Assembly (NCBI GenBank): GCA_017397835.1
Contig: JAFQHV010000005.1
Coordinates: forward strand, 1-56,333
Direction: 5' to 3'
Origin: Oscillospiraceae bacterium
Lineage (GTDB): Bacteria; Bacillota; Clostridia; Oscillospirales; Oscillospiraceae
Length of the DNA stretch: 56,333 bases
Part shown: positions 1 through 56,333 of the stretch, piece by piece
Layout: the number at the start of each line of letters is the position of its first letter
How positions within the stretch are numbered: position 1 is the stretch's first letter
The notes under the pieces: generated by a model
The model's database searches: none
What the model was told of the DNA's origin: nothing
The model's input: the letters and a program-made list of their open reading frames with translations, nothing else
Translations under genes and position numbers: made by a program

Positions 1-54
1 AACGCCCGTACCCGCAAGGGTCCCAAGCGTACCGTCGCCAACAAGAAGAAGTAA
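1..54 (+). CDS. rpsM: 30S ribosomal protein S13, C-terminal end (partial)
   Basis: The window opens inside this gene. Seventeen codons and a TAA remain, encoding a lysine/arginine-rich tail that ends in NKKK. A basic tail of this kind, with GPKRTVANKKK, is typical of the S13 C-terminus, which contacts 16S rRNA and tRNA in the head of the 30S subunit. It lies directly upstream of rpsK, as in the alpha operon of most Bacillota (rpsM-rpsK-rpsD-rpoA-rplQ). The ribosome binding site of rpsK follows the stop. The identification rests on a short tail plus gene order. Confidence 0.85.
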   Translation, partial: NARTRKGPKRTVANKKK

Positions 55-67
55 GGAGGGATAAGCA

Positions 68-472
68 ATGGCTGCTGCTAATACCAAGGGCAAGAAAGTT
101 GTCCGCAAGCGCCGCGAGCGCAAGAACGTTGAGAAGGGCCAGGTGCATATCCGCTCCTCCTTCAACAATACCATGGTCACTGTGACCGATGCACAGGGCA
201 ACGCCCTGTCCTGGGCCTCCTCCGGTGGTCTGGGTTTCCGTGGCTCCCGTAAGTCCACTCCCTTTGCCGCTCAGACCGCTGCTGAGACTGCGGCTACCGC
301 TGCGATGGAGTATGGCCTGAAGAGCGTTGAGGTGTTCGTTAAGGGTCCCGGTGCCGGCCGTGAGGCTGCTATCCGCGCCCTGCAGGCCGTGGGTCTGGAA
401 GTCACCATGATCAAGGACGTGACTCCTGTTCCCCACAACGGCTGCCGTCCCCCCAAGCGCCGCCGCGTGTAA
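68..472 (+). CDS. rpsK: 30S ribosomal protein S11
   Basis: This 134-residue protein is of normal S11 length. It has the conserved core with [18 protein letters not shown] near residues 24-41, followed by the Gly/Ser-rich [14 protein letters not shown] segment and the basic C-terminus ending PKRRRV. S11 sits on the platform of the 30S subunit and contacts the 16S rRNA that forms the mRNA exit channel. The ATG follows a GGAGGG ribosome binding site by about 7 nt. It is the second visible gene of the alpha operon, 13 nt after rpsM. Codon use is strongly biased to C-ending and G-ending codons, as expected for a highly expressed gene. Confidence 0.97.
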
Positions 473-496
473 TCCGGAAGAAGGAGGAATTAGACA

Positions 497-1099
497 ATGG
501 CTAAAAATATGCAGCCCATCGCCAAGCGTTGCAAGGCTCTGAACCTGTCTCCCGCTGCCATGGGCTATAACAAGAAGGAAACCAACCGCAACCCCAAGGG
601 CCAGATGCGCAAGAAGCAGTCTGAGTATGCCATGCAGATGACCGAGAAGCAGAAGGTCAAGTTCGTGTACGGCATCATGGAGAAGCAGTTCCACAACTAC
701 TACGAGAAGGCCTGCCGTATGCCCGGTAAGTCCGGCGAGAACCTGCTGAGCCTGATCGAGCGCCGTCTGGACAACGTGGTGTTCCGTCTGGGCTTTGCCA
801 TGACCCGCCGTGAGGCCCGTCAGCTGGTCAGCCATGGCCACTTCACCGTCAACGGTCAGCGCGTGGACGTGCCCTCCTACCTGATCAAGGTGGGCGACGT
901 GATCGAGGTTCGCGAGAAGAGCCGCGCTTCCGTCAAGTTCAAGCGCCTGCTGGGTGAGGACGCGGTTGCTGTCAACGTGCCCAAGTGGCTGGACCATGCC
1001 AAGAACACCCTGGAGGGCAAGGTTGTTGCCCTGCCTACCCGCGAGGATATCGACTTCCCCGTGGAAGAGCACCTGATCGTTGAGTTGTATTCTAAGTAA
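497..1099 (+). CDS. rpsD: 30S ribosomal protein S4
   Basis: The 200-residue product matches the usual S4 length. It contains the [19 protein letters not shown] stretch (about residues 35-53) and the S4 RNA-binding domain with [20 protein letters not shown] (about 90-109) and GHFTVNG. S4 is a primary 16S rRNA binder that nucleates 30S assembly, and in several bacteria it also represses its own operon translationally. The N-terminus lacks the four-cysteine zinc site of some S4 proteins, so this is the zinc-free type. An AGGAGG box precedes the ATG. The stop codon sits in a small hairpin (TCTAAG/CTTAGA, 1091-1106). Confidence 0.97.
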
Positions 1100-1151
1100 G
1101 CTTAGAAACCCTCGAACATTGGTGAGCTGAATAAGGCGGCAAAATGCCGCC
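1091..1151 (+). other. two intergenic hairpins between rpsD and rpoA
   Basis: Two short inverted repeats lie in the 74-nt gap. TCTAAG (1091-1096) pairs with CTTAGA (1101-1106) across the rpsD stop codon, and GGCGGCA (1135-1141) pairs with TGCCGCC (1145-1151). Neither is followed by a T-run, so they are unlikely to be full terminators. They may be RNA-processing or stability elements, or a translational control site in the alpha operon. The function is inferred only. Confidence 0.4.
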
Positions 1152-1173
1152 GCGAGAAGGAGGGTAACATCGC

Positions 1174-2121
1174 ATGGTAGAAATCGAAAAGCCCCGCATT
1201 GAATGTGTAGAAAATCCCGGTGAGAATTCCTACGGCAAGTACGTGGTCGAGCCTCTGGAGCGCGGCTATGGTACCACCCTGGGCAACTCCCTGCGCCGGA
1301 TCCTGCTGTCCTCTCTGCCCGGAACCGCGGTCACCTCTATCAAGATCGCCGGTATCCAGCACGAGTTCTCCACGATCCCCGGTGTGAAGGAGGATGTTAC
1401 CGAGATCGTCCTCAATGTTAAGGGCATCATCGCCAAGCTGCACAGCGAAGGCGTTAAGACCGTTTACATCGAGGCTGTCGGTCCCTGCACCGTCACCGCC
1501 GGTGATATCAAGGCGGACGCCGAGGTGGAGATCCTGAATCCCGATCTGCATATCGCAACTCTGGACGTGGATGCCACCTTGAACATGGAGCTGACTCTGT
1601 CCCACGGCCGCGGCTACGTCCCTGCCGACAAGAACAAGAATGCTCAGTCCGTCATCGGTGTCATTCCCGTGGATTCCATCTACACCCCTGTTGTCAAGGT
1701 CAACTACACCGTGGAGAACACCCGCGTGGGCGATGCCACGGACTATGATAAGCTGACCCTGGAGGTTTGGACCAACGGCACCATCGACGCCCGGGATGCT
1801 GTGAGCCTGGGCGCCCGCATCCTCTGCGACCACTTCACCCTGTTTACTGACCTGTCCGAGACCATGGGCAGCCAGTCCACGGTGGTGGATAAGCCCAACG
1901 CCGAGCAGAGCAAGGTGCTGGACCTGACCATTGAAGAGTTGGACCTGTCCGTCCGCTCCTTCAACTGCCTCAAGCGCGCAAGCATCAACACCGTCGCGGA
2001 CTTGATCTCCAAGACCGAGGAAGAGATGATGAAGGTGCGCAACCTGGGCCGCAAGTCCCTGGAAGAGGTTATCAACAAGCTGGACATGATGGGCCTGAGC
2101 CTGTCCAAGGAAGAGCAGTAA
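1174..2121 (+). CDS. rpoA: DNA-directed RNA polymerase subunit alpha
   Basis: The 315-residue protein has the two expected parts. The N-terminal assembly domain contains [21 protein letters not shown] (about residues 31-50), which forms the dimer and the beta/beta-prime contact surface. After a linker comes the C-terminal domain (about 245-310) with [18 protein letters not shown] and [14 protein letters not shown], the helices that bind UP elements and activators. The ATG has an AGGAGGG box 6-7 nt upstream. It follows rpsD and precedes rplQ, the standard alpha-operon order. A 7-bp hairpin (2111-2117 with 2123-2129) overlaps the stop codon. Confidence 0.98.
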
Positions 2122-2271
2122 TTGCTCTTTGATCGGTACCGCGTGAGGGGTATGTAACGTTCCGCCCTCACCCACGGCGCGAGCCGTCCGCACTGCGGGG
2201 GACCGGGCCGCAAGGCTGAAAGAACGAATTTTGAATGGATCTCGCCACGCGAGGTCGAAGGAGAGTTTACT

Positions 2272-2616
2272 ATGTCGCTGAAGAACCGTAAGCTGGGCCG
2301 CACCAGCGATCAGCGCAAGGCTATGCTGCGCGCCATGGTCACCTACCTGCTGGAGAACGGCCAGATCAAGACCACCGTCACCCGCGCCAAGGAAGTCGCT
2401 CCCGTGGCGGAGAAGATGATCACCCTGGCCAAGACCAACAACCTGGCCTCCTATCGTTCCGCTCTGGCCTACATCACCAAGGAGGATGTGGCCAACAAGC
2501 TGTTCAAGGAGATCGGCCCCAAGTACGCTGACCGCAACGGCGGCTACACCCGTATCGTCAAGATCGGTCCCCGCCGCGGTGACGCTGCTGAGATGGCTAT
2601 CGTCCAGCTGGTGTAA
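2272..2616 (+). CDS. rplQ: 50S ribosomal protein L17
   Basis: The 114-residue product starts [20 protein letters not shown], close to the canonical L17 N-terminus, and has the [21 protein letters not shown] segment near residues 35-55. L17 binds 23S rRNA near the polypeptide exit tunnel. It is shorter than proteobacterial L17 but typical for Gram-positives. A GAAGGAGAG box lies upstream. A 150-nt gap separates it from rpoA and contains a GTGAGGG/CCCTCAC stem (2143-2171), so its expression may be tuned separately. A strong terminator follows, making this the last gene of the operon. Confidence 0.97.
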
Positions 2617-2633
2617 TCATCACTGACCTGTGT

Positions 2634-2666
2634 AAAATGCCCCGACCGAAATGGTCGGGGCATTTT
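2634..2666 (+). terminator. rho-independent terminator of the alpha operon
   Basis: A perfect 14-bp stem (AAAATGCCCCGACC, 2634-2647, with its complement at 2653-2666) has a 5-nt loop and a right arm ending CATTTT. It lies 17 nt after the rplQ stop. Its symmetry would let it act on both strands. Confidence 0.9.
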
Positions 2667-2695
2667 GTCAGATGTCCGAAAGAGGAGGAACTCCT

Positions 2696-3937
2696 TTGAA
2701 CGAACAAGCGTTTCGCCGCACCAGAGCGGCCTGTTATTATACCAACATAACGGTCAGTACGGTGGTTTGCCTGCCGCCGCTGTTGTTCAGCACCTTCCGG
2801 AGTCTCTACGGCATTTCATACACCCTGCTGGGTACATTAGTGCTGGTAAACTTCTGCACGCAGTTGGCGGTGGATCTGATCCTCACGTTTTGGGGAAGAT
2901 GCTTCAATACAAAGTGGCTCCTGCGGGGAATGCCGCTTCTGACCACGGCGGGCCTGCTGATCTATGCGCTGGTACCCATTCTGCTGCCGCAGTATGCTTT
3001 TGCGGGGCTGCTATGCGGTACGGTGACCTTTTCTGCGGCGGCCGGCTGCAACGAAGTGCTGATCAGCCCCATCGTAGCCGCTCTGCCCTCGGATGATCCG
3101 GGCCGCGATATGAGCCGGCTGCACTCCCTGTATGGTTATGGCGTCTTGGGTGTGGTGGCAATCAGCACGGTGTTCTTTCGCCTGTTTGGGGCGGAGCGCT
3201 GGCTCTGGCTGGCCGTGTTGTTTGCGGTGCTGCCTGTGGGAGCTGTGGTGATGCTGATCCGTTCACCAATTCCCGAGATTGAACTGAGTGAGCAGAAGTC
3301 GGCCGGCGGCCGGAACAGATTGCTGCGCGGTCCGGTCCTCTTTTGTCTGCTGTGCATTTTTGCCGGCGGTTTGACCGAGTTGACCATGACCAACTGGGTG
3401 TGCCTCTACTTGGAAAAGGGAATGGGCCTGCCCAAGGCGGTGGGCGACGTATTGGGTCTTGCCGCATTTTCCGCGCTGTTGGCAATCACGCGCACCATGT
3501 ATGCAAAGTTTGGACGCAGCATTGAAAAAGTGTTGTGCTGGAGCATGGGCAGTGCGGCGTGCTGCTATGTGCTGGCGGGTGCGACGCCTGTGCCGGCAAT
3601 CGCGGTAGCCGCCTGTATGCTGACAGGAATTTGTTCCGCCATGCTGTGGCCGGGAACGCTGATCCTGTTGGAGGAACGGGTGCCTCATCCGGGGGTGGCG
3701 GCGTACGCCCTGATGGCGGCAGGCGGCGATCTTGGCGGCGCGGCGGGACCTCAGCTGCTGGGCGCCGTGGTGGACGGTATTTCCGCAAGCGAATGGGCGA
3801 CCCGTGTCGGTCGGATGCTGACGCTGTCAGCCGAACAGGTGGGAATGAAAGTGGCCATGTTACTGGCGGCACTCATTCCTGCGGCGGGACTTGCTCTGCT
3901 CCTGTGGGACAGGCGGCGCAGGAGGTGGCTGAAATGA
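2696..3937 (+). CDS. major facilitator superfamily transporter
   Basis: The 413-residue protein is almost entirely hydrophobic, with about 12 membrane segments. Examples are the stretches at SLYGISYTLLGTLVLVNF and LLITAGLLIYALVPILLP-like sequence near the N-terminus, and a polar central loop (SPIPEIELSEQKSAGGRNR) separating two six-helix halves. This is the usual MFS layout. The substrate cannot be read from sequence. The proposed start is TTG at 2696, because AGGAGG at 2683-2688 is correctly spaced for it. An in-frame ATG at 2651 lies inside the preceding terminator, and another at 2672 precedes the ribosome binding site. Only about 30 nt separate the terminator from the start, so transcription is probably read-through. 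The stop overlaps the next gene as ATGA, indicating translational coupling. Confidence 0.8.
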   Translation: MNEQAFRRTRAACYYTNITVSTVVCLPPLLFSTFRSLYGISYTLLGTLVLVNFCTQLAVDLILTFWGRCFNTKWLLRGMPLLTTAGLLIYALVPILLPQYAFAGLLCGTVTFSAAAGCNEVLISPIVAALPSDDPGRDMSRLHSLYGYGVLGVVAISTVFFRLFGAERWLWLAVLFAVLPVGAVVMLIRSPIPEIELSEQKSAGGRNRLLRGPVLFCLLCIFAGGLTELTMTNWVCLYLEKGMGLPKAVGDVLGLAAFSALLAITRTMYAKFGRSIEKVLCWSMGSAACCYVLAGATPVPAIAVAACMLTGICSAMLWPGTLILLEERVPHPGVAAYALMAAGGDLGGAAGPQLLGAVVDGISASEWATRVGRMLTLSAEQVGMKVAMLLAALIPAAGLALLLWDRRRRRWLK

Positions 3938-4410
3938 TCAACACCAGTCTTTGCTACATACTCCGAGACGGCAAGTGCCTGATGCTCCATCGCACAAAAA
4001 AGGAAAATGATCTCAATCACGACAAGTGGATCGGCATTGGCGGCAAGTTCGAGGACAAGGAGAGTCCCGAGGACTGCGTCCTGCGTGAAGTTTTTGAGGA
4101 GACGGGTCTGACACTGACCGACTACCACTATCGGGGCGTGGTCACCTTCGTGTCCGACCGCTGGCCCACCGAGTATATGCACCTGTTCACCGCCACCGGG
4201 TTTGAAGGTGCGATAAAGCAGTGTGACGAGGGTGAGCTGGAGTGGCTGGACTGGGCTCAGCTGACTGTGATCCCTCATTGGGAGGGCGACGAGATATTCC
4301 TGCGGCTTCTGGAGCAGGAGGCGCCCTTCTTCTCCCTGAAGCTGTGTTATGAGGGTGACGTGCTGACCCGGGCCGTGCTGGACGGCAAAACCATCAAGGA
4401 AAGCATATAA
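3934..4410 (+). CDS. Nudix hydrolase, MutT/8-oxo-dGTP diphosphatase-like
   Basis: The 158-residue protein carries a perfect Nudix box at residues 37-59: G37, E43, then REVFEETGL (51-59). This is the Mg-binding site for hydrolysing nucleoside-diphosphate derivatives. The preceding segment, CLMLHRTKKENDLNHDKWIGIG, resembles MutT-type 8-oxo-dGTP sanitation enzymes, but substrate cannot be fixed from sequence. The ATG at 3934 overlaps the TGA of the MFS gene. A much longer in-frame extension upstream would lie inside the MFS gene and is rejected. A strong bidirectional terminator follows immediately. Confidence 0.88.
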   Translation: MINTSLCYILRDGKCLMLHRTKKENDLNHDKWIGIGGKFEDKESPEDCVLREVFEETGLTLTDYHYRGVVTFVSDRWPTEYMHLFTATGFEGAIKQCDEGELEWLDWAQLTVIPHWEGDEIFLRLLEQEAPFFSLKLCYEGDVLTRAVLDGKTIKESI

Positions 4411-4441
4411 AAGGACCGGCGCCAAAGGCGCCGGTCCTTTT
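4411..4441. terminator. bidirectional terminator between convergent genes
   Basis: AAGGACCGGCGCC (4411-4423) pairs with GGCGCCGGTCCTT (4427-4439) around an AAA loop. It is followed by T-rich sequence on the plus strand. It lies between the Nudix gene and the stop of the minus-strand sugar-binding protein and probably serves both. Confidence 0.88.
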
Positions 4442-4473
4442 TATGTTAGGTTAAGAAGTGTGCTGTGGGAAGA

Positions 4474-5502
4474 TCAGCCCATGTAGAAGATGTTGCGGTC
4501 GCGCTGCTCGTCGATGTTCTCGGCATTGTACCACACACCGGCGATGCCCACATCCTCGACATCCTTGCCGTCCAGCTTGGCGATGGCCATCTTGACGGAC
4601 TCGTAGCCGATGTTGTAGGAGTCCTGAGCGACGGAGCCAACCAGCAGAGCGTAGGTGGCACCAGCGTCCTTCATCCAGGTGTACTGGTTGGTACCGGCGT
4701 CGAAGCCGCAGAACAGGATGTCCTTATAGGCGGCGGCGTTGTCGGAGATCTCGGGGAACACCTCGTTGACGACACCCTCGTTGGTCATGAAGATGGCGGC
4801 GGCGCCCCAGTCCTTCAGAGCGGTCAGACCCAGCTTGTACTCGCCGGCGTTGTTGGCCTTAACTTCGCACTTGATGTCCAGAGTGACACCGTCGGCCTTG
4901 GCCAGCTCGTCGATCTTCTCCATGAAGCCGGCGGCGCGGTCAATACCGGTGGCGGTGGAGTCGTGCTGGATGACACCGACCTTGTAGCCGTCAACGGCCA
5001 GGCCGTTGGCCTTCAGGTAAGCGTAGAAGTTCTCGGCAACGACAGCGGCAGCAGCCTTGTTGTTGGTGGCGACGGAACCGATGGTGGGATCCTTGCCCTC
5101 GGTGATGTCGGCGCCGCCGGAGTACAGGCCGGAGTCAAACTCGACAACGGGCAGGCCCTTGTCGTAGGCGGAGACCAGCTCATCAGCAAAGCCGAGGCCG
5201 ATGGTGGCCAAAACGATGGCCTTGGTAGAGGCGTTGTTCAGAGCGGCCTGAACCATCTCGCGCTGGGAGCCGACGAACTCTTCACTCTCGGCGGTGGGGC
5301 CACGGAAGGTGACGGCATAGCCGGCTTCGGCGCCGGCAGCCTCGGCACCGGCCTTAACAGCCTGCCAGAACGCGTGGGTTTCGCCCTTGGCGATAACAGC
5401 GATGGTCTTGGCGCCATCCTCGCCACCGGTGGGAGCGGTGCCACAAGCGACCAGGCCCAGGGCCATGATCAGAGCCAAAGACAGGGAAATAAGCTTCTTC
5501 AT
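4474..5502 (-). CDS. sugar ABC transporter substrate-binding lipoprotein (RbsB-like)
   Basis: The 342-residue protein starts with a lipoprotein signal, MKKLISLSLALIMALGLVAC, with lipobox LVAC and Cys20 as the lipidated residue. The mature part is a type I periplasmic-binding fold of the RbsB/MglB family (Peripla_BP_4), with ETHAFWQAVKAGAEAAG at the start and a second lobe with VGVIQHDSTATGIDRAAGFMEKI. It should deliver a monosaccharide to the membrane complex. It is the third gene of the transport operon, after the ATPase and permease. The 83-nt gap upstream holds two hairpins and a good ribosome binding site, which may explain higher expression. The neighbouring fucI/fucU suggest fucose or a related 6-deoxy sugar as ligand, by inference. 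Confidence 0.92.
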   Translation of the reverse strand: MKKLISLSLALIMALGLVACGTAPTGGEDGAKTIAVIAKGETHAFWQAVKAGAEAAGAEAGYAVTFRGPTAESEEFVGSQREMVQAALNNASTKAIVLATIGLGFADELVSAYDKGLPVVEFDSGLYSGGADITEGKDPTIGSVATNNKAAAAVVAENFYAYLKANGLAVDGYKVGVIQHDSTATGIDRAAGFMEKIDELAKADGVTLDIKCEVKANNAGEYKLGLTALKDWGAAAIFMTNEGVVNEVFPEISDNAAAYKDILFCGFDAGTNQYTWMKDAGATYALLVGSVAQDSYNIGYESVKMAIAKLDGKDVEDVGIAGVWYNAENIDEQRDRNIFYMG

Positions 5503-5525
5503 AAAATGTTCCTCCTTTTAATTAT

Positions 5526-5577
5526 AATTAAAACCGCTTGGGGTTTTAATTCGGATTTGATGGCCGGCACAGCCGGC
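5526..5577 (-). other. intercistronic hairpins upstream of the binding-protein gene
   Basis: Read on the minus strand, a GCCGGC/GCCGGC stem (5563-5577) is followed by a 10-bp AT-rich stem (AATTAAAACC 5526-5535 with GGTTTTAATT 5542-5551) just before the ribosome binding site. Hairpins in this position often stabilise the binding-protein mRNA or partly terminate transcripts, which gives unequal expression of transporter subunits. The role here is inferred. Confidence 0.5.
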
Positions 5578-5585
5578 AGGGACGG

Positions 5586-6614
5586 TTACTTTTTTGCCGT
5601 GGGAGGGACCTTGACCTTGGCGGCAGACTTCTTCTTCAGCACATCCAGCAAAACGGCACCCACCACGATGACACCGGTAACGGCGTAAGTGATGTTGGTG
5701 GCATTGATGACGATGGAGGTGCTGCTGGCCATGGCCAGGTTCAGACCCTGACGGATGATCACGAGGATCATGGAGCCGAGGATGGTGCCCAGGATGGAGG
5801 CGGCGCCGCCGGTGGTGCTGGTGCCGCCGATGTACACGCCGGCGATGGCATCCAGCTCCATGCCGTTACCGGCAGCCAGAGTCAAAGAGGGGTTGGCTGC
5901 GGTGTAGAACAGGGCGGCCAGACCGGCAAAGGTACCGCCGATGGCGTAGGCGATGATTTTATACTTGTCAACGTTGATGCCGGACAGACGGGCAGCCTCT
6001 TCGTTGGAGCCGATGGCCAGAATGTAGCGGCCCACCTTGGTTTTGTACATGACCACCGCGCACAGGATGGTTAGGCCCAGCACCCACACAAGGCCGATGG
6101 GGAATCCGTTCAGGTTGGTAAAGATCTTTTGGAACCAACCGGTGGTGGGGTACTTCACGGCGGTGGTAGCACCGTCACGAGCGACCTGAGCGATCACGGC
6201 GGTCAGACCGCGGGATACCAGCATGGAGCCGAGCGTGGCGATGAAGGGGGCGATTTTACACTTGGCGACCAAAAAACCGTTGAGCAGGCCGAACAGCAGG
6301 CCGACGACCAAAATGACGGGGATGGTCAGCCACAGGGTACCCTCATCAATGGCGACGCCGGTCTTGCACAGGGCGCCGGCCAAAACGGCGGAACCGATAC
6401 AGACCGTGCCGATGGACAGGTCAATGCCGCCGGTGGCAATGACGAAGGTGACACCCAAGGCCAAAATGGCATAGGGGACGAGAGACTTGGTCATGACCAG
6501 CAGGTTGTCACGAGTGGCAAAACCGGGGTTGATCAGGGTAAAGACGGCAAACAGAGCGATTGCGGCCAAAATGATCACAATGTTCTGCATGCCGCTGATG
6601 CGTTTCTTCTTCAT
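5586..6614 (-). CDS. sugar ABC transporter permease (RbsC-like)
   Basis: The 342-residue protein is highly hydrophobic with about 8-10 membrane segments. It matches the RbsC/AraH family (BPD_transp_2), with the motif GGIDLSIGTV (about residues 62-71) and the EAARLSGINVDKYKI coupling segment near residue 220. It forms the membrane channel of the importer and docks to the ATPase. The ATG at 6614 is chosen over an upstream in-frame codon because GGAGGAGAATTG provides a ribosome binding site. Its start lies 1 nt after the ATPase stop, so the two are translationally coupled. Confidence 0.93.
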   Translation of the reverse strand: MKKKRISGMQNIVIILAAIALFAVFTLINPGFATRDNLLVMTKSLVPYAILALGVTFVIATGGIDLSIGTVCIGSAVLAGALCKTGVAIDEGTLWLTIPVILVVGLLFGLLNGFLVAKCKIAPFIATLGSMLVSRGLTAVIAQVARDGATTAVKYPTTGWFQKIFTNLNGFPIGLVWVLGLTILCAVVMYKTKVGRYILAIGSNEEAARLSGINVDKYKIIAYAIGGTFAGLAALFYTAANPSLTLAAGNGMELDAIAGVYIGGTSTTGGAASILGTILGSMILVIIRQGLNLAMASSTSIVINATNITYAVTGVIVVGAVLLDVLKKKSAAKVKVPPTAKK

Positions 6615-6615
6615 A

Positions 6616-8115
6616 TCAATTCTCCTCCCGCATAGTAGCAAGTTGCATAATGTTTTCCTGAGTGGCTTCGCTGATGTCCAGCTCGCCGGTGACGCGGCCT
6701 TCGCACATGACGACCACGCGGTCGGACATACGCAGGACCTCCGGCAGCTCGGAGGAGATCATGATGATGGACTTGCCCTGTTTGACCAGCTCATCCATCA
6801 GCGCGTAGATCTCGCTCTTGGCGCCTACGTCGATGCCGCGGGTAGGCTCGTCAAAAATAAAGATGTCGGCATTTCGCATCAGCCAGCGGGCGATAATGAC
6901 CTTTTGCTGGTTGCCGCCGGACAGGTTCTTCAAAAGCTGCTCCATGGAGGGTGTCTTGGTCCGCAGCATGTCGTTAAACTTTTGAGACTCGGCTTTCATC
7001 CTGTTATCGTTGATCAGTCCCGCGGTGATGAAGTCATCCACGCAGGCGATGACCGAGTTCTCGGTAACGGATTTGTCCAGCATCAGGCCGTAGCGCTTGC
7101 GGTCCTCGCTGAGGTAGCAAATGCCGTTTCGGACTGCCTGTTCCGGGGTGTGGATGTGAACCTTTTTGCCGTTGAGGAAGATCTCGCCGCCCTGGCGGGC
7201 ATCGGCACCGTAGAGGGCGCGGGCCACTTCGGTACGTCCGGCACCCATCAGGCCTGCAAAACCAAGGATCTCGCCCCGGCGCAGCCGGAAGCTGACGTTC
7301 TTAACCTCTTTGCCGGCGCGGAGGTTTTTGACCTCCAAAATTACGTCGGCATCGGGAGGACAGGTGCTGGCAGCCTTCTGTTCACCCATGATCACGCGGC
7401 CAACCATCATTTTCACGATGTCGTCCTTGGTGACCTCGGCGGTATTGACGGTGCCTACGTATTCGCCGTCACGCATGACGGTCACGCGGTCGGAGATTCG
7501 GTTGATCTCGTCCATGCGGTGAGAGATGTAGATCATGCCGATGCCCTTGTCCCGCAGCTCGTTCATGATCTTGAACAGTTCCTCTACCTCGGGCTGAGTC
7601 AAAGCGGCGGTGGGCTCATCCAGCACCAGCAGCTTACAGTCGCGGCTGATGGCCTTGGCGATCTCCACCATCTGCTGTTTGCCAACGGTCAGGGAGCCCA
7701 GCTTGACGGAGGGGTCGATTTTGACTCCCAAATGGTCAAATAACTGTTGGGACTGGCGCTCCATTTCACCGTCGTTGATCAACCCGCCGGACATAGCCTC
7801 GCGGCCAATAAAAATGTTCTGGGCCACGGTCAGGTCGTTCATCATGTTCAGCTCCTGATGAATGACACTGATGCCGGCGTTCTGGGATTCGGCGATGTGG
7901 GCAAACTCCACCGGCTTACCGAAGTACTCGATAGAGCCGCCGTCTTTTTTGTAGATGCCGCACAGCACCTTGATCAGCGTGGACTTGCCGGCGCCGTTTT
8001 CGCCCATCAGAGCGTGGACCTCACCGGCCTTCAGGTCAAAATTGACCCCTTTCAGGGCGTGGACACCGGAGAAATACTTTTGGATGCCCTGCATATTCAG
8101 GATGGTTTCGCCCAT
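6616..8115 (-). CDS. sugar ABC transporter ATP-binding protein (RbsA/MglA-like)
   Basis: The 499-residue protein holds two fused ABC domains, as is usual for RbsA-type sugar importers. The first has Walker A GENGAGKST (38-46), signature LTVGKQQMVEIAKA and Walker B LLVLDEPTAAL. The second has a degenerate Walker A (GLMGAGRTE), normal for the family, with signature LSGGNQQKV and Walker B IFIFDEPTRGIDVGAK. It powers uptake through the RbsC-like permease. It is the first gene of the minus-strand operon; a LacI-type operator and a promoter lie between it and the divergent regulator gene. Confidence 0.95.
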   Translation of the reverse strand: MGETILNMQGIQKYFSGVHALKGVNFDLKAGEVHALMGENGAGKSTLIKVLCGIYKKDGGSIEYFGKPVEFAHIAESQNAGISVIHQELNMMNDLTVAQNIFIGREAMSGGLINDGEMERQSQQLFDHLGVKIDPSVKLGSLTVGKQQMVEIAKAISRDCKLLVLDEPTAALTQPEVEELFKIMNELRDKGIGMIYISHRMDEINRISDRVTVMRDGEYVGTVNTAEVTKDDIVKMMVGRVIMGEQKAASTCPPDADVILEVKNLRAGKEVKNVSFRLRRGEILGFAGLMGAGRTEVARALYGADARQGGEIFLNGKKVHIHTPEQAVRNGICYLSEDRKRYGLMLDKSVTENSVIACVDDFITAGLINDNRMKAESQKFNDMLRTKTPSMEQLLKNLSGGNQQKVIIARWLMRNADIFIFDEPTRGIDVGAKSEIYALMDELVKQGKSIIMISSELPEVLRMSDRVVVMCEGRVTGELDISEATQENIMQLATMREEN

Positions 8116-8160
8116 TCAAACATCACCTTTCCTAAGGGAATAAGAACTGCGGGACGGGCG

Positions 8161-8174
8161 GCGAAACGTTTCAC
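8161..8174. promoter_or_regulatory. LacI-family operator (transporter side)
   Basis: GCGAAACGTTTCAC, a near-perfect palindrome centred on AACGTT, lies in the transporter leader, about 80 nt downstream of its predicted promoter. It matches 13 of 14 bases of the second site at 8369. The repetition plus the adjacent lacI-family gene supports operator function. Confidence 0.8.
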
Positions 8175-8253
8175 CCCGCCAAATCCCTTGCAGCGCCTTG
8201 GTTTTGTCGAAAAAGTGCACAAAAACAAAGCGAATAAACAGCTCGTTTTTTAT

Positions 8254-8282
8254 ACTATAATAAATTTCACTAAAAAAAGCAA
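8254..8282 (-). promoter_or_regulatory. predicted sigma-A promoter of the sugar transporter operon
   Basis: On the minus strand, TTGCTT (8277-8282) and TATAGT (8254-8259) are separated by 17 bp in an AT-rich island. The operator at 8161 lies downstream, so repression there would act as a roadblock. The box call is by eye. Confidence 0.55.
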
Positions 8283-8303
8283 GTGTTTTTTGAAAAAATT
8301 ATA

Positions 8304-8332
8304 TTGACAGAGCAAAAATGATTTTATATTAT
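8304..8332 (+). promoter_or_regulatory. predicted sigma-A promoter of the lacI-family gene
   Basis: TTGACA (8304-8309) and TATTAT (8327-8332) have a 17-bp spacer and lie about 85 nt upstream of the regulator start. The palindrome at 8369 lies just downstream, consistent with autoregulation. Together with the other promoter and the two operators, this accounts for the 300-nt intergenic region 8116-8415. Confidence 0.65.
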
Positions 8333-8368
8333 TAAATAAAAGGAAGCGAGAGCGTTATGCCGCCGAGG

Positions 8369-8382
8369 GCGAAACGTTTCGC
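8369..8382. promoter_or_regulatory. LacI-family operator (regulator side)
   Basis: GCGAAACGTTTCGC is a perfect 14-bp palindrome. It lies 36 nt downstream of the predicted lacI promoter and 33 nt upstream of the ATG. It is almost identical to the site at 8161. Confidence 0.85.
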
Positions 8383-8415
8383 TTTTCCGGGCGGTCAGAC
8401 AGAACGGAGGGTTCC

Positions 8416-9396
8416 ATGGCTACGATCAAGGATGTTGCCCGTGTGGCGGGGGTTTCTCTTGCCACGGTTTCCAAGTATATAAATGGCGGCAGTGTCCGGG
8501 AGGAGAATGCCCGGGCCATTCAGGATGCCATTCAGGAGTTGGACTACCGGGTCAATCCCTTTGCTCGCAGCTTGAAAACCCACCACAGCAAATCCATCGG
8601 TATTCTACTGCCGGACATCTCGGCTCCGTTTTTCGGCGCGGTGGTCACGGCGTTGGACCGTAGTTTGCGGGAACAGGGCTATCACAGCCTGATCTCCTGT
8701 TACAACGCCAATCACGCCATGGAGCGTGATAATCTTCGCTTTTTGATTTCGGCGGGGATCGATGGTCTTGTTTATGTGCCGGAGGATCTGTCGGCGGAGG
8801 AGTACAACGAACTGGTGGCCAACCTGAACGTGCCGCTGGTGCAGGTGGACCGCATGATACAGGGATTGGACAGCGATGCGGTGCTGGCGGACAACGCGGA
8901 TGCGGTGTATACAGCCACTACGGCGCTGATCGAGAAAGGACATCGGCGTATTGCCATGATCTCCGGGCCAAAGTACGTGTTCACGGCCAAGGAGCGGCAG
9001 GTGGGCTATCTGCGGGCACTGTCCGATCATGGGATCCTGTTTGAGGATGCGCTGTTCATCAGCGACGAGAACGCCTTTGCTACCGGCTATAGCGGTTGCC
9101 AAACGCTGCTGGACCTGGAGCATCCGCCCACGGCGGTGATTGCCACCAATCACGACATCACCATCGGCCTGTTCACGGCGGCCCGGGAGCGGGGCCTGCG
9201 CATTCCGGATGACATTGACGTGTTTGGGTTCGACTGTGTGGATGTGTGTACGATGATGAAGCCGCCTCTGCCCGTTGTTCACCAGCCGGAACAGCTCATC
9301 GGCCGCACAGCGGCCAAATACCTGGTCCAGCGGCTGGAGGGGTACACCGGCGAATCCCGGCTGACCCGGCTGAAATGCCGTGTGATCACAGATTAA
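8416..9396 (+). CDS. LacI-family transcriptional regulator
   Basis: The 326-residue protein begins with a classic LacI helix-turn-helix: ATIKDVARVAGVSLATVSKY at residues 2-21, followed by the hinge region and a periplasmic-binding-like effector domain starting near SIGILLPDISAPFFGAVV (about 59). These proteins normally repress sugar genes and release DNA when the sugar or a metabolite binds. It is divergent from the transporter operon and precedes fucI/fucU. Two matching palindromes in the shared intergenic region are its likely sites. The ATG has a CGGAGG box upstream. The effector is probably a sugar of the fucose pathway, by inference. Confidence 0.93.
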   Translation: MATIKDVARVAGVSLATVSKYINGGSVREENARAIQDAIQELDYRVNPFARSLKTHHSKSIGILLPDISAPFFGAVVTALDRSLREQGYHSLISCYNANHAMERDNLRFLISAGIDGLVYVPEDLSAEEYNELVANLNVPLVQVDRMIQGLDSDAVLADNADAVYTATTALIEKGHRRIAMISGPKYVFTAKERQVGYLRALSDHGILFEDALFISDENAFATGYSGCQTLLDLEHPPTAVIATNHDITIGLFTAARERGLRIPDDIDVFGFDCVDVCTMMKPPLPVVHQPEQLIGRTAAKYLVQRLEGYTGESRLTRLKCRVITD

Positions 9397-9402
9397 ACCG
9401 GA

Positions 9403-9435
9403 ATATAAAAGCGCAAGTCGCTTTTATATATATAA
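9403..9435 (+). terminator. hairpin after the lacI-family gene, possible terminator or attenuator
   Basis: ATATAAAAGCG (9403-9413) pairs with CGCTTTTATAT (9419-9429) around a 5-nt loop. The right arm is T-rich. A second small hairpin, TGCCGCA/TGCGGCA (9457-9475), lies just before the fucI ribosome binding site. Whether fucI has its own promoter here is not clear. Confidence 0.5.
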
Positions 9436-9495
9436 GGAAGCATCTAATTTAATTACTGCCGCACCCCTTGCGGCAAGAAAATGGAGGAATATACT

Positions 9496-11325
9496 ATGGC
9501 AAAGAACCGTTATATCGGCGATTATCCCGTCATCGGTATCCGTCCCATCGTGGACGGCCGCCGCGGCCCCCAGATGATGCGTGAGTCCTTGGAGCCTCTG
9601 GTCTGGGCCATGGCCGAGGCCGCCAAGAAGCTGTTTGAGGAGAACCTGTTCTACTCCAACGGCGAGCCCGTCAAGGTCGTCATGGCCGACACCTGCATCG
9701 GCCGTGTGCCCGAGACTGCCGCCTGCGCCGACAAGTTCAAGAAGGAAGGCGTGTCCATCACCCTGTCCGTCACCCCCTGCTGGTGCTACGGCTCCGAGAC
9801 CATGGACATGGACCCCACTACCATTAAGGGCGTTTGGGGCTTCAACGGAACCGAGCGCCCCGGTGCCGTGTATCTGGCCGCCGTGCTGGCTGGTCACGCC
9901 CAGAAGGGCCTGCCCGCCTTCGGCATCTACGGCCATGAGGTGCAGGACCGGGACCAGGTCACCCAGATCCCCGAGGACGTGAAGGAAAAGCTGCTGCGCT
10001 TCGGCCGCGCCGCCGTTGCCGTTGCCACCATGCGCGGCAAGAGCTACCTGCAGATCGGCTCCCAGTGCATGGGCATCGCCGGGTCTATCATGGATCAGGA
10101 TATGATGGAGAGCTACTTCGGCATGCGGGTGGAGTCCGTGGACGAGGTTGAGATCCTGCGCCGCATGGAAGAGGGCATTTACAACGAGGAAGAGTTCCAG
10201 AAGGCTCTGGCCTGGACGAAGGAACACTGCAAAGAGGGCCGCGACGATAACCCCGAAGAGGTTGACTTCCTGGGCGAAAAGGTCCGCATCAAGTTCACGC
10301 CCGAAGAGAAGGAAAAGCAGTGGGAGTTCACCGTCAAGATGTACTGCATCATCAAGGACCTGATGGCCGGCAACCCCAACCTGTCCGACAAGTTCGAGGA
10401 GGAGAAGGTTGGCCACAACGCCATCGCCGGCGGCTTCCAGGGTCAGCGTCAGTGGACCGACCACTGGCCCAACTGCGACTATCCCGAGGCCCTGCTGTCC
10501 TCCACCTTTGACTACGAGGGTGCCCGCGAGCCTTACACCCTGGCCACCGAGAACGACATTCTCAACGGCATGGGTATGCTGATGATGCGCCTGCTGACCC
10601 ATCGGGCCCAGATCTTTGCCGACGTGCGCACCTACTGGTCCGGCGAGGCCACCGAGCGTGTCACCGGCTACAAGCTGGAGGGCAAGGCCGCCCAGTCCAA
10701 CGGCATCATCCACCTGTTGAACTCCGGCGCCGCCTGTCTGGACGCATCCGGTGTCTGCACCGACGAGAAGGGCAATGCCATCATGAAGAAGTGGTGGGAG
10801 GTCACCGACGAGGACATCAAGAAGATGACCGACGCCACCGTGTGGTGCGAGGCCGGTCAGGACAACTTCCGCGGCGGCGGCTTCTCCAGCCACTACACCA
10901 CCAAGGCCGAGATGCCCTGCACCATGATCCGCCTGAACCTGGTCAAGGGTCTGGGCCCCGTGCTGCAGATCGCGGAGGGTTGGACCGTCAACCTGCCTGA
11001 TGAGGTGTCCGACACCCTGATGGAGCGCACCAACCCCACCTGGCCCTGCACCTGGTTCGCTCCCCGCTGCGACGGCAAAGAGGGCTCTCCCTTCAAGACC
11101 GCTTACGAGGTCATGATGAACTGGGGTGCCAACCACGGCGCCATCTCCTACGGCCACATCGGTGCCGATCTGATCACCATGTGCTCCATGCTGCGTATCC
11201 CCGTGTGCATGCACAACGTGCCCGAGGACGACATCTACCGTCCCGCCGCCTGGAATGCCTTTGGTATGGACAAGGAGGGCCAGGACTACCGCGCCTGCGC
11301 CACCTACGGCCCCCTGTACAAGTAA
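9496..11325 (+). CDS. fucI: L-fucose isomerase
   Basis: The 609-residue protein closely follows Escherichia coli FucI (about 591 residues). It has IGIRPIVDGRRGP near the start, SVTPCWCYGSETMDMDP, GFNGTERPGAVYLAA and the C-terminal WGANHG and ASMLRIPVCMHNV. The Mn-binding catalytic acids correspond to Glu352 (ATEND) and Asp376 (FADVRTYW), spaced 24 apart as in E. coli. It converts L-fucose to L-fuculose and in many bacteria also D-arabinose to D-ribulose. ATG 9496 is chosen because GGAGG at 9483-9487 suits it; an ATG at 9481 overlaps that box. Strong preference for C-ending codons suggests high expression. fucU follows after a hairpin. Confidence 0.97.
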   Translation: MAKNRYIGDYPVIGIRPIVDGRRGPQMMRESLEPLVWAMAEAAKKLFEENLFYSNGEPVKVVMADTCIGRVPETAACADKFKKEGVSITLSVTPCWCYGSETMDMDPTTIKGVWGFNGTERPGAVYLAAVLAGHAQKGLPAFGIYGHEVQDRDQVTQIPEDVKEKLLRFGRAAVAVATMRGKSYLQIGSQCMGIAGSIMDQDMMESYFGMRVESVDEVEILRRMEEGIYNEEEFQKALAWTKEHCKEGRDDNPEEVDFLGEKVRIKFTPEEKEKQWEFTVKMYCIIKDLMAGNPNLSDKFEEEKVGHNAIAGGFQGQRQWTDHWPNCDYPEALLSSTFDYEGAREPYTLATENDILNGMGMLMMRLLTHRAQIFADVRTYWSGEATERVTGYKLEGKAAQSNGIIHLLNSGAACLDASGVCTDEKGNAIMKKWWEVTDEDIKKMTDATVWCEAGQDNFRGGGFSSHYTTKAEMPCTMIRLNLVKGLGPVLQIAEGWTVNLPDEVSDTLMERTNPTWPCTWFAPRCDGKEGSPFKTAYEVMMNWGANHGAISYGHIGADLITMCSMLRIPVCMHNVPEDDIYRPAAWNAFGMDKEGQDYRACATYGPLYK

Positions 11326-11337
11326 TTCACACAATCG

Positions 11338-11368
11338 AAAAGCGGCGGTCTGCTGACCGCCGCTTTTT
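11338..11368 (+). terminator. terminator-like hairpin between fucI and fucU
   Basis: AAAAGCGGCGGTC (11338-11350) pairs with GACCGCCGCTTTT (11355-11367) and ends in a five-T run. It should stop or attenuate transcription after fucI, making fucU and the following genes less expressed unless they are read through. Confidence 0.8.
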
Positions 11369-11393
11369 ACCTTATTGATTGGAGGACGTCATT

Positions 11394-11840
11394 ATGTTGA
11401 AGAATATCCCACCCATCCTCTCCCCCGAACTGCTGAAGGTGCTGGCCGAGATGGGGCACTCCGACCGCATCTGCCTGGGTGACGGCAACTTCCCCGGCAG
11501 TTCCATGGCCAAGGCCAAGAACGCCGTCTTCCTGCGCGCCGACGGTCACGGCATCCCCGAAATTTTGGATGCCATCCTGCAGGTCATGCCACTGGATGCC
11601 TACGTGGATACCCCCGTCATGCTGATGGAGAAGATGGACTGCGATAAGGATCTGCACATCCCCGTGTGGGACGAGTATAAAAAGGTCGTTGCCAAGCACG
11701 ATGACCGCGGCGAGGCCGCTGTGGGCGCTTACGAGCGGTTTGAGTTCTACGAGCAGGCCAAGGATTGCTACTGCATCCTGCAGACCGGCGAGACTGCCAT
11801 CTACGCCAACGTCATTCTGCAGAAGGGCGTTATCAAGTAA
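11394..11840 (+). CDS. fucU: L-fucose mutarotase (RbsD/FucU family)
   Basis: The 148-residue protein has the RbsD/FucU fold signature, with LAEMGHSDRICLGDGNFPG near residues 16-34, including the conserved active-site His, and the C-terminal YGQ-like segment replaced by AIYANVILQKG. It interconverts alpha and beta anomers of L-fucose so that the transporter and FucI receive the right form. It sits directly downstream of fucI, the common arrangement. ATG 11394 has GGAGG 8 nt upstream; an earlier in-frame TTG overlaps that box. Six nucleotides separate its stop from the next start, so they are co-transcribed. Confidence 0.93.
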   Translation: MLKNIPPILSPELLKVLAEMGHSDRICLGDGNFPGSSMAKAKNAVFLRADGHGIPEILDAILQVMPLDAYVDTPVMLMEKMDCDKDLHIPVWDEYKKVVAKHDDRGEAAVGAYERFEFYEQAKDCYCILQTGETAIYANVILQKGVIK

Positions 11841-11846
11841 GCCGGT

Positions 11847-12758
11847 ATGGACAAAGTGATCGCTGTTGTCGGCACCGTTTTGCCGGTGTTTTTGGCCCTT
11901 GCGCTGGGTATGCTGTGCCGCAGTCGGCGGATGCTTACCCGGGAGGGTGTAGACGCGCTGAAAAAGGTGGCTATCAACCTGACCCTGCCCTTCGTGCTGT
12001 TCGATGCCTTTGCCAGGGCGGAGTACTCCCTGCAGGCGCTGGCCCAGCCGGTGTTGGTTTTTACGCTGTGCTGTGCGGCGCTGGGCCTTGGCATGCTGGT
12101 CATCCGAGTCAGCGGCAGCAGGAGCCGCCTGGCCCCCTTCCTTGCCTCCGGCTTCGAAGCGGGTATGCTGGGCTATGCCCTGTTCGTTATGCTGTTCCCG
12201 GAAGAAAGCACCGCCAAATTCGCCATTTTGGACCTGGGACAGACCCTGTTCGTGTTCACCCTCTACAAGATTTTGCTGTCCGGCAAACGGGACTTCAAGG
12301 CTGTGGGCCGGGACATGGTCACCTCACCGGTGCTGTGGGCGGTGGCGCTGGGCGTGGCGGCGGGAGCCACCGGCCTGTATGCCAGCCTGGGCCAATGGGC
12401 CGGTGTGGTGGAGTCGGTCACCGGCTTCATGGCCGCACCTACCGGAGTCATTATCCTGCTGAGTGTGGGGTATGACCTTGTTCTGCGAGAAATTCCGTGG
12501 GGAAAGACCGCAGGCTTCATTGCCATGCGTCTTGGAGTGATGGCAGTGCTGTTGGCGGCCATTGTAGCCCTGAACCGCACGGTGCTGCATGGTATGATAT
12601 TTGAGGGCGCGGCGGTGCTGATGCTCATTCTGCCTCCCCCCTACGTCATCCCCGTCTTTGCCGACGAGCCGGCGGAGCGGGCGCAGATCTCCTCTGCCCT
12701 GTCCGCCCTGACCCTTGTGACGGTCATCCTGTTTGCGGTGCTGTCTGTGGTTTTGTAA
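11847..12758 (+). CDS. AEC-family (auxin efflux carrier-like) permease
   Basis: The 303-residue membrane protein has about 8-10 hydrophobic segments, beginning VIAVVGTVLPVFLALALGML, and the NLTLPFVLFDAF segment (about residues 40-52) typical of the Mem_trans/AEC family. Family members move small organic acids such as malate and auxin-like molecules. The substrate is not known here. It starts 6 nt after fucU with a weak ribosome binding site, suggesting coupling. In this operon it could handle a fermentation product or intermediate of deoxy-sugar breakdown, which is speculation from position. Confidence 0.82.
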   Translation: MDKVIAVVGTVLPVFLALALGMLCRSRRMLTREGVDALKKVAINLTLPFVLFDAFARAEYSLQALAQPVLVFTLCCAALGLGMLVIRVSGSRSRLAPFLASGFEAGMLGYALFVMLFPEESTAKFAILDLGQTLFVFTLYKILLSGKRDFKAVGRDMVTSPVLWAVALGVAAGATGLYASLGQWAGVVESVTGFMAAPTGVIILLSVGYDLVLREIPWGKTAGFIAMRLGVMAVLLAAIVALNRTVLHGMIFEGAAVLMLILPPPYVIPVFADEPAERAQISSALSALTLVTVILFAVLSVVL

Positions 12759-12773
12759 GAAAGGAAGAAATCC

Positions 12774-13013
12774 ATGAAACCTGTCTATGCCAATACCTTT
12801 GGCCTGCGCAAGGTGACCTCTCCCGACGGCGACATCGTGGAGGTTACCCTGGACGTGAGCTATAAGTACATGGAGACCGCCATGACCCTGACCAAAGGCG
12901 GTATGGAGGCGGTGTCCACCCCGGCGGCGGATCAGGTGGCCAGTCTGGTCATGACCCGCAACAGCGCCCTGGCTCTGCGCAACCTGCTCAACGCCACCCT
13001 CGGGGAGGAGTAA
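12774..13013 (+). CDS. uncharacterised 79-residue protein in the fucose operon
   Basis: I do not recognise this protein. The 79 residues have no signal peptide, membrane segment or cysteine pair. The N-terminal half alternates polar and hydrophobic residues (GDIVEVTLDVSYKYMET), suggesting beta strands. The C-terminal half (AADQVASLVMTRNSALALRNLLN) looks helical and amphipathic. A GGAAG box lies 8 nt before the ATG. It is 15 nt after the AEC permease and 1 nt before the HAD gene, so it is a real member of the operon. It might be a small regulatory or scaffold protein, but nothing in the sequence proves a function. Confidence 0.75.
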   Translation: MKPVYANTFGLRKVTSPDGDIVEVTLDVSYKYMETAMTLTKGGMEAVSTPAADQVASLVMTRNSALALRNLLNATLGEE

Positions 13014-13014
13014 C

Positions 13015-13842
13015 ATGGCCGTCGGACTTGTACTTTTGGACCTGGACGGCACCATGCTGACCTCGGACAAAGAGATCTCCCCGGCCACCTACGCCGCTCT
13101 GGAGCGGGCGGCGGCCATGGGGGTGCAGATCGTGCCCTGCACCGGCCGCTTCTACGATGCCATTCCCCGGGTGGTGCGGGAGCTGCCCTTTGTACGCTAT
13201 TTTATCACGGTCAACGGGGCCGGTGTTTGGGACCGGACGGAGGAGAAAATGCTCTTCCGGGCGGAAATCCCTTTGGAGCGTGGGCTGGAGCTGTTTGATT
13301 TCATGGAGAAGCTGCCCGTTATCTACGACTGCTTTGTGGATGGGGCGGCCTACATGGAACGGAAGAATTACGACCGCATTGACCAATTTATCTCCGTCCC
13401 TAAGGACAACGAGATGGTCAAGACCCTGCGCAAGCCGGTGGACGATTTGCGCCGCCTTGTGCGGGAAAAGGGGCAGCCCCTGCAAAAAGCCCAGATGTTC
13501 TTTGCAGACGTGGGCCAACGAAACGCCGTGCTGCCCCAAATCCGGGCGCAGATACCCGACCTGAACGTCAGCACCTCGCTGGTGAACAACATCGAGTTTA
13601 CCGTCCCTGCCGCCAGCAAGGGGGAGGCCCTTCGGTTCCTTGCCGCCCATTTGGGTGTGGTGGTTGCGGATACCATGGCCTTTGGCGACATGGACAACGA
13701 CCGTTCCATGATCGAAGCGGCGGGCATCGGCGTGGCCATGGGCAACGCCGAGCCGTGCCTGAAGGACATCGCCGACTACATCACCGATACAAACAACGCC
13801 GATGGGGTAGCCAAAGCGCTGGAGAAATTCGTTTTTGCATGA
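13015..13842 (+). CDS. HAD-superfamily IIB (Cof-type) phosphatase
   Basis: The 275-residue protein has HAD motif I LDLDGTMLTSD (residues 8-18, with nucleophile and acid/base aspartates in DLDGT), motif II in CTGR, and motif IV AFGDMDNDRSM near the C-terminus. The long insert between them is the Cof-type cap that selects substrates, usually sugar phosphates or cofactors. It begins 1 nt after the 79-residue gene, with a ribosome binding site inside that gene's end. As last gene of the fucose operon it could remove phosphorylated intermediates, by inference. A strong terminator follows. Confidence 0.88.
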   Translation: MAVGLVLLDLDGTMLTSDKEISPATYAALERAAAMGVQIVPCTGRFYDAIPRVVRELPFVRYFITVNGAGVWDRTEEKMLFRAEIPLERGLELFDFMEKLPVIYDCFVDGAAYMERKNYDRIDQFISVPKDNEMVKTLRKPVDDLRRLVREKGQPLQKAQMFFADVGQRNAVLPQIRAQIPDLNVSTSLVNNIEFTVPAASKGEALRFLAAHLGVVVADTMAFGDMDNDRSMIEAAGIGVAMGNAEPCLKDIADYITDTNNADGVAKALEKFVFA

Positions 13843-13877
13843 AAAACAGGCTGTGCAAGCGCACAGCCTGTTTTTTG
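13842..13877 (+). terminator. terminator of the fucose operon
   Basis: AAACAGGCTGTGC (13844-13856) pairs with GCACAGCCTGTTT (13861-13873) and is followed by Ts. It lies between convergent genes and overlaps the HAD stop codon. Confidence 0.9.
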
Positions 13878-13883
13878 TGGGAT

Positions 13884-15116
13884 TTAGCCGCCGATCAGCA
13901 GCACGGACACGTCGTTGACATTGGTGCCGGTAGGGCCGGTGAAGATAAGGCCGTCCACAGCCTTCAGGGCGTGGTAGGCGTCATTGTCGGCCAGCACATC
14001 GTGGATGGACAGATCCTGCGCGGCCAAAGCGGCGCGGGTGGTGCCGTCCACCATGCCGCCGGCGGCATCGGTGGGACCATCGGTTCCGTCGGAACCCAAA
14101 GAGAAGACCAGTACGTTGTCCAGCCCGTCCAGCAGCTCCGCCGCGGACAGGGCCAGCTCCTGATTGCGTCCGCCAAGCCCCTTGCCGGTCAGACGGACCA
14201 CCGTTTCGCCCCCTGCAATGAAAGCCAGCTTTCGGCCCGTGCCTGCGTGGGTGCGGGCGATGGCACCGAGAAAACGTCCGGCGTGCCGGGCTTCGCAGTC
14301 CAGCCGGTCGGTGAGGATGGCGGGCTCATAGCCCAAAGTGCGGCAAGTCTCCGCGGCGCTGGCGCACAACTGGCCCACGCTGCCGGTGATGCGGGTGGTG
14401 ACGTTGTCCAGGTGCTTGGGGGTCTCCTGCTCCAGCAGGGACAGGATAGCGGGGGAGAGCTGCAGTGCGTACTTTTCCGCAATGGCCCTGGCCTGCTCAC
14501 AGGTGGAGCTGTCCGGGCAGGCGGGGCCGGAGGCGATCATGTCCAGCGGGTCGCCCAAAATGTCGGACAGGACGACGGAAAATACGTGGGCGGGGGCGCA
14601 CAGCCGGGCGAAACGGCCGCCCTTGACGGCGGACACCCGCTTGCGCAGGGTGTTCATCTCCACGATGTCGGCACCGCTTCCAAGCAGCTGGCCGGTCAGG
14701 TCGGTCAGTTCGTCGGCGGAGATCAGAGGCTGTTCAAACAGGGCGGAACCGCCGCCGGACAGCAGGAACAGCACCGTGTCCTGCGCCGTCAGGCCGGACA
14801 CCAGATCGATGGCGGCCCGGGTGCCGAGGAAAGAATTTTCGTCGGGGACGGGGTGCCCCGCTTCGAAGATCCGGAAGTTGGCGATGGGCCCCTTGGAGTG
14901 GTCGTGTTTGGTGACCACCACGCCGGCATCGATCCGGTCACCCAGCAGGTCGGCGGCACAGGCGGCCATCTGCCAGGCGGCTTTGCCCGCGGCCACCAGC
15001 ACCACCCGGCCGGGGGCGAAGGTGTAGTCGGTCAAGGCCCGCTTGACCGCCGCATCGGGCAGGGCGGAGCGAATCGCGGCGTCGATAATGGTTTGGGCGT
15101 GGTCGCGCATGGACAT
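13884..15116 (-). CDS. glycerate kinase type-2 (DUF4147/MOFRL family)
   Basis: The 410-residue protein has the N-terminal DUF4147 domain (VVLVAAGKAAWQMA near residue 40, FLLSGGGSALF near 115, RKRVSAVKGGRFA) and the C-terminal MOFRL domain with GGRNQELALS and LGSDGTDGPTDAAGG. The family phosphorylates D-glycerate, usually to 2-phosphoglycerate, though members have also been called hydroxypyruvate reductase. ATG 15116 is chosen for its AGGAGG box; an earlier in-frame start would lie in the tRNA terminator. The gene follows tRNA-Gly with a terminator only about 31 nt upstream, and no clear promoter of its own is seen. Confidence 0.92.
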   Translation of the reverse strand: MSMRDHAQTIIDAAIRSALPDAAVKRALTDYTFAPGRVVLVAAGKAAWQMAACAADLLGDRIDAGVVVTKHDHSKGPIANFRIFEAGHPVPDENSFLGTRAAIDLVSGLTAQDTVLFLLSGGGSALFEQPLISADELTDLTGQLLGSGADIVEMNTLRKRVSAVKGGRFARLCAPAHVFSVVLSDILGDPLDMIASGPACPDSSTCEQARAIAEKYALQLSPAILSLLEQETPKHLDNVTTRITGSVGQLCASAAETCRTLGYEPAILTDRLDCEARHAGRFLGAIARTHAGTGRKLAFIAGGETVVRLTGKGLGGRNQELALSAAELLDGLDNVLVFSLGSDGTDGPTDAAGGMVDGTTRAALAAQDLSIHDVLADNDAYHALKAVDGLIFTGPTGTNVNDVSVLLIGG

Positions 15117-15146
15117 GACAATAACCTCCTTGAGGAGACGATTTGA

Positions 15147-15183
15147 GAAAAGAAAAGCGCCCAACCTTTGGTTGGGCGCTTTT
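15147..15183 (-). terminator. terminator of tRNA-Gly
   Basis: AAAAGCGCCCAACC (15153-15166) pairs with GGTTGGGCGCTTTT (15170-15183). On the minus strand it is followed by a T-rich run. The stem begins at the encoded CCA end of the tRNA and ends about 36 nt before the glycerate kinase start codon. Confidence 0.85.
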
Positions 15184-15258
15184 GGAGCGAGTGACGAGGC
15201 TCGAACTCGCTACCTCCACCTTGGCAAGGTGGCGCTCTACCAGATGAGCTACACTCGC
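15183..15258 (-). tRNA. tRNA-Gly(GCC)
   Basis: On the minus strand a full cloverleaf can be read. Acceptor arms GCGAGTG/CACTCGC, the D-arm with AGCTCA and GGTAGAGC, anticodon arm CCACCTTGCCAAGGTGG with anticodon GCC, and TTCGAGCC in the T-arm are all present. The CCA end is encoded. It reads the major glycine codons GGC/GGU, which dominate in this GC-rich genome. Confidence 0.97.
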
Positions 15259-15271
15259 AACAGCAAGGTGA

Positions 15272-15299
15272 ATTATACCATAATTCCATGAGGTGTCAA
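15272..15299 (-). promoter_or_regulatory. predicted promoter of tRNA-Gly
   Basis: On the minus strand TTGACA (15294-15299) and TATAAT (15272-15277) are perfect boxes with a 16-bp spacer. The tRNA 5' end lies 14 nt downstream of the -10. Confidence 0.85.
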
Positions 15300-15338
15300 G
15301 TCTTTTTTGAAAAAACACCGAAATTTTTTGAACGAGAG

Positions 15339-15378
15339 AAAACCTGCCCTGCGCGCTATGGCGCGCAGGGCAGGTTTT
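15339..15378 (-). terminator. terminator of the glycosyltransferase gene
   Basis: An 18-bp perfect stem (15339-15356 with 15361-15378) with a 4-nt loop overlaps the stop codon. T-rich sequence follows on the minus strand. Confidence 0.85.
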
Positions 15379-16405
15379 AGTTGAATTTGTAGATCTTGCG
15401 GGCGATTCGGTACAAAGCCACAGACAGTCTGCACCCGGCCTTGCCGGGCAGGTAGGTGATGGCGGGCAGGGCGAAGAAACGCATTCGGCGGTACATGGCG
15501 GCGTCTTTTTCCCGGATATACTCCCACAGGGCCCTGCGCTTTTCCATGGCCTCGGCCGAGCCGTCCATGTCGAGGAAGATGGAGGACACGGTGACCATGA
15601 TGGCCAGATAGTTGAACATATAGGCGCCCAGCGGCTTGCTTTTGGCGGAGACGTCACGCAGGTCGTGGCTGTCCAGCATGTGGTAATTGACCCGCAGCTG
15701 CTGGTCGATCCGGCCAAGCATGACGGTTTCGTTTACGGACTGGTCGTCCCGGCCAATGAAGTAGCGGTACAGGTCCACGTCCAGATAGTACATATTTTTC
15801 ACATAGGGCAGCGGCTCATAAACAAAAATGCTGTCCACATAGAACGTGTGCTTGGGCAGCTCCAGACCGCAGTCGCGCAGCAGCTGGGTGCGATAAATGA
15901 CGTTGTGCATCAGGATGAACTGGTCGGGGCGGAATTTGGCCACCGCGTCCCAGCCGAACACCCGGCCCACAGGCAGCAGTTTGCGGTAGTGGTTGACTCG
16001 CTGTGTGTTGTCTTCCACGTGCTCGTAAACGTAGTTGCAGATGAGCATATCGATCAGTTTGCCGTCCCGGACGAACTGGCGCAGCTTGTCCAAAGCGGTG
16101 CGCAGGGCAGGAACGTCCACCCAGTCATCGGAGTCCACGACCTTGTAATAGATGCCGCGGGCGTTGCGAAGGCCCTGGTTGACCCCTTCGCCGTGGCCGC
16201 CGTTTTCCTGATGGATAGCCCGGACGATGTTGGGGTGCTGAGCCGCGTAGCGGTCACAGATCTCGGCGGTGTTGTCCTTGGTGGAGCCGTCATCCACCAG
16301 GATGATCTCGATATCGTCGCCCCCCTGCAGCAGCGTATCTACGCAGTGCTCCATATATGCGGCCGAGTTATAGCAGGGGACGGCGAAGGTAATAAGCTTG
16401 TCCAT
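15377..16405 (-). CDS. family 2 glycosyltransferase
   Basis: The 342-residue protein has the GT-A fold signature of family GT2. It begins MDKLITFAVPCYNSAAYMEH, then IEIILVDDGSTKDNT (the first nucleotide-sugar-binding aspartates) and the DxD-like VVDSDDWVD near residue 100. Such enzymes add sugars to surface polysaccharides, teichoic acids or glycolipids. The C-terminal region (about 200-342) is soluble with aromatic patches and no obvious transmembrane helices. ATG 16405 has AAGGAGC upstream; the upstream in-frame extension is low-complexity and rejected. It stands alone between its own promoter and terminator, so the acceptor is unknown. Confidence 0.87.
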   Translation of the reverse strand: MDKLITFAVPCYNSAAYMEHCVDTLLQGGDDIEIILVDDGSTKDNTAEICDRYAAQHPNIVRAIHQENGGHGEGVNQGLRNARGIYYKVVDSDDWVDVPALRTALDKLRQFVRDGKLIDMLICNYVYEHVEDNTQRVNHYRKLLPVGRVFGWDAVAKFRPDQFILMHNVIYRTQLLRDCGLELPKHTFYVDSIFVYEPLPYVKNMYYLDVDLYRYFIGRDDQSVNETVMLGRIDQQLRVNYHMLDSHDLRDVSAKSKPLGAYMFNYLAIMVTVSSIFLDMDGSAEAMEKRRALWEYIREKDAAMYRRMRFFALPAITYLPGKAGCRLSVALYRIARKIYKFN

Positions 16406-16471
16406 GTTATGCTCCTTTGCTGTGCGTGTCGCCGATGTGCGGCGGCGGAAAGTCAAATTGTGCCTGCGCGT

Positions 16472-16500
16472 ATTATAGCACAGCTGCCGAGAAAATGGAA
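16472..16500 (-). promoter_or_regulatory. predicted promoter of the glycosyltransferase
   Basis: On the minus strand TATAAT (16472-16477) is perfect, with TTCCAT (16495-16500) as a weak -35 at 17-bp spacing. Confidence 0.5.
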
Positions 16501-16533
16501 CAGGGTTTCGCAAAGGATGTCCGGTGGGCGGGG

Positions 16534-16560
16534 AATGTTTTGCGGAAAGCGGCATAAAGT
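16534..16560 (+). promoter_or_regulatory. possible sigma-E promoter of spoIID
   Basis: AATGTT (16534-16539) and CATAAAGT (16553-16560) are 13 bp apart. They resemble the mother-cell sigma-E consensus (ATATT-like -35 and CATA-type -10). spoIID is a sigma-E gene in Bacillus subtilis, which supports the reading. No good sigma-A boxes are seen here. Confidence 0.4.
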
Positions 16561-16590
16561 ATATGGAACGAAAGCTTGGGGGGCGATGGC

Positions 16591-17562
16591 GTGAAACGAG
16601 TGGTGCTTGCTGCGCTGATGCTGGTGCTGATCCAATTCTTGCTGCCGGTTTTGCTGCTGAGTGGGCGTGTGCCCGTGCGGGAGGATCGTCCCGACCGCCT
16701 GCAGCCCACGGTCAGGCCGGGAGGAGATCAGGCGCAGACGGTAGTGCTGCTGCAGGAAGATGGCGGGGTGGAGCGATTGAGCCTTGCGGAATACCTGCGG
16801 GGCGTGGTGGCGGCGGAGATGCCGGCTTCGTTTGAACTGGAAGCGTTGAAAGCACAGGCGGTTGCCGCCCGTACCTATTGGGTCGCCGCCCGGGGGGACA
16901 AGCACGCTCCTGCGGATATCTGCGGTGACTCGGGGTGCTGTCAGGCCTATTGCTCCTCCAAGGAGGCGGCGGAAAAATGGGGGGAAAAAGCGAGGGAATA
17001 TACCGAGCGCATCGCGCGAGCGGTGACGGAAACGAACGGACTGATCGCCCTTTATGAGGACAGGCCCATTCAGGCAGTCTACTTTTCTTCTGCTTCGGGC
17101 AGTACGGTGGATGCGGTCGCCGTGTGGGGCAGCGCGGTGCCCTATCTGGTCAGCGTGGCCAGTCCCGAGGGAGAGGAGGTTCCCAACTGGCGCAGCGAAA
17201 TGACTGTGACCACGGCGCGGTTCAAAGAACTGGTGACGGCGCAATACCCCGAAGCTGATTTCAGTGGCCCGGTAAACCGCTGGCTGAGCGACTTTGAGTG
17301 GCAGCCGTCGGGGACGGTAAGCCGGGTCAAGGTGGGCGGCGTGGAGCTGACGGGTGGTCAGGTGCGTAAATTGTTGGGCCTGCGCTCGGCGTGTTTTTCG
17401 GTTGGAGCAGAGGGGGACGACCTTGTGTTCCAAACCACCGGATACGGCCACGGGGTTGGCATGAGCCAGTACGGCGCCAACGCGCTGGCAAAGCAGGGAA
17501 AGGATTTTCGTGAGATTTTAAGCTGGTACTACACTGGGGTGCAGGTGGCACCCATGAAATAA
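16591..17562 (+). CDS. spoIID: stage II sporulation protein D (peptidoglycan lytic transglycosylase)
   Basis: The 323-residue protein starts with one membrane anchor (VVLAALMLVLIQFLLPVLLL). It has the SpoIID domain with EYLRGVVAAEMPASFELEAL, where Glu76 in AAEMP corresponds to the catalytic Glu, then KAQAVAARTYW, and the C-terminal TTGYGHGVGMSQYGANALAK. SpoIID cuts glycan strands during forespore engulfment, working with SpoIIP and SpoIIM. A cysteine-rich loop (DICGDSGCCQAYC) matches the region where clostridial SpoIID binds zinc. GTG 16591 is chosen for a GGGGGG box 7-8 nt upstream. Its presence implies endospore formation. Confidence 0.92.
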   Translation: MKRVVLAALMLVLIQFLLPVLLLSGRVPVREDRPDRLQPTVRPGGDQAQTVVLLQEDGGVERLSLAEYLRGVVAAEMPASFELEALKAQAVAARTYWVAARGDKHAPADICGDSGCCQAYCSSKEAAEKWGEKAREYTERIARAVTETNGLIALYEDRPIQAVYFSSASGSTVDAVAVWGSAVPYLVSVASPEGEEVPNWRSEMTVTTARFKELVTAQYPEADFSGPVNRWLSDFEWQPSGTVSRVKVGGVELTGGQVRKLLGLRSACFSVGAEGDDLVFQTTGYGHGVGMSQYGANALAKQGKDFREILSWYYTGVQVAPMK

Positions 17563-17569
17563 GTTTGCA

Positions 17570-17598
17570 TTGTGAGAGGCGGAAAAGTGTGATAGAAT
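17570..17598 (+). promoter_or_regulatory. predicted promoter of mnmA
   Basis: TTGTGA (17570-17575) and TAGAAT (17593-17598) are separated by 17 bp, about 30 nt upstream of the ATG. Confidence 0.55.
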
Positions 17599-17626
17599 AG
17601 GGCAAACGAACGAAGGAGGTGGGCAA

Positions 17627-18676
17627 ATGAGTCCCGTTGCGGTTGCCATGAGCGGCGGCGTGGACAGCTCCGCTGCGGCGGTGCTGCTGGGGCGGCAGGG
17701 ATATGACCTGCTGGGCGTGACCCTGCGCCTGCACGAGTGTGCGGGCAGCGAGGCGGAAGATGCCGCCCGGGTGGCGGCGCAGCTTGGCTTTGCCCACCAC
17801 ACGGTTGACCTGTCCGGGGAGTTCTGCCGCCGGGTGAAGGACCCCTTTGCCGCCGACTACCGGCAGGGGCGCACCCCAAACCCCTGCATCGCCTGCAACC
17901 GGCACATCAAGTTCGGCGCGCTGCTGGACCGGGTGCTGGAGCTTGGTGCGGACAGGCTGGCTACGGGCCACTACGCCCGCATCGAGCGGGACGGAGGTTC
18001 GGGGCGGTGGCTGCTGAAGACGGCGCTGCACCCGGAAAAGGACCAGAGCTACGTGCTCTACTGTCTGAACCAGCATCAGCTGGGTCACACGCTGTTCCCC
18101 TTGGGGGGCCTTTCCAAGCAGGAGATCCGCGACCTTGCCGCCCAAAGCGGTCTGATTACCGCCCACAAGGGGGACAGCCAGGATATCTGCTTTATCCCCG
18201 ACGGTGATTATGCAAGGTTTATCTGTCGGTATACGGGGCAAAATCCGGTGCCCGGTGATTTTGTTTCCCCGGACGGCCGGGTGCTGGGCCAACACGAGGG
18301 TGTGATCCGCTACACCCTGGGTCAGCGCCGGGGCATCGGCGTGTCCAGTGCCAACGGGCGGCTGTATGTGACCGATATTTGTCCGGCAGAAAACAAAGTG
18401 ACCCTGTCCGGACCGGAGGACCTGATGGCTACCACCCTGGAGGCCACGGATCTGAATTTTATTCCGTTTGATAAAATGGACAAGCCCGTTCGGGTGCAGG
18501 CCAAGAGCCGCTACCGCCAGCCGGCTCAGCCCGCCGTGGCCGAGCAGATCGGCCCGGACCGCCTGCGGGTGACCTTTGATGCGCCCCAGCGTGCCATGAC
18601 CCCGGGGCAGGCGGTGGTGCTGTACGACGGCGACGTTGTGCTGGGCGGCGGCACCATCCACAGCGTGACGAAATAA
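17627..18676 (+). CDS. mnmA: tRNA-specific 2-thiouridylase MnmA
   Basis: The 349-residue protein has the PP-loop SGGVDS (residues 9-14) that binds ATP, the nucleophile region NPCIACN with Cys90, and the persulfide cysteine in SQDICFI (Cys188). MnmA adds sulfur to U34 of tRNA-Lys, -Glu and -Gln, receiving it from a cysteine desulfurase. The GATGHYARI and GQRRGIG motifs also fit. It has its own promoter and an AGGAGG box. Its length is slightly under the usual about 360 residues but complete. No iscS is adjacent, although many Bacillota pair mnmA with one. Confidence 0.95.
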   Translation: MSPVAVAMSGGVDSSAAAVLLGRQGYDLLGVTLRLHECAGSEAEDAARVAAQLGFAHHTVDLSGEFCRRVKDPFAADYRQGRTPNPCIACNRHIKFGALLDRVLELGADRLATGHYARIERDGGSGRWLLKTALHPEKDQSYVLYCLNQHQLGHTLFPLGGLSKQEIRDLAAQSGLITAHKGDSQDICFIPDGDYARFICRYTGQNPVPGDFVSPDGRVLGQHEGVIRYTLGQRRGIGVSSANGRLYVTDICPAENKVTLSGPEDLMATTLEATDLNFIPFDKMDKPVRVQAKSRYRQPAQPAVAEQIGPDRLRVTFDAPQRAMTPGQAVVLYDGDVVLGGGTIHSVTK

Positions 18677-18687
18677 GTCGCCCCCGC

Positions 18688-18716
18688 TTGACAAGCAAAA
18701 AAAGAAGTTGTAGAAT
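18688..18716 (+). promoter_or_regulatory. sigma-A promoter of the TPP-riboswitch/thiT unit
   Basis: TTGACA (18688-18693) and TAGAAT (18711-18716) have a 17-bp spacer and lie just before the TPP aptamer. Confidence 0.85.
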
Positions 18717-18740
18717 GTGACCACCGCAGAACAATCGAAC

Positions 18741-18840
18741 ACAGGGGCGCTGAAAGTTATTTTCGGCTGAGATTACGGCGAATGGCAGCTGTATGTCCCT
18801 CGACCTGATCCGGGTAATGCCGGCGTAGGAAGTGGATTCG
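18741..18840 (+). ncRNA. TPP riboswitch (THI element)
   Basis: The RNA contains the conserved THI-box parts in order: CAGGGGCGCTGA at the start, GGCTGAGATTA (pyrimidine-sensing arm), then CCTGATCCGGGTAATGCCGG and CGTAGGAAGTGG (pyrophosphate-sensing arm). A terminator hairpin follows it. When thiamine pyrophosphate binds, transcription should stop before thiT, so thiamine import is turned on only when cofactor is low. Confidence 0.95.
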
Positions 18841-18856
18841 ACCACGTCGTTTCTCC

Positions 18857-18900
18857 TGTACCGCACCGCACCCGTTCGGATGTGTGCGGTACATTTTTTT
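18857..18900 (+). terminator. riboswitch expression-platform terminator
   Basis: TGTACCGCAC (18857-18866) pairs with GTGCGGTACA (18884-18893), with extra pairing inside the loop, and is followed by seven Ts. It sits between the TPP aptamer and the thiT ribosome binding site. Confidence 0.85.
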
Positions 18901-18916
18901 GGGAGGAGCGAGCGGA

Positions 18917-19480
18917 ATGAACCGGACGAGGATACACAGGACCGTCCAAATGCTGTGCGAGGGCGCGCTGATGATCGTGCTGGCGCAGGTGCTGGACTTC
19001 GTTCCTCTGTGGAAAATGCCCTGGGGCGGGACGATCTCCCTGAACATGGTGCCCATGATCTTCTTCGCCTGCCGCTGGGGACTGGGGGCCGGTCTGCTGT
19101 CCGGCGCCGTGTTCGGTGTGGTGCAGTTTATGTTCAACGGCGGCATCGCCCTCGGCTGGCAGTCCATTTTGGGCGACTATCTGGTAGCCTATATGGCACT
19201 GGGACTTGCGGGAGTATTTGTGGGCCGGCGCTGGAGCATCTACGCCGGCACGGCTGTGGGCTGCGCCGCGCGCTTTTTGGTGCACTATGTGGTGGGAGCT
19301 ACCATTTGGGCGGAGAATATGCCCGAGGTGTTTTTCGGCCTGACTATGACGTCCCCGTGGCAATACTCCCTGCTGTACAACGGGTTTTACATGGGCATTG
19401 ACTTTGTGCTGTGCCTTGCGGTGTTTGCCCTGCTTTCCGCGCCGCTGGGGAGGTACTTTTTGGGCAGCGATTTGAAATAA
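18917..19480 (+). CDS. thiT: ECF-type thiamine transporter substrate-binding subunit ThiT
   Basis: The 187-residue protein is a small membrane protein with about six hydrophobic segments, including LMIVLAQVLDFVPLW, LNMVPMIFFACRWGLGAGLL and YNGFYMGIDFVLCLAVFALL. Tryptophans and the SPWQYSLLYNGF stretch fit the S-component ThiT, which binds thiamine tightly and works with the shared EcfT/EcfA energy module encoded elsewhere. A TPP riboswitch controls it, strong support for thiamine as substrate. ATG 18917 has GGGAGG upstream; an earlier in-frame ATG (18884) lies in the terminator. Confidence 0.93.
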   Translation: MNRTRIHRTVQMLCEGALMIVLAQVLDFVPLWKMPWGGTISLNMVPMIFFACRWGLGAGLLSGAVFGVVQFMFNGGIALGWQSILGDYLVAYMALGLAGVFVGRRWSIYAGTAVGCAARFLVHYVVGATIWAENMPEVFFGLTMTSPWQYSLLYNGFYMGIDFVLCLAVFALLSAPLGRYFLGSDLK

Positions 19481-19507
19481 GTCCCGTTTGGGGCGAAAGG
19501 AGGCCCC

Positions 19508-20320
19508 ATGGGCAGATTTGACGGTGTGCTGCTGGTCAGCGACTACGACGATACCCTGTGTGACGACACCGGGCGCATCCCGGAGGTAAATCTCGCTGCG
19601 CTGGACTATTTCACCCGTAACGGCGGGCGGTTTACCGTTGCCACCGGGCGGGCCCACACCACCTTTGCACCCTACGCGCACCAACTGCCCATCAACGCGC
19701 CGGTGGTGCTGTCCAACGGCTCGGCCCTGTACGATTTTGCGGCGGACACCATGCTGATACAAACCCTGCTGGACGAGGGCGCTCCCACCGATCTGGCTGC
19801 CCTGTGCGCAGCGCTTGAAGGTGTCGGATTTGAGGCGTACCACGGGGAAGATATCTACGCCTACGCCCCAAACTGGGTCACCGAAATGCATATGAAAAAG
19901 GTGGGCGGCAGGTATACCGTTCTGCCCATTGAGCAAATTCCGACTCCGTGGACCAAGGCCATCGTGCAAAGCGGGCATGAAACGCTGCTCCGGGCGCGGG
20001 AATGGCTGGAAACCAACTGCCCCGGCCGGTACGAGGCCATCTTCTCCAACCATTATTACCTTGAACTGACGGACCGGGGAAGCAACAAGGGCGGCATGGC
20101 GGCGCGGGTGGCAGACGGGCTGGGCATCGGGCCGGAACATATCTGGTGCGTGGGGGACAATCAGAACGATATCCCTATGCTGGCCCTGTCCCGCGTTCCC
20201 TTTGCCCCGGCGGACTGCGCCCAAGAGGTGAAGGCTTGGGGCGCCAGGCTGCTGTGCCCCTGCAGGGAGGGGACCCTCGCTCAGGTGGTGGACGAGCTGT
20301 GCCGTTACTATCCCGAATAA
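19508..20320 (+). CDS. HAD-superfamily IIB phosphatase downstream of thiT
   Basis: The 270-residue protein has motif I VSDYDDTLCDD (near residues 11-21), motif II VATGRAH, and motif IV CVGDNQNDIPM near 213, with a Cof-type cap between. These enzymes hydrolyse small phosphorylated molecules. It starts 28 nt after thiT behind an AGGAGG box, with no intervening terminator, so it should share TPP-riboswitch control. A role in thiamine phosphate salvage or repair is therefore plausible. Other Cof-type enzymes act on pyridoxal phosphate or sugar phosphates. Confidence 0.87.
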   Translation: MGRFDGVLLVSDYDDTLCDDTGRIPEVNLAALDYFTRNGGRFTVATGRAHTTFAPYAHQLPINAPVVLSNGSALYDFAADTMLIQTLLDEGAPTDLAALCAALEGVGFEAYHGEDIYAYAPNWVTEMHMKKVGGRYTVLPIEQIPTPWTKAIVQSGHETLLRAREWLETNCPGRYEAIFSNHYYLELTDRGSNKGGMAARVADGLGIGPEHIWCVGDNQNDIPMLALSRVPFAPADCAQEVKAWGARLLCPCREGTLAQVVDELCRYYPE

Positions 20321-20386
20321 ACCGGAAGCCCCCCCGATGTTGTCGAGGGTGCTTTTTGCTGCATAGAATGGGCGGGAGGGATGTCT

Positions 20387-20527
20387 ATGACGAACAGACA
20401 GGCGGTGGAGCACCTGCACTCGGTGCGGATCTTCTGCGACCCCATGCAGGTGCTGGCGGTGGACCGGGCCATTGCCCTGCTGAACGAACGCATTTACGAG
20501 GAACAAAAACCGCACCCTGTCGGCTGA
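20387..20527 (+). CDS. 46-residue small protein, unknown
   Basis: A GGGAGG box (20374-20379) 7 nt before ATG 20387 and a clean frame to TGA 20525 support a real small gene. The product begins MTNRQAVEHLHSVRIF and contains VDRAIALLNERIYE. It resembles short phage- and clostridial-type proteins with an amphipathic helix-turn-helix pattern (NREAIE..., ALDMAIKAL), but no function is assigned. CATAGAAT, a possible -10, lies about 20 nt upstream. The last codons and the stop form the left arm of the terminator, an unusually tight arrangement. Confidence 0.6.
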   Translation: MTNRQAVEHLHSVRIFCDPMQVLAVDRAIALLNERIYEEQKPHPVG

Positions 20528-20545
20528 CAGGGTGCGGTTTTGTTT
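20507..20545. terminator. bidirectional terminator between the small gene and the NhaC-family gene
   Basis: AAACCGCACCCTGTC (20507-20521) pairs with GACAGGGTGCGGTTT (20526-20540), with T-rich sequence on the plus side and A/T-rich sequence on the minus side. It serves two convergent transcripts. Confidence 0.85.
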
Positions 20546-20560
20546 GTGCGTGTGGGAGCG

Positions 20561-22171
20561 TTACTTCTGATCGCGCTTCATGATCAGCAGGAAAGCCAGC
20601 ATCAGCACGATGCCCACGGGCAGGGCGATGATGGTGGGGGTGCCAACCATGCCCAGCACACCGGCCAGCAGGTAGGTGATGCCAGAGATGACCGCGCAGG
20701 AGATGGCGTAGGGCAGCTGAGTGGACACGTGGTTGACGTGGTTGCACTGAGCGCCGGCGGAAGCCATGATGGTGGTGTCGGAGATGGGGGAGCAGTGGTC
20801 GCCGCACACGGCACCGGCCATACAGGCGGAGATGCACACGATCATCAGGGGGTTCTCGGCGGGCAGAGCGCTCTGCACGATGGGGATCAGGATGCCGAAG
20901 GTGCCCCAGCTGGTGCCGGTAGCAAAGGCCAGCACGCAGCCCACGGCGAAGACGATGACGGGCAGCAGGAACTGGATGCCGGTAGCGCTCTCAACCAGAG
21001 CGGCCACAAACTCCTTGGCACCCAGGGAGTCGGTCATGGCCTTCAGGGTCCAGGCGAAGGTCAGGATCAGGATGGCGGGAACCATGGCCTTGAAGCCCTC
21101 GGGGATGGAACTCATCATCTCCTTGAACTTCATGGAGCGGCGGATCATGTAGTACACCATGGTGATGACCAGAGCCACGGCGGAGCCCAGCATCAGACCC
21201 ACGGAGGCATCGGAGTTGGCGAAAGCATCAATGAAGTCCTCGCCGGAGAAGAAACCGCCGGTGTAGATCATGCCGATGACGCAGCAGATGATCAGGGAGA
21301 TGACGGGGAACAGCAGGTCCAGCACGATGCCCTTGTCCGAGACGGTGGTGTCCTCAACGTTGGCATACTCGTTGGTGCCGGAGAACAGGTCGCCGTTGTC
21401 GATGGCGTTGCGCTCGTGCTTGGCCATGGGGCCAAAGTCCACCTTCATAATGACCAGACCCAGCATCATCACGATGGTCAGCAGGGCGTAGAAGTTATAG
21501 GGGATGGCGCGCAGGAACAGGTTGAAGCCCTGACCGTCCTCGGCAAAGCCGGACACGGCGGCGGCCCAGGAGGAGATGGGGGCGATGATGCACACGGGGG
21601 CGGCGGTGGCATCGATGATGTAGGACAGCTTGGCGCGGGAGATCTTGTGCTTGTCGGCCACGGGACGCATGACGCTGCCCACGGTCAGGCAGTTGAAGTA
21701 GTCGTCGATGAAGATCAGGCAGCCCAGCAGGATGGAGGCCAGCTGCGCGCCCACGCGGGACTTGATGTGCTTTTCAGCCCACCGGCCGAAAGCGGCGGAG
21801 CCGCCGGCACGGTTCATCAGGGACACCATGGCACCCAAAATGACCAGGAAGACCAGAATACCGACATTCCAGCCATCGGTCAGGGAGCCGACGATGCCGT
21901 CGTTGAACACGTGGTTCAAGGTGCCCTCAAAGCTGAAGTTGGAGTACATCAGACCGCCGGCCAGGATACCGATGAACAGGGAGGAGTAGACCTCCTTGGT
22001 GATCAGAGCCAGAGCGATGGCGATGACGGGGGGCAGCAGAGCCCAGGGGGTGTTGAAGAACTTGCTGGCGACCTCGGCCTCCTCGCCGGTGGCGAAGACG
22101 GTGGTGGCCAGAGCCATGACCATCATCATAATGACGGCAACACGACTCAGCCAACGGTTTTTGCTTCTCAT
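20561..22171 (-). CDS. NhaC-family transporter, probably lysine permease (LysW-type)
   Basis: The 536-residue protein has a signal-like N-terminus and about 11-13 membrane segments of the NhaC Na+/H+ antiporter family. LLGCLIFIDDYFNCLTVGSVMRPV and GDHCSPISDTTIMASAGAQC are two of its conserved stretches. A lysine riboswitch controls it. NhaC-type genes under LYS-element control have been predicted as lysine transporters (LysW) in comparative genomics, so lysine is a likelier substrate than Na+/H+ exchange alone. An AGGAGGG box lies before ATG 22171. The gene is single and ends in a shared terminator. Confidence 0.85.
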   Translation of the reverse strand: MRSKNRWLSRVAVIMMMVMALATTVFATGEEAEVASKFFNTPWALLPPVIAIALALITKEVYSSLFIGILAGGLMYSNFSFEGTLNHVFNDGIVGSLTDGWNVGILVFLVILGAMVSLMNRAGGSAAFGRWAEKHIKSRVGAQLASILLGCLIFIDDYFNCLTVGSVMRPVADKHKISRAKLSYIIDATAAPVCIIAPISSWAAAVSGFAEDGQGFNLFLRAIPYNFYALLTIVMMLGLVIMKVDFGPMAKHERNAIDNGDLFSGTNEYANVEDTTVSDKGIVLDLLFPVISLIICCVIGMIYTGGFFSGEDFIDAFANSDASVGLMLGSAVALVITMVYYMIRRSMKFKEMMSSIPEGFKAMVPAILILTFAWTLKAMTDSLGAKEFVAALVESATGIQFLLPVIVFAVGCVLAFATGTSWGTFGILIPIVQSALPAENPLMIVCISACMAGAVCGDHCSPISDTTIMASAGAQCNHVNHVSTQLPYAISCAVISGITYLLAGVLGMVGTPTIIALPVGIVLMLAFLLIMKRDQK

Positions 22172-22220
22172 TTGTTTTTCCCTCCTAATAATTTAGCGCG
22201 CGACCGCGCATTAGGCACAT

Positions 22221-22248
22221 AAAAACGGGCGTTTCCGCAGAAACGCCC
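22221..22248 (-). terminator. lysine riboswitch terminator
   Basis: On the minus strand GGGCGTTTC (22240-22248 region) pairs with GAAACGCCC (22227-22235 region) and is followed by a run of five Ts. It lies between the aptamer and the gene and should end transcription when lysine binds. Confidence 0.85.
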
Positions 22249-22267
22249 ATACAAGTCCCGGTCAGGG

Positions 22268-22430
22268 TGATAGCGCTCCACGGAAATGTGACAGTCCGGG
22301 AGATGTTGTCCCGCGGACCAGAACCCGCCGCCCGGGCAGGCGGAGTGCTCTTCGGCGGTGACCCCTCTCCCACAGAACGGCTGCCCGGCCTTGTTTTGTG
22401 GTACGCATGGTGACCGCACCTCTATCGACA
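22268..22430 (-). ncRNA. lysine riboswitch (L box)
   Basis: Read on the minus strand, the conserved parts appear in order: GATAGAGGTGCGG at the 5' base, GAGGGGTCACCGCCGAAG, GTTCTGGTCC, and finally ACTGTCACATTTCCGTGGAG followed by CGCTATC, which closes the basal stem with GATAG. This is the LYS element. A promoter lies upstream and a terminator hairpin downstream. The pairing partners of the inner arms are visible (CGGGCAG/CTGCCCG). Lysine binding should switch off the transporter gene. Confidence 0.95.
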
Positions 22431-22446
22431 ATATTCGATTGCGGAC

Positions 22447-22475
22447 ATTTTAACATGGAAAAGTGCCCCTGTCAA
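22447..22475 (-). promoter_or_regulatory. sigma-A promoter of the lysine riboswitch unit
   Basis: On the minus strand TTGACA (22470-22475) and TAAAAT (22447-22452) are spaced 17 bp, about 20 nt before the aptamer. Confidence 0.8.
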
Positions 22476-22490
22476 CCCTGCTTCCACACG

Positions 22491-22892
22491 TTAGCCGGTG
22501 ACGGCAAAGGTGAAGGTGCCGGTGGCCACGGTTTTGCCGCTCTCACCGGTCAGCTCCACCTGCATCACATTCAGGACACGTCCCAGCTTTTTGGGCCGGG
22601 TGGAGCAGAACACGCGGCTGCCGGTGGCGGGGCGCAGAAACTCCAGCGTACCGCTGGCGGTGACACAGGGTTTGCCGCAGGCGGCGGCAACGGCGCTGCC
22701 CGCCACAGTGTCGGCAAGGGTATAGAGACAGCCGCCGTGGACGGTGCCGTGGGGGTTGTAGCTGCGTTCGGTCACGTCCAGCACGCCTTCGGCGGTGCCG
22801 TCGGGTCGGGCGGACAGGACGGTGATGCCGCCGGCGGTATGGAACAGTCCGGGCTGGTTCACCCGGCTGAGCAGTTCAGATTCGGAAAGCAT
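22491..22892 (-). CDS. hotdog-fold (PaaI-type) acyl-CoA thioesterase
   Basis: The 133-residue protein has the hotdog domain with RSYNPHGTVHGGCLYTLADT (about 42-61), where the HGGCLYTLAD stretch is the PaaI-like active-site helix, and TASGTLEFLRPATGSRVF. Such thioesterases hydrolyse acyl-CoA or hydroxybenzoyl-CoA compounds. The substrate is open. ATG 22892 has GAAAGGAG upstream. It has its own promoter, and no neighbouring genes suggest a pathway. Confidence 0.85.
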   Translation of the reverse strand: MLSESELLSRVNQPGLFHTAGGITVLSARPDGTAEGVLDVTERSYNPHGTVHGGCLYTLADTVAGSAVAAACGKPCVTASGTLEFLRPATGSRVFCSTRPKKLGRVLNVMQVELTGESGKTVATGTFTFAVTG

Positions 22893-22924
22893 GAAAAAAC
22901 TCCTTTCAAGCAGTTTCGGTGGAA

Positions 22925-22953
22925 AGTGTACCACGATTTGGGGCAAAAAACAA
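22925..22953 (-). promoter_or_regulatory. predicted promoter of the thioesterase gene
   Basis: On the minus strand TTGTTT (22948-22953) and TACACT (22925-22930) are 17 bp apart. Confidence 0.5.
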
Positions 22954-22998
22954 GGCCGCTGCATAGAATGTAGCAGAAAACCATAAGGAGGGACGGCT

Positions 22999-23553
22999 AT
23001 GACAGATGACGCGTTGGGCCCGGCTCTGCCAACCGAAGGCTTGAGTGCGGAGGATGCGGCGGTCTTTGAACGGGTGTGGCGCCGGGTGATGGCGGGGCGG
23101 GAGCAGGAGCAGACGGCGCTGGTGCCTGCCGGACAGCCACCCGCGCCGCCTGCACCCGTTGGGCAGACGGACGGACTTTTGGAGCGGCTACGCATACACA
23201 CGGCGGGTTGGCGGGACACGCAGGCCCTTGCCCGCAAAGCCGGCGGCAGCATGGCCCGGGTGCTGGGCGGCATGGCGGCCGACGAGCGCAGGCAATTGGC
23301 CCGACTGGCGGCGGCGTGGTACATCGTGACCGGACAGCGCTGGCGGCCCGAGGCAGGCAGTTCCGCTCCCGTCCCCGACCTGATGGAGGGGCTGCGGCAA
23401 AAATACCTGCACCTGCAGGCGGCTGCCCGGACGTTGGAGCAGTCGGCGCAGGTGGGGGAGGATGCCTTTGGCGGTCTGTACGCCGACCTTGCGGCCCACA
23501 GCCGGGAACATGCGGGGGTCATCCTGCGGCTTCTGGAGCAGATGCAGATGTGA
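22999..23553 (+). CDS. unknown 184-residue protein, possibly ferritin-like helical fold
   Basis: I do not recognise a domain confidently. The first 55 residues are acidic/proline-rich (LVPAGQPPAPPAPVGQ) and likely disordered. The rest is alanine-, leucine- and arginine-rich helix, with segments LERLRIHTAGWRDTQALARK, RQLARLAAAWYIVTG and AAHSREHAGVILRLLEQM. The spacing of Glu and His in the last helices is reminiscent of ferritin-like or rubrerythrin-like proteins, but a clear ExxH diiron pair is not evident. AAGGAGG precedes ATG 22999. GCTGCATAGAATG, shared with the region before the 46-residue gene, lies at 22958-22970. There are no cysteines. Confidence 0.65.
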   Translation: MTDDALGPALPTEGLSAEDAAVFERVWRRVMAGREQEQTALVPAGQPPAPPAPVGQTDGLLERLRIHTAGWRDTQALARKAGGSMARVLGGMAADERRQLARLAAAWYIVTGQRWRPEAGSSAPVPDLMEGLRQKYLHLQAAARTLEQSAQVGEDAFGGLYADLAAHSREHAGVILRLLEQMQM

Positions 23554-23555
23554 AA

Positions 23556-23585
23556 TGGGGAGGCTTCCGTTTGGAAGCCTCCCCA
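23556..23585. terminator. hairpin between convergent genes, probable terminator
   Basis: TGGGGAGGCTTCC (23556-23568) pairs with GGAAGCCTCCCCA (23573-23585). There is no strong T-run, so efficiency is uncertain. It lies 22 nt past the serA stop. Confidence 0.6.
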
Positions 23586-23606
23586 CTACATTATATAAAT
23601 ATACGC

Positions 23607-24785
23607 TTAATCTCTGTGGCTGAGCACGCGGACACGGATCATGCCGGGAATGGCGCGCAGCTCCTCGGCCACATCGTCGGTGATGCGGGTGTTTACGTCC
23701 ACCACGGTGTAGGCCACGTCCTTGCGGGACTTGTTGGTCATGTTCTCCACATTGATGCCGTCGTCGGACAGGGTGGTCATGATGTTGGTCAGCATGGCAG
23801 GCACGTTTTCGTGGATCATGCACAGGCGGGCCACACCGCTCCACTCCTGCACCAGATTGGGCATATTCACGCTGTTGCGGATGTTGCCGTTGACCAGATA
23901 ATCCTCCAGCTCGCGGACCGCCATGACGGCGCAGTTATCCTCACTCTCGGGGGTGGAGGCACCCAGATGAGGCAGAGCCACAACATTTTTGACGGTGGCG
24001 ATGCGCTCGTTGGGGAAGTCGGTGACGTACTTGGCCACCCGGCCGGACTCTAGAGCGGCGATCATATCCTCGTCGCACACCAGCTCGCCCCGGGCCAGGT
24101 TCAGAATACGCACGTTGCCCTTCATCTTGTCGATAGCCTCGGCATTGATGAAGTCCTTGGTGGAGGGCAGGTAGGGGATGTGCAGGGTGATGTAGTCACA
24201 GACACGGAACAGCTCGGTCACGTCCTTGACCACATGCACGTGGCGATCCAGCCGCAGGGCGGCGTCCACGGACAGATAGGGGTCGTAGCCGTACACGTCC
24301 ATGCCCAGCTTCAGCGCGTCGTTGGCCACCAGTGCGCCGATGGCACCCAGACCGACCACGCCCAGAGTCTTGCGATACAGCTCGGGACCCACGAAAGCGG
24401 ACTTGCCCTTCTCCACGGCGGCGGGCAGGTCGACGTTGGGGGTGTGAGCCTGCTCCTGCACCCACTCGGCACCGCCCAAAATGTCGCGGGAGGACAGCAG
24501 CATGGCGGCCAGCACCAGCTCCTTCACCGCGTTGGCGTTGGCGCCGGGGGTGTTGAAGACCACGATGCCGTTCTCGGTGCAGCGGTCGATGGGAATGTTG
24601 TTGGTGCCGGCGCCGGCCCGGGCGATGGCCCGCAGGCTGGCAGGAAGCTCGTAATCGTGCATCTTGGCGGAACGGACCAGAATGCCGTCCTCATTTGTCA
24701 CCTCGTCGCCGATCTCAAAGCGCTTGGGGTCAAGCTGGCGCAGGCCGACGGAGGCGATCTTGTTCAGAGTTTTGATGCGGTACAT
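23607..24785 (-). CDS. serA: D-3-phosphoglycerate dehydrogenase
   Basis: The 392-residue protein has the substrate domain (ARAGAGTNNIPID), the NAD-binding Rossmann fold with GVVGLGAIGALVANDALK, and catalytic Arg in LNLARGELV, Glu in FPNE and His in ALPHLGASTPESE. A C-terminal ACT domain follows (VPAMLTNIMTTLSDDGINVENM, about residues 325-390), the usual serine-feedback site. It oxidises 3-phosphoglycerate to 3-phosphohydroxypyruvate, the first step of serine synthesis. ATG 24785 is chosen for its GAGGTG box. It follows serC by 54 nt in the same direction, so serC-serA is an operon. Confidence 0.94.
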   Translation of the reverse strand: MYRIKTLNKIASVGLRQLDPKRFEIGDEVTNEDGILVRSAKMHDYELPASLRAIARAGAGTNNIPIDRCTENGIVVFNTPGANANAVKELVLAAMLLSSRDILGGAEWVQEQAHTPNVDLPAAVEKGKSAFVGPELYRKTLGVVGLGAIGALVANDALKLGMDVYGYDPYLSVDAALRLDRHVHVVKDVTELFRVCDYITLHIPYLPSTKDFINAEAIDKMKGNVRILNLARGELVCDEDMIAALESGRVAKYVTDFPNERIATVKNVVALPHLGASTPESEDNCAVMAVRELEDYLVNGNIRNSVNMPNLVQEWSGVARLCMIHENVPAMLTNIMTTLSDDGINVENMTNKSRKDVAYTVVDVNTRITDDVAEELRAIPGMIRVRVLSHRD

Positions 24786-24839
24786 AGTAAACACCTCGAA
24801 ATTGTGATTAGCCTTCCCTCCACAGGGGGGAAGCCGGCT

Positions 24840-25925
24840 TTAGTTATTCTTATCGAACGCGCGGATGAACTCGCACAGCTTCTCCACGCCCTCGGTGGGC
24901 ATGGCGTTGTAGATGGAGGCGCGCATACCGCCCACGTTGCGGTGACCCTTCAGGTTGGCAAAGCCGGCGGCGGAAGCCTCGGCAATGAACTTGGCATTGA
25001 TCTCGTCGCTGTCGGCGCGGAAGGCCACGTTCATGTCGGAACGGGAACCGATCTGGGCGGGGCAGGTGAACAGCCGGGAGTTGTCCAGCGTCTCATACAG
25101 CATGGCAGCCTTGGCGGCCTTGATCTTCTCGATACCGGCCACGCCGCCCTGCTCGTCCACCCAGTCCAGCATCAGGCCCAGCATGTAAATGCACCAGCAG
25201 GGCGGGGTGTTGTACATAGAGTCCTTGTCGATCATGGTCTTGTAATTCATCATCAGGGGGGTGTAGGGCAGCTCGCTGCCGGCCAGCTCCTCCTTAATAA
25301 TAACCACGGTCAGACCGGCGGGAGCCATATTCTTCTGGGCGCCGGCGTAGATGATGCCGTACTTGGACACGTCCACGGGCCGGGACATGATGTCGGAGGA
25401 CATATCGCACACCACGGGCACATTTCCGGTCTCGGGGACGTACTGCCACTCGGTGCCGTAGATGGTGTTGTTGGCGCAGTAGTAGAAGTAGCTGGCATCG
25501 GGGTCCAGCTTCAGCTCCGCCTGGGTGGGGATGCGGGTGTGGTTGCAGTCGGAAGTGTCGGCAGCCACATTGACGGTGCCGTACTTTTTGGCCTCCTTGG
25601 CGGCGATGGTGGAGAAGTTGCCGGTGATGGCGTAGTCGGCCTTGCCGGTGCGGCTCATCAGGTTCAGGGGGATCATGGAGAACTGGCCGGAGGCGCCGGT
25701 CTGCAGGAACAGCACCTTGTACCCCTCGGGCACGCCCATCAGGCGGCGGAACTTGGCCTGAGTGTCGTCGAAGATGGCCTGGAAGACCTTAGAGCGGTGG
25801 CTCATCTCCATCACTGACATACCGCTGCCGCCGAAATTGGTGATCTCGGCACCGGCACGCTGCAGTACGGACAGGGGCAGCATGGAGGGGCCGGCAGAGA
25901 AGTTGAAAATACGATTGTCGCTCAT
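24840..25925 (-). CDS. serC: phosphoserine aminotransferase
   Basis: The 361-residue protein begins with RIFNFSAGPSMLPLSVL and has the PLP lysine region YAGAQKNMAPAG, MNYKTMIDKDSMYNTPPCWCIYML and C-terminal GHRNVGGMRASIYNAMP, all typical of SerC. It transfers an amino group from glutamate to 3-phosphohydroxypyruvate to give phosphoserine. ATG 25925 has AGGAGG upstream, and a strong promoter precedes it. It is paired with serA. serB is not in the window. Confidence 0.96.
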   Translation of the reverse strand: MSDNRIFNFSAGPSMLPLSVLQRAGAEITNFGGSGMSVMEMSHRSKVFQAIFDDTQAKFRRLMGVPEGYKVLFLQTGASGQFSMIPLNLMSRTGKADYAITGNFSTIAAKEAKKYGTVNVAADTSDCNHTRIPTQAELKLDPDASYFYYCANNTIYGTEWQYVPETGNVPVVCDMSSDIMSRPVDVSKYGIIYAGAQKNMAPAGLTVVIIKEELAGSELPYTPLMMNYKTMIDKDSMYNTPPCWCIYMLGLMLDWVDEQGGVAGIEKIKAAKAAMLYETLDNSRLFTCPAQIGSRSDMNVAFRADSDEINAKFIAEASAAGFANLKGHRNVGGMRASIYNAMPTEGVEKLCEFIRAFDKNN

Positions 25926-25967
25926 GGAACGAACCTCCTTAAAAATATAAAGTCGGGATTATCCAAT

Positions 25968-25996
25968 ATTATAAAAAGGTGTTTGCGAAGTGTCAA
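25968..25996 (-). promoter_or_regulatory. sigma-A promoter of serC-serA
   Basis: On the minus strand TTGACA (25991-25996) and TATAAT (25968-25973) are perfect boxes with a 17-bp spacer. Confidence 0.9.
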
Positions 25997-26245
25997 TCAC
26001 AGAACCGACAAAAAGGGCGGATATTTTATCATTTTACTTGGTTAAAGTGGTCGGCAGTGGGGCGGCTTCGGGAGCGGGGCCGGGATTTGGGCAAAATGCT
26101 CGGAGAAGAGGGTCCGCCGGTGGCGGACAGATCAGCGAAAAACGCACTTCACCACAATAAATTGTGGTTATGGCCGGGGCGCGACCCAATGTGAGTGGAA
26201 TTATACAAAAAAGAAAAAATCTACAACTTACACATAAAAAATCTA
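25997..26245. other. intergenic region between serC and the giant surface protein
   Basis: No gene is supported here. Small inverted repeats are visible: GTCCGCC/GGCGGAC (26112-26128) and ACCACAA/TTGTGGT (26151-26168). The first part is GC-rich, the last AT-rich, leading into the promoter of the giant gene. I see no riboswitch. Confidence 0.5.
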
Positions 26246-26274
26246 TTGCGAAGTGAACAAAGTTCTGTTACAAT
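26246..26274 (+). promoter_or_regulatory. predicted promoter of the giant surface protein gene
   Basis: TTGCGA (26246-26251) and TACAAT (26269-26274) are spaced 17 bp. Transcription from here gives a leader of about 140 nt before ATG 26423. Confidence 0.6.
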
Positions 26275-26422
26275 TACATTACATTGGAATCTCATCGTCT
26301 GCCTGGGGTGGGGGGACCTGTGTCTCCGGGGCGGTATTGCCGCTGCCGCCAAGGCCTTTTGCAGCCGATTGGACCAAGAATTGGGGCAAACGCTCCGAAA
26401 AAAACGAAAGGAAGGTATTTCT

Positions 26423-29400
26423 ATGAAAAGACCCTTCAAGAAGCTCACGGCCTGGCTGTGCTGCATGGCAATGCTCATCAGCTTCATCCCGGCCACCGCT
26501 CTGCCCGTCTTCGCAGCAGAGGCTCTGCCCACCAGCGGCAAGATCCTTGCTGATGCGGAGTACGTGCTGGAGGACGACCACGTCCTGACCGGCGGCATTA
26601 CCGTCACGGGTGGCGTTGACGTCACTCTTGACTTGGCCGGTCATACCATCTCCATGCCTGATGCTGACGGCACCTACTTCACCGTCAACGAGGGTGCCAC
26701 CCTGACCATTCAGGACAGCGTTGGCACCGGCAAGATCCAGTTCAAGAATACCGCTGGCGGTTACGGCGGTATCAACATCTATGGTAATCTTGTGCTGGAA
26801 GGCGGCGAGCTGAACGGCTGGACCCGTATCAACAACGGCACCTACGGTGCCGGCGGTATGCTGAACATTTGGGCCGGCGCCAGCTTCACCATGACCGGCG
26901 GCAAGATCACCGGCGCTGACTGTAACGGCAACACCGTGCTGCGTACCCAGGGTACCGGCGGCGGGATCGACGTGACCATCACCGGCGGTGAGATCACCGG
27001 TAACAACGCCAAGGGCAGCAATATCATCTACCTGGCCGGTACGGCTGCCGATCCCAACACCCTGACCATCGGCGGCGATGCGGTTGTGGCAGGCAACACC
27101 TTGAACAATGCTGCCTACACCGCCGCTGGTTACGAGATCCAGTGTAAGAACACCCACGTCACCGTCAGCGGTGAGGCTACCGTCGGCTACCTGTACGACG
27201 ATGGCGACACGGAGACCGAGGGTGTGGACGGCTACCCCTACAGCTCCATGACCTTCACCGGTGCCCCCACCGTGGCCGGCATCCGCTGGTCTGCCGGTGC
27301 CCGCACCCCGACCACCATCGAGAAGCTGACCGAGGGTGCCAACATCAAGACGGTCAACGGTGCTACCGTCTTCAGCAAGGACGCCACCGTTGCGACCGAG
27401 GCCTATGGTTCTGCCAAGCCTGACATGGGCACCATCTACACCTATCAGGCTCCCGTGCTGCCCACCAGCGGCACTGTGGGCGAGGCGGACTACGTCCTGA
27501 CGGCTGACCACGTGCTGACCAACACCCTGATCATCGCTGCCGGTACCGAGGTCACCATCGACCTGGCCGGTAACACCATCTCCATGCCCGATAAGGATGG
27601 CCAGTACTTCACCATCAACGGTAAGCTGACTATCAAGGACAGCGTGGGCGGCGGCCTGGTCCAGTTCAAGACCACCACCGCCGGCTCCCCCGCCATCGGC
27701 ATCGGCAACTCCAGCACCGAGGCTGTCTTCGTGCTGGAGGGCGGCGAGCTGAACGGCTGGAAGCGCGCAGGCGCAGGCGGCGCCATCTATATGTACGAAG
27801 GCTCCACCTTCATCATGACCGGCGGTCTGATCACCGATTGTGATGCTACCAGCTTCTCCGTCATCCGTTCTGCCGGCGGCGGTCAGACCCTGACCATCAC
27901 CGGCGGTGAGATCACCGGCAACGACAGCGGCGGCGCCATCGTCGGCATCTCCACCGCTACTGCTGCCAACCCCGCCACCGTGACCATCGGCGGCGAGGCG
28001 GTCATCATTGACAACACCGTCAACGAGGCTGCGTACACTGCTGCCGCTTACGAGCTGCAGTTCAAGAACGCCGACGTGGCCATCGGCGAAAATGCCGTCG
28101 TCGGCTATGTCTACAACGACGGTGATGTGGAGAACGCCGACGTTTCCGGCTACCCCTACAGCTCCATCAGCATCACCGGCGCTCCCATCGTGTCCGGCGT
28201 GCGCTGGAGCGCGGGTGCCCGCACTCCCGTTTCCGTCACCGAGCTGGAAGACGGCGCTGAGATCAAGATGCTGACTTCCCTGGGCAAGAGCCAGATGGAC
28301 GAGACCGTGGCTGTGTCCGGTCCCGACGCCGAAAACAAGTACACCTACAGCTACAAGGTTCCCACCTACGCCGTGACCGTCGAGCAGGCTGCCGGCGGTA
28401 CTGTGGAAGTTGACGTGACCGAGGGTGCCGAGGGCACCACCGTTACCGTGACTGCCACGGCTGACGAGGGTTACGAACTGGTCGATATCCTGGTCAATGG
28501 CGAAGCCATCCAGGGCAACACCTTTGACATCGTGGCCGGCGACAACGTTGTCACCGCCACCTTCGAGGCTGTTGCCGCCAGCCTGCCCACCAGCGGCACT
28601 GTGGTTGCCGGCGAGTACACCCTGGCCGCCGACCACGTGCTGACCAACACCCTGGCGGTTAAGGACGGCGCTGAGGTCACCATCGACCTGGCCGGCCATA
28701 CCATTTCTATGCCCGACAAGGACGGCGCCTACTTCTCCGTCGCTGCCAACAGCACGCTGACCATCAAGGATAGCGTGGGCGGCGGTAAGGTGCAGATGAA
28801 GGCGACCACCAGCGGTTCTGTTGGTATCGCCGTTACCGGTACCTTCAACCTGGAGGGCGGTACTCTGACCGGCTGGAGCCGTTCCGGCGCCGGCGGTGCC
28901 GTATATCTGTACGCCGGTTCTACCTTTAACATGACCGGCGGTGCCATCACCGGCAACACCGCTACCGGCGCTTCTGCCATCCGTTCCGTCACCAACGACG
29001 GCGGTATCACCGTCAACATCACCGGCGGTGAGATCACCGGCAACGAGACCAGCGGCAACATCGTTGACGTTCGCGGTATTGCGTCCAATCCCTCTACCGT
29101 GAACATCGGCGGCGACGCTGTTATCGCCGACAACACCATCGGCGGTGCTGCTTACACCACCTCTAACCACGAGCTGCAGTTCTACAACGTCCACCTCACC
29201 GTTGGCGATGAGGCCGTCGTCGGCTACATCTACAACAACGGCGATGCCGAGACCGAGGATGTGGACGGCTATCCCTACAGCTCCATCGCTATCACCGGCG
29301 CCCCCATCGTGTCCAGCGTCCGCTGGTCCGCCGGCGCCAAGACCCCCGTCACCGTCAAGAACCTGACCGACGGCGCTGAGATCAAGATGCTGGCCGACCT

Positions 29401-32400
29401 GTCCGGCAGCCAGATCGACGACACCGTGGCCAAGAGCCTGGACGGCAACGTCTATACCTACGCCTGGCAGGATCCCGCTACGATCGAGTACACCGTCAGT
29501 GTCGGCGCTGTCGCCGGCGGTACCGTGGCTGTGGCTCCCGAGGCCGGCGTGATCGGCACCGAGGTCACCGTCACTGCCACTGCCGACGAGGGCTACGAGC
29601 TGGTTGCCATCCTGGTGGACGGCGAGGCTATCGACGGCACCACCTTCGCCATCACCGGCGACCACGTTGTCACCGCAAACTTCGCGGCTGTTGACGTGTC
29701 CCTGCCCACCAGCGGCCAGGTTGCTTCCGGTGAGTACGTGCTGGAGGGCGACCACGTCCTGACCGGCACCCTGGTGTTCCAGGGCGAGACCGTCATCGAC
29801 CTGGCGGGCAACACCATCACCGCCGATGCCGGCAGATGCTTCTTCAACATTCCTGCCAACGGCCACCTGACCATCACCGACTCTGTCGGCGGCGGCGTGG
29901 TGGAGTTCCTGGAGATGACCTCTTCCGGCGGTATCTCCCTGACCGGTACCTTCACCCTGGAGGGTGGCGAGCTGACCGGCTGGAGCCGCGTTGAAAACGG
30001 CGCCCTGAAGGCCGGCGGCTTCATCGATATGTTCGCCAACTCCACCTTCGAGATGACCGGCGGCGTTATCACCGGCATGACCGCTGCCAGCTACTCCGTT
30101 ATCCGCAGCCACGGCGCCGGCGTCACCGTTGACATCACCGGCGGCGAGATCGTGGGCAACGAGTCCAGCAACGGCGCCATCATCGGCGTCGGTAAGGCCG
30201 GCGGCCAGAGCTGGCTGAACATCGGCGGCGAGGCTGTCATTCTGGAGAATACCATGAATGGCGAGCTGCTGCCCTTTAACTACGATGCGATCGTTGCCAC
30301 CGAGACCATCGTGACCATCGGCGACTACGCCTTTGTGGAGGCTAACATCAACGCTTCTCTGGGTGCCAGCGAGGACGCTGTGGCTCTGGAGTCCAGCCAG
30401 ATCCACATCACCGGCACTCCCTACGTCAAGTACCTGCGTGCCGACAGCTCTGCCAAGACTCTGGTCACCATCACCGAGCTGGAAGACGGTGCGGAGATCC
30501 ACACCTCTTACGGCTTCACCGTTGATGCAGAGAACAAGGATGCGTCCGTTGCCGTCGAGGCTTGGGATGCCGAGAGCGGCAATGCCAACGAGAAGGGCAA
30601 CATTTACACCTGGCGTGACCCCGCCAGCGTCGTGACCTACACTGTCACCGTGGGTGAGGTTTCCAACGGTACCGTGACTGTCAGCCCCGCCCAGGGTGAG
30701 GCCGGCACCACCGTTACCGTGACTGCCACTGCTGCCGAGGGTTATGAGCTGACCGCCATCCTGGTGGACGGCGAGGCCATCGACGGCACCACTTTCGCCA
30801 TCACCGGCGACCACGTGGTCACCGCTACCTTCGCTGAGAAGGTCGTGGAGCCCGATCCCGAGCCCACCGGCCTGCCCACCAGCGGCACCGTGGCTTCCGG
30901 CACCTATGTGCTGACCGGCGAGCATAAGCTGACCGGCCGCCTGAACATCACGGGCGGTTCCGAGGTCGTCATCGACCTGGCCGGTAACACCCTGACCTAT
31001 GACGAGACCTTCCCTGAGGCCAGCTCTTTCTTCCAGTTGGCGACGATCAACGACAAGCTGACCATTAGGGACAGCGTGGGCGGCGGTCAGATCGTGGGTC
31101 ACGCGACTACCAGCAGCACCATGATCACCTCCTACGGTGACGTCACCCTGGAGGGTGGTAAGCTGACCGGTTGGGATCGTACCGACAACACCGGCGGTGC
31201 CCTGTACATGATCAGCGGTACCTTCACCATGACCGGTGGTGAGATCAGCGGCAACGCCGCTAAGAGCGGCGCCAGCAGCAACTCTGCCATCCGGTTCGGT
31301 AACGGAACCACCTTTAACATGAGCGGCGGTACCATCACCGGCAACAACGGCGCCCCTGCCATTTCTGCGGGTCTGCTCACCTTCAACATGACCGGCGGTA
31401 CCATTAAGGACAACCTGACCAGCGGCGCGGCCCTGACCGTGGGTCAGTTCGATGTGCAGGTCAACCACGCCGATGCCGTTGTGAACATCAGCGGCGGCGA
31501 GATCGGCCACCTGTACGTCGTTGCGGGCGCCCTCAACGTCAGCGGCGCGACCGTGATCAACAACCTGCGCATGGACGCCGCTGCCGTCACCGCCATCGAG
31601 GACCTGGAGCCCGGCGCCAGCATCAACACCCAGCGCAGCGGTGTCTTTGATACCGTGGCTGACGACGGCACCATCTTCTCCATGGCCGACGGCGAGACGG
31701 ATGCCGTGGCTGCGGGTACTCTGTACACCTATTATGATCCTGCCCTCCTGGGCTTTGCTGACCAGTTCCAGCCCGGCGCTACCGTCACCCTGACCGAGGA
31801 TACCTCTGCCGGTGTCGGCGTGGTGCTGACCGAAGCCGGTACCTACACTTTGGATCTGGCCGGCTACACCCTGACCGGTACTGCCGTGCCTTACTTCACC
31901 TTGGGTGAGGGCGTTGAGCTGATCGTCAACGACAGCAGCGAGAACGGCACCGGTAAGATCGTGGGTATCGAGAATGCCGCCAACGCCATGATCCTGGTCA
32001 ACGGCGGTTACTTCGAGCTGAACGGCGGTCTGCTGACCGGCAACGTCAACGCTAACGGCATGGGCGGCGCCATCTACGCTGCCACGGCCGGCTCCTTCGT
32101 CTGCATCAACGGCGGCGAGATCAGCGGCAACACCGCTCGTCGCGGCGGCGCCATCGCCGGCCCCGACACGGCTGCTGCAATCGACGTGACCGTCCTGATC
32201 ACCGGCGGTACCGTCACCGGTAACGCCACCAACCGCGGTGCTACCATGTACACCCAGACCGGCGCCACCGTCGTCATCGAGGGCGGCAAGGTCGGTTACG
32301 GCACCATCAACGGTGAGCCTGCCGTCATCAATACTTCCGGCGCGGAAGATCTGTGGCTGCGTAACTCCGTTGTCGAGATCGCCGGCGGCGACATCAACGG

Positions 32401-35400
32401 TATCTACTTCAACGGCAACGCCGAGAATGGCTACACCCTGACCGTCAGCGGCGCCACCACCATCAAGTGCCTGTGCGGTGCCACCGCCGAGGTCGCCTCT
32501 GTCGGCAGCCTGGAGCCCGGCGCTGAGATCATCCTGAACGGCGGCGCTTTGGCTGTGGACGAGAACGACGACACCGTCAAGGCCTACGGCCTCAACTACT
32601 ACTACCCCGGCGATGTGCAGAGCATCCTGTTCGTGGCCAACAGCTTTGGCGGCGACAGCACCCAGTATCTGAATGCCGTTGGTTCCTACTTCGGCAAGAA
32701 GATCGCTCCTGCCTATCTGTACGTGGGCAGCCAGTCCATCCGCAACCACGCTCAGTCCCTGGCTGAGAGCCTGCGCAACACCGACCTGAACGGCGACGGC
32801 ATTATCGGCGACAGCCGCCAGCGCGCCGGCGACGGTCTGTACACCTGCGGCGGCTTCACCGGCTACGTGGATATCCCCACCGTTATGGAGTCCACCACTT
32901 GGGATTACGTGGTCCTGCAGCCCGGCGTTGAGTACGTCGGCTTCGAGGGCACCTACAACAGCGATATCGACTTCCTGATGGACTACATCGCTGACGTGCA
33001 GCCCGGTGCCCAGATCCTGTGGAGCCAGACTTGGGCCGTTGACAACCGCTCCTGGAGCGATCAGTCCGATCCCGACGATCCCGAGTCCGCCGGTGCCGGC
33101 GAGTGGCTGAATACCAGCAGCTATCTGACTCAGTTCGGCGGCAGCCAGGAAGTCATGTACGACGCCATCCTGCGCAACACCGATAAGTTCGTCGCCGGCG
33201 CGGATGCCCGCTTTGCCTTTGATGATTGGTTCCCCATCGGCATCGCCGTCCAGACCATGCGTCAGAACTACACCGACAGCTATCTGACCCGCGACGGCTT
33301 CCACCTGAGCTACAACGCCGGTCGTATGATCGCTGCCCTGACTGTGTTCAAGACCCTGTATCCCGATGTGGATCTGTCCACCATGACCGCTGCCGATATG
33401 GCCGGCCTGTTCAAGGACACTTCCACCAACCACCTGAAGGATCTGTTTGATCCCACCGAGGAGAACGTGGCTACCCTGCTGGCTGCTGTCGAGACCGCCT
33501 GCGCCGACAAGGATACCATCGTGACCACTTACGGTGAGGGCACTGCCAACAAGCAGTTCAACCCCGATGCCGCTGTCATGAGCAGCAACGAGTACGTCGC
33601 TGTCTACGAGAACGTGACCGAAGTTGGTCAGGTTCCCGTCCGCACCGATGTCCTGGATAAGGACAAGAATGTGGTCACGGACAACGGCATTCTGCAGACG
33701 AACATCCTGACCGACAAGTACGCTTCCACCGGTGCCGGTAAGATCGTCATCTACAAGAACGGCGCCGCCGTTTCCGAGATCGACGAGCTGTGGCTGGAGG
33801 CCAACGCCGGTATCGAGATGACCAACCGCTATGCGAACCTGGACGGCACCTACTACATCATTGCCGATCCTCAGGCTCCTCAGCTGGCCGTGTCCGGCAG
33901 CAAGCTGTACATGACCTTCACCGTCATGCTGTACACCGATGACGGCAACATCATCAACGGCGGTGTGTACTTCACCACCTCCACCGATGGTGTGACCTGG
34001 ACTTCCGCTGTCAAGGTCTCCGACGCTCCCATGGCTTACGGTCTGACCGCTCTGAGCAACGGCAACCTGCTGCTGTCCGTGGCCGACACCACCACCAAGG
34101 TGCTGACCCTGACCGCTGCCGGTGCTGTGGCCGCGACCGTTGAGCTGGACGACTCCGTCGCTGACGTGGCCTTCGCCGAGGTCGACGGTACCGTTTGGGC
34201 CCTGACCTCCAACGGCGCGATCTACTTCTCCGCCGACAAGGGCGCTACCTGGACTGCTACCGGCGTGACCGGCGGCAGCTACGCCAACCCCGATCTGGTG
34301 CCTCTGGCCAAGAAAGGCGCTTACGTCACCTGGTCCGACGAGGCTGAGTGCAAGATCTACAGCAAGGTCTGGTCCATCGACAAGGAAGACACCGCCACCT
34401 ACGGCTGGAACAACACCGAGGGCAACGTGGTTGCCGAGTATGCGGTTTCTACCGCTTACGCCGGCAAGTCCACCGGCGGTCAGCCCGCCACCATGGTCAC
34501 CAGCACCAGCGGCGGCACTCACACCAAGACCTACTTCGTCGACGGCGGTGAGCTGGATAGCTTCACCCACGGTGTGGTCACCTCCTTCGGTAAGAACCTG
34601 GTTCTGGAGAGCAGCCTGACCATCAACTTCAAGACTTCCAAGTCTCAGGTCGCCGGTATGCTGGACGAGGGCGAGGTCGCTACCGTCAAGTTCCTGCGTC
34701 ACTACGCCGACAAGGATCCCGTCGTGACCACCATCGAGGTGAGCGACGAGTACACGGATGTGGCGAACGCCAACAACTACGCCTTCCCCTATCCCGGCAT
34801 TGCCGCTAAGGAGATGGGCGACAGCGTGTACTTCGCCATCTACGACGCCGACGGCAACCAGATCACCACTCTGGAGAAGTACTCCGTGCTGACCTACGCC
34901 AAGAGCCAGCTGAGCACCAGCGACACCGCGTGGCGTACGGCCGTGGTCGACTTGCTGAACTACGGTGCTTCTGCCCAGGTCTACTTCGAGTACGACGTGA
35001 CGAACCTGGTGAACGCCGGCCTGACCGAGGAGCAGAAGGGTTGGGCTTCCGAAGTGCTTACCCTGGATGCAAGCATGGAGGAAGGCTACGTCAACCCGCC
35101 CGCCCGTGCTTCCAAGAAGCTGAATCTGGTGAGCTCCGTCGAGCTGATGCTGCAGTACACCTACATGTCCGGCGATTACACCGAGCAGGTGAAGAATGCG
35201 GCCTATGCGACCGTTTCCTACACCACTTGGGACGGCAATCCTGTTGAGAAGCGGATTGAGCTGACCGAGGGTACCTCCGGCGGCGGCTCCAAGGACATCA
35301 AGTTGGACTTCCTGGCCACGCCTGATATGGGTTCTCTGGTTACCATCAACCTGCACTATGCCGACGACAGTGTGATCGAGGGCACCGAGATGGTGTACAG

Positions 35401-35524
35401 CGTTGATATCTACTGCTATAACCAGATGAAGAAAACCGGTTATAACCCTGACGATTCTCTGCACGTCATGCTGATGAACCTGATGCTGTACGGTGATTCC
35501 GTCTACGCGTACAAGAATCCCTGA
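26423..35524 (+). CDS. 3033-residue secreted beta-helix surface protein with SGNH/DUF4886-like and beta-propeller-like regions
   Basis: A signal peptide (about residues 1-32, cleaved near VFAAEA) is followed by six modules of roughly 290-390 residues. Modules 1-5 begin with LPTSG, then VLxxDHVLT, xIDLAGxTISMPD, LTIKDSVGGG, GGELxGW, TMTGGxITG and GEITGN. These short, Gly/Thr-rich rungs fit a right-handed beta-helix. InlB-like domains (about 70 residues, TVTATADEGYELVAILVDG) follow modules 2-4. Near residue 2065 comes SILFVANSFGGDS, the start of an SGNH/DUF4886-like domain, to about 2335. Residues 2485-2636 have sialidase-like strands (FTTSTDGVTWTSAVKVS). A C-terminal module (2723-3033) ends the protein. 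There is no SLH, LPxTG or membrane anchor. ATG 26423 follows GAAAGGAAGG. Function is probably adhesion or glycan binding, inferred. Confidence 0.9.
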   Translation: MKRPFKKLTAWLCCMAMLISFIPATALPVFAAEALPTSGKILADAEYVLEDDHVLTGGITVTGGVDVTLDLAGHTISMPDADGTYFTVNEGATLTIQDSVGTGKIQFKNTAGGYGGINIYGNLVLEGGELNGWTRINNGTYGAGGMLNIWAGASFTMTGGKITGADCNGNTVLRTQGTGGGIDVTITGGEITGNNAKGSNIIYLAGTAADPNTLTIGGDAVVAGNTLNNAAYTAAGYEIQCKNTHVTVSGEATVGYLYDDGDTETEGVDGYPYSSMTFTGAPTVAGIRWSAGARTPTTIEKLTEGANIKTVNGATVFSKDATVATEAYGSAKPDMGTIYTYQAPVLPTSGTVGEADYVLTADHVLTNTLIIAAGTEVTIDLAGNTISMPDKDGQYFTINGKLTIKDSVGGGLVQFKTTTAGSPAIGIGNSSTEAVFVLEGGELNGWKRAGAGGAIYMYEGSTFIMTGGLITDCDATSFSVIRSAGGGQTLTITGGEITGNDSGGAIVGISTATAANPATVTIGGEAVIIDNTVNEAAYTAAAYELQFKNADVAIGENAVVGYVYNDGDVENADVSGYPYSSISITGAPIVSGVRWSAGARTPVSVTELEDGAEIKMLTSLGKSQMDETVAVSGPDAENKYTYSYKVPTYAVTVEQAAGGTVEVDVTEGAEGTTVTVTATADEGYELVDILVNGEAIQGNTFDIVAGDNVVTATFEAVAASLPTSGTVVAGEYTLAADHVLTNTLAVKDGAEVTIDLAGHTISMPDKDGAYFSVAANSTLTIKDSVGGGKVQMKATTSGSVGIAVTGTFNLEGGTLTGWSRSGAGGAVYLYAGSTFNMTGGAITGNTATGASAIRSVTNDGGITVNITGGEITGNETSGNIVDVRGIASNPSTVNIGGDAVIADNTIGGAAYTTSNHELQFYNVHLTVGDEAVVGYIYNNGDAETEDVDGYPYSSIAITGAPIVSSVRWSAGAKTPVTVKNLTDGAEIKMLADLSGSQIDDTVAKSLDGNVYTYAWQDPATIEYTVSVGAVAGGTVAVAPEAGVIGTEVTVTATADEGYELVAILVDGEAIDGTTFAITGDHVVTANFAAVDVSLPTSGQVASGEYVLEGDHVLTGTLVFQGETVIDLAGNTITADAGRCFFNIPANGHLTITDSVGGGVVEFLEMTSSGGISLTGTFTLEGGELTGWSRVENGALKAGGFIDMFANSTFEMTGGVITGMTAASYSVIRSHGAGVTVDITGGEIVGNESSNGAIIGVGKAGGQSWLNIGGEAVILENTMNGELLPFNYDAIVATETIVTIGDYAFVEANINASLGASEDAVALESSQIHITGTPYVKYLRADSSAKTLVTITELEDGAEIHTSYGFTVDAENKDASVAVEAWDAESGNANEKGNIYTWRDPASVVTYTVTVGEVSNGTVTVSPAQGEAGTTVTVTATAAEGYELTAILVDGEAIDGTTFAITGDHVVTATFAEKVVEPDPEPTGLPTSGTVASGTYVLTGEHKLTGRLNITGGSEVVIDLAGNTLTYDETFPEASSFFQLATINDKLTIRDSVGGGQIVGHATTSSTMITSYGDVTLEGGKLTGWDRTDNTGGALYMISGTFTMTGGEISGNAAKSGASSNSAIRFGNGTTFNMSGGTITGNNGAPAISAGLLTFNMTGGTIKDNLTSGAALTVGQFDVQVNHADAVVNISGGEIGHLYVVAGALNVSGATVINNLRMDAAAVTAIEDLEPGASINTQRSGVFDTVADDGTIFSMADGETDAVAAGTLYTYYDPALLGFADQFQPGATVTLTEDTSAGVGVVLTEAGTYTLDLAGYTLTGTAVPYFTLGEGVELIVNDSSENGTGKIVGIENAANAMILVNGGYFELNGGLLTGNVNANGMGGAIYAATAGSFVCINGGEISGNTARRGGAIAGPDTAAAIDVTVLITGGTVTGNATNRGATMYTQTGATVVIEGGKVGYGTINGEPAVINTSGAEDLWLRNSVVEIAGGDINGIYFNGNAENGYTLTVSGATTIKCLCGATAEVASVGSLEPGAEIILNGGALAVDENDDTVKAYGLNYYYPGDVQSILFVANSFGGDSTQYLNAVGSYFGKKIAPAYLYVGSQSIRNHAQSLAESLRNTDLNGDGIIGDSRQRAGDGLYTCGGFTGYVDIPTVMESTTWDYVVLQPGVEYVGFEGTYNSDIDFLMDYIADVQPGAQILWSQTWAVDNRSWSDQSDPDDPESAGAGEWLNTSSYLTQFGGSQEVMYDAILRNTDKFVAGADARFAFDDWFPIGIAVQTMRQNYTDSYLTRDGFHLSYNAGRMIAALTVFKTLYPDVDLSTMTAADMAGLFKDTSTNHLKDLFDPTEENVATLLAAVETACADKDTIVTTYGEGTANKQFNPDAAVMSSNEYVAVYENVTEVGQVPVRTDVLDKDKNVVTDNGILQTNILTDKYASTGAGKIVIYKNGAAVSEIDELWLEANAGIEMTNRYANLDGTYYIIADPQAPQLAVSGSKLYMTFTVMLYTDDGNIINGGVYFTTSTDGVTWTSAVKVSDAPMAYGLTALSNGNLLLSVADTTTKVLTLTAAGAVAATVELDDSVADVAFAEVDGTVWALTSNGAIYFSADKGATWTATGVTGGSYANPDLVPLAKKGAYVTWSDEAECKIYSKVWSIDKEDTATYGWNNTEGNVVAEYAVSTAYAGKSTGGQPATMVTSTSGGTHTKTYFVDGGELDSFTHGVVTSFGKNLVLESSLTINFKTSKSQVAGMLDEGEVATVKFLRHYADKDPVVTTIEVSDEYTDVANANNYAFPYPGIAAKEMGDSVYFAIYDADGNQITTLEKYSVLTYAKSQLSTSDTAWRTAVVDLLNYGASAQVYFEYDVTNLVNAGLTEEQKGWASEVLTLDASMEEGYVNPPARASKKLNLVSSVELMLQYTYMSGDYTEQVKNAAYATVSYTTWDGNPVEKRIELTEGTSGGGSKDIKLDFLATPDMGSLVTINLHYADDSVIEGTEMVYSVDIYCYNQMKKTGYNPDDSLHVMLMNLMLYGDSVYAYKNP
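26525..32600 (+). repeat. six tandem module-encoding repeats
   Basis: Module starts are at 26525, 27458, 28583, 29702, 30872 and about 31738. The first five start with the LPTSG codons. DNA similarity is high in places: 29612-29676 and 30761-30825 differ at 3 of 65 bases, and modules 2 and 3 share exact stretches around their starts. Module 1 lacks the InlB-like spacer. The array should be prone to recombination. Confidence 0.9.
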
Positions 35525-35555
35525 TCAGCAGCAGACACAGTCTAACCCTTAGCAC

Positions 35556-35593
35556 AACGACCCCGGCGGCTTCGGCCGCCGGGGTCGCTTTTT
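35556..35593 (+). terminator. terminator of the giant surface protein gene
   Basis: GACCCCGGCGGC (35559-35570) pairs with GCCGCCGGGGTC (35575-35586) around a TTCG tetraloop and is followed by GCTTTTT. Confidence 0.93.
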
Positions 35594-35633
35594 GCCCGGA
35601 AATGAAAAAATTGTGAATTTGCGGCCGTTCGAC

Positions 35634-35661
35634 TTGTATTTATCGGCAGAGGGACTATAAT
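35634..35661 (+). promoter_or_regulatory. predicted promoter of the lipid kinase gene
   Basis: TTGTAT (35634-35639) and a perfect TATAAT (35656-35661) are 16 bp apart. Confidence 0.65.
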
Positions 35662-35697
35662 GAAGAAAGAAGAAAACGCACGGAGAGGAGGATGGGC

Positions 35698-36588
35698 GTG
35701 AAGAACCTGTTGTTTCTGTACAATCCCACATCGGGCAAGGGGCAGATCCGCCAGCGGCTGGCAGGGATCATCGATACCTTTACCCGGGGCGGCTGGCTGG
35801 TCACGGCCTATCCCACCCAGTGCCGCGGCGACGCCGGGCGGATGGTCCGGGAGATCGGCGGCCGGTTTGAACGTATCGTATGTGCCGGGGGCGACGGCAC
35901 GCTGAGTGAAACGGTCAGCGGCATGATGGAACTGGAGGAGAAGTGCCCCTTGGCTTTTTTGCCCTTCGGTTCCACCAACGACTGCGCCCAGAACCTGCGG
36001 CTGCCCACCGGTCCGGTCAAGGCGGCTCAGGTTGCTGCCGACGGTGTGCCCTGTCCCATGGACGTTGGGCGGCTCAATGATCGGCATTTTATCTACGTGG
36101 CGGCCTTCGGCGCCTTTACCGACGTGGCGTACGACACCCCGCAGGAACTGAAAAACACCTTTGGGCATTTGGCGTACCTGTTTGCGGGCCTCGGTCAGTT
36201 GGCCAATCTGGTCCCCCACCACCTGCGGGTGGAGTACGATGGTGGCGTTATCGAAGATGACTTTCTGTACGGCATGGTGTGCAACACCTATTCTGTGGCG
36301 GGAGTGAAGGCCCTGCCCAAAGAGCAGGTGGTGCTGGACGACGGCCTGTTTGAGGTGCTGCTGGTACGCAAAAACGTTAAACTGGCCGATTTGGCCGCTG
36401 CGCTGCAGGCGATCGCCGGCAACAAGCCCATGAACACCCCGGCTGTGGTCACGTTCCAAACCGGAAGAGTGACCATTACTGCCGATGAACCGCTGGCCTG
36501 GACCACCGACGGAGAATACGGCGGGACCTACGCCGTCAGCCGGTTGGAAAACTGCCACAATGCATTGACCGTGATAAAGGGAGAGTGA
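35698..36588 (+). CDS. diacylglycerol/sphingosine kinase-family lipid kinase (YegS/BmrU-like)
   Basis: The 296-residue protein has the DAGK catalytic domain: LFLYNPTSGKG (phosphate-binding start), VCAGGDGTLSETVSGMM (the GGDGT nucleotide loop near residue 62) and LPFGSTNDCAQNL. The C-terminal half is a beta-sandwich lipid-binding part. Such enzymes phosphorylate diacylglycerol or related lipids, recycling lipid released in envelope polymer synthesis. GTG 35698 is chosen because AGGAGG (35686-35691) lies 6 nt before it; an ATG at 35692 touches the box. It lies between two surface-protein genes, which may be coincidence, and is followed by a hairpin terminator. Confidence 0.9.
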   Translation: MKNLLFLYNPTSGKGQIRQRLAGIIDTFTRGGWLVTAYPTQCRGDAGRMVREIGGRFERIVCAGGDGTLSETVSGMMELEEKCPLAFLPFGSTNDCAQNLRLPTGPVKAAQVAADGVPCPMDVGRLNDRHFIYVAAFGAFTDVAYDTPQELKNTFGHLAYLFAGLGQLANLVPHHLRVEYDGGVIEDDFLYGMVCNTYSVAGVKALPKEQVVLDDGLFEVLLVRKNVKLADLAAALQAIAGNKPMNTPAVVTFQTGRVTITADEPLAWTTDGEYGGTYAVSRLENCHNALTVIKGE

Positions 36589-36591
36589 ATC

Positions 36592-36628
36592 TTGCCGCCT
36601 GCGTCCAATTCGGCGCAGGCGGCAATTT
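36592..36628 (+). terminator. terminator of the lipid kinase gene
   Basis: TTGCCGCCTGCG (36592-36603) pairs with CGCAGGCGGCAA (36614-36625), followed by TTTGA. The T-run is short. Confidence 0.7.
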
Positions 36629-36716
36629 GACGTTTTGGGGCAAGCCGGTTGCGGAAGAATTGCGGAGGGGAGGAAGAAATTGGACCAAAAAAATCGAAAA
36701 TATGTTGGAAAAACTG

Positions 36717-36745
36717 TTGCAAAAAGCGGGTGCAGCAGGTATAAT
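36717..36745 (+). promoter_or_regulatory. predicted promoter of the SLH surface protein gene
   Basis: TTGCAA (36717-36722) and TATAAT (36740-36745) are separated by 17 bp. The leader to ATG 36944 is about 190 nt and contains no gene I can support; it includes GC-rich potential hairpins at 36860-36900. This covers the gap 36589-36943. Confidence 0.75.
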
Positions 36746-36943
36746 TAGCGTGGACTTTGCCCTCTTTCTGCGAACGGTTTACATAAATCTTTCGGAGGCG
36801 AGGACAAAGGCCGAATTGATCCGGATTTCGGAACGCGCTGTTCCCCTTTGGGACGTGGCCTGCGCACGCAAGCCCCGGCGCAGGCGCAGGCTCCAGAGGA
36901 CGGATCTCGCGTTCACCCCAAAACATATGAGGAGGAAACACAT

Positions 36944-39900
36944 ATGAGCAACCTGAAACGCGCGTTCAGCATGGTTATGGCTTTGGTCATGGTGTTGGGT
37001 ATGATCACCATCCCCGCCGCCACTGCCGCAGAAGCCTCTGTGTCTGAAAGCATCTTCTCCGACGCCAGTGAGATCACCTATGGTGAGGCCGTGGCGATCA
37101 CCGGCGGTATCGGCCTGTTTGCCGGCACCGACGGAAAATTCCTGCCCAAGGGCACGGTGACCCGCGCCCAGATGGCAACCATCATCGTCAAGATGCTGCA
37201 CGGCGCCGACGCAAACGCCGACAGCTTCAAGGGCGAGGGTAAGTTCATTGATACCGCCTACTTCGAGGGCGGCTGGGCCGAGGGTTACATCAACTGGTGT
37301 GCCACTTTGGGTATCGTTGCCGGTTACGGCGACGGCACCTTTAAGCCCGGCAACGAGGTGACCACTGCCGAGGCGGCCACCATGATCCTCAACGCACTGA
37401 AAATCGATGCCGGTGAGGGCACCTGGCCTACCACTGTCATGTCCAAGGCAACCGAAGAGGGCATGTTCAAGGATCTGAAGTCCATGCCCGGCACCAACAA
37501 GGCCCTGAACCGCGAGCAGCTGGCCGTGGTGGCGCTGAACGGCCTGAACTGGAGCGCATCCGATGATGCCGGTTGGTACGTTTCCGGTGGTGCAGCGGAC
37601 GAGGATATGACCTTCGAGACCTTTAAGGAGGCCAAAAAGTACGCCGATGCCGTGGGCGGCAAGGCGCAGGAACTGAAGGGCCGTGACTCTTTGGGCCGTA
37701 AGGTCTACGGGCTGAAGAGCCTGGAAGGCTGGATCACCGCCAACCAGTCCAGCCTTGTGGATGGCAACTACACCGAGCTGACTTGGTTTGACGGCGCCGA
37801 GGCCAAGACCGAGAGATTCGCTTTGGTTACCGATGAATCCATGCTCGGCCACAAGGTTGAACTGTGGTACGAGGAGGTCTATACCTCTGACCGCAAGCCC
37901 GGCAAGGCCTTTGCTGCTGTGGAGCAGGCCGAGTACATCACGCTGCTGCGTGATGCCATGAAGGCGGAAGAATACAAGACCGCTTTCGACACCAAGAAGG
38001 TTTCCTCCTCCGGTCTGACGCTGGCTGTGGACAGCAAGGGCTATGTTAAGACCGGCGTGGCCGCAACCGCCGTGTTGAACAACGATCAGGCCATCAGCTT
38101 TATTGCCGGCCAGCAGGCTCCTGCCGGCACTTATGTCGTTGACAACGAGACCCATCTTATCTGCGGCTATATTGCTCCCGCCGCGCTGACCATGGCTAAG
38201 GTCAGCTACGTTGATACTACCGAGGGGAATGAGAGCATTTCTGTCGGCACCCTGTCCCTGCCTAACAGCGCCGAGGATGACCGTGTCAACGAGTACGAGG
38301 GCATTGCCAAGGATGACTACGTCACCTACACTCAGGTGCAGGAGAAGTACACCCTGACCAAGATGGAGACCGTTACCGGTGCCATCACCGAGTACTATAC
38401 CCGTACGGATGGCAAGCAGGTGCTTACCATCAATGGCGAGCAGTATATTACCGGTGTCGCTGCCGGCAGCATTGCCGGTATGACCAGCATTGCTGATTTG
38501 GCGGACAACTTCGTCTATGAGCAGGAGTATGTCTTTTATCTGGCGCCCGACAGCTCCGTTTTGGGTTACGAGACGGTTGCCGGCGGCGGGTTTGACCTGG
38601 CCAACACCTTCTTCGTGCTGGGCGTGATCGAGACGACCAGCGAGAATGCTTACGGCGTTCAGACCAAAGCGTGCTACGCTCGCGGTATCGACATGACCGG
38701 CAACGAGGCCATGATCCCCGTGGGTGCCGAGCACAAGAACGCCGGCTTTGTGGGTGCTGACAGCATCGAGGACTTCAGCACTGCCAAGATCACTGCCACC
38801 ACCAACAACTTCTACTCTGTGGAAGACCTGACCACCTCCAAGGAGGCCAAGGAACTGGGCCTGAAGAAGCTGGTTCCCTTCCCCACCAAGTACGACAAGA
38901 ATGACCCCAACTCCACCACCTATACTCAGGTTGCGGATGGTGTGGGTTATTCCACCTCCGAGTGGGGTCCCGGCGGTCAGTTTGAGTACGGTGTGGCCGA
39001 AAAGGTCAGCGGTGGTAAGACCATCAACGGCACTTGGTTGAGCACCTACAAGGGCACCAAGTACATCGTTCTGGAAGGCACCGTCGACCAGACGGAGCCT
39101 CTGTCTGTTACCGTTAAGACGGCTGATGAGGCGGATTTCTATGCTGCCGGTGCTGTGAACAACCGTATCCTGCGCAGCCGTCGCGCCAGTGGCGGCGACG
39201 AGCTGGAGGTCATGGTGCTGATGACCAGCATGGACCGCATCACCAAGAATAGCTTGATTTATGTGGCTGCCGGCAAGAATAATGCTGTCGGCGTGGATGC
39301 ACTGGGTAATACCTTCTCCGTTTACGATGCCTTGACCGGCGCGGAGATGACCATTACTCTGGAGGGCATTTCTACCATTCCCGCCGGCTTCTACTCTTTG
39401 GGTTATGACTCCGAGGAAGGCCTGCACAAGATCGCGCTGGCCAACGGCGTGCCCGTCATGCTGCCCGGCAAGACCAACGAGAGTGAGTTTGAGCAGCTCA
39501 ACGACGTGAAGGACGGCCGCAAGTTTGAAAACGTGGCCTATGATGCCCAGTTGATCGGCTTTAACGGCAGCAACATTACCACCGACGTGACCAACTACAA
39601 CTCCGCCAGCGGAATTAAGGTCATCGATCCCCGTACGGACGATGAGGTGACCAAGAGCGGTGTGGCCCGCATCACCAGCATGGACCAGCTGTGGGGCATG
39701 GTCGAAGCTATGGAGGGCCGCGTGCGCTTCGAGCTGGATCTGTGCTTCAACAACAGCAAGGTCGTTACCGCCTTCGTTGAGGTGTACAATAACAGCAGCT
39801 ACGGCGGTCAGGGCAGCAACACCGTGGTGTACTACAGCGGTGATGGCGACAAGGTCACCGTTATCACCAGCGATATGTATCCCCTGTACCACGAGATCGA

Positions 39901-41449
39901 GGTGGATGCCGACGTGCTGGACGACCTAAGCGAGGGCACTTACAGCTTTGGCTTTGGCGCGAACAACGTGATCACGATGGAGACTGCCGTCGTTCCCGGG
40001 ACCACCAGGTATGCTGCAACCTTGCCCGAGACCAGCAGGGAACCCCTGAATACCATCACGACCGTTTGCGACGATCCCAGCAGCAGCGACCTGATCGAAT
40101 ACGTGTACGTGGCGGCCGAGGATCTGGTAGTTATCACCGATGCCACCACCGGTGCGCCCAGCAGTGATGTTACCGAGATTGCCGGTGAGGTCTCTGCCGT
40201 GGAGTTTGACAAGGTGTACGACACCACGGGCGTGCTGGGCGGCCTGACCACGGACAACTTCGCGGCCAAGGCTGAGCAGTATGAGATCACCTACAGCATC
40301 TACAACACCGTCACCGGCAAGAAGCTGCTGGTGGTAGAAGATGCGGTGGCGCTGGTCAAGAACGGGACTCTGCCCGCCAGCTATACGATTGTCGGCGGTG
40401 CTGACGAGCTGCCTTCCGGTATGAGTCTGGCCGACGTCCTTGCGGACGCCAGCTACGATGTCAACTACATCCTGTACGACGGCAACCGGGTTTACATTTT
40501 GGAGTGCACTCACTTCACTGACCTTGCTGCCGGTGAGCTGGCTGCTCTGGACGACAACCTGCGCCTGACGAAAGATACGGTCCTGACTGGCCCCATTGAG
40601 GTCAAGAGCAACAAGGTGCTGGATTTGAACGGTTATAACCTGTACGCACTGTCTGCGGATGCGGCACCCTACTTCACCATTTCCAATGATGCTAAGCTGA
40701 CCATTAAGGACAGCAGCATGGGCGACGGCAAAATTACCGGTGTAGATGGCGCCAGCCAGGCTATGATCAAGGTGGAAAAGGGCGCGTTGGTGTTGGAGGG
40801 CGGCACGTTGACCGGCCATACCAGCAGCTCCGACGGTGGCGCTGTGAATCTGGGTGATAGCACCACCTTTACCATGACCGGCGGCGCAATCAGCGGTAAC
40901 GCTACCAGTGCTTACGGCGGTGCAGTGTACGTTGGTAAGAATGCTACCTTCACCATGAATGGCGGTGAGATCAGCGAGAATGCTGCAAAGCGCGGCGGCG
41001 GTATTACCAATGGTGACGTGGCCGGTAGTAGCGCAAATATCGTCATCGGCGGCAACGCAGTAATCGCGGATAACAGCTGTGTAGAGCGCGGCGCCAACCT
41101 GTATAGTTACGATGCCAATGTGACGTTTGGCGGCAACGCAAAGATCGGCGGAAGCTCCGGTGGCAATACTGCCTCTGCTGCGGACAATACTCAGCTGCGC
41201 GGTGGTACGATGGCTTTCAGCGGTGGTACTGTTGAGCGGATGAACTTCACTAATGGTAGCGCTGGCGTTGCGGGTACGATTAGTGGCAATGCTGTGATTG
41301 AGTATGCGGAAGTTGGTACGGTTGACATTACCGTCCAAAACTTGGTGACCGGTGCCAGCATCACGGTTAACACCAAAGGCGTACTGAAGACCGACCAGAC
41401 AGTCAACGTGAACGATAAGAGCTACTCCTACGTTGGCGACAGCAACTGA
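36944..41449 (+). CDS. SLH-domain S-layer-type protein with C-terminal beta-helix module
   Basis: The 1501-residue protein has a signal peptide (MSNLKRAFSMVMALVMVLGM, cleaved near AATAAEA) and SLH domains at about residues 45-200 (GTVTRAQMATIIVKML; GIVAGYGDGTFKPGNEVTTAEAATMI; a weaker third with NREQLAVVALNG). SLH repeats bind pyruvylated wall polymer and hold the protein on the cell surface. A large central region (200-1185) has no recognised domain. Residues about 1189-1501 repeat the beta-helix rung style of the giant protein (LNGYNLYAL, TMTGGAISGNA, TMNGGEISENAAKRGGG). ATG 36944 has AGGAGG upstream. It is likely a main S-layer or associated protein. Confidence 0.9.
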   Translation: MSNLKRAFSMVMALVMVLGMITIPAATAAEASVSESIFSDASEITYGEAVAITGGIGLFAGTDGKFLPKGTVTRAQMATIIVKMLHGADANADSFKGEGKFIDTAYFEGGWAEGYINWCATLGIVAGYGDGTFKPGNEVTTAEAATMILNALKIDAGEGTWPTTVMSKATEEGMFKDLKSMPGTNKALNREQLAVVALNGLNWSASDDAGWYVSGGAADEDMTFETFKEAKKYADAVGGKAQELKGRDSLGRKVYGLKSLEGWITANQSSLVDGNYTELTWFDGAEAKTERFALVTDESMLGHKVELWYEEVYTSDRKPGKAFAAVEQAEYITLLRDAMKAEEYKTAFDTKKVSSSGLTLAVDSKGYVKTGVAATAVLNNDQAISFIAGQQAPAGTYVVDNETHLICGYIAPAALTMAKVSYVDTTEGNESISVGTLSLPNSAEDDRVNEYEGIAKDDYVTYTQVQEKYTLTKMETVTGAITEYYTRTDGKQVLTINGEQYITGVAAGSIAGMTSIADLADNFVYEQEYVFYLAPDSSVLGYETVAGGGFDLANTFFVLGVIETTSENAYGVQTKACYARGIDMTGNEAMIPVGAEHKNAGFVGADSIEDFSTAKITATTNNFYSVEDLTTSKEAKELGLKKLVPFPTKYDKNDPNSTTYTQVADGVGYSTSEWGPGGQFEYGVAEKVSGGKTINGTWLSTYKGTKYIVLEGTVDQTEPLSVTVKTADEADFYAAGAVNNRILRSRRASGGDELEVMVLMTSMDRITKNSLIYVAAGKNNAVGVDALGNTFSVYDALTGAEMTITLEGISTIPAGFYSLGYDSEEGLHKIALANGVPVMLPGKTNESEFEQLNDVKDGRKFENVAYDAQLIGFNGSNITTDVTNYNSASGIKVIDPRTDDEVTKSGVARITSMDQLWGMVEAMEGRVRFELDLCFNNSKVVTAFVEVYNNSSYGGQGSNTVVYYSGDGDKVTVITSDMYPLYHEIEVDADVLDDLSEGTYSFGFGANNVITMETAVVPGTTRYAATLPETSREPLNTITTVCDDPSSSDLIEYVYVAAEDLVVITDATTGAPSSDVTEIAGEVSAVEFDKVYDTTGVLGGLTTDNFAAKAEQYEITYSIYNTVTGKKLLVVEDAVALVKNGTLPASYTIVGGADELPSGMSLADVLADASYDVNYILYDGNRVYILECTHFTDLAAGELAALDDNLRLTKDTVLTGPIEVKSNKVLDLNGYNLYALSADAAPYFTISNDAKLTIKDSSMGDGKITGVDGASQAMIKVEKGALVLEGGTLTGHTSSSDGGAVNLGDSTTFTMTGGAISGNATSAYGGAVYVGKNATFTMNGGEISENAAKRGGGITNGDVAGSSANIVIGGNAVIADNSCVERGANLYSYDANVTFGGNAKIGGSSGGNTASAADNTQLRGGTMAFSGGTVERMNFTNGSAGVAGTISGNAVIEYAEVGTVDITVQNLVTGASITVNTKGVLKTDQTVNVNDKSYSYVGDSN

Positions 41450-41484
41450 GCTTTCACAGACGAGAAACGCTAGCATAAACCCCG

Positions 41485-41519
41485 CCGGGGGCGCACCAAA
41501 CGGTGCGCCCCCGGTTTTT
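41485..41519 (+). terminator. terminator of the SLH protein gene
   Basis: CCGGGGGCGCACC (41485-41497) pairs with GGTGCGCCCCCGG (41502-41514) and is followed by five Ts. Confidence 0.93.
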
Positions 41520-41565
41520 GTTTGCAGGACAGGAAAAATATTTTGCAAACTTGTCCCATACCCCC

Positions 41566-41594
41566 TTGTCCCCGGGGTGGAAAAAGGATATACT
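41566..41594 (+). promoter_or_regulatory. predicted promoter of the LCP gene
   Basis: TTGTCC (41566-41571) and TATACT (41589-41594) are spaced 17 bp, about 30 nt before the ATG. Confidence 0.6.
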
Positions 41595-41624
41595 GAAACA
41601 TATTGACGGAAAAGGAGGGTGACC

Positions 41625-42641
41625 ATGGCTGGGCGCAGAGTACAGTACCACCGGAAGCGGCAAAATCCGCTGATTCGGTTTGTCAAAAGTCTATACTGGA
41701 TCGCAGTAGTGCTTTCCGCTCTGATCGTGGCAGCGTTCCTGCTGTGGAAGCTGTTTGTCCCCGCACCCAAGGCGCCGGAGATCCCGGGGCAGGAGGACGT
41801 ATCCGTCATGGGTGATTTGCAGCAGGGCCCCGAGCGCCGAGATCTGTGCTATACCTTCCTGCTGATGGGTACCGACGACGGAAACGGCAACGCGGACACC
41901 CTGATGGCGGCTACCTATGACGTCGCCAACCAAAGGGTGGGTGTGGTGTCCATCCCCCGGGATACCATCGTGGACCGGACGTGGAGCCGTTACCCCAAGA
42001 TCAACGGTGCCTACAGCGGCGGCAACGTGGACCGAGTCCGGCAGGAGGTCAGTCACCTGCTGGGCATCCCCATTGACTTTTACGTTAAGGTGAACATCAA
42101 GGCGTTCGTAGAACTGGTGGACGAGGTCGGCGGCGTGGACTTCAACGTACCCGTTGACATGGATTACGATGATCCGTGGCAGAACCTGTCTATCCACTAT
42201 AAAAAAGGTATGCAGCACCTGACCGGCCAGCAGGCGCTGGAGGTGGTGCGGTTCCGCCACAACAACGATCTGTCCGGTTACTCCGATACCGGGCGGACCC
42301 GGACCCAGCAGCAGATGATACAGGCGGTGGCGCAAAAGGTGCTGTCCTGGGGCAGCGTTGCAAAAATCAAGCCCTTTTTGGACATCTGCATGGAGCACGT
42401 TGATACCGACCTGACGGCGGCGGAGCTGCTGTACTTTGCCGGACAGGCCCTGTATCTGGACGTGGGCAGCGATGTGGCCACGACCACCCTGACCGGCCGG
42501 ACCGATGCCACCCACAACGGCTACAAGTGGTGCGTAGAGCTGGATAAGGAGCAGACGTTGCAGGATATCAACGACCTGCTCAATCCCTATACCACCCCGG
42601 TTACCGACGAAATGGCACATATTGTGACGGCAAACGGGTGA
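41625..42641 (+). CDS. LytR-CpsA-Psr (LCP) family wall-polymer transferase
   Basis: The 338-residue protein has a cytoplasmic basic tail, one transmembrane helix (IAVVLSALIVAAFLLWKLF, about 26-45) and an external LCP domain. Its motifs are LLMGTDDGNGNADTLMAATYD, VVSIPRDTIVD, KINGAYSGGNVDRV and FRHNND...DTGRTRTQQQ, with the conserved Asp and Arg residues that bind the polyprenyl pyrophosphate. LCP enzymes attach teichoic acid or capsule-type polymers to peptidoglycan. That activity fits the neighbouring SLH protein, because SLH domains need a wall polymer. AGGAGG lies 6 nt before ATG 41625. A gap of 37 nt precedes the next gene, probably in the same transcript. Confidence 0.93.
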   Translation: MAGRRVQYHRKRQNPLIRFVKSLYWIAVVLSALIVAAFLLWKLFVPAPKAPEIPGQEDVSVMGDLQQGPERRDLCYTFLLMGTDDGNGNADTLMAATYDVANQRVGVVSIPRDTIVDRTWSRYPKINGAYSGGNVDRVRQEVSHLLGIPIDFYVKVNIKAFVELVDEVGGVDFNVPVDMDYDDPWQNLSIHYKKGMQHLTGQQALEVVRFRHNNDLSGYSDTGRTRTQQQMIQAVAQKVLSWGSVAKIKPFLDICMEHVDTDLTAAELLYFAGQALYLDVGSDVATTTLTGRTDATHNGYKWCVELDKEQTLQDINDLLNPYTTPVTDEMAHIVTANG

Positions 42642-42678
42642 TAAGGGAGATATAGAGAATATACGGAGGATGATAATC

Positions 42679-43374
42679 ATGAGCGAACTGCAGAGCAACC
42701 CCGGCAAGCAGGCCGTGCGCACCGTGGACGGTGTGGACTGGCTGCGCCTGCCCATCAAGACCTGCCTGATCACCAACGAGCACGACATGAAAAACATCGT
42801 GGACGAGTATGCCAAGCCCCACCTGCAGGCGGGGGACGTGCTGTTCATCTCCGAGAAAGCGGTGGCCTGCACCCAGAGCCGCGCCATCTTCATGGAGGAC
42901 ATCAAGCCCCGCAAGCTGGCGGTCAAGCTGAGCAACCACGTGACCAAGACTCCCCACGGTATCGGTCTGGGCATTCCCGAGACCATGGAGATGGCTCTGC
43001 GTGAGTGCGGTACGGTGCGTATTCTGTTTGCGGCGTTCTGCTCCGTCATCGGCAAGCTGCTGGGGCAGAAAGGTTGGTTCTATATGGTGGCCGGGCCCAA
43101 GGCCCGCGGCATCGACGGCCCCACCCACGGCACCATTCCTCCCTATGACCGCTGCGTGGTGCTGGCTCCCGCCGCACCCGGCAAGGTGGCCAAGGAACTG
43201 GCGGCTCATCTGGGCAACGAGGTGGCCATCGTGGACATCAACGACTTGGGCGCCAACATTTTGGGCTGGTCCAGCAAGGCACTGAAAAAGCAGCCTTTGG
43301 AGCAGATCTTGGGCGACAACCCCCTGGGTCAGGGCGGCGAATGCACCCCCATGGGCATTATCCGAAAGGCGTAA
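42679..43374 (+). CDS. F420-0:gamma-glutamyl ligase (CofE)-like protein
   Basis: The 231-residue protein has the CofE-type start WLRLPIKTCLITNEHDM and a GDVLFISEKAVACTQ motif, plus GPTHGTIPPYDRCVVLAP. CofE adds glutamates to coenzyme F420 in archaea and actinomycetes, but fermentative Clostridia usually do not make F420, and these homologues are uncharacterised amide or acid-amino ligases. ATG 42679 has GGAGG 9 nt upstream; an ATG at 42670 is less well placed. It seems to be co-transcribed with the LCP gene, and a terminator follows. Confidence 0.75.
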   Translation: MSELQSNPGKQAVRTVDGVDWLRLPIKTCLITNEHDMKNIVDEYAKPHLQAGDVLFISEKAVACTQSRAIFMEDIKPRKLAVKLSNHVTKTPHGIGLGIPETMEMALRECGTVRILFAAFCSVIGKLLGQKGWFYMVAGPKARGIDGPTHGTIPPYDRCVVLAPAAPGKVAKELAAHLGNEVAIVDINDLGANILGWSSKALKKQPLEQILGDNPLGQGGECTPMGIIRKA

Positions 43375-43380
43375 AAGACA

Positions 43381-43420
43381 AAAAAGGCACCCCATTCCTT
43401 ATGGAACGGGGTGCCTTTTT
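43381..43420 (+). terminator. terminator after the CofE-like gene
   Basis: AAAAAGGCACCCC and GGGGTGCCTTTTT form the outer stem (one A/C mismatch further in), with TTCC/GGAA closing a 4-nt loop. It ends in six Ts. Confidence 0.88.
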
Positions 43421-43925
43421 TGCGGGGCGGGGGATATTCCGCCTCCGGGCGGGTGTCTTTTGTAGCGCCACAAAAGACACGAAAAAGGCGCATAGAAACC
43501 CATGGTTTCTATGTATTTCCTTTGGGCAGTATCCGTGGGGTCACATCCATACGGTCGGCGGTCCCCTCTGACTCGTTCAGCGCCGATTAGGTTGCCGCAC
43601 TTTGTGCCCTATGCAAATCGTCTCGTCTATCGAACTCCCGCCGACTTGCACAGCGTGAACGAAATACCCACCGCAGCAGGCGTATTTGCGCGATAGGGGT
43701 GAAATCCGATTGAATGAACGAGGGCGGCAGCCTAAAAAAGCAGCGTGGTGTCGTCATCGGTGCGCCGGACGCAGGGAACACCTGCCGCTTACGAGTTGTT
43801 CTCTATGGGGTCTGGGGTGCAGACAGTATGTGACACAGGCGCTTGCGCTAAGTCACATTTGCTGGCAAACCCCGGTGGCGTTTTGGGTGCTTTGCCGCCG
43901 CGGGCAAAGCACCTCGCCCAGCAGG
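43421..43925. repeat. hairpin-rich non-coding stretch
   Basis: No gene is supported in about 500 nt between convergent transcripts. Several inverted repeats are visible: 43453-43463 with 43470-43480 (11 bp), 43491-43500 with 43504-43513 (10 bp), 43828-43834 with 43852-43858 and 43887-43896 with 43903-43912 (10 bp). Its base pattern differs from neighbouring genes, and short frames on both strands look accidental. It could be a decayed repeat element or a structured RNA. I see no transposase or tRNA-like part. Confidence 0.6.
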
Positions 43926-43960
43926 GCGAAAAACGCCCCCGTTCCGTACGGAACGGGGGG
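43926..43960 (-). terminator. terminator of the yfbR-ACT-UPF0210-proX operon
   Basis: The minus strand reads a GC-rich palindrome (CCCCCGTTCC and GGAACGGGGG around GTAC) followed by CGTTTTTC. It lies 9-40 nt past the proX stop. Confidence 0.85.
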
Positions 43961-43968
43961 ATTTTACG

Positions 43969-44520
43969 TTACGCTTCTTCAATGGGCAGGTCCACCACCA
44001 CGGGTTCGTGGCCGGTGGCGGCGGTGAAGTTCAGCAGGTCCGACCGGGTCAGGCGCAGGGTGGAACGGGACAGGCCGGGGTGGGCGCTGATGTATTCGTC
44101 CTCCAGCAGGGGCTTGTCGATGACCAGCTGCACCTGATGCCCGGTGTCGAACAGCAGCTCCAGCGCGGAGACCGAGCCGGGGACGGTGTGCAAAAGGTCC
44201 GCCATGTGTCCCTCGTCGGCAAAGGACAGCCGGGCGCAGCCCAGCTGGGCGGAGAGGAACTTGGTCTTGAAGGGCTTGTCCCCCCGCATCAGCAGCAGGT
44301 AGAACTGGGTCTGCTGCCGGTTGCAGAGAAAGAGGTTCTTGCAGATGGGGGCGCCCAGCTTGCCCTCAATGAGCAGGCAGTCCTCCATGGTGTCGGCGTG
44401 GTCGTGGTCCACCCGCAGGTAGGGGATGGACAGCTCGTCCAGCTTGTCGTAAATGGCCTCCTCCGCCGGGGTGCGGGTGTCGGCGGGGCGGCCGGTGTAG
44501 ATGTTGGGGTCGATGTACAT
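43969..44520 (-). CDS. prolyl-tRNA editing protein (ProX/YbaK-type deacylase)
   Basis: The 183-residue protein has the YbaK/aaRS-associated editing fold: YLRVDHDHADTMEDC near residue 35-49, GAPICKNLFLCNR (the conserved Lys-Asn-Leu strand near 60), and GSVSALELLFDTGHQVQLVIDKPLLE. Such stand-alone ProX proteins clear Ala-tRNA(Pro) or related errors. It is the last gene of a four-gene minus-strand operon, 10 nt after the UPF0210 gene. Confidence 0.85.
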   Translation of the reverse strand: MYIDPNIYTGRPADTRTPAEEAIYDKLDELSIPYLRVDHDHADTMEDCLLIEGKLGAPICKNLFLCNRQQTQFYLLLMRGDKPFKTKFLSAQLGCARLSFADEGHMADLLHTVPGSVSALELLFDTGHQVQLVIDKPLLEDEYISAHPGLSRSTLRLTRSDLLNFTAATGHEPVVVDLPIEEA

Positions 44521-44530
44521 GGCGGTGACC

Positions 44531-45889
44531 TCAGTTCTTCAAACTCTGCATGGGGGCGGGGATGCGGCCGCCGCGGGCGATGAAGTCGGTGGAAGAACCG
44601 GGGTGGACGGGCATGACGGGGGCGCTGCCCAGCAGGCCGCCGAACTCCACGCTGTCCCCCACCTTGCAGCCGGGGGCGGGGATGATGCGCACGGCGGTGG
44701 TCTTGGAGTTGACCATGCCGATGGCCGCCTCGTCGGCGATGATAGCGGAGATGGTCTCGGCACTGGTGTCGCCGGGAACGGCGATCATATCAAGGCCCAC
44801 GGAACACACGCAGGTCATGGCTTCCAGTTTGTCCAGAGTCAGCACACCGGAGCTGGCCGCGGCGATCATACCCTCGTCCTCGCTGACGGGGATAAAGGCG
44901 CCGGACAGACCGCCCACGTGGGAGGAGGCCATGACGCCGCCCTTCTTGACCGCGTCGTTGAGCAGAGCGAGAGCGGCGGTGGTACCGTGGATACCGCAGG
45001 TCTCCAGACCCATTTCCTCCAAGATCCGGGCCACGCTGTCGCCCACGGCGGGGGTGGGGGCAAGGGACAGGTCCACGATACCGAAGGGGACGCCCAGACG
45101 GCGGCTGGCCTCTTGAGCCACCAGCTGACCCATGCGGGTGATGCGGAAGGCGGTCTTTTTCACGGTCTCGGCCACCACGTCAAAGGGCTGGCCCTTGACG
45201 GACTGCAGGGCGTGGTACACCACGCCGGGGCCGGACACGCCCACGTTGATGACCCGCTCCCCCTCGCCAACGCCGTGGAAGGCGCCGGCCATGAAGGGGT
45301 TATCCTCCACCGCGTTGCAGAACACCACCAGCTTGGCGCAGCCGAAGCCGCGGGTGTCGGCGGTGCGGTCGGCCAGGTCCTTGATGGTGCGGCCCATGAG
45401 AGCCACGGCATCCATGTCGATGCCCGCCTTGGTGGAGCCCACGTTGACACTGCCGCAGACGATGTCGGTGGTGGACAGCGCCTCGGGAATGGAGTGGATG
45501 AGGGTACGGTCGGCCTCGGTCATGCCCTTTTGCACCAGGGCGGAGAAGCCGCCGATGAAGTTAACACCGCAGGTCTTTGCCGCCCGGTCCATGGCCTGAG
45601 CAAAGGGGGCGTAGTTGTCCGTGCGGCTGGCGGCGGCCACCAGAGAGATGGGGGTGACGGAGATGCGCTTGTTGACGATGGGGATGCCGAATTCCCGCTC
45701 GATAGCCTCGCCGGTGGCTACGAGCTTTTCCGCATCCCGGGTGATCTTGTCATAAACATTGTCACAGGCGACCTTGACCTCACTGTGGGCACAGGACAGC
45801 AGGCTGATGCCCATGGTAATGGTGCGCACGTCCAGGTGCTGCTGGTCGATCATGCGGATGGTCTGCAGAATTTCGTGCTGGTTGAGCAT
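44531..45889 (-). CDS. UPF0210/DUF711 family protein
   Basis: The 452-residue protein matches the UPF0210 (PFL) family: it has [23 protein letters not shown] near the start, [16 protein letters not shown], and [21 protein letters not shown] and a Gly/Ser-rich C-terminus. The family is widespread in anaerobes. No reaction is proven for it. The gene follows an ACT-domain gene by 15 nt, the typical pairing (ACT regulator UPF0237 + UPF0210). Together they may sense an amino acid. Confidence 0.88.
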
Positions 45890-45904
45890 GGCAGGTCACC
45901 TCAC

Positions 45905-46174
45905 TTAAATTCTGTGCATCGCATTGAAGATGTCCTCCCGCTGGATGCGGATGGACAGGCCGCGGGCCTGACCGGCCTTGTCCAGCAGGTCGGCGATGTC
46001 GCCCAAAGGCAGGCTGCAGGCGGAGGTGTCCACCAGCATGACCATGGTGAAGTTCTCCTGCAGGACGGTCTGGGTGATGTCCAGAATGTTGATGCTGTGT
46101 TCGGCTAGCAGGGTGCACACGGCGGCGATGATGCCCACCTGATCCTTGCCGATGACGGTGACGATTGCTTTCAT
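45905..46174 (-). CDS. ACT-domain protein (UPF0237)
   Basis: The 89-residue protein is essentially one ACT domain with TVIGKDQVGIIAAVCTLLAE (residues 6-25) and NILDITQTVLQENFTMVMLVD, resembling GcvR-like small ACT proteins. ACT domains bind amino acids and regulate partners. It overlaps neither gene but lies 12 nt downstream of yfbR and 15 nt upstream of the UPF0210 gene. The pair is conserved in Gram-positives. Confidence 0.9.
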   Translation of the reverse strand: MKAIVTVIGKDQVGIIAAVCTLLAEHSINILDITQTVLQENFTMVMLVDTSACSLPLGDIADLLDKAGQARGLSIRIQREDIFNAMHRI

Positions 46175-46186
46175 AATGACTCTCCT

Positions 46187-46765
46187 TTATTTGTTCAGTT
46201 CGTCCAAAGTCAGCTCAAAGCCGGGCAGGAAATGCTCGGTAAAATACTTCAGGGCGGGGATGGGGCTGCGGTTCAGGGCGGCGAAGGTCTGCTCCTTGGC
46301 CAGGCGGAACTCGGCGTTGCCGGCCTTGACTTCTTCCACGCATTTGAGGTAGGCGGACAGCTTGTCCGCCGCCTTGACCAGGGCGTGGATCTCCGGGTCG
46401 GAGATGGCCACCGCCGGCTCGAAGTCGGCCCGCAGCTCCTCCGGCAGCATGGACAGCAGCTTTTGCTCCGCCATGGACTCCACCTGCTTATAGGCGGCCT
46501 GAATGTCCGGGTTGTCGTACTTGATGGGGGTGGGCATATCGCCGGTCAAAATCTCACTGGCATCGTGGTACAGCGCGGCCACCGCCACCCGGCCGGGGTC
46601 CACCTGACCGCCGTAGAAGCGGTTTTGGATGACGGCCAGAGCGTGGGCCAGCACGGCCACCTGATGAGAGTGTTCCTGAATGTTCTCGGCCACAGTGTTG
46701 CGCATCAGACCCCAGCGGTTGATGTATTTCATGCGGGACAGCATGGCAAAAAAATGATGGGACAT
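46187..46765 (-). CDS. yfbR: HD-domain 5'-deoxynucleotidase (YfbR-like)
   Basis: The 192-residue protein has the HD phosphohydrolase pattern: NIQEHSHQVAVLAHALAV (first His pair, about residues 28-45), ALYHDASEILTGDMPTPIKY (HD pair, about 63-82) and KAADKLSAYLKCVEEV (last Asp). It matches YfbR, which removes phosphate from deoxyribonucleoside 5'-monophosphates. ATG 46765 follows AAAGGAGG. It is first in the operon, transcribed from a sigma-A-type promoter just upstream. Confidence 0.9.
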   Translation of the reverse strand: MSHHFFAMLSRMKYINRWGLMRNTVAENIQEHSHQVAVLAHALAVIQNRFYGGQVDPGRVAVAALYHDASEILTGDMPTPIKYDNPDIQAAYKQVESMAEQKLLSMLPEELRADFEPAVAISDPEIHALVKAADKLSAYLKCVEEVKAGNAEFRLAKEQTFAALNRSPIPALKYFTEHFLPGFELTLDELNK

Positions 46766-46791
46766 GGCAAGTCCTCCTTTATGTACAGAAG

Positions 46792-46820
46792 ATTGTACCA
46801 CAAGGGGGAGGTTGTGTAAA
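46792..46820 (-). promoter_or_regulatory. predicted promoter of the yfbR operon
   Basis: On the minus strand TTTACA (46815-46820) and TACAAT (46792-46797) are 17 bp apart. Confidence 0.65.
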
Positions 46821-46823
46821 CCG

Positions 46824-46862
46824 AAAAAGCGCAAAAAGCGGCGTGTCCTGCCGACACGCCGC
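46824..46862 (-). terminator. terminator of the XRE-family gene
   Basis: On the minus strand GCGGCGTGTC (46853-46862 complement) pairs with its partner at 46838-46847 around a 5-nt loop, followed by GCTTTTTGCGCTTTTT. It lies 10 nt after the XRE-gene stop and just upstream of the yfbR promoter. Confidence 0.85.
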
Positions 46863-46871
46863 GGGATCGAT

Positions 46872-47546
46872 TTACTTTTTGCGCCGCAGCCAAAGCCGCA
46901 GGGTGAAAAACACGAGCGTCAGGGTCAGCAACCCCCGGGCCAGGGCGATGAAAATACCGATGAAAGAGGAGATTCCGATCAGCCCCGTATGGGACAAATG
47001 CAGCAGCAGCATATGGAACGCGATGGGGAGATTGAGCGGTGTGGCGGTCCAGTAGGGGTTGAAGATGAGGTAACCCAATCCGGCCAGCACCCAGCCGCAG
47101 AGGAGCCACGGATGTTTTTTTGCCAGCACCAACGGCAGACCCAGCACGACCATGGAAAGACCCGGGATGAGCAGCCCTGCGGTGATAGCAAAGGTCAGCA
47201 GGGCGGTGATGCCGCCCAGCACCATCAGGAGAATGCCGGTGATCTGGGCGGGGGTCAGACCGGGGCGCCGTTCCACGTATACGACCTGCGGTTCCGGGGC
47301 GGGATGGGGCAACTCCGGCTCCGGGGTGGGCTGGGGTGATTCCGGAGCGGCAGTTTCCCGCACCAGCTCGTCCACCGTGACCCCGAACAGGTCGGCCAGC
47401 CTGATGATCTTATCCAGGTCGGGCACCGACTGGCCGGTCTCCCACTTGCTGACCGATTGGCGGGATACCTCCAGCCGTTCAGCCAGCTCCCCCTGGGACA
47501 GTTCTTGTTCGGTGCGCAGTTTCAATATCTTCTCGGGCAGAGTCAT
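46872..47546 (-). CDS. XRE-family regulator fused to a membrane domain
   Basis: The 224-residue protein starts with an XRE/Cro helix-turn-helix: SQGELAERLEVSRQSVSKWE (residues 17-36), and the ADLFGVTVDELVR end of the domain. A proline/glutamate-rich linker follows (about 68-92). Residues 98-224 hold four to five hydrophobic helices (ITGILLMVLGGITALLTFAI and others), ending in LRRKK. Such fusions probably respond to membrane or envelope signals. A perfect half-site palindrome TTATAC/GTATAA overlaps its own -10 box. The trigger is unknown. Confidence 0.88.
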   Translation of the reverse strand: MTLPEKILKLRTEQELSQGELAERLEVSRQSVSKWETGQSVPDLDKIIRLADLFGVTVDELVRETAAPESPQPTPEPELPHPAPEPQVVYVERRPGLTPAQITGILLMVLGGITALLTFAITAGLLIPGLSMVVLGLPLVLAKKHPWLLCGWVLAGLGYLIFNPYWTATPLNLPIAFHMLLLHLSHTGLIGISSFIGIFIALARGLLTLTLVFFTLRLWLRRKK

Positions 47547-47572
47547 ACGACCGCCTCCTTTCTTCTGCGGTC

Positions 47573-47601
47573 ATTATACGGTATAAGGGCGAGGAACGCA
47601 A
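47573..47601 (-). promoter_or_regulatory. promoter of the XRE gene with overlapping palindrome
   Basis: On the minus strand TTGCGT (47596-47601) and TATAAT (47573-47578) have a 17-bp spacer. TTATAC-G-GTATAA (47574-47586) covers the -10 region and could be an autoregulatory operator. Confidence 0.6.
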
Positions 47602-47672
47602 CCAAGCGGGGTTGGAACTTGTGTCAACCGCCGGTTGCGGCGGAAAAATTGTGGCCGAACGCAGGCATTTTC

Positions 47673-47700
47673 TTGCAAAAACCGGGGGGTGTGGTATAAT
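47673..47700 (+). promoter_or_regulatory. predicted promoter of the nudF-walRKHI operon
   Basis: TTGCAA (47673-47678) and TATAAT (47695-47700) are separated by 16 bp and lie 33 nt before nudF. Confidence 0.8.
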
Positions 47701-47733
47701 GATAAAAGTAAACTTACGCAATGAGGTGAAGGT

Positions 47734-48270
47734 ATGGAACTGACGGAAAAGACCCTGTCCAGCCGGACGGAATTTGAAGGAAAAATCGTCAAGCTGACCG
47801 TGGACACCGTGGAACTGCCCAATGGAGAAACCGCCACCCGCGAGGTGGTGGGCCACCCCGGCGGCGTGTGCGTGCTGGCTCTGCTGGACGACGGCACGGT
47901 GCCCGTGGTGCGCCAGTTCCGCTATCCTCTTGGCCGCACCATGCTGGAACTGCCCGCCGGCAAGCTGGAGTACGGGGAGGAGCCCCGTCCCGCCGCCATC
48001 CGGGAACTGGGCGAGGAAGTGGGACTGAAACCGGGTGAGCTGACCGATATGGGGTTCATCTATGTGTCCCCCGGCTTCTGCAAGGAGAAGCTGTATATGT
48101 ATTTGGCACGGAACTGCACCGAAGTGCCCGTCCACCCGGACGAGGATGAGTTTTTGGAGATCGAATACCTGCCCTTCGATGAATTGGTGGAGCGGGTCGT
48201 GTCCGGGGAGATCCAGGACGGAAAGACCGTTGCCGCCACGTTGAAGACCAAGGTCCTGCTGGGCCTGTGA
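47734..48270 (+). CDS. nudF: ADP-ribose pyrophosphatase (Nudix, NudF-like)
   Basis: The 178-residue protein has an exact Nudix box at residues 76-98 (G76, E82, REL 90-92, EEVGL 94-98), preceded by RQFRYPLGRTMLELPAG, the ADP-ribose-type signature. The enzyme hydrolyses ADP-ribose and related compounds, clearing reactive sugar-nucleotides. It has its own promoter and a GAGGTGAAGG box. It starts the transcript that goes on to walR, 25 nt later, an uncommon gene pairing. Confidence 0.9.
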   Translation: MELTEKTLSSRTEFEGKIVKLTVDTVELPNGETATREVVGHPGGVCVLALLDDGTVPVVRQFRYPLGRTMLELPAGKLEYGEEPRPAAIRELGEEVGLKPGELTDMGFIYVSPGFCKEKLYMYLARNCTEVPVHPDEDEFLEIEYLPFDELVERVVSGEIQDGKTVAATLKTKVLLGL

Positions 48271-48295
48271 CAACACGGAAAAGGAGCGTTTGACC

Positions 48296-48997
48296 ATGGG
48301 AAAGACTATTTTGATCGTGGAAGACGAGACCAACATCGTGGATATCCTGTCCTTTCGACTGGAGCGGGAGGGCTATAACACCATCGAGGCTTACGACGGC
48401 CAGACCGGCCTGCAGCTGGCCCGGGAGCAGAACCCGGATCTGATTCTGCTGGATCTGATGCTGCCCCAAATGGACGGGTTTGAGGTGTGCCGCCGCCTGC
48501 GGGCCGACGGCAGCTCCATTCCCATCATCATGCTCACTGCCCGGGAGGAAGAGGCGGACAAGGTCATGGGTCTGGAGCTGGGCGCCGATGACTACATCAC
48601 CAAACCCTTTGCCATGGCGGAGCTGCTGGCCCGGGTCCGGGCCAACATCCGCCGCGCCGGGATGCCCACCCCCGGTGTGGAGCAGACCGACGGCAAGCGC
48701 ATGATGTTCGGCCGCATTACCATTGATACCGACCGCTGCGTGGTGGAGAAGGACGGCGTGGCTCTGGAGCTGACCCAGCGGGAGTATGACCTGGTGCGTT
48801 ATTTGGCCGCCCAGCCGGGCAAGGCCTTCTCCCGCGAGGCGCTGATGGAGAACGTGTGGAACTACGACGGCTACGTGGGCGACGTGCGCGGCGTGGACGT
48901 GGCAGTGCGCCGCCTGCGGGAAAAGCTGGAGGACGACCCCGCCAACCCCGCGTTCATCGTGACCCGCCGGGGTCTTGGCTATTTGTTCAACGCCTGA
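48296..48997 (+). CDS. walR: response regulator, WalR/YycF-like (OmpR family)
   Basis: The 233-residue protein has a receiver domain (1-120) with the acid pocket E9-D10, phosphoacceptor Asp53 (LILLDLMLP), LTAR and YITKPF (Lys near 103). A winged-helix DNA-binding domain follows (about 140-233) with TQREYDLVRYLAAQPGKAFSRE and RRLREKLEDDP, ending GLGYLF. It resembles WalR, which controls cell-wall hydrolases in Gram-positives. ATG 48296 has GGAG upstream; a TTG at 48290 is less likely. The kinase gene follows. Confidence 0.9.
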   Translation: MGKTILIVEDETNIVDILSFRLEREGYNTIEAYDGQTGLQLAREQNPDLILLDLMLPQMDGFEVCRRLRADGSSIPIIMLTAREEEADKVMGLELGADDYITKPFAMAELLARVRANIRRAGMPTPGVEQTDGKRMMFGRITIDTDRCVVEKDGVALELTQREYDLVRYLAAQPGKAFSREALMENVWNYDGYVGDVRGVDVAVRRLREKLEDDPANPAFIVTRRGLGYLFNA

Positions 48998-49048
48998 TAA
49001 TACGGCCCGGAAAGCGGACGGGCGGGAAAAGAAAGGGGGAGGGTCCCC

Positions 49049-50827
49049 ATGCTGCGCAGTTTGCATATGAAGCTGGTCATGATCATGGTGCTGCTCATCC
49101 TGTCACTGATGACGGTGGTGGGGGCGTTCCTGATGAACTCGGTGGTGGCCTTTTACCTGAACGATTTTTATGCACAGGTCAACACTGTGTTCAGTGACCG
49201 GGACGTGTATTACGACATGACCACCCAGACTCCTGCCGAGCTGGCGGGGGAGCAGTCCGGGGTGGCGATGCTGGATCAGGTTCTGGGCGCCTACGCCGGT
49301 GCGCTGGGCGTGGACGGCAGCGGCCGCAACTACTATATTCTGGATGCCGCCGGCCGTTATTTGGCCGGCACCGATGACGAAGCCGGACAGAATCTGGAAT
49401 ACACCCGCAATCTGATGCAGGTCATTGCGGATCGGACCCAGGTGGGCGACGGGAGCAATTTGGCTGCCGACTACATGGACGTGGCCATTCCCATCGACCG
49501 GGGGGACGAGAGCTATATCGTCTATATCCGGGACGATCGAAGCACGGTGGATCTGCTCAACAGCAAGCTGTTCACCCTGATCGTGGAGGCACTGGTGTTT
49601 GGCCTGCTGATCTCCGTGCTGCTGTCGTTCCTGCTGTCTAAGACCATGGTCACCTCCATCCGGCGGCTGACCGACGGTGCCGAGCGGGTGGCAGACGGCG
49701 ACTTTTCTCACAAGATCGAGGTCACGTCCCAGGACGAGATCGGTGTGCTGACCAATACGTTCAACGACATGGCGGGTCAGCTGGAGGACACTCTGCGGCA
49801 GGTGGAGAACGAGCGAAACAAGCTGGATACACTGTTTCTGCACATGAACGACGGCGTGGTGGCCTTTGACGGGGATGGATTTGTGATCCACTCCAACCCT
49901 GCTGCGGCCAGTATGCTCCATTGTGAAATTGGGCCGGAAACCCTGTATGAGGAGTTGTTCGGCGATTTGGCCGACCTGGACAGCGTGCTGTCTGCTCCGG
50001 ACTATTTGGAGGGAGAGCGGGAGAGCGAAGGGCGTTACATGGAACTGCTGCTGGCTCCCTTTGACCGGGAAAATCAGACCGGCGCGCTGGTGGTGATCCA
50101 CGACGTGACCGAGCAGAGGAAAAATGAGGAGATGCGCCGGGAGTTTGTGGCCAACGTGTCCCACGAGCTGCGCACCCCCCTGACCAATATCCGCAGCTAC
50201 GCGGAAACTTTGGCGGAAAACGTGGGCGATCTGCCCCCAAAGACCGAGCAGAAGTTCTTGGGCGTTATTCTGAACGAGAGCGACCGTATGACCCATATCG
50301 TGCAGGATCTGCTGACCCTGTCCCGGTTTGACTCCGGTCACAACGAGCTGAAGCTGGGCAAATTCTCCTTTACCGGGGCCATCAACGATATGTACAATGC
50401 GGTGTATCTTGAGGCTCAGCGCCACGACCACACCATTGAGCTGAAGCTGGAACCGGGTCTGCCCGAGATCGTGGCCGATCGGGAGCGCATCCTCCAGGTG
50501 ATGATGAATATCGTGTCCAACTCCATCAAGTACACCCCCAACGGCGGCCATATTACCATCAGCGCAGGCCGACTGGACGAGCGGGTATGGATGGAAGTGG
50601 CGGACAACGGCATCGGCATTCCCAAAGAGGACCGTGCCCGTGTTTTCGAGCGCTTTTACCGAGTGGACAAGGCTCGCTCCCGGGAGTCCGGCGGAACCGG
50701 CCTGGGTCTGTCCATCGCCAAAGAGATCGTTGACCGGCACCGCGGTGTACTGACCACGGTGGACAAGGAAGAGCCGGGCCTGACCCTGCGCATGGAACTG
50801 AATATTGAGGGACCCGGCCATGAGTAA
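49049..50827 (+). CDS. walK: sensor histidine kinase, WalK/VicK-like
   Basis: The 592-residue protein has two membrane helices (about 8-30 and 176-200) around an external PAS-like domain, then a HAMP linker (STRITDGAERVADGDFSH-like sequence, near 205-220), a cytoplasmic PAS domain (LHMNDGVVAFDGDGFVI, about 268-284), and HisKA with phosphorylated His372 (NVSHELRTPLTNI). The ATPase has VADNGIGIP and GGTGLGLSIA. This order is the WalK design. The C-terminus overlaps the start of the next gene by 8 nt. AAGGGGGAGGG precedes ATG 49049. Confidence 0.92.
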   Translation: MLRSLHMKLVMIMVLLILSLMTVVGAFLMNSVVAFYLNDFYAQVNTVFSDRDVYYDMTTQTPAELAGEQSGVAMLDQVLGAYAGALGVDGSGRNYYILDAAGRYLAGTDDEAGQNLEYTRNLMQVIADRTQVGDGSNLAADYMDVAIPIDRGDESYIVYIRDDRSTVDLLNSKLFTLIVEALVFGLLISVLLSFLLSKTMVTSIRRLTDGAERVADGDFSHKIEVTSQDEIGVLTNTFNDMAGQLEDTLRQVENERNKLDTLFLHMNDGVVAFDGDGFVIHSNPAAASMLHCEIGPETLYEELFGDLADLDSVLSAPDYLEGERESEGRYMELLLAPFDRENQTGALVVIHDVTEQRKNEEMRREFVANVSHELRTPLTNIRSYAETLAENVGDLPPKTEQKFLGVILNESDRMTHIVQDLLTLSRFDSGHNELKLGKFSFTGAINDMYNAVYLEAQRHDHTIELKLEPGLPEIVADRERILQVMMNIVSNSIKYTPNGGHITISAGRLDERVWMEVADNGIGIPKEDRARVFERFYRVDKARSRESGGTGLGLSIAKEIVDRHRGVLTTVDKEEPGLTLRMELNIEGPGHE

Positions 50828-52094
50828 GGGGAAACAGATCTGTGAATGGACCAAAAACCTGCTGATCGTGGCGCTGCTGTGTTCGGCGGCCTGGCTTTTG
50901 GTTGACAGTCAGATGTTTGGCCGCCTGCCGTGGAGGTTGGAGCCCCGGCAGAGCGGAACGGGCCAGCAGGCACCTGCGCCGACGACCGGGCAGGTGACAC
51001 TGCCCATGGCTGTGGCGGTGCTCAACGACAGCGGTGTGTGTGCGGCCCGGTATGATGCCGCGGCGGTGGACGAGCTGTTTCAGCCGCTTTTGCCCGTGTT
51101 GGGTGAAGCGTTGGCCGGAGCGGGACAGCCTCAGCAGGAGGAAGCGGATGCATGGCTTGCCGCCCTTTCCGGTCACAGCGGAGCATGGTTTGAGCTGCAG
51201 GGCAACGTGCCCATGCAGGTGCTGTGCCGCTGGCTGGCGGGGACGGACAATCCCTACCTGACCGGCAACGCGCGGCAGATACTGCTTTGCGTGCGGGATG
51301 AGCAGGTGTTCTTGTGTTACCGCTGCGACGAGCAGTACCAAAGCTGTGCGGTGGAGGGGATGTCTGCGGAATATCTGCGCGGCGTGTTGGCACAGAAGGC
51401 TACCAACGGTGCGGACTTTGCGCACGGCAGGTCGGAGTACGAAACGTTGGCGCCCCAAACGCTGATTTTGCCGCAGGAGCCAAGTCCGGAAGAGTACGTT
51501 GCCATCAATCCTTTGGCCGAGGGGCAGGATATGAACAGCCTGCTGCAGGGACTGGCGTTTGCTCCCGGCATTACCACCGTCTACCAGACACCGGAGGGGT
51601 ATCGTGCCCGCAGCGGAAATGATACGCTGACCGTGTCGGATGCCGGCAGGATCGGCTACGAGCGGGAGGGCGATGAACAGCGGTATCCTCTGGCGGGAAA
51701 CGAGGAAGATCCGGCCGTGTATCGCGCCGTGGAAACCGCGCGGCAGATCGTGTGCGGAGCGACCCAAACCTGGGGCGGTACGGCGGTTTATCTGCGGGAC
51801 GTGAGGCAGGAGGCGGATGGCTGGCACGTAGAGTTTGGCTACGTACTGAATGCCACCGCGGTACAGCTGGACGAGCCGGGATGGTGTGCCGAAGTGGTTT
51901 TGGACCATGAGGGTGTGGTGCGGTATCAAATGATTCTGCGTGGGTACCAGCCCGCGGGAAAAACGACCCTGCTGCTGCCCCAGCCCCAGGCGGCTGCGGT
52001 GCTGGAGCAGATGGGGCAGACGGGCAGCGGCTTGCTGCTGAACTATCTGGACGGCGGCGACAGTGCGCGCGCCGCCTGGATAGCGGATAGGTAA
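50820..52094 (+). CDS. WalH/YycH-like membrane protein
   Basis: The 424-residue protein has one N-terminal membrane helix (WTKNLLIVALLCSAAWLLVD, about 10-29) and an external rest, rich in Gln and Gly, ending WIADR. Position after walK and the anchored topology match YycH (WalH), a regulator that controls WalK through membrane contact. Sequence recognition alone is moderate. ATG 50820 overlaps the walK stop. Two beta-rich lobes can be guessed at but not named. Confidence 0.7.
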   Translation: MSKGKQICEWTKNLLIVALLCSAAWLLVDSQMFGRLPWRLEPRQSGTGQQAPAPTTGQVTLPMAVAVLNDSGVCAARYDAAAVDELFQPLLPVLGEALAGAGQPQQEEADAWLAALSGHSGAWFELQGNVPMQVLCRWLAGTDNPYLTGNARQILLCVRDEQVFLCYRCDEQYQSCAVEGMSAEYLRGVLAQKATNGADFAHGRSEYETLAPQTLILPQEPSPEEYVAINPLAEGQDMNSLLQGLAFAPGITTVYQTPEGYRARSGNDTLTVSDAGRIGYEREGDEQRYPLAGNEEDPAVYRAVETARQIVCGATQTWGGTAVYLRDVRQEADGWHVEFGYVLNATAVQLDEPGWCAEVVLDHEGVVRYQMILRGYQPAGKTTLLLPQPQAAAVLEQMGQTGSGLLLNYLDGGDSARAAWIADR

Positions 52095-52114
52095 CCGGGG
52101 AAGGCGGTGCGGAC

Positions 52115-52954
52115 GTGGAGGTATCCAAGTTAAAGAATATCGTTATCATCGTTTTGGCACTGCTGAACCTGTGCCTGTTGGCGTTGTCCGGTGGACGGCG
52201 TATGCAGGACGTCCGCAGCCGGGAGCAGGCCCGCGCCTCTGCGATCGAAGTGATCCGCGCCGGCGGTGTATCCATAGACGAGGTAGCCGTACCGAAGGAA
52301 ATGAACCTGCTGCCCATGGTGGCGCAGCGGGATTTGAAAGAAGAGGCGCTGCAGGCCGGCAATCTGCTGGGCGGCGAGGTGACGGTGGAGGCCCGGGGCG
52401 GCGAGGTGTATCGCTATACCAATGCGGCCGGTTGGCTGCAGGTGCACGGTACCGGTCAATACAGTGCACAAATGACCGGGGGAGAAGCGCTGACAGAGCA
52501 GGAACGGCCGGAGGACCACGCCGCGAAGCTGCTGGAGCGGTTGGGCATCCAAAGCCGTGCTGTGACCAACAATGTTGCCAAGGGGCAGGGCGAGGTGGTC
52601 CTTGACCAGATGCTGAATGGAGCCGCCTTGCTGGACTGCCGGGTCACGGTCCGGTACCAAGACGGCTTTGCCGTGCAGATATCCGGTAACCGCAGGCTGC
52701 CGGGTCGGACCGAGCAGGTGGAGTACGCGCCCATTGCAGTGTCCACCGCGCTTATGCGGCTGTATAACGGCCTGAATGACATGGGTGACGTGTACAGTGC
52801 CATCCGATCCATCACGCCGGCCTATCTGCTGAGTGCCGAGGGCGGCGGGTCCGTGCGGCTGACCCCGGTATGGCAGGTCGAAACCGATACGGGCGTTTAC
52901 CGCCTGGACACCATTACGGGTGGACTGAGCCGGACGGGAGAGCACCCCCGCTGA
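52115..52954 (+). CDS. WalI/YycI-like membrane protein
   Basis: The 279-residue protein begins KLKNIVIIVLALLNLCLLAL (membrane helix about 5-25) and has an external domain, with GGRRMQDVRSREQAR and VWQVETDTGVYRLDTITG near the C-terminus (the YycI-type YycH domain). It follows WalH by 20 nt. In Bacillus subtilis WalH and WalI together restrain WalK. GTG 52115 is the proposed start, with AAGGCGG upstream. walJ and htrA are not next, since a terminator follows. Confidence 0.75.
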   Translation: MEVSKLKNIVIIVLALLNLCLLALSGGRRMQDVRSREQARASAIEVIRAGGVSIDEVAVPKEMNLLPMVAQRDLKEEALQAGNLLGGEVTVEARGGEVYRYTNAAGWLQVHGTGQYSAQMTGGEALTEQERPEDHAAKLLERLGIQSRAVTNNVAKGQGEVVLDQMLNGAALLDCRVTVRYQDGFAVQISGNRRLPGRTEQVEYAPIAVSTALMRLYNGLNDMGDVYSAIRSITPAYLLSAEGGGSVRLTPVWQVETDTGVYRLDTITGGLSRTGEHPR

Positions 52955-52980
52955 GCACGAAAAACCTGTAGAAACAAAGT

Positions 52981-53016
52981 GCGGCCCCGGAGCAGATGCT
53001 CCGGGGCCGTGTTTTA
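52981..53016. terminator. terminator between walI and the comM-like gene
   Basis: CGGCCCCGGAGCA (52982-52994) pairs with TGCTCCGGGGCCG (52997-53009), followed by TGTTTT. It lies between convergent genes. Confidence 0.88.
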
Positions 53017-54531
53017 CTTTTTCAGATAGGCGGGGGGACGGTATTGCAGAGCCTCTGCCAGGTGGTGGGGCTGAATGGTTTCGCTGTCGTCCAGATCGGC
53101 AATGGTGCGGGCCAGACGGCGGATCCGGTCATAGCCGCGGGCGGTCAGGCCAAGCCGGTCAAAGGCCCCGCGCATAAGTACCTGGCAATCTTCATTCAAC
53201 GAACAGCAGGCGTCCAGCTCCTTTTGGCCCAAGTAGGCGTTGCACAGGGGTTTATCCCCCGGAATGCGGACGTTTTGTCGCGCCCGGGCGGCATCTACAC
53301 GGGCGCGGACGTCGGCAGAAGGCTCTGCCGCGGCCCGACGGGCCAGCTCGTCATACTCCAGAGAGGAAACCTCCACGAACAGGTCGATGCGGTCCAGCAG
53401 AGGGCCGGACAGACGGGAGAGGTACTTTGTCACATCGTGCTCCGAACACTTGCAGCGGCCGGATGGATGCCCGTACCAGCCGCATTTGCAGGGGTTCATG
53501 GCACACACCAGCATGAAACGGCTGGGGTAACTCACCGAACCGGAGGCGCGAGAGATGGTGACCTGTCCATCCTCCAGGGGCTGGCGCAGTACCTCAAGCA
53601 CTTCTTTGGAGAACTCGGGCAGCTCGTCCAGAAACAGCACCCCATGGTGGGCCAGGGAGATCTCACCCGGCCGGGGATTGGAGCCGCCGCCGGCCATGCC
53701 CATGGTGGACACGGTATGGTGGGGGGAGCGGAAAGGGCGGCGGGTGATCAGGGGCGCATCCGGTGTGGTCAGGCCCAGAACGGAGTGGATCTGGGTGGCC
53801 TGCAGGGACTCCTGCCGGGTCATGGCGGGCAGGATGGAGGGCAAACGGCGGGCCAGCATGGATTTGCCGGAGCCGGGCGGGCCCACCAACAGTACGTTGT
53901 GGCTGCCGGCGGCAGCGATCTCAAGGGCACGTTTGACGTTTTCCTGTCCCTTGACTTCGGAAAAATCGGGTTCATCCTGCTGGCTTGACGAGCAGGACCA
54001 CAGGGGGGCGGGGGAAATGGGTGCCTCCCCACGCAGATGGGCGATCAGCTGGGCCACGTCGGTGACGGGGATGATGGCGGGCCCCTGAGCCAAGGAGGCC
54101 TCTGCGGCGTTGTCTGCCGGGACGTACAGCGTTTTGATGCCGGCGGCCTTCGCGGCAAGGGCCATGGGCAGCATACCGGCGGCGGGGCGCAGTCTGCCCG
54201 ACAGGGACAGCTCGCCGATGAAAGCGCAGTCGGAGTCCCGCAGCTTTAGCTGGCCGCCGGCACACAGAATGCCCACCAGCATGGGCAGGTCATAGAGTGT
54301 GCCCACCTTCTTTACGTGGGCGGGGGCCAAGTTGACGGTGATGCGGCTGACGGGGAAGGAGAACGAGCAGTTCTTGATGGCGGCGCGGACGCGCTCGCGC
54401 GCCTCGTTGACGGCGGCATCGGGCAGGCCCACCACCGTAAAGGCGGGCAGACCGCCGGACAGGTCACACTCCACGGCCACTTCGTAGCCGGAGATGCCGG
54501 TCAGACCCAGCGAGCGGATGTTGCAGACCAT
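53014..54531 (-). CDS. comM: YifB/ComM-family AAA ATPase (Mg chelatase-like)
   Basis: The 505-residue protein has an N-terminal ChlI-like domain (VVGLPDAAVNEARERVRAAI, about 31-50, RITVNLAPAHVKK), a AAA domain with Walker A GPPGSGKSMLARRLP (about 220) and Walker B HHGVLFLDELPEF, and a C-terminal Mg_chelatase_C domain (LGLTARGYDRIRRLARTIADL). ComM helicase works in branch migration during natural transformation in proteobacteria. In Clostridia the function is less clear. ATG 54531 follows GAGGGGG. A cluster of cysteines (CKCGWYGHPSGRCKCSEHD) is a likely zinc site. Confidence 0.9.
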   Translation of the reverse strand: MVCNIRSLGLTGISGYEVAVECDLSGGLPAFTVVGLPDAAVNEARERVRAAIKNCSFSFPVSRITVNLAPAHVKKVGTLYDLPMLVGILCAGGQLKLRDSDCAFIGELSLSGRLRPAAGMLPMALAAKAAGIKTLYVPADNAAEASLAQGPAIIPVTDVAQLIAHLRGEAPISPAPLWSCSSSQQDEPDFSEVKGQENVKRALEIAAAGSHNVLLVGPPGSGKSMLARRLPSILPAMTRQESLQATQIHSVLGLTTPDAPLITRRPFRSPHHTVSTMGMAGGGSNPRPGEISLAHHGVLFLDELPEFSKEVLEVLRQPLEDGQVTISRASGSVSYPSRFMLVCAMNPCKCGWYGHPSGRCKCSEHDVTKYLSRLSGPLLDRIDLFVEVSSLEYDELARRAAAEPSADVRARVDAARARQNVRIPGDKPLCNAYLGQKELDACCSLNEDCQVLMRGAFDRLGLTARGYDRIRRLARTIADLDDSETIQPHHLAEALQYRPPAYLKK

Positions 54532-54565
54532 GATCGTCCCCCTCTCAAACGCGTTATGATTTCCT

Positions 54566-54594
54566 ATTTTAGACCCAGTTGGCAAAAATAGCAA
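54566..54594 (-). promoter_or_regulatory. predicted promoter of the comM-like gene
   Basis: On the minus strand TTGCTA (54589-54594) and TAAAAT (54566-54571) are 17 bp apart, 35 nt before the start. Confidence 0.7.
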
Positions 54595-54646
54595 TGGGCG
54601 GGCGGAAAAATAGGCAATTTTGTTAAGAAAAAAACGGAAAAGGACA

Positions 54647-54675
54647 TTTACAAACATACTGAAAAGTGATAGACT
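54647..54675 (+). promoter_or_regulatory. predicted promoter of the pyruvate:ferredoxin oxidoreductase gene
   Basis: TTTACA (54647-54652) and TAGACT (54670-54675) have a 17-bp spacer. The leader to ATG 54846 is about 165 nt, with no gene in it. With the divergent comM promoter this describes the 314-nt gap 54532-54845. Confidence 0.6.
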
Positions 54676-54794
54676 AACAAGCGTAAAGTTCAACACCGTT
54701 TCACCACCGCTTCATCCGGTTTCGGGGGAAGCGGCATCCGTGCGTTCGGACATAGTTCCGGGCCGGGCGGTGGCACGGGCGCGAGCCAATATAA

Positions 54795-56333
<1,539 letters not shown>

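Follow-up and report, generated by a model that had tools for sequence, protein, structure and literature searches.

A giant modular protein of an Oscillospiraceae bacterium combines repeated stalk modules, a DUF4886 domain and a propeller-like stretch

The window analysed here comprises 56,333 nucleotides of an Oscillospiraceae bacterium (GCA_017397835.1, contig JAFQHV010000005.1). On its forward strand a single gene (26423–35524) encodes a protein of 3,033 residues that is a new combination of known kinds of parts. Six beta-helix-type modules and three InlB-B-like linkers would make up a long stalk, which would carry an SGNH esterase of the DUF4886 family joined to a sialidase-like beta-propeller. 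The giant is probably fastened to the surface or to a partner by its duplicated terminal domain, which stands where several paralogues have SLH domains. Stalk and propeller may bind and position a glycan outside the cell, be it host mucin or plant polysaccharide, and the SGNH domain would strip ester groups such as O-acetyl by a Ser-His-Asp mechanism, with Ser2074 attacking the ester. The de-esterified glycan would then be open to other surface glycosidases such as GH20C and BNR proteins. That the giant is a secreted surface protein which binds and de-esterifies outside glycans is given a probability of about 0.5; secretion, surface place, the beta-helix and propeller folds, activity, substrate and mode of attachment are all inferred from sequence. 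In broader terms, the giant belongs to a small and fast-changing family, which probably serves to bind or trim extracellular sugars.

The frame starts with an ATG at 26423, ends with the stop codon at 35522–35524 and has no internal stop; as an open frame it reaches upstream as far as 26195. Full-length orthologues were seen in two of the 63 other genus genomes examined, called G051 and G052 below; 31 of the 64 genomes in the genus set reach a completeness of 90% or more and a contamination no higher than 5%, and absence is less sure in the rest. The frame stays open over its full length in both orthologues (2,860 and 2,910 residues), and the single uninterrupted reading frame of the original prediction therefore stands. 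Its N-terminus looks like a signal peptide and is near-identical in both orthologues; the giant is thus probably secreted, as had been proposed. A scan with two short patterns detected related loci at no fewer than nine places (43 stretches matched, 10 of which encode a relative), a number that is a lower bound, as records close to the giant's own genome may be missing from it.

Opposite the giant an antisense frame of 3,061 residues (26279–35464, minus strand) spans the same stretch, and one might suspect that the giant frame itself is an assembly or coding artefact, aided by high-GC strand bias. The chance of this is minute. The signal-like start, the Pfam domains and the open orthologues in two other genomes belong to the forward frame, and other large genes of this genome likewise have long antisense frames opposite them, which is why the antisense frame looks like an effect of codon composition.

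Table 1. Features of the giant gene and of its downstream neighbours; positions are those of the window, residue numbers (aa) those of the giant
Feature	Position	Strand	Basis
Promoter-like site, TTGCGA-17-TACAAT, TG ahead of second hexamer	26246..26274	+	Consensus scan only, 9/12 matches
Signal-peptide-like N-terminus, aa 1-33	26423..26521	+	Read off the sequence by inspection
Module 1, LPTSG at aa 35	26525..27457	+	LPTSG position, module identity, iterated profile
Module 2, LPTSG at aa 346	27458..28366	+	LPTSG position, module identity, iterated profile, module tree
Divergent InlB B-repeat linker 1 (PF18998), aa 649-717	28367..28573	+	Pfam, DNA repeat family
Module 3, LPTSG at aa 721	28583..29488	+	LPTSG position, module identity, iterated profile
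InlB B-like linker 2	29489..29685	+	PF18998; placed by DNA repeat family D9
Module 4, LPTSG at aa 1094	29702..30637	+	LPTSG position, module identity, iterated profile
InlB B-like linker 3	30638..30834	+	PF18998; placed by DNA repeat family D9
Module 5, LPTSG at aa 1484	30872..31756	+	LPTSG position, module identity, iterated profile
Module 6, divergent, without LPTSG, aa 1779-2060	31757..32602	+	Profile match 2e-38
DUF4886 (SGNH clan) domain, aa 2064-2365; Ser2074, Gly2102, Gln2166, Asp2291, His2294	32612..33517	+	PF16227 1.1e-24, profile, motif table
Sialidase-like propeller stretch, aa 2380-2700, two Asp-boxes	33560..34522	+	Asp-boxes, weak profile matches, BNR_2 in two paralogues
Terminal domain copy A, aa 2720-2880	34580..35062	+	Profile searches, hhalign
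Terminal domain copy B, aa 2895-3033	35105..35521	+	hhalign against copy A
Terminator-like hairpin with T tail, 3' of the giant gene	35558..35587	+	Consensus scan only
Neighbour with SLH domains near N-terminus and the giant's helix module at C-terminus; likely ATG 36944	36848..41449	+	Pfam, iterated profile, synteny
Neighbour of the LytR-CpsA-Psr (LCP) family	41619..42641	+	Pfam, synteny

Most of the protein is stalk. The pentapeptide LPTSG, which is expected about 0.004 times by chance in a protein of this composition, occurs five times and heads a repeated module each time, just as the original prediction had it. Compared with module 3, modules 1, 2, 4 and 5 show identities of 55, 64, 53 and 39%, respectively. 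An iterated profile built on these five recovers six modules in the giant (aa ~42–227, 350–534, 725–906, 1098–1279, 1488–1696 in two pieces, and 1786–1963), and with this match the sixth, divergent module that had been postulated is confirmed. Three stretches matching PF18998, which follow modules 2, 3 and 4, had been absent from the first list of parts.

The stalk modules likely fold as beta-helices. They show GG and TGGxITGN or TGN motifs reminiscent of helix rungs, and modules 1 and 3 have an internal period of 29 residues (the signal at lag 29 exceeds the 95th percentile of shuffled sequences), which did not stand out in modules 2, 4, 5 and 6 in the same comparison. The Pfam models Beta_helix (PF13229) and Chlam_PMP (PF02415) do not match the giant itself. 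Chlam_PMP matches four of 35 related modules, the best at 3.8e-5 (the output leaves the members unnamed), and Beta_helix is above its cut-off in a relative of 4,022 residues, whose related modules sit elsewhere in the chain. Among 18 PDB matches of the module profile none was a significant beta-helix match: the best (0.19) was an unrelated protein, and a tail spike (E = 0.56) and pertactin (E = 0.88) ranked below unrelated ones. A second module profile gave three PDB matches, the best of which (8yke_A, 0.011) covers positions 283–344 of 375, i.e., the linker side; phmmer searches with all six modules, and with the repeats of the L061 frame described below, found no match. What had been called beta-helix modules are true repeats with a probable beta-helix fold, for which the PDB matches are weak.

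Two known types of surface proteins invite comparison. With the Pmp or autotransporter type the giant shares the rung-like repeats and, in modules 1 and 3, the 29-residue period; unlike these proteins, it matches neither of the two Pfam models, nor did Pfam reveal an autotransporter barrel. Proteins with divergent InlB B-repeats have in common with the giant the three linkers of this type between its modules, but a leucine-rich repeat domain (by Pfam) and an anchor (by reading the C-terminus) were not found in the giant. Stalk modules also differ in number between the species. The giant has five LPTSG heads, while each orthologue has three of the PTSG type. In a module tree, only module 2 among the LPTSG modules of the giant pairs with strong support with an orthologue module, that of G052; the remaining ones pair uncleanly, a pattern consistent with modules having been gained, lost or exchanged.

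The head of the protein is a DUF4886 domain. PF16227 matches it with 87.3 bits against a cut-off of 26.7, which confirms the SGNH/DUF4886-like domain of the original prediction, and the two orthologues reach 104.9 and 84.1 bits. A profile made from the last 979 residues of the giant and ten relatives matches the solved chain 4i8i_A at 7.6e-56 over 263 positions; the PDB entry carries merely the title ‘hypothetical protein’. An NCBIfam search of the giant gave no match. Block I of the SGNH signature is represented by Ser2074 within VANSFGG and block V by Asp2291 and His2294 within DGFHLSY. Gly2102 (YVGSQ) is the block II Gly by alignment to relatives. At the presumed block III the giant has LQP and most relatives have LQQ, MQQ or LQN; the classical Asn was not recognised there in the alignment. 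The Asn next to the catalytic Ser (Asn2073) is invariant in an alignment of ten rows and kept in 13 of 17 DUF4886 domains that were tabulated, one of which, from a paralogue in the same genome, was entered as a frame cut at the locus end.

In the same table the Ser and the Asp-x-x-His motif are intact in all three giants and in 10 of the 17 domains. The Ser is lost in seven, four of which have also lost the His, and none of the ten domains that keep the Ser lacks the His. The coupling of the two losses agrees with a genuine Ser-His pair. Both residues are missing in a paralogue of 1,856 residues from the same genome, in its counterpart of 1,854 residues in G052 and in a 1,327-residue frame of G051 that is cut by the contig end. 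A frame of 1,983 residues has Asp in place of Ser and Arg in place of His. In three frames of 1,764 to 1,777 residues Thr replaces the Ser and the His is retained. The seven domains without the triad Ser imply that the head can persist without catalysis; in the giant, the conserved residues agree with the proposed esterase activity. As to precedent, the portion of a 2022 SGNH review that deals with DUF4886 counts 247 members and one structure and gives the activity as not known (PMC9487903). This review was the only paper found to name DUF4886 in a search of open-licence PMC papers, and the search brought up none on the present architecture. What sets the giant's copy apart from the family is its setting: it is embedded in 3,033 residues and followed by a propeller-like stretch.

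That stretch had been predicted as well, and it holds up on weaker evidence. Asp-boxes lie at residues 2520 and 2603 and are kept in all three giants; four paralogues examined in G051 and G052 have three of them. Profile matches in the PDB are weak (5hx0_A at 1e-3, solved sialidases at 3e-3), and BNR_2 scores 24.7 and 26.3 bits in two paralogues, both under the cut-off of 31.4. Together they hint at a propeller fold behind DUF4886. Immunoglobulin-type matches (E of 0.007 and above) over the region of the second Asp-box were regarded as chance. GH33-type sialidases have a catalytic Arg triad and a Tyr/Glu pair; an active sialidase is not claimed here.

The last ~310 residues of the giant are a tandem duplicate. 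hhalign aligns copy A with copy B at 97.5% (E = 5e-12), and 20 column-shuffled controls reached at most 0.57%. The C-terminal module had been called novel-looking, which still applies inasmuch as it has no Pfam name, but not in the sense of a singular one: sampling of 245 genomes across the order found it in 17. The present genome is among these, and in it the profile of the domain matches the giant gene only. Elsewhere its partners include Beta_helix, BspA-type LRR and cohesin proteins, and in one locus (L103) it is not C-terminal. Pfam was run on 12 of 16 terminal-domain frames, i.e., on all but L111, L108, L110 and the second L103 frame. SLH was found in none of 17 terminal-domain proteins scanned with Pfam at thresholds from 0.01 to 1, at least three of which (L060, L101 and L107) are frames cut by locus ends. 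This pattern makes an alternative role in surface retention or docking directly testable. Two relatives may be mentioned in passing. A frame of 2,208 residues in another genome of the genus (G032; locus L061, 1036–7659) has a long and strikingly regular run of GGGVY/TISGN repeats and ends in the duplicated terminal domain, and the above-mentioned 4,022-residue protein (locus L098, 372–12437, minus strand), whose genome belongs to a different family within the order, has Beta_helix matches together with the terminal domain.

No classical anchor was recognised, as had been noted before. The last 60 residues of the giant contain no LPXTG-type sorting motif and no hydrophobic run longer than four, and Pfam did not find SLH (PF00395) in the protein. 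The genome has three sortase matches. Anchoring by sortase via LPTSG was considered and rejected, since LPTSG stands at the head of modules and does not occur at the C-terminus. The terminal domain may be regarded as a candidate for attachment or docking.

The combination of parts had at first defied naming. Kinship explains it in part. The same genome has three further DUF4886 frames, of 1,740 and 1,856 residues on contig C35 and of 1,764 residues on C25, which share with the giant the head, DUF4886 followed by the propeller-like stretch (DUF4886-BNR-Big_2). They differ in lacking LPTSG and helix modules, and two of the three, those of 1,740 and 1,764 residues, end in SLH, where the giant ends in its duplicated terminal domain; the 1,856-residue paralogue has no SLH. 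The latter, in which Ser and His are lost, follows an intact DUF4886 gene on C35. Both C35 paralogues lie behind five GH20C-type genes (two seen by Pfam, the others by tblastn identity of 55–70%) and a protein of 2,011 residues with SLH and BNR_2 above the cut-off. In all three genomes DUF4886 genes lie within ~4.5 kb of BNR/SLH genes; GH20C genes were found in the present genome only and not in the limited stretches of G051 and G052 that were searched. With 26 SLH-bearing frames in this genome, surface display must be common there. The presence in one genome of intact copies beside copies that lost Ser and His, the fusion to a propeller and the BNR and hexosaminidase neighbours of the paralogues together point to a testable substrate class for an SGNH family that has a solved structure and, in the review section cited above, no known activity.

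From all this a bolder picture can be drawn, which we consider doubtful: the duplicated terminal domain could be a surface-retention or partner-docking module that replaces SLH here and in other secreted proteins of the order, displaying a DUF4886 O-acetylesterase and a propeller on a stalk subject to gain, loss and reshuffling of its modules, with active and dead heads kept in one genome, two of them as adjacent genes, as enzyme and lectin versions. As a separate observation, two adjoining frames at another locus (L019, 6560–13541) fuse helix modules of the giant's type to metallophosphoesterase domains of the purple-acid-phosphatase type, and the first of these has SLH at its C-terminus.

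The gene order around the giant is common to all three genomes: a class V aminotransferase, which we read as serC, the giant, a YegS-type kinase, the SLH/helix protein, the LCP gene and an F420-ligase-like gene. Their conservation is uneven. The aminotransferase is 95–97% identical to its orthologues, the F420-ligase-like protein 95–96% (partial in one locus), the kinase 80–85% and LCP 78–79%, but the SLH/helix protein only 45–48%. The parts of the giant range, by best match, from 35% (module 5) to 77% (DUF4886). DUF4886 leads all parts in the comparison with one orthologue; against the other it reaches 55% and the propeller leads with 64%, the propeller value for the first being 62%. The terminal domains are 41–44% identical. 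The giant and its SLH/helix neighbour diverge much faster than the adjoining genes. Exposed surface proteins often change fast.

How do these data bear on function? De-esterification of an outside glycan agrees with the signal-like start, the strong DUF4886 score, the Ser, Asp, His and Asp-boxes kept in three of three giants, and the company of the paralogues, i.e., BNR/SLH genes in three genomes and GH20C genes in one. This company, however, is that of the paralogues and not of the giant, whose own neighbours are the aminotransferase, kinase, SLH/helix, LCP and F420-ligase-like genes named above. The lack of a known activity in the quoted part of the review (PMC9487903), the unrecognised block III Asn, the seven Ser-less domains and a propeller assigned on matches of 1e-3 and above further temper the optimism. 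It is quite possible that the giant is mainly an adhesin or a structural fibre of the surface layer, in which the SGNH-propeller part binds and catalysis is unimportant or absent. Most of its length consists of stalk modules, which vary in number between species and mostly pair uncleanly; the searches pick up faint traces of Pmp- and pertactin-type motifs, the catalytic Ser is lost in seven of 17 domains, and the conserved SLH neighbour carries the same helix module. Against this reading stand the Ser, Asp and His retained in all three giants and the rank of DUF4886 as the best-conserved domain in the comparison with one orthologue.

The enzyme might also work at home. It could remove acetyl groups from, or add them to, envelope glycans of its own cell, e.g., an SLH-binding wall polymer, instead of acting on outside glycans. 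The conserved grouping of the giant with an SLH protein and an LCP gene speaks for this, and, according to the pertinent part of the review (PMC9487903), a number of SGNH families transfer O-acetyl groups to envelope polymers. Yet no membrane acyltransferase showed up near the giant in a scan of ten frames, five of which have Pfam matches, and the paralogues adjoin BNR and GH20C genes. This alternative is improbable, and de-esterification of outside glycans by a secreted surface protein stays the preferred reading.

Upstream of the giant the window harbours two riboswitches. A lysine riboswitch (22263–22432, minus strand, 79.9 bits) lies just upstream of a gene of the Na+/H+-antiporter family (20561–22171, minus strand). 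A TPP riboswitch (18733–18848, plus strand; 57.7 bits, cut-off 54.3) precedes a frame of 198 residues (18884–19480) that looks like a membrane protein; at a guess, it is a thiamine transporter.
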